Shown: positions 1 through 39,113 of the stretch, piece after piece
Layout: every line of letters begins with the position of its first letter
Position numbering within the stretch: position 1 is the first letter of the stretch
From: Lachnospiraceae bacterium
GTDB lineage: Bacteria > Bacillota > Clostridia > Lachnospirales > Lachnospiraceae
Length of the DNA stretch: 39,113 nt
NCBI GenBank assembly: GCA_017621075.1
Contig: JAGATV010000008.1
Span: 1 to 39,113 of the forward strand
Reading direction: 5' to 3'
The notes under the pieces: model-generated
Told to the model about the DNA's origin: nothing
What the model saw: only the letters and a program-made list of their open reading frames with translations
Database searches by the model: none
Program-made: the position numbers and the translations under genes

Positions 1-105
1 ATCTTTTCCGAAAGGGAGCTGTTACCGGAACCTATAGAAAAGATTGCAACACGCAACATGTTCTACAACAAACAGAAAAAGCATGTGCGTACTAAAAAGA
101 GATAA
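1..105 (+). CDS. 3' end of an unrecognised gene (partial)
   Basis: Frame 1 is open from the first base of the window to a TAA at 103-105, giving 34 C-terminal residues (IFSERELLPEPIEK... ending VRTKKR). The tail is very basic (K/R-rich) and is followed at once by a hairpin that would suit a terminator. I do not recognise the family; a basic tail like this is compatible with a nucleic-acid-binding protein or a transposase end, but that is only a guess. The upstream part lies outside the window, so even its coding status is uncertain. Confidence 0.4.
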   Translation: MFSERELLPEPIEKIATRNMFYNKQKKHVRTKKR

Positions 106-128
106 AGGGGCGAGATAAATCGACCCTT
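105..128 (+). terminator. Hairpin after the partial gene at the left edge
   Basis: AAGGGGCGA (105-113) pairs with TCGACCCTT (120-128) around a GATAAA loop, with one G/A mismatch. The hairpin starts at the stop codon of the partial gene. The following U-run is poor (CTTATCG), so termination is plausible but not strong. Confidence 0.4.
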
Positions 129-192
129 CTTATCGTTACAAAGGAAAAAAATTATCTTCCAACAATAAGCTAAAATCCAACTTTTTATTTAA

Positions 193-660
193 TCAATTCA
201 TCCCAAGAATCTTACGAAGCTCCTTAAGAGTTGGAGCCTTAGAATCCTTCTCAGAAATCTGATTAAGATCACTAGTATCAATAGAGATCGGCCACTTGAT
301 ACCAAGTTCAGTATCCAATGGGCAAAGTGCTGTACCGGGCATTCCAGGAGCCCATTCATTGTCAAAGAAATATAGATATTCTGTATCTTCCAGTGCCTGA
401 AAACCATTACATACGCCCTGAGGAACAAACACTTGAACGCCAGGTGTTATATGTACAGTCTGAACAGCACCCTTCTTGGTTCTGGTTAAGTTAATCTGCT
501 TCCATCCTGTTACTGTTTCTGGAAGAACTTCAAAATATACGCTGCCACGAAACAATTCACGAACCGTTCCACGATCATCGGTTGACATTTTGGCACTAAT
601 TATTTTAAGTCCTTCAATGTTAGAATCATTAGCCACAAAAGGTTCAATATGTAAACTCAT
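193..660 (-). CDS. RmlC-like dTDP-4-dehydrorhamnose 3,5-epimerase family protein with internal deletion
   Basis: The 155 residues match the RmlC cupin family: an N-terminal DDRGTVRELFRGS strand, QINLTRTKKGAV, then VFVPQGVCNGFQ and a C-terminal block EWAPGMPGTALCPLDTELG-IKWPI. Normal members are about 180-200 residues, epimerise dTDP-4-keto-6-deoxyglucose at C3/C5 and make dTDP-rhamnose precursors for surface polysaccharide. Here KKGAV (to about residue 66) runs directly into QTVHITPGVQVFVP. The expected RGLH-type segment with the catalytic His, plus the following core strands, is absent: about 40-45 codons lost in frame. The gene still has a good ribosome site (AAGGAG, 9 bases before ATG) and an extended -10 promoter, so it is probably expressed. 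A functional epimerase looks unlikely. No other rhamnose gene is visible nearby. Confidence 0.75.
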   Translation of the reverse strand: MSLHIEPFVANDSNIEGLKIISAKMSTDDRGTVRELFRGSVYFEVLPETVTGWKQINLTRTKKGAVQTVHITPGVQVFVPQGVCNGFQALEDTEYLYFFDNEWAPGMPGTALCPLDTELGIKWPISIDTSDLNQISEKDSKAPTLKELRKILGMN

Positions 661-723
661 TTTCTACTTCTCCTTCATATTTAATTTTGTTTTTGCAAAA
701 AATTAGAATTTCATTCCATGCTT

Positions 724-732
724 ATTATAGCA
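724..732 (-). promoter_or_regulatory. Extended -10 promoter for the RmlC-like gene
   Basis: On the minus strand the sequence reads TGCTATAAT, a perfect -10 with an upstream TGn extension, about 65 bases before the ATG at 660. No convincing -35 is seen (TTAGAA at 18 bases is weak), which is common for extended -10 promoters. Confidence 0.45.
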
Positions 733-791
733 CATAAGCACTGGATATTCTAAGGGCTCATCTATTGCCAAGGCATTAAGAATATTTTGTG

Positions 792-822
792 AGCCGAGAA
801 TAGTTTTCAACCATCCTCGGCT
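792..822. terminator. Terminator-like hairpin
   Basis: AGCCGAG (792-798) pairs perfectly with CTCGGCT (816-822); a T-rich tail (TTTGTT) follows on the plus strand. There is no plus-strand gene immediately before it, so it may be a leftover of a deleted gene or the end of an unseen transcript. Confidence 0.35.
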
Positions 823-917
823 TTGTTCCAATCAATTCTTAATATGTAATTATAAAAAGCATTTCATTCCGTTCACACAGTCCATTCATATTGTGTTATA
901 ATTTGTTATGTGATTTT

Positions 918-997
918 GCTTCCCTTATTTTTGCCCTTATGAAAGTTCACAAAGCCTTGTAAAACGATATAACACAAGGGAATACATAAGGGAAAGC
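918..997. repeat. Nested inverted repeat with CCCTTAT units
   Basis: GCTTCCCTTAT (918-928) pairs with ATAAGGGAAAGC (986-997) with one bulged A. A second CCCTTAT sits at 934-940, and an inner pair CCTTGT/ACAAGG (955-960 with 974-979) lies within. The whole could fold into an 80-base nested stem. No gene explains it; possible roles are a recombinase site, a small RNA or a miniature element. Confidence 0.45.
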
Positions 998-1244
998 TCA
1001 CTTACAGAAAAGTTAGTGTTTATAAGGATTAGCGGAGATTTTAATAATAAAACATAACAGCTAATGAAATCCTAAAATTATGTAATTATACAATTGAAAT
1101 TTGCCAACTTGTTGTTTCTTTTATTGTATCATACGATCAGATAGAATCAAACGGCTGTTTCGACTATTCATGCAGTATATGCATTGTTATTCAGAAGGGA
1201 CACAGTTCCGAAAAGGGACAAACACTATATGGAAGTGATGCAAA

Positions 1245-1283
1245 GAAAAACAGGCCGAAACCTCCGTAAAAGATTCCGGCCTG
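1245..1283 (-). terminator. Rho-independent terminator of carAB
   Basis: On the minus strand CAGGCCG (1283-1277) pairs with CGGCCTG (1257-1251), followed by TTTTTC. It lies 14 bases after the carB stop codon, an excellent intrinsic terminator. Confidence 0.85.
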
Positions 1284-1297
1284 CCATCATCTGTCAC

Positions 1298-4200
1298 TTA
1301 TAACTGCGCAATGTCGATCAGGGACAGATCATTGCTTGCATTTTCCAGACTGGTCACCAGTGCTCTCGCCGTATCCATGGCGGTGATGCAGTTGATACCG
1401 GTCTCAATAGCGGTACGCCTGATCAGGAAACCATCCCTGGACTTGTCACGGCCCTGGGTAGGCGTGTCGATGACCACATCGATCTTGTGGCCCAGGATCA
1501 GGTCCATGACCGTAGGGGATTCCTGAGAGATCTTGTTGACCTTTCTGGCCTTTACACCGGCCTCGTTCAGTGCCGCTGCGGTACTTCTGGTGGCATAAAT
1601 GGTGTAGCCCAGCTTTTCAAAACGTCTGCCGATTTCAATCGCCTCGCCCTTGTCCGCATCCTTTACGGTCATGATCATGTTGCGGTACTTGGGCAGGTTC
1701 ACACCGGCTCCCAGGAATGCCTTGTACAGCGCCTCATGGAAGGTCTTTGCGATGCCCAGGCACTCACCGGTGGACTTCATTTCCGGTCCTAAGCTGATCT
1801 CGGCGCCGCGGATCTTCTCAAAGGAGAACACCGGCATCTTGATGGCATAATACTCTGCCTCCGGCTGCAGGCCCGGCTTGTAGCCCAGTTCCCTGATGGT
1901 CTTGCCTAAGATCACTTCCGTAGCCAGATCCACGATGGGGATGCCTGTCACCTTGCTGATGTAAGGGACAGTACGGGAGGAACGGGGATTTACCTCGATC
2001 ACATAGACATCCTCCCCGATGGCAATGAACTGGATATTGATGAGTCCCTTGACATGAAGGGCGGTAGCCAGTCTCTTGGTGTAATCGGCAATCTTATCCT
2101 TCACCAGCTTGCCGATGGTGAAGGCGGGATATACGGAGATACTGTCGCCGGAGTGTACGCCGGTCCTCTCAATATGCTCCATGATGCCGGGGATCAGGAT
2201 GTCCTCACCGTCACATACGGCGTCCACCTCGATCTCCTTACCCTGCAGGTATTTATCTACCAGGATGGGATGATCCTGGGCAATGCGGTTGATGATTGCC
2301 ATGAATTCCTCGATCTCCGCATCGGAAATAGCAATCTGCATGCCCTGTCCGCCCAGGACATAAGAGGGACGCACCAGGACAGGATAGCCCAGTCTGTTGG
2401 CAACCTCTTTTGCCTCCTCAGCGGTATAGACCGTTCCGCCTGCCGCACGGGGGATGCCTGTCTGTTCCAGGATCTTGTCGAACAGTTCTCTGTCCTCCGC
2501 TGCATCCACGTCCTCCGCCTTGGTTCCCAGGATAGGGACACCCATCTTCATCAGGCTTTCGGTGAGCTTGATGGCGGTCTGTCCGCCGAACTGTACCACC
2601 GCGCCGTCAGGCTTCTCAATGTTCACGATGGACTCTACATCTTCGGGCGTCAGGGGCTCAAAGTAAAGTTTATCTGCAATATCAAAGTCCGTACTTACGG
2701 TCTCCGGGTTGTTGTTGATGATGATGGTCTCATAGCCGGCCTTGGAAAAGGCCCAGGTAGCATGTACGGAACAATAATCGAACTCGATACCCTGTCCGAT
2801 ACGGATGGGGCCGGAGCCCAGTACCAGCACCTTCTTGCGTCCTTCTGTCTTTACGGCCTCGCACTCACCACCGTAAACGGAATAGTAGTAAGGTGTGGAT
2901 GCCGCAAACTCAGCCGCACAGGTATCCACCATCTTGTAAACCGCACGGATGCCGTTATCATAACGCATCTTCTTGATCTCTTCCTCAGTCTTGCCGGTGA
3001 GTCTGGCAATGACATTGTCCGGGAATTCAATCCTCTTTGCTTCCTTCAACAGTTCTACAGTGAGCGGTCCCTGCTTTAAGGCCTGCTCCATCTCTACCAG
3101 CACAGCGATCTTGTCAATGAACCAGATATCCACCATGGTGATCTCATGGATCTCCTCATAGCTGACACCCTTGCGGATCGCCTCAGCGATCACATAGATG
3201 CGCTGGTCATCCACTATCTTTAAGCGCTCCTTTAATTCTTCTGCGCTAAGAGCGGAAAAATCATAGCTCATAAGACAGTCCACATGCTGCTCTAAAGAAC
3301 GGATAGCCTTCATCAGAGCGCCTTCAAAGTTGTCGCAGATACTCATGACCTCACCGGTAGCCTTCATCTGGGTGGTCAGGGTACGCTTTGCGGTGATGAA
3401 CTTATCAAAGGGCAGTCTGGGGATCTTTACCACACAGTAGTCCAGTGTGGGTTCAAAGCTTGCGTAGGTCTTTTGGGTGATGGCATTCTTGATCTCATCC
3501 AAAGTAAAGCCCAGAGCGATCTTTGCCGCAACCTTGGCAATGGGATATCCCGTTGCCTTGCTGGCCAGTGCGGAAGATCGGCTTACACGGGGATTTACCT
3601 CGATGACACAATACTCAAAGCTGGTGGGATGCAGTGCAAACTGTACATTACATCCTCCGGTGATCTGTAACTCGTCAATGATCTTCAGCGCAGAAGTACG
3701 CAGCATCTGATACTCTTTATCACTCAGGGTCTGGGAGGGTGCCACTACGATACTGTCACCGGTATGTACGCCCACAGGGTCGATGTTCTCCATGTTACAT
3801 ACCGTGATACAGTTGCCTGCGCTGTCACGCATCACCTCGTATTCGATCTCTTTCCAGCCTGCGATACAGCGTTCTACCAGCACCTGTCCCACGCGGGAAA
3901 GTCTGAGGCCGTTCTCCAGGATCTCTTCCAGTTCCACCTGGTTGTGAGCAATACCGCCGCCGGAACCGCCCAGGGTGTAAGCGGGGCGCAGTACCACCGG
4001 ATAGCCTATGGTATTGGTAAATTCCACACCGTCCTCCACATTCTCAACTACCTTGGATGCGGCGCAGGGCTCCCCGATGCGCTCCATCAGATCCTTGAAC
4101 TCCTGACGGCCTTCCGCATTGCGGATAGTTGCCGCCGTGGTGCCCAGAAGCTTTACATTATGGGAAGCTAAGAAGCCGGACTCCTCCAACTCCATGCCTA

Positions 4201-4492
4201 AGTTCAAGCCTGCCTGTCCTCCCAGGGTGGGAAGGATGCTGTCAGGCTTTTCCTTTTCAATGATCTGCTCCAGCACCTTTACGGTCAGGGGCTCGATATA
4301 TACCTTATCTGCAATATCCTTGTCTGTCATGATGGTGGCAGGATTGGAGTTCACCAAAATAACCTCCACGCCCTCTTCCTTTAAGGAACGGCACGCCTGC
4401 GTACCTGCATAGTCAAATTCTGCTGCCTGTCCGATGACGATAGGACCGGAACCAATTACCATAACGCGTTTTACATTGGGATTCTTCGGCAT
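1298..4492 (-). CDS. carB: Carbamoyl-phosphate synthase large subunit
   Basis: The 1,064-residue product has the canonical length and the internally duplicated layout of CarB. It begins PKNPNVKRVMVIGSGP. The first ATP-grasp half (about 1-400) shows GQAAEFDYAGTQACR and EVNPRVSRSSALASKATGYP; the second half (about 550-930) repeats them as GQGIEFDYCSVHA and EVNPRSSRTVPYISKVTG-IP. A methylglyoxal-synthase-like allosteric domain follows (about 935-1064, with DTPTQGRDKSRDGF). It makes carbamoyl phosphate from bicarbonate, two ATP and ammonia channelled from CarA, feeding pyrimidine and arginine synthesis in the cytoplasm. Its ATG lies one base after the carA stop (TAAGATG) and its AAGGAG ribosome site lies inside the end of carA, so the two are translationally coupled. 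A terminator follows. Confidence 0.98.
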   Translation of the reverse strand: MPKNPNVKRVMVIGSGPIVIGQAAEFDYAGTQACRSLKEEGVEVILVNSNPATIMTDKDIADKVYIEPLTVKVLEQIIEKEKPDSILPTLGGQAGLNLGMELEESGFLASHNVKLLGTTAATIRNAEGRQEFKDLMERIGEPCAASKVVENVEDGVEFTNTIGYPVVLRPAYTLGGSGGGIAHNQVELEEILENGLRLSRVGQVLVERCIAGWKEIEYEVMRDSAGNCITVCNMENIDPVGVHTGDSIVVAPSQTLSDKEYQMLRTSALKIIDELQITGGCNVQFALHPTSFEYCVIEVNPRVSRSSALASKATGYPIAKVAAKIALGFTLDEIKNAITQKTYASFEPTLDYCVVKIPRLPFDKFITAKRTLTTQMKATGEVMSICDNFEGALMKAIRSLEQHVDCLMSYDFSALSAEELKERLKIVDDQRIYVIAEAIRKGVSYEEIHEITMVDIWFIDKIAVLVEMEQALKQGPLTVELLKEAKRIEFPDNVIARLTGKTEEEIKKMRYDNGIRAVYKMVDTCAAEFAASTPYYYSVYGGECEAVKTEGRKKVLVLGSGPIRIGQGIEFDYCSVHATWAFSKAGYETIIINNNPETVSTDFDIADKLYFEPLTPEDVESIVNIEKPDGAVVQFGGQTAIKLTESLMKMGVPILGTKAEDVDAAEDRELFDKILEQTGIPRAAGGTVYTAEEAKEVANRLGYPVLVRPSYVLGGQGMQIAISDAEIEEFMAIINRIAQDHPILVDKYLQGKEIEVDAVCDGEDILIPGIMEHIERTGVHSGDSISVYPAFTIGKLVKDKIADYTKRLATALHVKGLINIQFIAIGEDVYVIEVNPRSSRTVPYISKVTGIPIVDLATEVILGKTIRELGYKPGLQPEAEYYAIKMPVFSFEKIRGAEISLGPEMKSTGECLGIAKTFHEALYKAFLGAGVNLPKYRNMIMTVKDADKGEAIEIGRRFEKLGYTIYATRSTAAALNEAGVKARKVNKISQESPTVMDLILGHKIDVVIDTPTQGRDKSRDGFLIRRTAIETGINCITAMDTARALVTSLENASNDLSLIDIAQL

Positions 4493-4493
4493 C

Positions 4494-5681
4494 TTAGTTC
4501 TCTCCTTTCATCATAGTAATGAATCTGTCAAACAAGTAACCGGAGTCCTGGGGACCGGGGCATGCCTCCGGGTGGAACTGCACCGTAAAGATATTCTTGC
4601 CGGTGTAGGACAGGCCCTCGTTGGTGCCGTCGTTTACATTGACGAATGCAGGGACCGCCACTTTGGGGTCCAGCTTGTCCGTGTCCACCACATAACCGTG
4701 GTTCTGGGAAGAAATATACACCCTGCCTGTGGCAAGATCCTTCACCGGGTGATTGCCTCCCCTGTGTCCGTACTTCATCTTGTGGGTATCTGCTCCCGTG
4801 GCCAAAGCCATGAGCTGATGTCCCAGACAGATTGCAAAAATGGGGATCTCTGTATCGTATAATTTTTTGATCTCTTTGATAATGGAGGTGCACTCCTTGG
4901 GATCGCCGGGGCCGTTGCTCAACATGATGCCGTCGGGGGCCGCCGCAATGATCTCCTCAGCAGGAGTCAGCGCCGGATACACCGTCACCTCACAGCCCCG
5001 CTCCGCCAGGGAGCGGGCAATGTTTGCCTTGGCGCCAAAATCCATCAGCGCCACCTTCAGTCCTGCGCCGTTCAATTGGCGCACCAGTGCAGGTCTTTGC
5101 TCTCGCACGCCCTTTTCATAGCTTTCCTTGTCAAAACGCGCCGCACCGGACAGCGGACCATTCTGGGACAGATCCGTGGTAGGTGCCACTGTAAATTTCT
5201 CGGGACAGGTAACTTTTTCTACCACCTTTCCGGTAGTATAGGCTTTCAACCGGGGGATGACCAGGCTTAGGTCATATTGCTCATTGGTGGTGATCATGCC
5301 GTTCATGGTGCCCTTTTCCCGAAGGATCTTGGTGAGGGCTCTGGTGTCGATGCCGGCAATGCCGGGTACATCATTTTCCTCCAAGAACTGCTGTATGCTG
5401 CAATCGTTTCGGAAGTTGCTGGGGATTCGGGAAAGTTCCCTCACAATGAATCCGTCCGGCCAGGGTCTGGCAGATTCCATGTCATCCCTGCAGATACCGT
5501 AATTGCCGATCAGCGGATACGTCATACACACTGCCTGTCCCGCATAAGAGGGATCAGTCAGCACCTCCAGGTATCCTGCCATGGATGTGTTAAATACGAT
5601 TTCACTCACAATTTCCCTGTCGGCACCGATATGTGTCCCTTCAAATACAGTACCGTCTTCCAAAATCAAAAATGCCTTCAT
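4494..5681 (-). CDS. carA: Carbamoyl-phosphate synthase small (glutaminase) subunit
   Basis: The 395 residues comprise the CarA N-terminal domain (LILEDGTVFEGTHIGA; STAGY-like NTSMAGYLEVLTDPSYAGQ) and a C-terminal class I glutamine amidotransferase domain. The catalytic cysteine is C285 in FAICLGHQLM, and the His/Glu part of the triad lies in VQFHPEACPGP. It hydrolyses glutamine and passes ammonia to CarB. At about 395 residues it is slightly longer than the usual 355-385; extra sequence sits in the linker around residues 165-200 (KFTVAPTTDLSQNG...). It is the first gene of the carAB operon, with its own promoter and a leader of about 60 bases. No PyrR-type leader fold was recognised. Confidence 0.97.
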   Translation of the reverse strand: MKAFLILEDGTVFEGTHIGADREIVSEIVFNTSMAGYLEVLTDPSYAGQAVCMTYPLIGNYGICRDDMESARPWPDGFIVRELSRIPSNFRNDCSIQQFLEENDVPGIAGIDTRALTKILREKGTMNGMITTNEQYDLSLVIPRLKAYTTGKVVEKVTCPEKFTVAPTTDLSQNGPLSGAARFDKESYEKGVREQRPALVRQLNGAGLKVALMDFGAKANIARSLAERGCEVTVYPALTPAEEIIAAAPDGIMLSNGPGDPKECTSIIKEIKKLYDTEIPIFAICLGHQLMALATGADTHKMKYGHRGGNHPVKDLATGRVYISSQNHGYVVDTDKLDPKVAVPAFVNVNDGTNEGLSYTGKNIFTVQFHPEACPGPQDSGYLFDRFITMMKGEN

Positions 5682-5750
5682 ACGTTACCTCTCCTTATAT
5701 TCTGACTGACGTTCTGACTGTAAAATTACCTGCCATCGCATAATCGGTTT

Positions 5751-5779
5751 ATTATATCACAAAAGGGAAGTTGGGGCAA
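5751..5779 (-). promoter_or_regulatory. Promoter of carAB
   Basis: On the minus strand TTGCCC (5779-5774), a 17-base spacer and a perfect TATAAT (5756-5751). Transcription would begin near 5744, leaving a leader of about 60 bases that contains CAGTCAGAA twice, three bases apart (5700-5720). Confidence 0.7.
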
Positions 5780-5802
5780 TATGCCCGGAAAAGATTTTTC
5801 GG

Positions 5803-5832
5803 TTGCATAGATGTGGAAACGCGTAGTAAAAT
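5803..5832 (+). promoter_or_regulatory. Candidate promoter of the AlaX-like gene
   Basis: TTGCAT (5803-5808), an 18-base spacer and TAAAAT (5827-5832), about 70 bases before the ATG. A small hairpin CGGAG-ACA-CTCCG (5853-5865) lies in the leader. It diverges from the carAB promoter. Confidence 0.45.
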
Positions 5833-5903
5833 GGAATTGATTTTTCCTATTTCGGAGACACTCCGCAGAAACAAAATCTACAGGATTTTCAGATGGTGAA
5901 ACT

Positions 5904-7067
5904 ATGACAAAATTATTTTATCAGGATACTCATATCATAGATTTTGAGGGCACAGTCATCTCCTGTGTCCCCGATGAGAAGGAGGGTCTGTTCCGGGTAG
6001 TGCTGGACCGGACTGCTTTTTTCCCGGAAGAGGGCGGACAGCCGGCAGACAAGGGCACCCTGGGCGGGCAGACGGTTGCAGACGTGCGCATACGGGATGA
6101 CGTGATCAGCCATATCCTGACCGCACCCCTGCCTGTGGGACAGAAGGTAGACGGGCATGTAGACTGGGCACAGCGTTTCGATTTCATGCAGCAACACTCC
6201 GGCGAACACATCATTTCCGGTCTGGTACATAAGCATTACGGCTATGACAACGTAGGATTTCATCTGGGGCTTACGGAAGTGACCCTGGATTTTAACGGGG
6301 AACTTTCCCTGTCCCAGCTTCGGGCCATTGAAGCGGAAGCCAACGAAGCCGTGTGGAAGGACCTTCCCGTAAAGGTTTCCTTCCCTCCCGTCAAAGAGCT
6401 GGCGCAGCTAACATACCGCAGCAAGATCGAACTGTCGGGGGATGTCCGCATCGTTGAGATCCCCGGCATTGATATCTGTGCCTGCTGTGCACCCCATGTG
6501 GATAGCACGGCACAGATCGGTCTCATCAAGATCACAGGCGTACAGAGCCACCGGGGCGGCGTGCGGGTAAACATCCTATGCGGCGGCCGTGCCGTAGCGG
6601 ATTACACTGCCATGCAGGACAGCGTAGCCTCAATTTCCGTACAGCTTTCCGCCAGACAGGACCGAGTAGCGGAAGCCGTTGCCCGCCTGAAGGAGGAGAA
6701 TGCCGGACAAAAAGAACGCATCAATGCGCTTCAGGCCGCTCTCCTGGAAGAGCGGATAAACGCCCTGCCCTCTCCTGACGAAACCGCAAATATCCTGCTG
6801 TTCATGGATGCTTTGGACAACATCGCCATGCGTGGCGCAGTCAATGCCATGGTGGAAAGATACAAAGGCTACTGTGGCATCTTTGCCGGGGATGACGAGA
6901 ATGGATATCATTTTATCCTGGGAAGTTCCGGCAGGGATTGCAGGGAGCTTGCTGCCCATATGCGGGAAGCCTTGGGGGCCAAGGGCGGCGGAAGCGCACC
7001 CATGATACAGGGAAGCGTCCAGGCCGGCCAGGGAGCGATCAAAACCTTTTTCAGTCAATTAGAGTAG
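5904..7067 (+). CDS. AlaX-type alanyl-tRNA editing protein with DHHA1 domain
   Basis: The 387 residues correspond to the C-terminal half of alanyl-tRNA synthetase without the aminoacylation core. An N-terminal beta-barrel (FFPEEGGQPADKGTLGG) is followed by the editing domain with QQHSGEHI (H98 and H102) and a CxxxH pair (C194 to H198), together the usual four zinc ligands. A coiled-coil (about 235-285) and a DHHA1-type tail with a glycine-rich segment (GAKGGGSAPMIQGS, about 365) follow. Such free-standing AlaX-L proteins deacylate mischarged Ser- or Gly-tRNA(Ala). The upstream in-frame-looking ATG at 5893 hits a stop after four codons, so 5904 is the start. The gene is alone on its strand, divergent from carAB. 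Confidence 0.93.
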   Translation: MTKLFYQDTHIIDFEGTVISCVPDEKEGLFRVVLDRTAFFPEEGGQPADKGTLGGQTVADVRIRDDVISHILTAPLPVGQKVDGHVDWAQRFDFMQQHSGEHIISGLVHKHYGYDNVGFHLGLTEVTLDFNGELSLSQLRAIEAEANEAVWKDLPVKVSFPPVKELAQLTYRSKIELSGDVRIVEIPGIDICACCAPHVDSTAQIGLIKITGVQSHRGGVRVNILCGGRAVADYTAMQDSVASISVQLSARQDRVAEAVARLKEENAGQKERINALQAALLEERINALPSPDETANILLFMDALDNIAMRGAVNAMVERYKGYCGIFAGDDENGYHFILGSSGRDCRELAAHMREALGAKGGGSAPMIQGSVQAGQGAIKTFFSQLE

Positions 7068-7071
7068 ACGG

Positions 7072-7119
7072 ATCGACTGATTCTTATTGAGATGGAACGT
7101 ATTCCGATCAGTGATTGCC
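7072..7119 (+). terminator. Imperfect hairpin after the AlaX-like gene
   Basis: ATCGACTGAT (7072-7081) pairs with ATCAGTGAT (7107-7115) with one bulged G, followed by TGCCCTTTTC. It sits between two convergent genes and may serve either; the U-run is modest. Confidence 0.35.
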
Positions 7120-7127
7120 CTTTTCAC

Positions 7128-7877
7128 TTACATCGTCCACTTCTGCTTTTCAAAAAATTCATCTATAGCCTGCACGATCTGCCCGGGCGCCATGGTCTTG
7201 AGCAGATATCCTTCCGGCTTTAACGGGGAGACTTTCATGACGCTTTCCCTGTCATTTTTGGCTGTCAGGAAGATCACCGGCACATCTGCGAAATCCTCCT
7301 CGGCCCGTATCATTTCCAGCACCTGTCTGCCGTCGCAGATCGGCATCTCATAATCAAGCAGGATCAGATCCGGATGATTCAGGGCCAGATATTTGATCGC
7401 CATGGCCCCGGAATTTGCCAGGATCACCTGGTATTTCTCTTCCAGCCATCCCTTCACACTGCGCAGCATCGCTCCCGAATCATCCACCACCAGTATCTTT
7501 TTCTTTAAATAACCGGTGTCCTCCTTTAGGAATCTGTCGATCACGCTTGCAATATCCTTCACGTTCACGGGACGCAGGAACTTCTTTTTGATAAACTGTC
7601 TCGGAATGACTTCTTCCACAGCTTCCATATGTTCGGCATCCCCTATGACAAAAATGGGCAGATTGTCTTCTATGACCTTATCCTTCAGGTAGACAAGCCC
7701 ATCCATCCCGGCTCCCTCTGCACAAAGCAGGATCAACTGTACTTTATCCGCCACCTTGCCCATCTCGATAGGGCTATGGCTTGTCTGAAAAACAGTATGT
7801 TTCTGTTCTTCCACCAGCCTTATCAGCGATGACACGATGAAATTGGTATTTTCCGACACTAACAAGATATTTGACAT
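7128..7877 (-). CDS. Double-receiver response regulator, first receiver degenerate
   Basis: The 249 residues contain two CheY-like domains and nothing else. The second (about 127-245) is complete: acidic pair D132/D133 (VVDDSG), phospho-acceptor D175 in LLDYEMP, Thr in FLTA and Lys in YLLKTM. The first (1-115) begins NILLVSENTN and has lost the acidic pocket; its acceptor position reads LLCAEG, so it is a pseudo-receiver. There is no DNA-binding or enzymatic output, so it probably acts by protein interaction or as a phosphate carrier. It is the last gene of the operon, 17 bases after the hybrid kinase, its likely partner. Confidence 0.85.
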   Translation of the reverse strand: MSNILLVSENTNFIVSSLIRLVEEQKHTVFQTSHSPIEMGKVADKVQLILLCAEGAGMDGLVYLKDKVIEDNLPIFVIGDAEHMEAVEEVIPRQFIKKKFLRPVNVKDIASVIDRFLKEDTGYLKKKILVVDDSGAMLRSVKGWLEEKYQVILANSGAMAIKYLALNHPDLILLDYEMPICDGRQVLEMIRAEEDFADVPVIFLTAKNDRESVMKVSPLKPEGYLLKTMAPGQIVQAIDEFFEKQKWTM

Positions 7878-7894
7878 ATCCTTATCCTCCGTCC

Positions 7895-10390
7895 TCAGTG
7901 GTTTTGTTCTATCATAGTGATCATTTCTTCTGCCGTCTGTATCATCTCTTCCATCGCCACATCCGCCACAAATACCCTAAGCTGCTCCATCAGAGGCAGA
8001 CAGTCTTCCGGCAGCCTGCATTTCTCCAGTTGCTCCATGGCTCTGTCGGCACCATCGATATCGAATCCCTCCACGGCATCCTTCATTGCCTGCAGATATC
8101 CGATGACTTCTTCCCTGGAAGCCTCACGCTTGGCAGTCTGTTGTCTGCGGCCGTAAGGCTCCAGGATTTCTTTGTACTTCCTGTAACATAGAAGCACCTT
8201 GGGGGTCTCTGTCCGTATGGCTTCTATATTGCTCTCATTTCCATACTGTTCCAGAGCGGCAAACTGCTCTGACAGCCCCATGGCGCCTATCATTCTGGAC
8301 GTGCTTTTCAGCGCATGGACTTCCACGGTATACTCTCTGATGAGCTGATCCTCCACACACTTTTCAATCTTTAAGGATTTTGCATCGATGAGCTGATAAA
8401 AATCTCCCAGAAGGCCCATAAAGAGTTCTTCCCTGCCACAGTTGCGGATTCCCTCCTGCACGTCGATCCCTTCTATGAGAGTCTCGCCGCCCGGGATGTT
8501 TGTACCGTTTACAACTGCTGTGGCATTGGCGCTTGCAGCCCGGGGCTTTGCCTGTCTGATCAAAAGTTCCTGGGGCAGCCATTTTTTCAGCACCCTGCAC
8601 ATCTGCCGCATATCAATAGGCTTTGTCACCATGTCATTCATTCCCGCCTCTGCAAAAAGCTTTTTCGCCTCCTTCATGGCATTGGCCGTCAGAGCGATCA
8701 CCGGAACCTCCCGGTAATAGTCGTCTTCCATTTCCCGCAGCCGCCTTACAGCCTCCACACCATCCATCACAGGCATCATGTGATCCATAAAGACAATATG
8801 ATAGTGCTTCTGCTGCACCATGGCAAGTGCCCTTTTCCCGCTGTCTGCCAGATCGATCTGCATGCCCAAAGGAGCAAGCAGTCCCACAGCCACCTTACGG
8901 TTCATCTCATTGTCATCCACGATCAGAATCTTTGCATCCGGGGCTGCAAAATCCATAGTTTCCCCTTCTGCATCCGACAGAGCGCCCTCTGCCGCAGCGT
9001 CCTTTGTAGGGATTTTCTGGGATATCGTAAAAAAGAAATCACTTCCCACTTCATATTCACTTTTTACTTCCAGCTTTCCGCCCATCAGCCTGATCAACTG
9101 GCTGCAGATCGTCAGTCCCAGCCCGGTGCCTTCTTTCCCCGCATTTCTCTTGGCATCTACCTGTTCAAATGCTCCAAACAGACGATTCAGATCTTCCTTT
9201 CGTATCCCCTGTCCGGTATCGGACACTGACACAAAGAGTTCTGCCTCATCTCCCGATTTCCTTGTGATCTTTATCAGAAGCTTTATCTGCCCTGCCTCTG
9301 TAAATTTCACCGCATTGTTCAGCAGGTTGATCAGTACCTGTCTGATGCGCAGGCCATCTCCGTATAACCGGTCCGGGAGTTCCCGGTCTATTTCAAACAA
9401 AAGCTGTATGGGTTTGTCACCGATACGGTTTTGGATCATCATCCTGATATTGTCCAACATGGGACGCATCTCATAGACATCCTCCACCAGTTCCATCTTC
9501 CCTGCTTCGATCTTGGACACATCCAGCAGATCATTGATCATGGATACCAGGGCATTGCCGGAACTTTTGATGTTGTTGAGGTATTCCCTCTGTTCCTCAG
9601 ACAGATCTGTCCGAAGCAGGATCTCTGCCATTCCCACAATGGCATTCATGGGTGTGCGTATCTCATGGGACATCTGTGACAGGAAAACAGACTTGGCAGC
9701 ATTGGCTTCCTCTGCCTTTCTCTTTTCTTCCTGTACCTGTTTTACCAGCACGATATCGGGATTTTCCATCAGCAGGTAAAAGGACATATTGATAAGCATG
9801 ATCCCCATGCCGCTCATCAATGCCAACGGATGGAATGCCTGATACACAGATATCAGGATCTCAATGGACATGACCATGCATATCACCAGCTTCTTGCGAT
9901 AATGGATCCTGCCCCAGAACCGATAGAGAAGAACTACCACCATGGCAAGATAAACGGCAATCCCCAGATAGGCCGTATAGGGCACCGGTCCGTAGGAGTA
10001 ATTCCCCTGCTCTGTCTCCTGATAATATATGGGAGACAGGGCAATAACGAGCTGGGCCGCCACCAGGATATAGATGTTGTAACGGGAAATATGGATATTT
10101 TCCTTTACCTCATCCTCTATCAGCAGAGCAATATAGCGGTACAAAAAGTAATAAATGACCAGCATCGTCCCGATAAACAGCCGGTGCAGGATATCGTTTA
10201 GCCATAGCGGGATACTGTACAGGTGATTTACCGTGTACACAGTTGCTCCGTCCAGTATCAGATGGATCATGGAGACTATCAAAATAGCCGAAAAAGTATT
10301 ATGGATCTTTGTTCTTTCTCTTTTGGCAGAAAAATATATGACCGCCATAAAGGCAATGACAAAAAAGCAGGCGATCTCCATTCTTATCAT
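7895..10390 (-). CDS. Membrane hybrid sensor histidine kinase (HisKA-HATPase-REC-Hpt)
   Basis: The 831-residue protein starts with about seven hydrophobic segments (1-210) and a short coiled linker. The HisKA dimerisation domain has SHEIRTPMNA with phospho-acceptor H242. The HATPase domain shows the N, G1 and G2 boxes (LINLLNNAVKFTE, SDTGQGI, GTGLGLTI). A receiver domain starts near 488 (ILIVDDNEMN) with D536 in VFMDHMMPVMDG. A C-terminal Hpt domain has H692 in VHALKSTSRM. It can therefore carry out a full His-Asp-His relay within one chain; the next carrier is probably the double-receiver protein downstream. Its membrane region is homologous to that of the HD-GYP protein encoded upstream, for example DGATVYTVNHL at 47-57. 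The start is supported by GGAGG nine bases upstream. Confidence 0.93.
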   Translation of the reverse strand: MIRMEIACFFVIAFMAVIYFSAKRERTKIHNTFSAILIVSMIHLILDGATVYTVNHLYSIPLWLNDILHRLFIGTMLVIYYFLYRYIALLIEDEVKENIHISRYNIYILVAAQLVIALSPIYYQETEQGNYSYGPVPYTAYLGIAVYLAMVVVLLYRFWGRIHYRKKLVICMVMSIEILISVYQAFHPLALMSGMGIMLINMSFYLLMENPDIVLVKQVQEEKRKAEEANAAKSVFLSQMSHEIRTPMNAIVGMAEILLRTDLSEEQREYLNNIKSSGNALVSMINDLLDVSKIEAGKMELVEDVYEMRPMLDNIRMMIQNRIGDKPIQLLFEIDRELPDRLYGDGLRIRQVLINLLNNAVKFTEAGQIKLLIKITRKSGDEAELFVSVSDTGQGIRKEDLNRLFGAFEQVDAKRNAGKEGTGLGLTICSQLIRLMGGKLEVKSEYEVGSDFFFTISQKIPTKDAAAEGALSDAEGETMDFAAPDAKILIVDDNEMNRKVAVGLLAPLGMQIDLADSGKRALAMVQQKHYHIVFMDHMMPVMDGVEAVRRLREMEDDYYREVPVIALTANAMKEAKKLFAEAGMNDMVTKPIDMRQMCRVLKKWLPQELLIRQAKPRAASANATAVVNGTNIPGGETLIEGIDVQEGIRNCGREELFMGLLGDFYQLIDAKSLKIEKCVEDQLIREYTVEVHALKSTSRMIGAMGLSEQFAALEQYGNESNIEAIRTETPKVLLCYRKYKEILEPYGRRQQTAKREASREEVIGYLQAMKDAVEGFDIDGADRAMEQLEKCRLPEDCLPLMEQLRVFVADVAMEEMIQTAEEMITMIEQNH

Positions 10391-10414
10391 ATCAGTCGTC
10401 CTCCGTGCCGAAGC

Positions 10415-11734
10415 TTATGCCTGTTCCGGAAATACCGGATTCTCTGCAAATTCCCGATGAACCTTTTCTACCTTTTCCCTGATATCCAGGAAAGTCTGTG
10501 CGATCACAGGGTCAAAGTCCTGCCCGATCCCTTCCCCGATAATGGAAAAACATGTTTCAAGAGGCATGGCATCGCGATAACAGCGCTTTTCGGAAATAGC
10601 GTCAAAGACATCCGCCACGGCCATGATCCTCGCACAAAGAGGGATCTCTTTTTCCTTCAATCCTTCCGGATAGCCCTTCCCATTCCACTTCTCATGGTGA
10701 TAACAGGCCACCTGGTAAGCCATATGAAAGTACTCCTCATCCCCAAGCTTCTGAAAGGTCTCCTGTATGATCTTGGCCCCTTTCGCCGCATGGGACTTCA
10801 TAACGGCAAATTCTTCCTCTGTCAGCTTGCCGGGTTTTTGCAGGATGGCATCCGGTATGGCAATCTTTCCGATATCATGCATGGGCGCAGCCTTCATCAG
10901 ATTGTTGATATAATCTTTCGTAAGGATATCCTTGTACCTTCCTCTATCCCGAAGTTCTTCTGCGATCAACTGTACATACATGCTCGTCCGCTTGATATGT
11001 CCGCCGGTACTGTTATCCCGGTTCTCAATCAGATTGGCAAACCCCATTATGGTCTCGCTGTGGTAACGGGAAAGCTCTCCCAGTGCAGGATCTTCCAGGT
11101 TCAGATAGACGCCCAGGACAAAAATTGTCACCGCAATGCTGGAGATCAAGGTCTCCGGAAATACCATCTGTATGCCTGTGACCAGTGCCATTACCAAAAG
11201 GTAGGTGAAAACACTTGCCCGCTTATGATGCTCCATATAATTCCACCGTTTGAAAAAGATCACGATGGTCAGCACGGTATACACAGCAGCCATGATAAAG
11301 CAGGTATAAACCGACCCACCCATGGAATAATTGGTATGTACTCCCTCCTCATAGCGCAGGGAATGAATATTGCACACTACCAAAAGGATGTTGGCAACAA
11401 AGGGGAAGAATACGATCAACCGGTTGACTCTTTTTTGGGGAAAGGCTCCTGTGATAAACAACATATACAAAAACAACACAAAGATAACTGCGTCCAGGCC
11501 GGCCAGAAACAGTGCGTGCAGAACTCTGTTCAAGATCTGATTTACAGTCTCCAAATGATTTACCGTATATGCAGTCGCTCCATCCAGCGTGACACTGACA
11601 ATACCAAGCAGCAACAATTCATCAAACATGGTATCCTTCAGCTTTCGGTGATATCTTTTGCATTCCCGGAAGTAGATAAATGCAATATACAAAAGTACTG
11701 CCAAACAACCTATCTGTAATCTGATATATTCCAT
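10415..11734 (-). CDS. Membrane HD-GYP domain protein, probable cyclic-di-GMP phosphodiesterase
   Basis: The 439 residues consist of a roughly seven-segment membrane region (1-215) and a cytoplasmic HD-GYP domain (about 230-420). Metal-binding and family motifs are intact: H286-D287 in MHDIGKIAIPD, the HHEKWNGKGYPEGL block with GYP at 354-356, and ADVFDAI. HD-GYP proteins hydrolyse cyclic-di-GMP, so this one probably lowers that signal. I chose the ATG at 11734 because GAGG lies seven bases before it; a GTG two codons earlier is also open. It heads the operon, 24 bases before the kinase gene, and shares the kinase's membrane module (DGATAYTVNHL at 51-61). Cyclic-di-GMP as substrate is inferred from family motifs. 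Confidence 0.9.
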   Translation of the reverse strand: MEYIRLQIGCLAVLLYIAFIYFRECKRYHRKLKDTMFDELLLLGIVSVTLDGATAYTVNHLETVNQILNRVLHALFLAGLDAVIFVLFLYMLFITGAFPQKRVNRLIVFFPFVANILLVVCNIHSLRYEEGVHTNYSMGGSVYTCFIMAAVYTVLTIVIFFKRWNYMEHHKRASVFTYLLVMALVTGIQMVFPETLISSIAVTIFVLGVYLNLEDPALGELSRYHSETIMGFANLIENRDNSTGGHIKRTSMYVQLIAEELRDRGRYKDILTKDYINNLMKAAPMHDIGKIAIPDAILQKPGKLTEEEFAVMKSHAAKGAKIIQETFQKLGDEEYFHMAYQVACYHHEKWNGKGYPEGLKEKEIPLCARIMAVADVFDAISEKRCYRDAMPLETCFSIIGEGIGQDFDPVIAQTFLDIREKVEKVHREFAENPVFPEQA

Positions 11735-11775
11735 CCGCACACCTCACTACAGCTTTTTCCTTCGAATATGGTCTT

Positions 11776-11781
11776 ATTATA
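11776..11781 (-). promoter_or_regulatory. -10 element of the signalling operon
   Basis: A perfect TATAAT on the minus strand about 42 bases before the ATG at 11734. The -35 region is weak (TGAATA at 16 bases), so this may depend on an activator. Confidence 0.4.
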
Positions 11782-11836
11782 CTATACATCCCGCAATTAT
11801 TCACCCCTGTTTATGATTATTTTGTATCGGAAACAG

Positions 11837-11865
11837 AAAAACCCCCGCCGGTTGCCCGGCAGGGG
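11837..11865 (-). terminator. Terminator of the giant pectinase gene
   Basis: On the minus strand CCCCTGCCGG pairs with CCGGCGGGGG around a GCAA loop (one mismatch), followed by TTTTTCTGTTT. It begins 24 bases after the stop codon. Confidence 0.9.
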
Positions 11866-11889
11866 CTTCAACTTATCTTGGCTTTAGGA

Positions 11890-14800
11890 TCAAGCCTCTT
11901 CGTCTTCGTTCTCTTTACGTTTGAGAACAATGATGAAGATGATTCCTGCTACGACGATAACACCCAGGATTCCTAAAACGATAGGAAGGATATTATTGCC
12001 GCTTTCTACAGATTCGGTCTCTGTAGGTACAGATGCATTGGCATTGCTGCTTTCTGTGGTTTCAGACTTGTCAGCTCCTGTATTTGCATCGGCCTTTTCT
12101 GTAGGAACTGCCTTCATGGGCTCATCGCTCATTACTAACAGGTAATCTGATGCATGGCTCCAATCAAATACTGCCTGTGCATTTTCAACCTGAGTCGTTG
12201 CAATATACTCAAAGTCGATCTTATTGTAGTAGAACAGGTTTGCATACTTACCGTTGTATTTCTTGTCTACAGGTATGATCAGCTTTCCATTGAATCCGAA
12301 CTCGCCTTCGTGATCCAAAGAGAACTGAACCAGATCACCGTATCCTTCAAATACTTTCAGTTTGTCTGCAGGTATTGCGTTCTTCTTCAGATCTACCTTC
12401 AGGTTGACAGCCATAGGAGTCTTTACATTCTTACCATTTACTTCCCAGACAGTCTTGTTGTCCTGAACAATCTTCAGAGTCACGTTCTTGCCCTGGATAA
12501 GCTCTAATACTGCCTTATCCATCTCATAGTACTTACCGAGCTCTACTTCAAGAACAACCTCTGACTTGCCGGCTTCCTTGATCAGATCCTGGAGTACCTT
12601 TTCCACCTCATTCCAATCTGTATCAGCATTGATCACGATCTTCTTGGTGGAAGTTCCATTGTTCTTGTCATCGGTCTTATTGTCGGTCTTGTTGTCGGTC
12701 TTGTTGCCAGTCTTGTTGCCAGTCTTGTTGTCGGTCTTGCCCGTGCTGCCTGTATTGCTTCCTGTAGATTCGGAACCGTTCTCCTTGCTGCCATCCTCGG
12801 TAGTTCCCTCAGAAGCAGAAGAATCATCGTCATCATCATCAGAAGCATCCAGAGCAGGAAGGGTGATATCTTCAGATGCAGTTCCTGTGGTCTCATCCAG
12901 GATCGCACCTGCCTTAGCTACATCGGTCAGCTCAAGGAAACCGTTCATATTGATAGTACCGTCAGCATTTCTAGTGATACCGCCATGGATAGCAGCATCC
13001 ATATCGAGGCTTACGAACCAATCGTCGCTTACGGTTTCTCTGCCGTTAGTGGACTTGCTTCCGTTGAAGTAGAAGTTGGTGAGGCTGTAGATCTTGCTCT
13101 CATCCTGCAGTCCCTTAGGCTTGATGTTCTCAGCTTCCTTGTTGCTCTTCTTGTAGGAGAGAACACCATCTGCATAGTAGTCGGTATTTGTAGCATTGTT
13201 GGTATAGAATGCCACGTTGTAGGACTCGTTGTCAAAGGAGGTAGAACTGTATACCTGGATATCAGGGCAACTGTTGGAGTCAATACCCTTTGCCTTGTTG
13301 CCAAATGCAACACTGTTCACCAGTGTGTGATATCCTGTGATGCTCTCACCACCCATCTTGAATCCGTTACCGTTACCTGCATTGATCTCAGCTCCGGTAG
13401 CATCATCAATATCATAACCATTCTTGAATGCGATACTGTTACGGATCACTACCGTACCGATAGGACCGGTCTCGATCTTAGCAAACAGATCCCAACCGTC
13501 ATCAGCGTTGTATGCAGCGATACATCCGTCAAATACGTTGCCGTCTGCAATTGTCAGCTTAGCTGCAAATCCGTCTGCATCCTCGTAACCGGGGTCTGCA
13601 TTCAGATAGGAAGTGCAGTTCAGGATCAGGTTGTTGGAAGGCCAATCCTCCCACTGATCAGTTCCCTTATAACGGCTGATCTGGATACCGGTATTACCGT
13701 TTCTGTAAGTGCGAATGTCATCCAGCGTATTGTAGTCACCGGATACCTGGATACCCTTCTGGCCGGCTGCGGAATTCGTTACATCAAATCCCTGGAAGTA
13801 CCAGTAGTCACCTGCCAGTACCATACCTGCGGAAAGCTTACCGAAGTCAAGTACAGGTCTTTCGGTTGCTTCAGGATCTGCCATCATGATGATGTTCTGT
13901 TCCGCAGTACCATTGATGCCTCTGTCAATGATCACGGTACCATCCATCTGATAAGTACCACCCATCATCAGGATGACATCGCCGGGTTTTACCCACTTAA
14001 CTGCTTCATAGACATCCATGGGGTTCTCCTTGGAACCGTCGCCCCAATATCCGCCCTCGGGACTTACATAAATGATATTTCTGGAATTCTCTTTGTAAGC
14101 AACTGTCTTCTTGAATCCAATACCTTCGTAAGAGCTCAGACGCTCATACTTGGAAGGACAGAAGTTTGCATCAGGCATAAAGTAGCACTCAAAGGTTGTA
14201 TCACCAGGCCTTAATGTGGTCTGGAATCTGTACTTGGTCTCTGCCTTAATATCAACATAATCTGCGATAACCTCGCCGCTGTCCTTTGCAATGTACAGCT
14301 TACCATCCATATTTCCGTAGTATACCAGCTCATAGCTCTCGCTGTTGGAAATGCCGGAAGATTCGATGGAAGCATTCGGTGTTACATAGCTGATAGGTCT
14401 CTCTTCTGCGGGAGCATCAGCTTCAGGAGCGATGGTGGTCAACTGCATATTGGAAACGCTGATCTGTGCGTTTCTGGAAGCGTAGAAGCCAACATAAATA
14501 TTGTTGGGATCCAGCTTGGTCAGCTCATCACCTTCGTCACCGTGATAGAACTTCTTGGTAGTGGTTACACCGTTCTCATCTGTATAGCTTAAGAAGTAAC
14601 CGGTGTTATTTCTCTGGAGCGTCAGCTTAAAGGTAGTCTGAGGATTCAGATCAGTGCCCTTGGTAGCATTGGCAAGATTGCCTACTCTGTTGTATGCGCC
14701 TGCCAGGTACTCATGTTCAGGAGCATAGGTCTCCAAAGTATACATACTGCTCTGGAACTCGCTGACTGCGGAACCGTCGATCATGCCATCCAGATTATCC

Positions 14801-17800
14801 TGGGTCACACCGATCTTCTCCTGAGCGCCAACGCCTAAGTACATGGAGTACTTCTCACCGGCATCAGATGCCTTCAGCTCGTTAATATCCCAATAGTACT
14901 CAACCTTGGTCACACTTGCCATATAGGAGTTATTCCAGAAGGTAGTAGCATCGCCGTGAGCGCCGACATTATCGGCTGCCATCAGACCAAAGCCTTCCTG
15001 ACCGTTGGAATAAGTCCAAGTATCAACAGTGATATCTGCTGTCAGGGTGAAGTTCTCTGTGTCAGGATCGATGGTGGTATAGTAGAATGCCAGACCATCG
15101 GTAGAGTTAGGAACCAGTTTACCCTTACCGCCCTTACTGTAAACTTCCAGGCTGCCGCTGTCATAGCTTCCGTTGTAGCCGTTGTTCTTGGTGTCAACAC
15201 CGGAACCAAATGCTGCGAACTGCCAGTTCTTCTTACCTTCGGAGGTAACAGTCAGTCTGCTGACTGCATGTTCGGATGTATCGTTATTGCCGATTGCGAC
15301 AACACCGAAGTTGTATGCCGTACCTACGGTAAGACCTTCAAAACGATAGAACAGATCCGTGGTGGAGCCAACATAAGTATCATCCAACCATACATCATAC
15401 CATTCTGCTTCTGTAACTGCCTGCCAGGAAAGCTTCACATTGCCGGAACCTGTATTCTCAGTATTGACGATAACAGGCTTCTTCATAGGAAGTGCAAAAC
15501 TTACTTCACTGCTTACTTCACTCAGCTTACTTGCTTCTCCGGAACGCTTCAGCACTGCCTGGAAGCTGTAGGTGCCGCTTGCTTCGGGCTCGTAAGTAAA
15601 GCTGGATTCAAATCCCTTGAGAGGATCTGTCTCATCTGTGATACTGATCGTATCAACCAGCGCACCGTCAAGGAATACTCTCACGTCCATGGACTCGGAG
15701 TATACGCTGCCAACTGCTGCTGCAAAAGGTACTGTGATCTTGCCTTCCTCTGCATCACCGATTGCTGCTGCTACAGGAGTGCCCAGTGTAGGATTAGAAA
15801 CGGTATCCCAAGCCACATAAGGTCTGTAGTCAACCGTGATGGAATAATAACATATTTTAGTACCGTTACCATAGAAGTAATAGGTATGACCTGCCTCTAC
15901 GGGGAATACCACTGTTTCATTTGTGTTGGAGGTCCAACTCTTGTTGTTGCTGGTATTGTCTGCGTCAACCCAGTAAACAGTCTTGCCGCCGGCACTCTTT
16001 ATGCTGATCTTGAGACGTCCGTCGTCCTCAGCTGCCAGCTTCAGAACCGCACCACCGGAAGGGATACCGCCCTTATTGTCGCCGGAAGGATTTGCGGTGC
16101 CCTGTACATAACCGTTGGTGGCGTTGTAAGGCATATCTGCCAGAACGGAGATACCGCCGTCATAATCAACGCCTGCCTTCAGTCCCTTTGCCAGGTTGAG
16201 TTCGTACAGACCTTCTGCAGAAGTCTTGCGGAATGCGTCCTTGGTGATGTAAGTGCCGTCATTGAGTTTGAGAACTGTGATATTGTTTGCCCAATCCACA
16301 CGATTTGCAGTGTTGTCAACACCTGAAGCTTCCACTGTGCCATACTCATAGTAATTTTCAGAGGTATCTGATTCCTTACTCCACACGCTCCAACCTGCCG
16401 GAACGATCAGAGATTCACCCTGAGTTTTAGAAGAAGCATTAGCCTTCCAGTAATCGCAGGTTGCGTCGATAGTGGTGTCTACAAATACGGTTTCTGCAGT
16501 GCCTACTGCCCAAGGACGTCCATAATAACCGGGCTTAGACGCATAAGCAGAAGCAGTATCCTGACCGGGAATGGTGGAAGTCACATGGCAGTTCAGGAAC
16601 AGATATCCACGTCCGGATGCCTGCTGTGCTGCTGTAATAAATCCATAATCACTATTGTCATCACTGGTGTTCCATACCAGATCACAGTTATCAAAGATGG
16701 CGGTCATGCCACCAAAGATGTAGTCTGTGCTACCGTAGATGGAACAATTATTAAACTCAGCGTAAGTACTCTTTCCGCCGTACAGGGTATCCTGACGACC
16801 GATAAATTTACAATTGTCAAATACGATGTCGCTGTAAGCATTACCAATTGCCAAAGCAGCTGCGCGCTCTTTGTACTTGTACCCCTGAACAGTGGTGTCG
16901 CCCTCTGTCATGCCGGCACGGGGAGTTGCGCCCTCCTTTGCATCACCCTTCTTAACAAGAGTATCTGCTGCTGCCTTTGCTGAAATGTACTGATTGAAAG
17001 AGTTCTCAAAAATAATACCCTCAGCCCGGAAACCGTTTGCATTGACCTGCACAGTAGCGTTCCACATAGTTGCAGAACCTGAACCGGGGTTATCTATAGA
17101 AGGATAACCATTTGCATTGTTTGCAGCCAATGTTTCCTCGCTGTACATATAGTTTTCATCCATACTATAGTATTTATAGCCATGACCATAGTAGGAAGTA
17201 ATTCTTACTTCGTTATCACCGATATTTACACCGTTATTAGTCAGTGCAAGGGTTGCAGAATCAGCATTTGCATTCTTCAGTGTTACGTTCTCAACATCTA
17301 CACGTAACATTTCTTCGTAGTTACCCGGATCGATCACGATAGTTACGCGCTGATCATCGGTACGGCTCATGTTTCGAACCGCTTCCAATGCATCGTTGAT
17401 GTTCTGATAATCCTTATCAGCACCTACTGTAATGGTCTCTGCATAGGGAACATTTACAGTTGCATTATTATCAATCATATTGATGGTCAGGGTGGCAGCA
17501 GCACCGTTTACTTTAAGGTCGGCAGTAGGACCCTGCGTATAACCCTCCAGGGTGGCAGTCACTCTGTATTGACCATCTCTTAATTTCACATTGTCAGTGC
17601 CTGTAAACTCATATACATAACCGTCAGTGGTTCCGTCAACAGGCTCTGTGAGTCTTTCAAACTTCAGTGCAACAGTGCTTGTATCAGAAACACCGGGCAT
17701 ATTTATGGTGATATCATATACAGGTTTTCTTGTGAACGTAATATTCTTCTGAGCACCATCGACACTTGCCATGATGGAAGCAGTATCTAACGTATAATCA

Positions 17801-20220
17801 TCTACACCTTTTGCACTCAGAGTATATGTAACGTCCTTTTCCAAAACTGCGGTAAAGTTTGTTCCATTTACAGTAAACTTAGGAACATATACCTTATCAG
17901 AAGAAAAAGTCAACTCTAATTTTGCTGCATCTTCTGCTGTCAGATCAGCCAAAGAACCAGTCACAGTAACCAGTTCTACAGGAATAATGGTTACAGGAAT
18001 GTCCTTGTTGCTATCCCTGCCAATAATGCCAAACTTTCCATCATCAGCAGTGTTGAAAATATCCACGATATATCCGTTAGCATCCTTCAAGCTGATTGAG
18101 TAGTCGTACCACTCCTGCAGCTGTACGGAATACTTACCATTGACAATAGCTGCTTCTACTTCCTGGATTACCATTCCGTTTTCAGCTTTCTGCGTAAATA
18201 CCAGTTTTGCAGTGCTCAGATCAGCCCCTACAGGCGCAATCACGTCGCCGCTTACGGTAATGGTGTTGGGACGCTCGCGATAAATACGATGGATAACCAG
18301 CTTCTCATTCTCAGCCCACATGGTGTAAGAACCATCTTCGGTGGCATAGAAAGTCATGGTCTGAGGCTTCGATCTGGCCGCTCTCTTAAAGTAAATATAC
18401 TGATCGTCTTCCTTGCTGGGAGATGTCCAGTGCGCATTATAATTACCCCCATTACTGGAAAGGAGTGCGGTGATAATATCACCTTTCTCCACCTTCAGCT
18501 GAACATAGGGTTCATCGCCAAGCTTCTTTGTTGTGGCATTCAGATACAGCTGTCCCTGATATACATTACCATACTCATCGGTTCCGGTACTGGAATCATG
18601 TCTGGTCAGATTGGTGTTTGCAGTTCTCAAACGATTGGCTGCAGTACCGGCCTCCAGGAAGAAATCACCGGATGCATCATAGGAATCGGTTCTAATCTGT
18701 TTGCCACTAGTACCTGCAGCAATGCCAGGATACCAGCCGTTGATAGTATCCTCATCCAACATATTGTTATAAGTATTGTAGGTATCATTTTCCAACTGTT
18801 CAGCGCCAAAATCCCATACATCATAAGTATGGTACTCTGCTCCGGTCAGATCAACTGTCAGTGCAGAGATCGCACCTGTTACTTTATATGTAGTCTTGCC
18901 ATCGATCTTAGCAAAGATATCCTGATTGGTGCAGCTGATCTCGTAAGTAGCATTCAGCTTTAATTCGATCACATCACCATTTCCAAACTCCTGCTTATCA
19001 TTTGCATCAGCCGTATTTGTCATAACGACCTTTGCACTGCCAAGAGAGATACCGCTCACCGTCATGGTAACCCGGTTTGCCAGAGGTACCAGCTCAACCT
19101 CCAGGGTTGTCATATCTTCCGTGGCAGTAAAGGCAGTACTACCGTTAACACGTGCTTCAACGGTATCATCATTCACTGTAATAGTATACGTTTTGCCGAT
19201 CCACAATTCTACCGGGGAACCTGGATTCACCTCTGTAGAAGTCCCTCCCTCGTCAACAACGCTCAGGGCCTTGCCGGGTGCAAGAGTAGAACCTGTTTTA
19301 AGCGCTACGGTAGGATTTACTACCAGGGATTCCAGATCAACAGTAATCGTGCCTGCATCCTCTCCTGTGGTGAAAGAAGTCTTGCCGCCAACAGTAGCCT
19401 TGGCCTTAAGGTCCGTACTCCTTACATTATATTTTGTCTTTGTATACAGGGGCACCGACCCACTAAAGCCTGGCGATAAAGAGGCCACTTGAGCGTTAGT
19501 TTCCGCATTGAGAATCTGTACTTCACCATCAAAAGGAAATGAAGGTGTGGGAACCTGTACCGTGAATTCCTTCTCAACGGCATTGCCACTGGCTGTTTCT
19601 TTGGTCTCAACGATCTTGATGGAAGCGATCTTGTTCTCACCGACTTCACCATAGATATTAAGATCGCCATCCTCATTAAAATAGTTGGAATCCACTGTCA
19701 CAGTGCAGGAAAGATCTCCGCTTTCTTCAAAATTATAAGGCTGTGAATTGCCAAGTGAATCTGTCTTCTTATGGTATATCTTGAACTTATTAGAATCATT
19801 TCCCACGCTGACATATCTAGTGCCATATGTGGAATCATTGCCACCTGCGCCTGTCAGCTTAATTGTCACATCTACGCTGGTGGTCGCAGAATCCAAGGGA
19901 ACGGTGACATAACTTACACCGTTACTCTTTCCACTCTGTTCTCCGTACAAATCAAGGCTTGCTTTCCACTTGATTGTACCTGAACCCAGCACAAGGCCAC
20001 ATACTGTGCCTGAAGCTGTTGAGCCACCACCGTCAGTGCCAGTAAATGTCCATGTGGTAGTGTCGTCAACCTGTTCATAAGTGACACCAGTCGTCGGATC
20101 AGCAATGGGTTCAGCTTTCACGCTTGCAATACCGCCCAGCAGATCAGCCGGCAGCACACCAAGCAGCATGCATACTGTCAAGATGACTGACAGTACTCTT
20201 CCATACTTTCTCTTCTTCAT
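11890..20220 (-). CDS. Giant surface pectinase: CE8 pectin methylesterase fused to PL9 pectate lyase
   Basis: A secreted 2,776-residue protein. I start at the ATG at 20220 (MKKRKYGR) because GGAGGG lies just upstream and a signal peptide follows (to about residue 37, VKAEP). Residues 40-450 hold beta-rich modules, at least three alike. The CE8 domain (about 925-1260) has all catalytic residues: D1144 in GRQDTLY, D1166 in DYIFGG and R1235 in YYGRPW. An FN3-like domain (about 1579-1670) and a concanavalin-like region (about 1680-1940) follow. The PL9 lyase domain (about 2050-2400) shows DADGFAAK (candidate catalytic K2221) and NADDGWDLF (D2240, D2241). Then come an Asp-rich stretch, NKT repeats, a conserved-looking globular domain (about 2530-2690) and a membrane helix with KRKENEDEEA. 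No LPXTG is present. It should demethylate pectin and then cleave it at the cell surface. Confidence 0.92.
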   Translation of the reverse strand: MKKRKYGRVLSVILTVCMLLGVLPADLLGGIASVKAEPIADPTTGVTYEQVDDTTTWTFTGTDGGGSTASGTVCGLVLGSGTIKWKASLDLYGEQSGKSNGVSYVTVPLDSATTSVDVTIKLTGAGGNDSTYGTRYVSVGNDSNKFKIYHKKTDSLGNSQPYNFEESGDLSCTVTVDSNYFNEDGDLNIYGEVGENKIASIKIVETKETASGNAVEKEFTVQVPTPSFPFDGEVQILNAETNAQVASLSPGFSGSVPLYTKTKYNVRSTDLKAKATVGGKTSFTTGEDAGTITVDLESLVVNPTVALKTGSTLAPGKALSVVDEGGTSTEVNPGSPVELWIGKTYTITVNDDTVEARVNGSTAFTATEDMTTLEVELVPLANRVTMTVSGISLGSAKVVMTNTADANDKQEFGNGDVIELKLNATYEISCTNQDIFAKIDGKTTYKVTGAISALTVDLTGAEYHTYDVWDFGAEQLENDTYNTYNNMLDEDTINGWYPGIAAGTSGKQIRTDSYDASGDFFLEAGTAANRLRTANTNLTRHDSSTGTDEYGNVYQGQLYLNATTKKLGDEPYVQLKVEKGDIITALLSSNGGNYNAHWTSPSKEDDQYIYFKRAARSKPQTMTFYATEDGSYTMWAENEKLVIHRIYRERPNTITVSGDVIAPVGADLSTAKLVFTQKAENGMVIQEVEAAIVNGKYSVQLQEWYDYSISLKDANGYIVDIFNTADDGKFGIIGRDSNKDIPVTIIPVELVTVTGSLADLTAEDAAKLELTFSSDKVYVPKFTVNGTNFTAVLEKDVTYTLSAKGVDDYTLDTASIMASVDGAQKNITFTRKPVYDITINMPGVSDTSTVALKFERLTEPVDGTTDGYVYEFTGTDNVKLRDGQYRVTATLEGYTQGPTADLKVNGAAATLTINMIDNNATVNVPYAETITVGADKDYQNINDALEAVRNMSRTDDQRVTIVIDPGNYEEMLRVDVENVTLKNANADSATLALTNNGVNIGDNEVRITSYYGHGYKYYSMDENYMYSEETLAANNANGYPSIDNPGSGSATMWNATVQVNANGFRAEGIIFENSFNQYISAKAAADTLVKKGDAKEGATPRAGMTEGDTTVQGYKYKERAAALAIGNAYSDIVFDNCKFIGRQDTLYGGKSTYAEFNNCSIYGSTDYIFGGMTAIFDNCDLVWNTSDDNSDYGFITAAQQASGRGYLFLNCHVTSTIPGQDTASAYASKPGYYGRPWAVGTAETVFVDTTIDATCDYWKANASSKTQGESLIVPAGWSVWSKESDTSENYYEYGTVEASGVDNTANRVDWANNITVLKLNDGTYITKDAFRKTSAEGLYELNLAKGLKAGVDYDGGISVLADMPYNATNGYVQGTANPSGDNKGGIPSGGAVLKLAAEDDGRLKISIKSAGGKTVYWVDADNTSNNKSWTSNTNETVVFPVEAGHTYYFYGNGTKICYYSITVDYRPYVAWDTVSNPTLGTPVAAAIGDAEEGKITVPFAAAVGSVYSESMDVRVFLDGALVDTISITDETDPLKGFESSFTYEPEASGTYSFQAVLKRSGEASKLSEVSSEVSFALPMKKPVIVNTENTGSGNVKLSWQAVTEAEWYDVWLDDTYVGSTTDLFYRFEGLTVGTAYNFGVVAIGNNDTSEHAVSRLTVTSEGKKNWQFAAFGSGVDTKNNGYNGSYDSGSLEVYSKGGKGKLVPNSTDGLAFYYTTIDPDTENFTLTADITVDTWTYSNGQEGFGLMAADNVGAHGDATTFWNNSYMASVTKVEYYWDINELKASDAGEKYSMYLGVGAQEKIGVTQDNLDGMIDGSAVSEFQSSMYTLETYAPEHEYLAGAYNRVGNLANATKGTDLNPQTTFKLTLQRNNTGYFLSYTDENGVTTTKKFYHGDEGDELTKLDPNNIYVGFYASRNAQISVSNMQLTTIAPEADAPAEERPISYVTPNASIESSGISNSESYELVYYGNMDGKLYIAKDSGEVIADYVDIKAETKYRFQTTLRPGDTTFECYFMPDANFCPSKYERLSSYEGIGFKKTVAYKENSRNIIYVSPEGGYWGDGSKENPMDVYEAVKWVKPGDVILMMGGTYQMDGTVIIDRGINGTAEQNIIMMADPEATERPVLDFGKLSAGMVLAGDYWYFQGFDVTNSAAGQKGIQVSGDYNTLDDIRTYRNGNTGIQISRYKGTDQWEDWPSNNLILNCTSYLNADPGYEDADGFAAKLTIADGNVFDGCIAAYNADDGWDLFAKIETGPIGTVVIRNSIAFKNGYDIDDATGAEINAGNGNGFKMGGESITGYHTLVNSVAFGNKAKGIDSNSCPDIQVYSSTSFDNESYNVAFYTNNATNTDYYADGVLSYKKSNKEAENIKPKGLQDESKIYSLTNFYFNGSKSTNGRETVSDDWFVSLDMDAAIHGGITRNADGTINMNGFLELTDVAKAGAILDETTGTASEDITLPALDASDDDDDDSSASEGTTEDGSKENGSESTGSNTGSTGKTDNKTGNKTGNKTDNKTDNKTDDKNNGTSTKKIVINADTDWNEVEKVLQDLIKEAGKSEVVLEVELGKYYEMDKAVLELIQGKNVTLKIVQDNKTVWEVNGKNVKTPMAVNLKVDLKKNAIPADKLKVFEGYGDLVQFSLDHEGEFGFNGKLIIPVDKKYNGKYANLFYYNKIDFEYIATTQVENAQAVFDWSHASDYLLVMSDEPMKAVPTEKADANTGADKSETTESSNANASVPTETESVESGNNILPIVLGILGVIVVAGIIFIIVLKRKENEDEEA
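12669..12740 (-). repeat. 12-base tandem repeats coding for (D/G)NKT
   Basis: About six consecutive 12-base units, variants of TCGGTCTTGTTG on the plus strand, encode KTDNKTGNKT-type residues in the linker between the PL9 catalytic part and the C-terminal wall/membrane domain. It is a flexible spacer and likely to vary in copy number by slippage. Confidence 0.8.
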
Positions 20221-20289
20221 ATTTCCCTCCATAATTATTTTTTGGTACTCTGTAACTTCCACAGATACCCAGAGTACATTGATATCTAA

Positions 20290-20318
20290 ATATTAACATT
20301 TTAGTAAAAATTTTTCAA
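20290..20318 (-). promoter_or_regulatory. Promoter of the giant pectinase gene
   Basis: On the minus strand TTGAAA (20318-20313), a 17-base spacer and TAATAT (20295-20290). Transcription would start near 20283, giving a leader of about 60 bases. No catabolite (CRE) operator was recognised. Confidence 0.65.
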
Positions 20319-20480
20319 TCGGTATCCGGGTTTTTCTGTAAGATTTGTACAAATTGCATGATTGTGTGCAGGATGTTTTGTTGATTATTCTTGTGGATTG
20401 CTCTTTTGTAATTGACTGGAATGGTCACCCCCGTGTGATTGTCTTACTTCCATGTTTCATTTTGTCCGTTTTCCGGCAAA

Positions 20481-20588
20481 TCAGTTCATGGTACTGTATA
20501 CTTCTTCCCTTCCTTCTTCCCGTTCATCCTGTAACATCTCGGTCAACGCTCTGCACATATTCACTCTTCCTCCTGTTTCATATTCGCG
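20481..20588 (-). pseudogene. Remnant of the C-terminus of an Rpn-type nuclease/transposase-like protein
   Basis: An open stretch of 36 codons encodes GRVNMCRALTEML followed by QDEREEGREE. The NMC-x-AL-x-EM segment followed by an EEGREE charged tail is typical of the C-termini of Rpn/PD-(D/E)XK transposase-like proteins common in Lachnospiraceae. A stop codon lies directly upstream, so the catalytic part is gone. AGGAGG lies before the internal ATG, but that is probably chance. It occupies the 384-base gap (20231-20614) between the pectinase and FRG genes, which otherwise holds only the pectinase promoter. Confidence 0.4.
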
Positions 20589-20614
20589 TCACGCCAGATT
20601 TTGAATGGTTTTCT

Positions 20615-21730
20615 TTAAATCACCACATTTTCCATGTCTTCCGATATACTCTGCATATCAGGATAGAGATTGCCTCTCTTGGCGCCGGTCACCATCAATT
20701 CATCCGCCACCCTCTGTGGATTCAGTATTTGGATCTTATGCAAATAAGGAATGCACTGTTTCATATACTCCATAGCTATGGGCAAATCTTTGCCCGCAAT
20801 GGCGTTCATTTCCCTCTGCTGCTCACTCAAAATGTAATACGGGAACACCGTAAACACCCCTCTCTGATTCTTAATGCGGGGGCTGTGATATGGATGGATA
20901 ATGGCCAAAGGCGGCAACTGATCCTGCTTCACCGGAATACCATCCGAATAATATCGCAACAGTAGGTAAAAAAACGGATTCATTTCAAAATCCCACAGTG
21001 CTTCCCATTCCCTGCCCATGTAAGCATTTCTGAGCATTTCCAAAGCAGACAGACCGATCATGACATTCATATTGCCTTCCTTTTGGGTTGGCAGATTAAA
21101 ATAGATACCTTCCTTTTCTTTGTCCCGCAGCTCGGTCTGTATTCTTTTGGCCAAGGTCCGGGCATCAGCCCCCAAGCGGATATGTAAAGCATTTTCTATC
21201 AGCGAGACCGGTCCTTTCACAAAAGAGCGATAGACTTCCTTATTGATTTCTGTGGGTTGCAGGACCCACAAAACAGGCGTGGCCGTCCGACAGTGCTCAT
21301 TAACCTCCAGATCCTTGACCGGCCGGATAAAGGCTTCCAAGGCAAATTCCAAAGCTACCGTCAAGGACTCACTCCAGTCCATGAGTCTGGTCCTGGTCTG
21401 ATAATGCTGCATGACTTCCTGCCACTCGATCATCGTCTGCGGCATTCGCATATCCACTTTATCGTAATTCCTGGACATAAAATTCTGAAAACGATACTCT
21501 TCCCGCAAATGGTTCCTACTGTAAGTACCTGTCTTGTTATACAGATATTCGCACCTGCGGAACAGATTCGGGTCCAGATTGTAGTGTGCATACTCATGTC
21601 CCCGAAACCATAACAGTGGTCTGCATTGCGGCCGTTTTACATTTTTGTAAATATCGTTGACATGAGCATAAATTTCCGGCAGGCTTTCAGCATATCGCGT
21701 ATCTATCACATTTTTATCTTTCCCCATCAC
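20615..21730 (-). CDS. FRG domain-containing protein
   Basis: The 371 residues open with an FRG domain: LLWFRGHEYAHYNLDPNLFR, with F42-R43-G44, continuing through REEYRFQNFMSRNY and MIEWQEVMQHYQTRTRLMDWSES. The RLLDWS-like block is the second family hallmark. The FRG domain is found in bacterial and phage proteins; its biochemical function is not established as far as I know. The rest (about 180-371) is unrecognised. The gene starts (GTG at 21730, or ATG at 21727) inside the end of the larger gene upstream, overlapping it by 14-17 bases, with GGAG seven bases before the GTG. The two are therefore translationally coupled and probably act together. No signal peptide or membrane segment is seen, so it is cytoplasmic. 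Confidence 0.8.
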   Translation of the reverse strand: MMGKDKNVIDTRYAESLPEIYAHVNDIYKNVKRPQCRPLLWFRGHEYAHYNLDPNLFRRCEYLYNKTGTYSRNHLREEYRFQNFMSRNYDKVDMRMPQTMIEWQEVMQHYQTRTRLMDWSESLTVALEFALEAFIRPVKDLEVNEHCRTATPVLWVLQPTEINKEVYRSFVKGPVSLIENALHIRLGADARTLAKRIQTELRDKEKEGIYFNLPTQKEGNMNVMIGLSALEMLRNAYMGREWEALWDFEMNPFFYLLLRYYSDGIPVKQDQLPPLAIIHPYHSPRIKNQRGVFTVFPYYILSEQQREMNAIAGKDLPIAMEYMKQCIPYLHKIQILNPQRVADELMVTGAKRGNLYPDMQSISEDMENVVI

Positions 21731-24700
21731 TCATTATCTCCATGACCCTAAATCGATTGTTATAATAATAATTTTGTATGAAATCAATTGTATTTTCCAA
21801 CTTTGCACTGGATTTCAGCGTATAGACCTGTTCCGGCTCATTATAAAATTCTCCTACTCGCCGCTTGGCTACAAGAAGTTCCTCCGGCAGATCCTTCTCC
21901 CAGAAACAGCCCTTATCATTTCCTCTCGTGGCGTCATCCCATATCTCACAGACATGATCGAACATTCCTTTGGGCGCCACCACGCACCCATCATTATACA
22001 CAATTTTCCGAATGCCTCTGCACAGACACTCCAGCCTTCTAAACTGGTAATGGCTAAAGATCATGTCTGGCAGGATGCTTTGATAAGTTTTCCATTGCTT
22101 TCTGACTTCCGGTTCCATAACCATACCCTTTTCATGGAGCAAAAAATATAGCATGCTTTTTTGATAGTTTTCCTCTGCCGGATGACCCAGATAATCTTTT
22201 AACTGCCGGTTCATCGTACCGAGAAATCTGTTTAAAAGTCTGCGCTTCTCTTCATCCTTCTTAAATCCTGTACTCTCATAAAGGCTTTCCCGGATACAGC
22301 GCAACGTATTCTCGCAGTACTTCTTACTCTGCTCAATCAGGCTTCCTGCATCCACACACACTTCTTCCGCACATCCCCGATCAGGCCTGCATTCAAAAGC
22401 TCCCTCCTTCTTTAGCAGCACTGCCGTCACTACCCGAAACCTCTCAAAATTGACACCACTGTACAATTCTTCACCGGTTCCGATCTTGGTGTCGCTTATG
22501 GTCTGGAAAGCCTGTCTGCAATATCCGAAGCTGCTCATTTGCAAAGAGATCGTCATAAGCAGGTCTGCACATATTTCTCGATATATTCTGACCCTGAATA
22601 TTTTCATATTCTGGATATCTTCTCCATTTATCTCGTGCGTCCATTTCTGCATATTGTCGCAGAATACCTTTTTATCTCCATTAAGCAATCCCATATTCCG
22701 CATGACAAAAATAGTGGAGGGATCGGCCAGCATCTCCTCTTCCGCTTTTTTTGCAGCCGTCAGCTTCTGATGTTTCTTCTGATAACGATCAAATACCTTT
22801 TCCCAAAAAGCTTGCCCATTTTCTGACTTTCCTTCCCTTTGATAAAGGATTTTGCACTTTTTATGGATTCGGTACAATTGTTTGACCGAAAAGCAATATT
22901 CCTTTAAGGCATCCGTTGTCCCCAAGATTTTCCCAATGCTGCCCATCTTTTTCCAAAGTCTCTTATCCAGTTCATCAATGGGAAGCAGTAATTCTTTCAG
23001 TTGTATGACATCCTCCTCTAACAGGACTATTTCCGATCCGGCGTACCGCAGCGCATCCTGTAGTTGCTGTCTGTAGCATTCCAAAAGCATCCCTGCAATC
23101 TCTTGAACTGCAGACATCGACTTATTTTCCTTGGCTTTTTTCACGCATTCCAGGTAGCGCTCATCCACTGCTCCGCTGAGCCTTCCTGCGTCCAACAAGG
23201 CTCTCACTATCTTTTGATTCCGCTCCTGACTGTTTTCTTTCAAATCTTCTATTTCCTCCTGGAAAGAATATTTGATTTCAAACAGTTCTGAAAGATAGTG
23301 TGCAAGTCGATCCGTCAGGTGCTCAAAATCATCCTGCCTGCTACCCATTCCTGCGAACACTTCTTCCTTCGCCACTTCTACCATGCTTTCGATCAGGCAC
23401 TCTCCCCACAGCCCGATATTCCCATACATAACATCATCCGAGGCCTTCATGAACACTCCCGACATTACCATTCGGAATATATGCCTGAAAATATCTTCCG
23501 CAATAAATCGATTTCGCTTCTTGCGACTTAAAATGCGTATATGGTGGGAGCACTCATGAATAATCCATGGCAACATATCATATAACCGCCCAAAATATTC
23601 AAAGGAGGGAACGGTACATACGATGTGCCTTTCCAACATCCCTACATTCATCTTAAAGGCAAAAGGGGCCCGGACCTCTACTCTTTCCAGTGACATATCC
23701 GGATAGATAAGGGTCAATATCCCATCTCTTGGGCTGTCCCCTCTTGCCGCAGGCTCCTTTGCGTACAGGTACATATAATATTCCATAGCTTCCCGGTAAG
23801 CGACCATGGCCTTCTCTGTATCGATCTGCGTCTGTATTTCATAAATCGGCGACTGATAGGTCTGATAATTGACATTCTGCACCAGGCGGGTATACTGATT
23901 GATCGCCTGGATATTTTGCCGCCAGCTTTTCAAAAACCGGATTCTTCTTTCTTTTCTTTTTTCAGCTTCATTATAGTCCGTACTTTCCGCATACTTTTTC
24001 ATTTCCAGATTGATGCATCTGCAAAGCACCTGCATATCATGCCTAAATACCACCCAGTTGACATAAGCATCCTTTTCCATTCCCGCAGGCAAAAAAGCAC
24101 GGCACATCTCTTTCATGCAGCGGAACAATTCCTGAAATTCCCTGTGTTCTTCCGCAAAATATTTCCGCCATCGATCCAGTTGCATGATTTCCTGATACAT
24201 GGCCTTATTTTCCAGAATAACAGATTCCCCATCTTCCTGCTCCAACGATCTGCAAATCTCCTCTTCCGAACTCTGCCCTGACAGATTTACCAGAATGCGC
24301 TCATTGATATTCCGGGCAACAGAACGCCGGATGACTGCAGCCAGACCGCATTCGTCATCTGTTTCTTTCCACTCTTTTTTCCTCACAGGCACACCCAGCT
24401 TTTTCTCACAAAGAACAGGATATATTTCCGCAAACTGTGCGGTATCAATATTCAACAGATAATCATATCTTCCGAAAAGTCCGCTTACCTTTCTGACCGT
24501 ACCTGCCGGATTCACACACCGCTTTAGCCTTCCTTCCAGTTGATCTGGTGCAGAAAACCGCAATGCGAACATCATATCGGGATGTTTCTCCACAAATTGA
24601 GTACTCAGGGTGCAGTACTCTCCTGATTGATCCAACTTACATTCTATACCAACACTGGTGTATGTAAACAACCGGATTCCCTGTTTTTCTTTCTGTCCTA

Positions 24701-25259
24701 CGCTATTTAATGCCAAGGCGATCCGATAAATCATCTCTACAGAGTCCGTCCGCAGTACCAGGCAGAAGTCTCCTGTAGTAGAGCTTCTGTACAATTGCTT
24801 TGCTGCTACCGTGCCGGTAGCACTCTTACACAACTGACTCCCGACAATTTTTAAGATGTGATCCTCACAATCACACAAGAATCCCGAAATATCTTTGACC
24901 TTCCCGGAGTCTTTGTAACTCTCCTTACACAGCGTGATCTGTATCACCCCCAAAAAGGGGGTCTCCGATAAGCCTTCCCCTTTATATGCCCCAAAAGGCT
25001 TTTCTAAGCGCCCTCCCTGCAGCTGATACAAGCTTAATACTTTATAGGAAACCTTATAATTCTGATAGCAGTCAAAGGGGTCCTGGATGCTTAGATAATT
25101 CTCGTAGTTTTTGCTTCTTCCCGTCAGCTCCTTGTGATACAGCACATCAAAATAGTCAAACATAAAAAAGCAGTCAGAGTCATTGTGTCTGCTCTCTGCA
25201 ATACCATTATTCCGCACCATCTCCACAGCATGGACGGAATACTTCTCCTGTTGTGTCAT
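21714..25259 (-). CDS. Large unrecognised protein with HExxH zinc-protease motif
   Basis: This 1,181-residue protein matches no family I can name. Its middle has WIIHECSHHIRIL, an HExxH motif (H568, E569, H572) in a helix, followed about 60 residues later by LIESMVEVAKEE, which could supply the third, Glu, ligand of a gluzincin-type metallopeptidase. The N-terminal 300 residues are mixed alpha/beta (FFMFDYFDVLYHKEL; GDFCLVLRTDSVEM). The flanks are long charged helices with many Lys/Glu and scattered Cys. There is no signal peptide or membrane helix, so a cytoplasmic protease is the best reading. Its last 14-17 bases overlap the FRG-domain gene. The paired, single-copy, AT-richer layout between housekeeping genes suggests an accessory (defence or conflict) module, which is inference only. 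Confidence 0.75.
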   Translation of the reverse strand: MTQQEKYSVHAVEMVRNNGIAESRHNDSDCFFMFDYFDVLYHKELTGRSKNYENYLSIQDPFDCYQNYKVSYKVLSLYQLQGGRLEKPFGAYKGEGLSETPFLGVIQITLCKESYKDSGKVKDISGFLCDCEDHILKIVGSQLCKSATGTVAAKQLYRSSTTGDFCLVLRTDSVEMIYRIALALNSVGQKEKQGIRLFTYTSVGIECKLDQSGEYCTLSTQFVEKHPDMMFALRFSAPDQLEGRLKRCVNPAGTVRKVSGLFGRYDYLLNIDTAQFAEIYPVLCEKKLGVPVRKKEWKETDDECGLAAVIRRSVARNINERILVNLSGQSSEEEICRSLEQEDGESVILENKAMYQEIMQLDRWRKYFAEEHREFQELFRCMKEMCRAFLPAGMEKDAYVNWVVFRHDMQVLCRCINLEMKKYAESTDYNEAEKRKERRIRFLKSWRQNIQAINQYTRLVQNVNYQTYQSPIYEIQTQIDTEKAMVAYREAMEYYMYLYAKEPAARGDSPRDGILTLIYPDMSLERVEVRAPFAFKMNVGMLERHIVCTVPSFEYFGRLYDMLPWIIHECSHHIRILSRKKRNRFIAEDIFRHIFRMVMSGVFMKASDDVMYGNIGLWGECLIESMVEVAKEEVFAGMGSRQDDFEHLTDRLAHYLSELFEIKYSFQEEIEDLKENSQERNQKIVRALLDAGRLSGAVDERYLECVKKAKENKSMSAVQEIAGMLLECYRQQLQDALRYAGSEIVLLEEDVIQLKELLLPIDELDKRLWKKMGSIGKILGTTDALKEYCFSVKQLYRIHKKCKILYQREGKSENGQAFWEKVFDRYQKKHQKLTAAKKAEEEMLADPSTIFVMRNMGLLNGDKKVFCDNMQKWTHEINGEDIQNMKIFRVRIYREICADLLMTISLQMSSFGYCRQAFQTISDTKIGTGEELYSGVNFERFRVVTAVLLKKEGAFECRPDRGCAEEVCVDAGSLIEQSKKYCENTLRCIRESLYESTGFKKDEEKRRLLNRFLGTMNRQLKDYLGHPAEENYQKSMLYFLLHEKGMVMEPEVRKQWKTYQSILPDMIFSHYQFRRLECLCRGIRKIVYNDGCVVAPKGMFDHVCEIWDDATRGNDKGCFWEKDLPEELLVAKRRVGEFYNEPEQVYTLKSSAKLENTIDFIQNYYYNNRFRVMEIMSDGER

Positions 25260-25340
25260 AGTCTCTCCTTTGTAAATATTCAGTTGTGAACGGGGATTAT
25301 ACAGAATTTCATTATAGAACTTATCAAAAACAGAATTTTA

Positions 25341-25384
25341 GAAATAAAAACTACCTGCTGATCAAATCGCTCTCAGTCAGGTAG
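25341..25384 (-). terminator. Terminator overlapping the stop of the 55-codon gene
   Basis: On the minus strand CTACCTG (25384-25378) pairs with CAGGTAG (25357-25351), followed by TTTTTATTTC. The left arm overlaps the last codons and the stop of the small gene, so that transcript ends before the HExxH gene. Confidence 0.8.
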
Positions 25385-25540
25385 TTCTGTAACGTCATAC
25401 ATTAGTTCGATCATACGCTTGCAGAGTTCTGCCTTTTCCTGCTCCGTCTTTTCCACTTCGCGGTTTTCAAAAGGCGCTATCGGGTCCTCTGCCAAAAAGG
25501 TATCAATCCTTATTCCGTAATGTGTCTCATCAATCACCAT
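25373..25540 (-). CDS. 55-residue hypothetical protein
   Basis: The frame runs from ATG at 25540 to TGA at 25373: MVIDETHYGIRIDTFLAED, then an acidic/charged helix (REVEKTEQEKAELCKRM) and ending VTELPD. Support for a real gene: GGGG-type ribosome site six bases upstream, a promoter at 25613-25640 and a terminator whose stem overlaps the stop codon. It has no membrane segment and is strongly acidic. I do not recognise it. It is immediately upstream of the HExxH/FRG pair on the same strand, so an accessory regulator or inhibitor role is possible but not shown. Confidence 0.65.
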   Translation of the reverse strand: MVIDETHYGIRIDTFLAEDPIAPFENREVEKTEQEKAELCKRMIELMYDVTELPD

Positions 25541-25612
25541 ATCGGTTCCCCACTTTTCTTCGTTATAGTATTATAGTATGCTCTGTATCCCCAAATTACA
25601 CACCATAGCTTT

Positions 25613-25640
25613 ATTATAGCTGCTTTTTCATATTTGTCCA
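25613..25640 (-). promoter_or_regulatory. Promoter of the 55-residue gene
   Basis: On the minus strand TGGACA (25640-25635), 16 bases, then TATAAT (25618-25613). A second TATAAT lies at 25575-25570, closer to the gene. Confidence 0.55.
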
Positions 25641-25664
25641 GCATTTTTTCAATTATTAAGATCT

Positions 25665-26699
25665 TTATACCTGTTCCAGTACCAGGGCATGGGCGATGCC
25701 CGGCACACTCTTCCCCTCATTAAAGCTGGTCTTGCTGAGCAACGCTCCCGTAGGCACAAAGAGCACTTTCTTCCAGTTGCCTTCCTCAATCTGCTTCAGG
25801 ATGTAGGCAGACAGGGTCACTGCACTGCAGCCGCAGCCGCTTCCGCCGGAATGGGTGTCCTGGGAATCGGCATCAAAGATCTCAATGCCGCAGTCAATAT
25901 GCATGGCAGAGATATCATACCCCTTGTCCCTGAGCAGATCGATCAGCACCTTCTGGCCCACGCTCCCCAGGTCTCCGGTAATGATCCTGTCATAATCTTC
26001 CGGCCGACTATTATAGTCAATAAAGTGCTGTTCCAGCGTGGAGGCTGCTGCCGGAGCCATACAGGCTCCCATATTCATAGAATCTTTCAATCCGTAGTCC
26101 ACGATCTTTCCGATGGTCATTCCGGTGATCCGGGCCCGGGGCCCCTCCTTGGCAGTGGTCACCACCCCTTTTGCCCCCAATACAAAAGCGCCGCTGCCAG
26201 TCACCGTCCAGGACGCTGACAAGGGGCGCTGGTTTCCATATTCCAGCGGAAAGCGGAATTCTTTTTCCGCACTGGCAAAATGGCTGGAGGTAACGCAGAC
26301 TACCTTGTCCGCAAATCCGCCTGCAATGAGCATGGAACCCACAGCCAGGGACTCCCCGCAGGTGGAACATGCGCCGTATACCCCAAGCAGAGGAATGTTG
26401 TAGGATGCGATGCCAAAAGAAGTGGCAATTGATTGACCCAACAAGTCACCAGCCACAATATAGGAAATCTCTTCCGCCTTCACTCCCGCTTTTCCAAGGG
26501 CAAGGTACACTGCATTTTTTTGAAGACTGCTTTCTGCTTCCTCCCAGGTATTACAGCCAAACAGATCATCTTCTCCCACCATGTCAAACAAAAGTCCCAA
26601 AGGACCTTCGCCTTCCTTTTTGCCTGCTATGCTGGCACTGTTCAAAATATAGACTTCCTCTTCCAGCTTTACGCTGGCTTTTCCCAATTTCTGATTCAT
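25665..26699 (-). CDS. spoVAD: Stage V sporulation protein AD
   Basis: The 344 residues have the thiolase-like fold of SpoVAD: LFGCNTWEEAESSLQK, GDLLGQS, GACSTCGESLAVGS, the SSHFASAEKEFRFPLEYG block and a GSGCGCSAVTLSAY region near 290. In Bacillus and Clostridium SpoVAD binds dipicolinic acid and, with SpoVAC and SpoVAE, moves it into the forespore during sporulation. Here spoVAC and spoVAEB are not next to it, which is unusual; upstream is an SH3b membrane protein gene and downstream a 55-codon gene. A possible sigma-G type -10 lies about 50 bases upstream. It implies an endospore-forming lineage. Confidence 0.93.
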   Translation of the reverse strand: MNQKLGKASVKLEEEVYILNSASIAGKKEGEGPLGLLFDMVGEDDLFGCNTWEEAESSLQKNAVYLALGKAGVKAEEISYIVAGDLLGQSIATSFGIASYNIPLLGVYGACSTCGESLAVGSMLIAGGFADKVVCVTSSHFASAEKEFRFPLEYGNQRPLSASWTVTGSGAFVLGAKGVVTTAKEGPRARITGMTIGKIVDYGLKDSMNMGACMAPAAASTLEQHFIDYNSRPEDYDRIITGDLGSVGQKVLIDLLRDKGYDISAMHIDCGIEIFDADSQDTHSGGSGCGCSAVTLSAYILKQIEEGNWKKVLFVPTGALLSKTSFNEGKSVPGIAHALVLEQV

Positions 26700-26749
26700 G
26701 GCTGACAGCTCCTTTTCGCTTACAGACCCGGTCAGGTCCTTTTGGTAAC

Positions 26750-26756
26750 TATCATG
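26750..26756 (-). promoter_or_regulatory. Possible sigma-G/F -10 element for spoVAD
   Basis: CATGATA on the minus strand resembles the forespore sigma factor -10 (CATnnTA). The -35 (GTAAT at 17 bases) matches GHATR only partly, so this is weak. Confidence 0.25.
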
Positions 26757-26793
26757 CCCATTTTTTTGTTTTTATTACAAGATTTTTTGCTTA

Positions 26794-27336
26794 CTACTCT
26801 GACACTACCTCTACCAGGCTGGTGACCACATACAATACCTGTCCGTCATATTCCACCCTGGACCAGCCATGCTCCAGATTGTATCCCGTCAATTTCAGCC
26901 GATCTCCCGCATTCACCCGGCAATACACCGTGGCATCACCGCCCGTGGTGCTGGGTTCTGTGCGCAGATTCACATATTCCTTGGGGGTAACGGTTCCCAC
27001 ACAGTCAGCAAATACCATTTCCTCATTTTCTTTGCTTTCTTCCGTAGTTTCTGCCTTTGTCACCTTGACTTCCGGCTCTGCCAATGTCTCATTCACGCCT
27101 AAGTCCGTGGTCGCTTCCACAACTGTCGGCTGCTTTGTATCTTTTCCCTGATGGGTGGATACCCAGACCACGGTACAGATCACACCCGCAAGCAGTATCA
27201 GCACTCCAAACACCATCAAAGATCTTGCAGGATTGCCGTCGCCTTCTTCCGGCTCCTCCTCCCAATCCTCGTCCAAATCATCTGTCTCTTCTATCAGATT
27301 ATCCTCTTCTGCCATGGTATCCCGTCCTTTCGCCAT
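26794..27336 (-). CDS. Single-pass membrane protein with extracellular SH3b domain
   Basis: The 180 residues comprise a very acidic cytoplasmic N-terminus (EETDDLDEDWEEEPEEGDG), one membrane helix (about 39-59), a Thr/Glu-rich linker and a C-terminal bacterial SH3 domain (about 115-176; YVNLRTEPSTTGGD, then GDRLKLTGYNLEHGWSRVEYDGQVLYV). SH3b domains commonly bind peptidoglycan or peptides outside the cell. The start is taken at 27336, with AGGAG nine bases before it; a second ATG seven codons on is possible. It lies 12 bases after trpS and probably shares its transcript. Confidence 0.75.
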   Translation of the reverse strand: MAKGRDTMAEEDNLIEETDDLDEDWEEEPEEGDGNPARSLMVFGVLILLAGVICTVVWVSTHQGKDTKQPTVVEATTDLGVNETLAEPEVKVTKAETTEESKENEEMVFADCVGTVTPKEYVNLRTEPSTTGGDATVYCRVNAGDRLKLTGYNLEHGWSRVEYDGQVLYVVTSLVEVVSE

Positions 27337-27348
27337 CTGACATTTCTC

Positions 27349-28440
<1,092 letters not shown>

Positions 28441-28480
28441 TTACTCCATTCTGCGTACCTTACGCCTGATCTTCCTGTAT

Positions 28481-28508
28481 ATCATACCATTTTTTTCACC
28501 GCCTGCAA
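28481..28508 (-). promoter_or_regulatory. Possible promoter of trpS
   Basis: On the minus strand TTGCAG (28508-28503), 16 bases, TATGAT (28486-28481), overlapping the end of the ATPase gene. Moderate match only. Confidence 0.3.
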
Positions 28509-31165
28509 ATAGTTTTTCTCTTTTCTCCCGAAAACAATGCAATACATTCGTGGGCGAGCATGGGAAAAGCGGAAAGACCACACAAAAGTCCCCACTCATT
28601 CAGGCTCAGATGCACTGTCCCGAAAGCCTTGATCAGCGAAGGCACTTCTGTCACCGCAAATTGAAGAACGAAACCCACTGCCAGCGCCAGGATCATCAGT
28701 CTGTTTTCCCTGTGGTCCATCTGAAAGAGGGATCTGTGTACATCACGCATGCCCACCGCATGGAACAACTGGGACATGCCCAACACCGTAAAGGCATAAG
28801 TCTGAGCCTTTGCCAAAACTGCCTCCTGCCTAAGCACCATAGTCAGATTTGCCGGACTTATGGAAAGTCCCCTAAACTGCAGCCAGGCATAAGGAATCAT
28901 CAAAAAGGCGGCCAGGCTGATCATGGCAATGAGGGCGCCGTAAAAACAGGTGCAGGACAGGCCGCCTCTGGAAAACAGGCTTTCCCCTGCCTTCCTTGGA
29001 GAGTGCCGCATCAGACTGCGCCCGTCATTGTGGTCCACCCCAAGCGCCAGTGCCGGCAGAGAGTCGGTGATCAGATTGATCCACAGGATATGACTGGATT
29101 TTAAGGGTGCAGACAGTCCCAGAAGCACTGCAAAGAACATGGTCATGATCTCCCCAAGATTGGAAGAGAGCAGGAATATCACGGACTTTCGGATGTTCTC
29201 GTAGACGCCCCTGCCTTCTTCAATGGCCTTTTCTATGGTGGCAAAGTTATCATCCGTAAGGATCATGTCCGATGCCTGCTTTGCCACATCCGTTCCCGCA
29301 AGTCCCATGGCAATACCGATATCCGCCGCCTGCAGGGAAGGCGCATCATTGACTCCGTCCCCTGTCATGGCCACGATCTTCCCCGCCTGCCGGAAGCCTT
29401 TTACGATCTGGACCTTTTGGGCAGGAGACACCCTGGCAAATACTCTGATATCCTCAAGTTTCTCCAAAAAGGCCTCCTCACCCATCTCTTTCATCTCTGC
29501 TCCGGTCATACACTGTGCAGGGAAATCTGCGATCCCCAACTGTTTTGCGATTGCATATGCCGTATCCACATGGTCCCCGGTAACCATCACAGTCCTGACC
29601 CCTGCCTCCTTGAAGATCTTTACCGCTTCCCCGGCCTCCGGACGGGCAGGGTCCTGCATACCCACCATGCCGAGAAAGATCAACTGCTCCTCCACGGGCC
29701 CCACAGCCCGGTGTCTCATTGCCACCGCCAGCGTGCGCAGTGCCATGGCGGACATTTCCTCCATCCCCTTAAGCACTGCCGCCTGATGTTTCGGGGTAAA
29801 AGGCTCCACTTTGTCCCGTATCCGGATATGGCTGCATCTTTTCATCACCTCATCGGGTGCTCCCTTGGTATAGGAAACTTCACCGTGATAGGTGGTCATC
29901 AGCTTTCTGTCTGAATCAAAGGGGATCTCACCAAGCCTTGGCAGCTTCACATCCAGTTCCCCTTTATCCACTCCAAAATCCGCCGCCAAGAAAAGAAGCG
30001 CCAGTTCCGTAGGATCACCCATGGGAGCTTCGCCGGCAATGGAGGCATCATTGCACAGTACGATCCCCTGAAAAAAATCTCTGTGATGCCGGACCGGCTC
30101 CGTAAGTTCTTTCACCTCCAAAAGCATCCCATCCCACCAGCACTTTTCCACAGTCATCTTATTCTGGGTCAGGGTGCCCGTCTTGTCGGAACAGACCACA
30201 CTGACAGCTCCCAGCGTCTCCACCGAAGGCAGCCTTCTCACAATGGTGTTGACCTTCACCATCTTGGTGACGGACAGGGCAAGACAGATCGTTACCACCG
30301 CAGGCAGTCCCTCCGGCACCGCAGCCACCGCCAGGGAAATGGCCGTGATGAGCATATCCATGATGTTGCGCTTCTGCCATACTGCGATGACAAACAACAT
30401 AGCGCACAGCCCCAAAGACAACAGACTTAAAACCTTCCCCAGTTCCCAAAGTCTTTTCTGCAGGGGTGTCAATTCCTCCTCCGTATCGGTGATCATGGAT
30501 GCGATCCTGCCGATTTCCGTGTCCATACCCGTGGCTGTCACCACACCTTGTCCCCTGCCGTAGGTCACAATGGTAGACATATATGCCATATTGCGCCTGT
30601 CCCCAAGGGGGATCTCACGGGCACACCCTACCAGGAACCTGGCATCCTTCTCCACCGGAAGGGCTTCCCCTGTCAGGGCCGATTCCTCCACCTTTAGATT
30701 GGCTGTATCGATCAGGCGCAGGTCTGCAGGGACCTGGCAGCCTGCCTCCAGGCACACGATATCCCCCGTCACCAGCTCCGTGGCAGGAATCCTGCGGCGC
30801 ACTCCGTCACGGATCACGTCTGCATGAGGGGAGGTAAGCTTTTTCAAAGACTCCAAGGCCCTTCTGGCCTTCCCCTCCTGTATCATGCCGATGACAGCAT
30901 TACCCAACACCACCACCCCGATAATGACGGCATCACTGACCTCTTTCAACAATACCGAAATGACTGCTGCCACCATCAGTACATAGATCAAAGGGTCCTT
31001 AAGCTGCCCGATAAAATTTTCCACCGCTGTCTTTTTCTTTGCTTCCCTAAGCTCATTTTTCCCGTTGGCCCAAAGCCTTCTTGCCGCTTCCGCCTGTGTG
31101 AGTCCGCACGCTTCATTGCTTTTCAGTCTGTCTACGGCATCCTGCCCACTGCACTTTTCAAACAC
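28496..31165 (-). CDS. P-type (P2A) calcium-transporting ATPase
   Basis: The 889-residue protein has a cation ATPase N-terminal domain (to about 65), the actuator motif LTGEALPVEK, the phosphorylation site D327 in DKTGTLTQNK and the hinge TGDGVNDAPSLQAADIG. Membrane motifs typical of SERCA-like Ca2+ pumps are present: VPEGLPAVV in M4, LSSNLGEIM in M5 and NLITDSLPALALG in M6. It should export Ca2+ (possibly Mn2+) at the cost of ATP. A TTG at 31183 is open, but I prefer GTG at 31165: GGGAGG lies seven bases before it and the protein then begins VFEKCSGQDAVD as in relatives. Its ribosome site sits inside a terminator-like hairpin that follows the opp operon. Confidence 0.93.
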   Translation of the reverse strand: MFEKCSGQDAVDRLKSNEACGLTQAEAARRLWANGKNELREAKKKTAVENFIGQLKDPLIYVLMVAAVISVLLKEVSDAVIIGVVVLGNAVIGMIQEGKARRALESLKKLTSPHADVIRDGVRRRIPATELVTGDIVCLEAGCQVPADLRLIDTANLKVEESALTGEALPVEKDARFLVGCAREIPLGDRRNMAYMSTIVTYGRGQGVVTATGMDTEIGRIASMITDTEEELTPLQKRLWELGKVLSLLSLGLCAMLFVIAVWQKRNIMDMLITAISLAVAAVPEGLPAVVTICLALSVTKMVKVNTIVRRLPSVETLGAVSVVCSDKTGTLTQNKMTVEKCWWDGMLLEVKELTEPVRHHRDFFQGIVLCNDASIAGEAPMGDPTELALLFLAADFGVDKGELDVKLPRLGEIPFDSDRKLMTTYHGEVSYTKGAPDEVMKRCSHIRIRDKVEPFTPKHQAAVLKGMEEMSAMALRTLAVAMRHRAVGPVEEQLIFLGMVGMQDPARPEAGEAVKIFKEAGVRTVMVTGDHVDTAYAIAKQLGIADFPAQCMTGAEMKEMGEEAFLEKLEDIRVFARVSPAQKVQIVKGFRQAGKIVAMTGDGVNDAPSLQAADIGIAMGLAGTDVAKQASDMILTDDNFATIEKAIEEGRGVYENIRKSVIFLLSSNLGEIMTMFFAVLLGLSAPLKSSHILWINLITDSLPALALGVDHNDGRSLMRHSPRKAGESLFSRGGLSCTCFYGALIAMISLAAFLMIPYAWLQFRGLSISPANLTMVLRQEAVLAKAQTYAFTVLGMSQLFHAVGMRDVHRSLFQMDHRENRLMILALAVGFVLQFAVTEVPSLIKAFGTVHLSLNEWGLLCGLSAFPMLAHECIALFSGEKRKTICRR

Positions 31166-31218
31166 AAAAATTCCTCCCTGCAAGCTTGTTCATTCATTAC
31201 TATGCTCACAGGGAGGAA
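31166..31218 (-). terminator. Terminator hairpin that also holds the ATPase Shine-Dalgarno
   Basis: On the minus strand TTCCTCCCTG (31218-31209) pairs perfectly with CAGGGAGGAA (31180-31171) across a 28-base loop, followed by TTTTT (31170-31166) and then the GTG start of the ATPase gene. It begins 22 bases after the OppDF stop. It fits an intrinsic terminator for the opp operon, yet its 3' arm is the ATPase ribosome site, so any read-through mRNA would have that site sequestered. Confidence 0.65.
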
Positions 31219-31240
31219 ACTATGTCCCAAATCTATTTTA

Positions 31241-32809
31241 TTATGACTCCTTCAAAAGCAGCTTCGTATACTCCTGCCCGGGATTGCGGAATACCCCCTC
31301 CGTATCCCCGATCTCCACGATCCTGCCTCTTTGCATGACCATGATACGGTCGCTCATCCGGTAGATCACATTGATATCATGGGAAATGAACAGATAGGAC
31401 AGCTTAAGTTCCTCCTGCAATTCTAACATCAGCTCCATGATCTGGGCCTGCATGGTCACATCCAGTGCCGATACCGGTTCGTCTGCGATCACAAGCCGCG
31501 GCCGGGTGATGAGCGCCTGGCCGATGCTGATGCGCTGACGCTGTCCGCCGCTTAACTGGGAGGGTCTGCGGTGAAAATAGCTTTCCTCCATCCCAACCTT
31601 GCGGAGCATATCATAAGCTGCAGCCTCCATGTCCGCCTCAGTCATCTCCCTGGAAGGGTCCAGCCTGCCCAAGGCCCGCAATGGCTCCTTAAGCAGCCAT
31701 CCCACCGTCTTGACCGGATTTAAGCTACTGTAAGGGTCCTGAAAGATCATCTGGGGATACGGTTCGCGACAGACAATACTTCCCTGGATATTTTTATTCA
31801 TGCGAAGGATCGCTTTGGAAAGGGAAGTCTTACCGCAGCCGCTCTCTCCCACCAGGCCCAGGATTTCTCCTACTTTGATGTCAAATGTGGCGTTTTCCAC
31901 CACACAGTGCTTTCTCTTTCCGGCAAACAGGCTGTTGCCGCCCTCTCTATAATAAACATTCAAATCCCGCACTTCCAGGATATTGTCTGCCTTGTCCGGG
32001 GAAACTGCATTCTCTGTCTTTCGCGTCTTTTTGATCCGGGAAGGCACCGCCTGTATCAGACGCCTGGTATAGGCCTCCCTTGGAGTTTCAAAAATTTCTT
32101 CCGTGGGGCCCGTCTCCACCACACGTCCGTCCTTCATGACTGCGATCCTCTGGCAGATCCTCCTTGCCAGGTTCAGATCATGAGTGATGAAGAGCATGGT
32201 ATTCTTCTGCTCGGAATTGATCTTCCGAAGCAGTTCGATGATCTGATTCTGAATGGTCACATCCAATGCAGTCGTAGGTTCATCCGCCACGATCAGCCCT
32301 GGATGCAGGATGACAGCCATGGCGATCATCACCCTCTGGCGCATGCCGCCGGACAATTCATGGGGATAGCTCCCGTATACCTTTTCCACATCCCTAAGAC
32401 CCACTGCGGTAAAGGCATCCAGCACCTGCCTGCGCCGTTCTTCTTTGGAAAGATCCCTGTGCAGACGCAAAGTCTCCTCCACCTGCCTTCCCACCTTCCA
32501 GGTGGGATTTAAGGAGGTCATAGGCTCCTGAAAGATCATGGACATACGGTCCCCCTGATACTTTCGATAAAGAGCCTTGTCCTTTGGCCTGCCCGCTTCA
32601 GCCAGCACCACATCATCAAACAGGATACGCCCTGTGGTGATCCTGGCCTCCTCGCTGATCAGCCCCATAAGGGTCAGTGCCGTCACGGATTTGCCGGAGC
32701 CGGACTCTCCTACCACCCCCAGGATCTCCCCCGGCTTAAGCTCCAAATTTACATGTTTCACGGCCTCCGTCTCCCCGAAGGCCACCGTCAGATCTTCTAT
32801 CCTTATCAT
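31241..32809 (-). CDS. Fused oligopeptide ABC transporter ATPase (OppD-OppF)
   Basis: The 522 residues carry two complete ABC ATPase domains. The first (1-260, OppD-like) has Walker [10 protein letters not shown], signature LSGGMRQRV and Walker [13 protein letters not shown]. The second (about 275-520, OppF-like) has [18 protein letters not shown] and [12 protein letters not shown]. Both carry the peptide-transporter sub-family lid ([18 protein letters not shown]). It powers the permeases encoded upstream. Fusion of the two ATPases resembles the GsiA/YejF arrangement rather than separate oppD and oppF. Its start overlaps the OppC stop by four bases (ATGA). Confidence 0.94.
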
Positions 32810-33618
32810 GCCTGCATCCTCCTGATCCCCTCACTGAGCAGGGAGAAGCCAAGCACGATCCACACAATGGCCAGTCCCGGTGCCAGCGCATACCAGGGTG
32901 CTGTCATCAGATAGCCCTGCGCATCGGAAAGCATCTTTCCAAGCGTTGCATCGGGAGGCTGCACGCCGATCCCCAGATAACTCATGCCGGATTCCGCCAG
33001 AATGGCATTGTTGAAGCCGATCATGACCGACACCCAGAAGGTGGAAAAAATATTGGGCAGGATGTGCACGAACAGGATGCGCACCCTTCCCACTCCCATC
33101 AGCCTTGCACGGCTGATATAATCAGCGTCCCTGAGCCTGATGAACTCACTGCGCACGATACGCACAAAGCTGGGGACAAAAACAATGGCCAGTGAAATGA
33201 TCACATTCTGCCTTCCCGTACCCAGAATGCTGATGACCACCAATGCCAGCAGGATGCTGGGAAACCCGTTGACGGCATCCGTAAAACGCATGATGACCTC
33301 ATCGAGGATACCGCCAAAATATCCGGTAAGTGCACCTGCCAGAATACCGATGCCCCCGGAGATGAGCACCACCAGACTGCTGATAAGCACAGTGGTCCCC
33401 ACCCCTTTCATGACCCGTGACAGGATGTCCCTTCCAAAATTGTCCGTACCGAAAGGATGCGCCAAAGAGGGCGCCGCAAATTTTTCGGACGCAGACATGG
33501 CAGTCGTGCTGTAGGGCGTCCAGAATACGCCTGCCACCGCAATCAGGATAGCTACAGCCGTCATGATAAATCCGATGATAAAATATCGATTCCATTTTTT
33601 TACAAAATGCTTTTTCAT
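32806..33618 (-). CDS. Oligopeptide/dipeptide ABC transporter permease (OppC type)
   Basis: The 270 residues have an N-terminal membrane anchor and a BPD-transport core of about five helices. Family features include HPFGTDNFGRDILSRVMKG at about 55-75 and the ATPase-coupling EAA loop (RARLMGVGRVRILFVHILPN). It forms the channel with the OppB-type permease. It starts nine bases after that gene and ends overlapping the fused ATPase gene, so it belongs to one operon. Confidence 0.93.
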   Translation of the reverse strand: MKKHFVKKWNRYFIIGFIMTAVAILIAVAGVFWTPYSTTAMSASEKFAAPSLAHPFGTDNFGRDILSRVMKGVGTTVLISSLVVLISGGIGILAGALTGYFGGILDEVIMRFTDAVNGFPSILLALVVISILGTGRQNVIISLAIVFVPSFVRIVRSEFIRLRDADYISRARLMGVGRVRILFVHILPNIFSTFWVSVMIGFNNAILAESGMSYLGIGVQPPDATLGKMLSDAQGYLMTAPWYALAPGLAIVWIVLGFSLLSEGIRRMQA

Positions 33619-33627
33619 TTGACCTCA

Positions 33628-34587
33628 CTATCTGTTACTGATCCTGGGATCGATGACCCTGTACAGGATGTCCACCAGAAAATAGACAAAGATCACTACA
33701 AAAGTGATATAAAGAATCAGGATCTCCACCACCGGGAAGTCCCGGGTGGAAATGGAACTGATCAACAGCCTGCCCACACCGGGCAGCCCGAACACCTGCT
33801 CCACCACGATACTGCCTGCCACGATCTCCGCAATGATCATCCCCAGAAAAGTCACTACGGGCATCAGAGCATTGCGCAGCACATGAGCGTACATGACACG
33901 CCTGTCCGTACACCCCTTGCTGTAAGCAGTACGCACATAATCCGATTTCATTTCCGTAAGCATGGAATTGCGCAGGAACCTGGCCGTCATAGCTACCTTG
34001 GGCAATGCGATAGAGATTGCCGGGAATAACAGATATCCCAAAAACCCCGCAAAATCCTCCTTATAGCTGACGTAACCACCGGGCGCAAATAATTTCAAAA
34101 TAATACCAAACAGATAAGTAACCAGTATCCCCAGAAAAAAGGACGGGACAGCCATAGTCACCTGGGTGCACACACTAAAAAGGGCGTCCGCCACACGACT
34201 CCTGCTCCTGGCCCACAATACCCCAAGGGGAATGGATACCACAATAATGATCCCCAACGACACTGCCGCCAGCCACAGGGTCACAGGAAGCTTGTCCCCG
34301 ATCAGCTCTGCCACCGGCATCATTTCATTCATATTTTTGGAATAACGGTAGCTGACACCAAGGTCACCCTTTAACACATCCGTTATCCAGTTTACATAAC
34401 GTTCAATCGGTGGTCTGTCCAGTCCAAGCTGGGCCCGGAGCTGTACCTCCCTTTCGGGGGTTGCCTCCGTGCCCAGAATGGATGTGACCACATCACCGGG
34501 TATGATCTGAAAGGCAACGAAAGCAGCCACGGATACCACGAACAATGTCATAATGAGAGTGATGATTTTCTTTGCAAAGTATTTCAT
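33628..34587 (-). CDS. Oligopeptide/dipeptide ABC transporter permease (OppB type)
   Basis: The 319 residues are a six-helix permease with the OppB hallmarks: GDVVTSILGTEATPE, LGLDRPPIERY and the EAA loop (YVRTAYSKGCTDRRVMYAHV), ending with VDILYRVIDPRIS. A longer frame begins at 34623, but I choose the ATG at 34587 because AGGAG lies nine bases upstream and MKYFAKKIIT is the usual start. It lies 52 bases after the binding-protein gene. Confidence 0.93.
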   Translation of the reverse strand: MKYFAKKIITLIMTLFVVSVAAFVAFQIIPGDVVTSILGTEATPEREVQLRAQLGLDRPPIERYVNWITDVLKGDLGVSYRYSKNMNEMMPVAELIGDKLPVTLWLAAVSLGIIIVVSIPLGVLWARSRSRVADALFSVCTQVTMAVPSFFLGILVTYLFGIILKLFAPGGYVSYKEDFAGFLGYLLFPAISIALPKVAMTARFLRNSMLTEMKSDYVRTAYSKGCTDRRVMYAHVLRNALMPVVTFLGMIIAEIVAGSIVVEQVFGLPGVGRLLISSISTRDFPVVEILILYITFVVIFVYFLVDILYRVIDPRISNR

Positions 34588-34639
34588 GACCGCTTTCTCC
34601 TTTCTTTTTACAGATCGTGCCACGCACTTATGTGCATAT

Positions 34640-36241
34640 TTATTTTACATAGTACACGGTACTCATATCCTGTACATACACAGGGTAGAACTTGTAGCCG
34701 GCCAGTTCCTTATCCATAGCGATGGTAATGGGCGGCACCTGGATAAATGCAGTACCTGCATCCTCTGCCAGGATCTTCTGCAGTTGCTTATAGTACTCTG
34801 CCTTCTCTGACAGATCCAGACTGCTGAACGCCTGCTGATAAACTGCATCATAATCCTTGTTGGCAAAATTGATGAAGTTTTTCTTGGAGTCGGTCTGGAA
34901 TCTGTTCAACAGATAACCGGGTGTCATATCACTGGTGATCCCGCAGATAGTAGCCTGATACTGGCGTCCATTGTAGCACTGATCCAGCCAGGTACTCCAC
35001 TCTACAGCATTGATGGTGGCATTGATGCCCGCTGCCTTTAAATGTTCCACCACGACCTCCGCCGTCTGCATATGGAATTCATAGTTGGAAGGCACCATGA
35101 TCTCCAGATCCACACCGTCAGGATAACCGGCCTGTGCAAGCAGCTTCTTAGCTTCCTCAATATTGGCGCCGGTGCCGTACATATCGTTCAGGTCCACATA
35201 ATAATCCTTCAGAGTAGGAAGCATTGCGGAACTTACCAGCGTGCCGTTTCCTCCTGCCACAAAATCGTTGATGGAATCCTTGTCCAGTGCATAGCAGATC
35301 GCCTGACGCACCCGCATGTCATTCAACGGCTCCACAGCATTGTTCAAGAACAATGCCTGCACTACATCGGAGGGGGCAGACAGGATCTGGAAAGAATCCT
35401 TCAGCTCATTGGCCTGTGAATCGGTCAGATAAGGATAAATGTCAATGGAACCGCCCTGCAGATCCAAAAGTGCCGTGTCCGGGCTGTTCACGATCTTGAA
35501 CTTCACCTCATCCAGATAAGGCAGTCCCTCCTGCCAGTAATCGCTATTCTTTGCCACTACGATTCCCTCCTGGGGAGTGTAGGAAACAAAAGAAAACGGT
35601 CCTGTTCCAATGGGGTCTGCCGCCGCATCCTCACCGCTTCCCCGGGGGATGATGGCTGCCGTAAAGCTGTAGATCAGCTCTGTGTTGGCACTGCCCACTG
35701 TCACCTGAACCGTTTTGTCGTCAATAATATCCACGCTCTGAATCGTGCTCATGGTAGAGATCAGCGGAGTGCCATCCAAAAGTCCTGAGACTCTCTCCAA
35801 AGAATATTTGACGTCTTCCACTGTCACCGTATTCCCATTGTGAAACTTGACGTTGTCACGAAGGGTAAAGGTGTACACCAGTCCGTCCTCGGAAATGGTG
35901 TAGCCGTCAGCTACCGCATTCATCAGATTGCCATTCTCATCCGGCTTTACCAAGCCTTCAAAAATGTTGAATAGGATTTCCTTAGTTCCTGCCGCAGTTG
36001 CTTTGTGTGGGTCAAGACTGTCAATATCCTGCTGTATGCCTACAACGACAGAGCCGCCGTAGACAGGTTCTTCAGACACTGTTTCCTCCGTAGAAGGATT
36101 CTGTGTCTGTACTGCATTTGAGTCTGTAACAGACTCTGTAGAGGACTTATCCCCCGAAGACTCTTCTGTGCCACCTGCGCATCCGCCCAGTGCAGCCATT
36201 GTCAGAAGTGCCATAAACAAGTAGCATAAACGCTTCTTCAT
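34640..36241 (-). CDS. Peptide ABC transporter substrate-binding lipoprotein (SBP family 5)
   Basis: The 533 residues begin with a lipoprotein signal peptide whose lipobox is ALGGC (Cys21). An acidic Ser/Thr/Glu linker (about 22-60) is followed by the SBP_bac_5 fold: GIQQDIDSLDPHKATA, FTLRDNVKFHNGNTVTVEDV and a YLDEVKFKIVNSPDTALLDL region. It captures peptides (or a related solute such as nickel or a sugar; the ligand cannot be read) outside the membrane and delivers them to the permeases downstream. First gene of the opp operon, with a promoter about 60 bases upstream. Confidence 0.93.
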   Translation of the reverse strand: MKKRLCYLFMALLTMAALGGCAGGTEESSGDKSSTESVTDSNAVQTQNPSTEETVSEEPVYGGSVVVGIQQDIDSLDPHKATAAGTKEILFNIFEGLVKPDENGNLMNAVADGYTISEDGLVYTFTLRDNVKFHNGNTVTVEDVKYSLERVSGLLDGTPLISTMSTIQSVDIIDDKTVQVTVGSANTELIYSFTAAIIPRGSGEDAAADPIGTGPFSFVSYTPQEGIVVAKNSDYWQEGLPYLDEVKFKIVNSPDTALLDLQGGSIDIYPYLTDSQANELKDSFQILSAPSDVVQALFLNNAVEPLNDMRVRQAICYALDKDSINDFVAGGNGTLVSSAMLPTLKDYYVDLNDMYGTGANIEEAKKLLAQAGYPDGVDLEIMVPSNYEFHMQTAEVVVEHLKAAGINATINAVEWSTWLDQCYNGRQYQATICGITSDMTPGYLLNRFQTDSKKNFINFANKDYDAVYQQAFSSLDLSEKAEYYKQLQKILAEDAGTAFIQVPPITIAMDKELAGYKFYPVYVQDMSTVYYVK

Positions 36242-36298
36242 AATTATGTTCTTCTCCTCTTCGAATCATAAACCTCTCACTATTCTATTGTCGCCCTT

Positions 36299-36326
36299 AT
36301 TGTACCATAGATACAGGGGATTGCAA
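36299..36326 (-). promoter_or_regulatory. Promoter of the opp operon
   Basis: On the minus strand TTGCAA (36326-36321), 16 bases, TACAAT (36304-36299). It lies between the terminator at 36364-36403 and the binding-protein gene, with a leader of about 50 bases. Confidence 0.6.
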
Positions 36327-36363
36327 GTTTTTTTGGAAGTACAATGTAAGTTCACATAAAACA

Positions 36364-36403
36364 ATACTCCTTTCGCAACGAAAATTCGCTTTGAAAGGAG
36401 TAT
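36364..36403 (-). terminator. Terminator after the L7/L12-tail-like protein gene
   Basis: An 11-base perfect inverted repeat: ATACTCCTTTC (36364-36374) and its complement GAAAGGAGTAT (36393-36403), with TTGTTTTAT following on the minus strand. It starts eight bases after the stop codon. Confidence 0.75.
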
Positions 36404-36410
36404 GTTACTA

Positions 36411-36827
36411 TCATATATAATAATAACTGTGCCAGTTGTCAATAATGATCTTGGCATCTATTTTTTCCAGCCCGGTAATCTGGCAGAGTTCTTCCAATGC
36501 CTCGTTCTTCTTGGACTTGCGGTAAAGTTCATTCACATGGTCAAAGGTTGCCTTGGGATATGATTTGCCATCGATCAAAATATATCTCTGGTTCCGGGCA
36601 CGTTCCGCTAACAGCTGCTTTGTTCTCTTCTTCTCCTTCTGCTTTTGGGTGATCATCCACAGGAACAACATCAGGCTCAGCACAATGCCTGCGATGCCGC
36701 CAAGCATCATGTTCCGGGAAATATTGCCTGTTTCGCAGGAAAGGTACAACGGCAGTACATACAGATCCAATTCTGCCTGTGTTTCAAACCACTCAGTATC
36801 CTGAAACCACTCTGGTATGCTAAACAA
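36411..36827 (-). CDS. Membrane protein with L7/L12-C-terminal-like tail, probably 5'-truncated
   Basis: The 138-residue frame has a hydrophobic helix at about 41-60 (MMLGGIAGIVLSLMLFLW), a basic linker (KQKEKKRTKQLL) and a C-terminal ALEELCQITGLEKIDAKIII block that resembles the C-terminal fold of ribosomal L7/L12, seen in many small Firmicutes membrane proteins of unknown role. The only start is a TTG at 36827 with no ribosome site, and the same frame stays open upstream to 36878 (reading DRQDCFGSYLFS before the TTG). The likely explanation is that the true 5' end was lost when the neighbouring insertion sequence arrived. It may no longer be translated normally. Confidence 0.55.
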   Translation of the reverse strand: MFSIPEWFQDTEWFETQAELDLYVLPLYLSCETGNISRNMMLGGIAGIVLSLMLFLWMITQKQKEKKRTKQLLAERARNQRYILIDGKSYPKATFDHVNELYRKSKKNEALEELCQITGLEKIDAKIIIDNWHSYYYI

Positions 36828-36848
36828 ATAAGAACCAAAGCAGTCTTG

Positions 36849-36903
36849 TCTATCTATTGCTTGTTTGTCATTCCTATATCACAATTATCCTGTAATAGAT
36901 AGA
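36849..36903. repeat. 10-base inverted repeat at the left edge of the IS
   Basis: TCTATCTATT (36849-36858) is exactly complementary to AATAGATAGA (36894-36903), 35 bases apart. It lies where coding of the truncated gene stops and the IS leader starts, so it may be the target structure or an IS end. Confidence 0.5.
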
Positions 36904-37080
36904 GGTGTGCGTCACCACTCTTGAAGCACTTGTGACTTCGTTCGTTGAGACTGCTCCCTCTGCTTTGCAGGATTTTGCGTATTAGCTGGATGTTGGCAGC
37001 ATTTGTGCTGTACTTCGTATCTCGAACCAGATTGTAACCCGCATTGAAGTGAGGATTCTATCTACTTACAACTCACAAAT
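36904..37080 (+). ncRNA. Candidate IS110 bridge RNA in the element's left end
   Basis: IS110-group elements encode a structured guide (bridge) RNA of roughly 180 bases between the left end and the recombinase start; the IS1111 group places it on the other side. Here the long non-coding part is on the 5' side. It holds hairpins GGTG-TGCGT-CACC (904-916 of 36,000), GAAGCAC/GTGACTTC (36922-36939, one bulge) and CAGCA-TTTG-TGCTG (36997-37010). Exact ends and the target- and donor-binding loops cannot be assigned by eye. Confidence 0.5.
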
Positions 37081-37095
37081 GAAAGGAGTTTTCTT

Positions 37096-38274
37096 ATGTA
37101 CATCATCGGAATTGATATTGGCAAAAATCATCACGAAGCTTCCATTGTTTCACCTGAAGGGAAACAAATCGGACATTCCCTTCGCTTTGCAACTACACAC
37201 AAAGGTGCGGATTCTCTTACGAGTTTTATCTTCAAAAATATTGGTAATGCACCATGTATCTTCGGCATGGAAGCCACAGGGCATTACTGGTATCCCATTT
37301 ATTCCTTTCTCAAAGCCAGAGGCTATACAATCTATGTGATCAATCCAATCCAGTCGGATTCTCTTAGAAAGATGTATATCCGGCAAACAAAAAACGATTC
37401 CATAGATTCTTTTCTGATTGCAGAAGTGATACGATTCGGTCAGTTTGGAGAGACTTCTATGGCTGATGAAAACATACTTGCCATGCGTCAGTTGTGCCGT
37501 TACCGTGATTCCGTGATTTCTTCCAGAACGGAAATCAAACTCCGCATCAGCACGATTATGGAACAGATTTTCCCGGAGTACGAAAAACAGTTTTCTTCTC
37601 TTTGGCTGAGCACATCCATGGGCATTCTCGAAAAGTACCTCACCCCTGAGAATATCAAGAATGCTCCAACAGATGAGCTCTTTGAAATCATAAAAGATAA
37701 GAGCCACAACAGACTTACCATGGATAAAGCCCTTTCCATCAAGGAAGCTGCAGCTGATACCTTTGGTATTAAGATAGCACAGGATGCGTTTTCTTTCCAG
37801 TTAAAACAGCTTATTGACAGAATGAATTTTCTTGATAAGCAGATTGAAGCTCTTGACTGCCAGATTCTTGAGTACTACGAGAAGTTTGATTGTTATCTTC
37901 ATACAATTCCCGGGATAGGCATGATTGCTGCTGCAACTATTCTCGCTGAAATCGGCGATATAAACAGATTTAAGAGTTCATCTGCACTGGTTGCCTTTGC
38001 CGGCATTGATCCAACCGTAAGGCAGTCCGGTGAGTTTAACAGCACACATAATCATATGTCAAAACGCGGTTCACCTTACTTACGACATGCCATTTTTCTT
38101 GCTGCAACCACCTGTTCCTTCCATGGAAGCCCTTTAAATGCCTATTACAAAAAGAAACGAGACCAGGGAAAGCACCACTTAACTGCAACCGGAGCTGTGG
38201 CTCGTAAGCTTACCACCGTAATCTATGCTGTATTACGGGATGGTAAGCCTTATGAACCTAAAAGTTTTTGTTAA
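37096..38274 (+). CDS. IS110-family transposase (DEDD recombinase)
   Basis: The 392 residues are complete. The N-terminal RuvC-like domain has the DEDD tetrad: D7 in IGIDIGKNH, E59 in GMEATGHYW, and D101 and D104 in KNDSIDSFLIA. The C-terminal Transposase_20 domain (about 270-370; HTIPGIGMIAAATILAEIGD) includes the conserved serine nucleophile S311 in RQSGEFNS. AAAGGAG lies seven bases before the ATG. No frameshift or stop is seen, so the element is probably active. It acts on a circular double-stranded intermediate, guided by the element's own RNA in characterised relatives. Confidence 0.95.
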   Translation: MYIIGIDIGKNHHEASIVSPEGKQIGHSLRFATTHKGADSLTSFIFKNIGNAPCIFGMEATGHYWYPIYSFLKARGYTIYVINPIQSDSLRKMYIRQTKNDSIDSFLIAEVIRFGQFGETSMADENILAMRQLCRYRDSVISSRTEIKLRISTIMEQIFPEYEKQFSSLWLSTSMGILEKYLTPENIKNAPTDELFEIIKDKSHNRLTMDKALSIKEAAADTFGIKIAQDAFSFQLKQLIDRMNFLDKQIEALDCQILEYYEKFDCYLHTIPGIGMIAAATILAEIGDINRFKSSSALVAFAGIDPTVRQSGEFNSTHNHMSKRGSPYLRHAIFLAATTCSFHGSPLNAYYKKKRDQGKHHLTATGAVARKLTTVIYAVLRDGKPYEPKSFC

Positions 38275-38300
38275 TGTCTGGTAGTAAGACTAGGATTTAA

Positions 38301-38318
38301 GCCTGCCGTTTGGGAGGC
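38301..38318 (-). terminator. Hairpin after the putative immunity gene
   Basis: GCCTGCC (38301-38307) pairs with GGGAGGC (38312-38318) with one mismatch, directly after the stop codon of the immunity gene on the minus strand; the tail TTAAAT is weak. It may alternatively be part of the IS right end. Confidence 0.35.
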
Positions 38319-38558
38319 TTAGTTGTGATGCTCTTTTATTGAAACACTCCATTTTTTTCTTAGTATATCTTCTATATTTGGATATTCTATTTCTCCATAT
38401 TTATTCCTTGTTCCATTGATACCTTTTAATGCATCCTCCGGATTATCCCACTCTGCTTCACATTCGTCACAACATATAAATATTTTTTTACTTGATATAT
38501 CTTTTACAATTTCAAGTAAGCCTTGCTTACATATCCTACAGTAACCGATATTATACAT
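38319..38558 (-). CDS. Putative immunity protein with a zinc-ribbon-like CxxC pair
   Basis: The 79 residues carry two CxxC knuckles, YCRICKQG near the N-terminus and CCDECEAEWDNPEDAL about 23 residues later, so a small zinc ribbon is likely. The remainder is acidic with TRNKYGEIEYPNIEDIL. It starts 15 bases after the toxin gene stop, with AGGAG upstream. A small acidic cytosolic protein directly behind a polymorphic-toxin C-terminus is the usual position of the cognate immunity protein. The family name is not certain; the immunity role is inferred from position. Confidence 0.6.
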   Translation of the reverse strand: MYNIGYCRICKQGLLEIVKDISSKKIFICCDECEAEWDNPEDALKGINGTRNKYGEIEYPNIEDILRKKWSVSIKEHHN

Positions 38559-38573
38559 TTTAGAACACTCCTA

Positions 38574-39113
38574 TCACTTATGATAATCTCCAAAAGACGG
38601 AAATGCGGTAATTAAATCAGCACTTTCGTCCAGCGTTACTATTGTTATGTAATCCATTTGAGCACCAGTATTAATATATCCACTTTCATAGCCTGCATTT
38701 TTGTACGGAATGTTATAAATTGTTCCGCCCATTCCATCCGATATCGGTTCAACCAAATGACGTTGTTCCCATGCATCATTTACCATATCTATCGGATTCC
38801 CGTTAAATACACCATGTGTTTCTCGACTATTATTTGGAACCGCATGTCGATTAATATGATCTACCCTGGTTTCACCTTTCTTACTAACAATTGCATCCCA
38901 GTTTAATTTTTCACTTGACTTCCCATAGCTGGTCTCACTTCCAGCCATGCGTTTTACATTCGGCACAGAACAGGCATTGTCGAGTGCGTACTTTTCAGCA
39001 TACGCCTTCATCTTTCTCCCGACATTGTCTTCCTTCATCATCTGGCCGAGCTTGCCCAGGTTTCCGGCCAGTCCTGCTCCGGAAATGGCACAGCTTAATA
39101 GGTTCAGCCCCAG
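38574..39113 (-). CDS. C-terminal part of a polymorphic toxin (5' end outside window)
   Basis: The frame is open through the right edge of the window (about 179 residues visible; internal ATGs at 39041 are not the true start). It begins with a Gly/Ala-rich hydrophobic stretch (SCAISGAGLAGNLGKLG) as in pre-toxin regions. A helical linker (MKAYAEKYALDNA) and a toxin domain follow: LNWDAIVSKKGETRVDHINRH, then NNSRETHGVFNGNPIDMV and a MGGTIYNIPY-type strand. The conserved-looking His residues (DHINRH and THGVF) suggest a metal-independent nuclease, probably an RNase, but I cannot assign the toxin family. The delivery domain (LXG, WXG or RHS) would lie beyond the window. It is translationally close to the putative immunity gene. 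Confidence 0.7.
   Translation of the reverse strand: MGLNLLSCAISGAGLAGNLGKLGQMMKEDNVGRKMKAYAEKYALDNACSVPNVKRMAGSETSYGKSSEKLNWDAIVSKKGETRVDHINRHAVPNNSRETHGVFNGNPIDMVNDAWEQRHLVEPISDGMGGTIYNIPYKNAGYESGYINTGAQMDYITIVTLDESADLITAFPSFGDYHK

What the first reader, a model, noticed from the sequence alone, without database searches (positions are those of the whole stretch)
20615..25259. Coupled HExxH metalloprotease-like protein and FRG-domain protein: candidate undescribed system
A 1,181-residue protein of no recognisable family, with HECSH plus a downstream Glu-rich helix, overlaps an FRG-domain gene by 14-17 bases. Translational coupling means fixed stoichiometry. FRG has no established activity, and a cytosolic protease paired with such a domain suits an abortive-infection or conflict system in which one part senses and the other cleaves a target. 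A variable-looking location with a gene remnant on one side and a 55-codon gene on the other supports this.
Basis: partly seen in the sequence, partly recalled or inferred. Interest (0 to 1): 0.7.

Follow-up and report, generated by a model that had tools for sequence, protein, structure and literature searches.

The report
Three-gene protease–ADP-ribosyltransferase–peptide cassette
Gut bacteria carry an undescribed cassette of three genes kept together, a giant zinc-protease-like protein, a suspected NAD-using enzyme and a tiny partner protein, which looks like a cell-defence or conflict device whose action has not yet been tested.

Summary
Confirmed: window 21714-25259(-) encodes a 1,181-aa protein with HECSH that overlaps an FRG-domain gene (20615-21730) by 14 or 17 bases. 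Among 20 loci (18 distinct) the FRG gene lies directly downstream in 20 of 20. HExxH, and a second motif ExxxD 282-390 residues later (probable third zinc ligand E895), are kept in 19 of 19 unbroken proteins. A small protein (53-63 aa, 85 once) with a shared, in some loci weak, IDTFxA-type motif flanks the pair in 18 of 20: upstream in 15, downstream of FRG in 3. A terminator-like hairpin follows it in 8 of 15 upstream cases. No library or mobile-element collection searched gave a relative of the large protein. Best reading: a conflict cassette in which a gluzincin protease, an ADP-ribosyltransferase-like FRG enzyme and a small inhibitor or substrate act together. Defence role and wiring are inferred, not shown.

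The parts
25373..25540 (-). Small gene (55 aa), third component; motif R-I-D-T-F-L-A near the N-terminus
   Evidence: Small ORF with a related motif in 18 of 20 loci; coding-type substitution between relatives
25613..25640 (-). Promoter-like site (TGGACA-16-TATAAT) upstream of the small gene
   Evidence: Consensus scan, 11 of 12 matches; the number of sites in the region is not above shuffles (8 found, mean 11.2), so suggestive only
25348..25387 (-). Terminator-like hairpin with U-run between small gene and protease gene
   Evidence: -19 kcal/mol, z -3.7; similar element in 8 of 15 loci with an upstream small gene vs 21 of 375 random windows
21714..25259 (-). Giant gluzincin-like metalloprotease gene, 1,181 aa
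24387..25250 (-). N-terminal part (residues about 4-291), predicted tandem ferredoxin-like fold, possible ligand-binding/sensor domain
23544..23558 (-). HExxH codons (HECSH, residues 568-572)
   Evidence: H, E and H invariant in 19 of 19
22563..22577 (-). ExxxD codons (E895 to D899), probable third zinc ligand motif
   Evidence: E and D invariant in 19 of 19
20615..21730 (-). FRG-domain gene, 371 aa (GTG) or 370 aa (ATG at 21727), probable ADP-ribosyltransferase-like enzyme
   Evidence: PF08867 E 1.8e-15; PADLOC PDC-S15 E 2.5e-23; weak ART fold matches
21335..21613 (-). FRG Pfam domain (residues 40-132)

Best explanation
A three-gene conflict (probably anti-phage) cassette: small protein, giant gluzincin zinc protease, FRG-type ADP-ribosyltransferase (ART). 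Proposed working: the small protein keeps the pair quiet, or is the dedicated substrate that gates it; where a terminator-like hairpin follows it, it would be made in excess. The protease, with a predicted tandem ferredoxin-like N-terminal part and long helical arms, recognises a trigger and cleaves the small protein (or its complex with FRG). That frees FRG to use NAD+, by ADP-ribosylating a target or depleting NAD+, and stops the cell. Shown by computation: the genes are kept together, both enzyme signatures are invariant and the small gene is coding. Likely: zinc peptidase (about 0.93), ART-type FRG (about 0.85), conflict or defence role (about 0.65). Inferred only: the order of events, and that the small protein is inhibitor or substrate (about 0.35 for this wiring).
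For: FRG directly downstream, same strand, in 20 of 20 loci (window; L007). HExxH and YxExx[AS]DxxM in 19 of 19 unbroken proteins, one of them (L024) cut at a contig end. Mantel r 0.947, p 0.0001 over 16 loci, two of them near-identical. The paired FRG type was not seen alone: of 149 other family genomes 20 have some FRG match, best 86.8 bits, against 322-468 for five paired loci scored with the same profile; none lies beside a relative of the large protein in the stretches fetched. Small gene in 18 of 20 loci, upstream in 15, downstream of FRG in 3. Its strict motif is on the coding strand in 12 of 18 upstream regions, 0 of 18 reversed, 2 of 5,058 random windows. At 20 stand-alone FRG loci there is no profile match (best E 0.44); two strict-motif matches among 1,379 short ORFs, both antisense inside larger ORFs of L070. 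pS 0.51-0.87 vs pN 0.09-0.20 in four close pairs; in four more distant pairs 0.73-0.90 vs 0.34-0.49. Hairpin in 8 of 15. Sporadic: 4 of 101 genomes of the genus, 4 of 299 of the family, 2 of 391 of the class, window included each time, with differing queries. At the spoVAD site no pair in 18 same-genus stretches; two of those genomes carry it elsewhere. L025 has a broken protease gene but open FRG and small genes, so the protease is probably not the antitoxin. FRG is placed among immune ARTs in print (PMC9503650, passages).
Confidence: 0.4

Rival explanations
1. Signal-and-protease system: FRG makes an NAD-derived signal on infection, the ferredoxin-like N-terminal part of the large protein binds it, and the metalloprotease is the executioner that degrades cell proteins; the small protein is a regulator or preferred substrate. 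It would work like type IV Thoeris with an ART in place of TIR and a zincin in place of the caspase-like protease.
For: Fixed pairing; N-terminal part predicted as a ligand-binding type of fold; a TIR-made NAD product activates a caspase-like protease in type IV Thoeris (PMC12847820, passage); Frg is listed among signal-generating enzymes (PMC9503650, passages).
Against: No TIR or caspase domain; I saw no primary data that FRG makes a soluble product; the role of the small protein is left open.
Confidence: 0.28
2. Toxin-antitoxin or addiction module of mobile DNA: FRG is the toxin, the small protein the antitoxin and the protease the antitoxin-removing regulator; its main service is its own maintenance, not phage defence.
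For: Patchy, divergent copies even within one genus; small gene often ahead of a terminator-like hairpin; integrase-family matches in 4 of 90 flanking proteins.
Against: Not found on plasmids or phages; a protein of about 1,180 aa is an unusual cost for addiction.
Confidence: 0.15
3. Non-conflict regulatory system: the protease processes a host protein under stress or during sporulation, and FRG modifies the same target; the small protein is an adaptor.
For: In the window the cassette follows the sporulation gene spoVAD; the flanking families shown (25 of 114) are largely metabolic, flagellin, TPR and two-component ones.
Against: The spoVAD neighbourhood is not shared: no pair in 18 same-genus stretches at that site, flanking genes differ between loci, distribution is sporadic.
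Confidence: 0.12
4. Ordinary neighbours: two unrelated genes that happen to be adjacent, with a chance HExxH.
For: None beyond the lack of a named family.
Against: 20 of 20 pairing, 19 of 19 motif conservation, Mantel r 0.947.
Confidence: 0.01

Closest known systems
Stand-alone FRG (PF08867) candidate defence proteins, PADLOC PDC-S15
   Same: FRG domain; best PADLOC model E 2.5e-23
   Different: Here FRG is a distinct subtype (354-381 aa by first start) seen only beside the large protease and usually with a small gene; the 20 other FRGs examined score at most 86.8 bits and stand without it
CmdTAC (toxic mRNA ART, antitoxin, chaperone; PMC11618068, abstract read)
   Same: Three-gene set with an ART effector released when a partner is removed (by analogy)
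   Different: CmdTAC has a chaperone that senses capsid and a degraded antitoxin; here a giant built-in metalloprotease and a small partner; no sequence relation was tested
Type IV Thoeris (TIR plus caspase-like protease; passage in PMC12847820)
   Same: NAD-using enzyme paired with a protease (by analogy)
   Different: No TIR and no caspase match; zincin signature; extra small gene
Gluzincin metallopeptidases, clan MA(E) (family rules recalled, not from a call)
   Same: HExxH plus downstream ExxxD with invariant E and D
   Different: 282-390 residues between the motifs, predicted tandem ferredoxin-like N-terminal part, no Pfam family
ImmA-ImmR and CRISPR-Lon CalpL-CalpT type protease-gated switches (recalled)
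   Same: A dedicated protease controlling a small partner, as proposed here
   Different: No relation was tested; the third partner here is ART-like

Membership tests
FRG domain family (PF08867) | Profile match above the curated cut-off | tested here: met
   58 bits vs cut-off 25; three relatives 57.5-65.8 bits
ADP-ribosyltransferase superfamily | ART fold | tested here: inconclusive
ADP-ribosyltransferase superfamily | NAD+ turnover by catalytic residues | not testable with these tools
   43 positions invariant in 19 of 19 FRG proteins, including W41, R43, G44, Q108, H109, Q289; activity unknown
Gluzincin zinc metallopeptidase | HExxH | tested here: met
   19 of 19 unbroken proteins; also in a fragment of the broken L025 gene
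Gluzincin zinc metallopeptidase | Downstream Glu ligand in an ExxxD helix | tested here: met
   E895 and D899 invariant in 19 of 19, in a predicted helix 879-906; that E895 binds zinc is inferred
Gluzincin zinc metallopeptidase | Zincin fold | tested here: inconclusive
Type IV Thoeris | TIR domain gene | tested here: not met
   Only FRG found in the pair and nothing in the small protein by Pfam at E<=10
Type IV Thoeris | Caspase-like protease | tested here: not met
   No Pfam match in the window protein; HExxH instead
Anti-phage defence system | Conserved multi-gene unit with patchy spread | tested here: met
Anti-phage defence system | Enrichment near known defence genes | tested here: inconclusive
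   90 flanking proteins: 32 PADLOC families at E<=1e-5, 25 shown, among them IetA-, mad3-, mad8- and ThsA-macro-like; only IetA traced to a locus (L016); no background rate measured
Anti-phage defence system | Protection against phage | not testable with these tools
   Needs an experiment
CmdTAC | Chaperone component and CmdT-type ART | not tested
   Compared only by description (abstract)

The most novel reading that the evidence does not exclude
An undescribed three-component bacterial immune device: a new family of giant gluzincin proteases that gates, or is gated by, a NAD-using FRG transferase through a roughly 58-residue protein whose short conserved motif (R/K-x-I-D-T-F-x-A) is the protease's recognition or cleavage element.
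Probability: 0.4. Interest if true: 0.85.

Novelty: new variant of a known kind. Interest (0 to 1): 0.7.

Why it matters
FRG domains are candidate immune enzymes. In the searches made here I saw one paper that classes and discusses them (PMC9503650, passages) and no primary biochemical report (most subscription papers are not held). This cassette gives FRG a fixed protease partner and a small partner with an obvious motif to mutate. That makes three questions directly testable: what FRG does, what keeps it off, and whether a dedicated protease releases it or obeys it. The large protein is also a metallopeptidase-like family for which Pfam, NCBIfam and PADLOC gave no real match on 14 members.

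Tried and rejected
A single-sequence scan of genome contigs found nothing; it worked only with a five-member alignment led by a central member. Viral, phage and plasmid searches gave no relative. PHROGs was not searched. I asked whether the small protein is a common peptide: a profile of seven of them run on 299 family genomes gave one clear hit, G225, which has the pair. That profile did not detect the window's own, more distant small protein, so it is no test for the whole family. Four others were at E 0.003-0.009; I inspected one, and it lay inside a large ORF. The bare IDTFAA DNA pattern is at background level: 5 of 60 genomes, against 8 of 60 for the reversed control. A phylum draw of 329 gave one extra match of 18 bits, taken as noise. 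The chance test of the motif uses a motif read from the same loci, so its binomial P is not a fair probability. The random windows were 240 bases, while the tested ones were 240 or somewhat longer. Single-member matches to the large proteins (Pfam best E 0.0017, PADLOC 0.0032, and Tox-MPTase2 at E 0.041 over the HExxH of L006) are below use. Another FRG gene overlaps a YgjP-like metallopeptidase gene (L059); I read this as a separate arrangement. PDB sequence profiles gave only coiled-coil, designed-helix or chance matches. No zincin fold appeared in the rows shown for the large model. Dropped rows: L025's protease (broken into ORF pieces) was left out of the protease alignments and. L014 and L024 had too little upstream sequence for the upstream test. 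L014/L017 and L020/L021 are near duplicates. L024's protease is cut at a contig end. Alignments A6 and A8 hold 16 and 14 of the 19 unbroken proteins. Of the 18 spoVAD stretches, two (L081, L088) reach less than 1.5 kb beyond spoVAD.

Full report
WHAT IS THERE. On the minus strand, in order of transcription: a promoter-like site (25640-25613; consensus match only), a 55-codon gene (25540-25373), a terminator-like hairpin with U-run (25387-25348; -19 kcal/mol, z -3.7), a 1,181-codon gene (25259-21714) with a Shine-Dalgarno-like sequence, and an FRG gene (21730-20615) overlapping it by 17 bases from GTG or 14 from the ATG that follows. Pfam finds FRG in the last gene (E 1.8e-15) and nothing in the large or the small one. 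The window is one whole contig of a 2.36-Mb, 61-contig draft with a single copy of the large gene. A relative of the same genus, L028 (the same contig as G694), is titled Lachnospiraceae in its public record.

RELATIVES. A protein search of 299 family genomes gave three relatives besides the window. A profile search of 391 class genomes gave one more. An alignment-led scan of the 84,980-species collection gave 16 distinct loci from 52 pattern stretches, three of them already seen. A draw of 101 genomes of the genus gave the window, L028's genome and two more. A phylum draw of 329 gave no further real match. In all there are 20 loci with the window: window, L007, L013-L028, L101 and L102. L014/L017 and L020/L021 are near duplicates, so 18 are distinct. 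By record title the 16 named loci are Lachnospiraceae (11), Roseburia, Ruminococcus, Monoglobus, Eubacteriales and Clostridia (one each).

PAIRING. In 20 of 20 loci a gene matching the FRG profile lies directly downstream on the same strand, from 68 bases of overlap to a 45-base gap by first possible start in the loci listed; L025's FRG starts 62 bases after the last piece of its broken gene. Distances among the large proteins and among the FRG proteins correlate with r=0.947 (Mantel, 16 loci, p=0.0001). In reverse, 20 of 149 other family genomes carry some FRG match. The best scores 86.8 bits, against 322-468 for five paired loci with the same profile, and none has a relative of the large protein beside it in the stretch fetched (one of the 20 gave no ORF over threshold, and several stretches were cut by contig ends).

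THE THIRD GENE. Scanning upstream of each large gene showed a small same-strand ORF with a shared N-terminal motif: RIIDTFAARDL in one branch, R-[I/V]-D-T-F-L-A in the window and L028. With the strict form D[TS][FC]xA, 12 of 18 loci with at least 300 bp upstream have it on the coding strand, 0 of 18 on the other, and 2 of 5,058 random windows have it (the motif was read from these loci). Three more (L007, L026, L102) have weaker forms. In four close pairs pS is 0.51-0.87 and pN 0.09-0.20; in three distant pairs, window against L028 among them, 0.75-0.90 and 0.34-0.49. Between L013 and L015 the only long alignable upstream stretch is this ORF; the closer pairs L015/L017 and L020/L022 also align around it. 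In L019, L024 and L025, where none was found upstream (L024's upstream is cut off), a small ORF with KRIIDTF, RRVIDTI or KRLNDTF lies 75-300 bases downstream of FRG; L019 against L025 shows pS 0.73, pN 0.36. In the other loci a motif scan of 700 bases beyond FRG showed no second copy (L023 was looked at by eye). So the small gene is seen in 18 of 20; it was not found in L023 and not visible in L014, whose near-identical relative L017 has it. A switch of side with retention argues that it belongs to the unit. At 20 stand-alone FRG loci no profile match appeared (best E 0.44); the strict motif occurs in two of 1,379 short ORFs there, both antisense inside larger ORFs of L070.

EXPRESSION. In 8 of 15 loci with an upstream small gene, a hairpin of -8 kcal/mol or better with a U-run lies after it, against 21 of 375 random windows. 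That would make the small protein in excess over the protease and FRG, as expected for an inhibitor or antitoxin. It is absent or weak in the other 7, and five of the eight are in the window's own branch.

CONTEXT. The cassette is sporadic. In the window it lies after spoVAD; 18 same-genus stretches with spoVAD have no pair there, and two of those genomes carry it elsewhere. Of 90 flanking proteins from the relatives, 4 match phage integrase and 3 pyruvate phosphate dikinase; only 25 of 114 matched Pfam families were shown. PADLOC matched 32 families at E<=1e-5, 25 shown, mostly one protein each, among them IetA-like (traced to L016), mad3-, mad8- and ThsA-macro-like ones that I did not trace. 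In L025 the protease gene is broken into pieces while FRG and the small gene stay open. If real rather than a sequencing fault, this argues against the protease being the antitoxin.

HOW IT PROBABLY WORKS. I favour protease gating: the small protein restrains or gates the pair, the protease acts on it after a trigger, and FRG uses NAD+ to stop the cell. [quoted passage not shown] CmdTAC is the nearest three-gene ART system by design that I know (PMC11618068, abstract). Neither is claimed as kin.

NOVELTY. No library searched names the large protein: Pfam, NCBIfam and PADLOC on 14 of 19 members gave at most weak single-member matches. Literature searches for FRG with defence, NADase, metallopeptidase or ART terms, and for metallopeptidases in phage defence, showed no title or abstract describing such a pair; I read passages of one of the papers listed for FRG. 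The held library lacks most subscription papers. I file it as a new variant of a known kind (ART-based conflict systems), because the function is untested.

Noticed in passing
L013:218-2845, L015:5931-8561, L028:5260-7935: Pyruvate phosphate dikinase (the L015 and L028 genes 92% and 70% identical to L013's) lies just upstream of the cassette in three loci, although L028's large protein is very distant from the other two: a possible repeated insertion site.
   Followed up: partly
L059:2714-4113: A different FRG gene overlaps by 4 bases a YgjP-like metallopeptidase gene; FRG next to a zinc peptidase may recur in unrelated forms.
   Followed up: no
L058:6098-9122: A stand-alone-type FRG gene is followed 13 bases later by a weak HATPase-family protein, a possible two-gene unit.
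   Followed up: no
L016:4066-8378: Upstream of the cassette an IetA-like ATPase gene and a weak PDC-M43B-like gene.
   Followed up: no
L025:1891-5292: Large gene broken into several ORF pieces while FRG and small genes stay open; a decayed copy or sequencing faults.
   Followed up: no
L019:13694-13882, L024:3827-3994, L025:6801-6980: Small gene sits at the other end of the cassette, 75-300 bases after FRG.
   Followed up: yes
L023:13635-13865: A 76-residue open frame follows FRG in the one locus without a recognised small gene; no motif, possibly a diverged third component.
   Followed up: no
window 11890-20262 (-): 2,790-aa ORF, apparently a secreted surface protein by its N- and C-terminal sequence; no family search was made.
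   Followed up: no
window 37096-38274 (+): IS110-family transposase gene near the end of the window.
   Followed up: no
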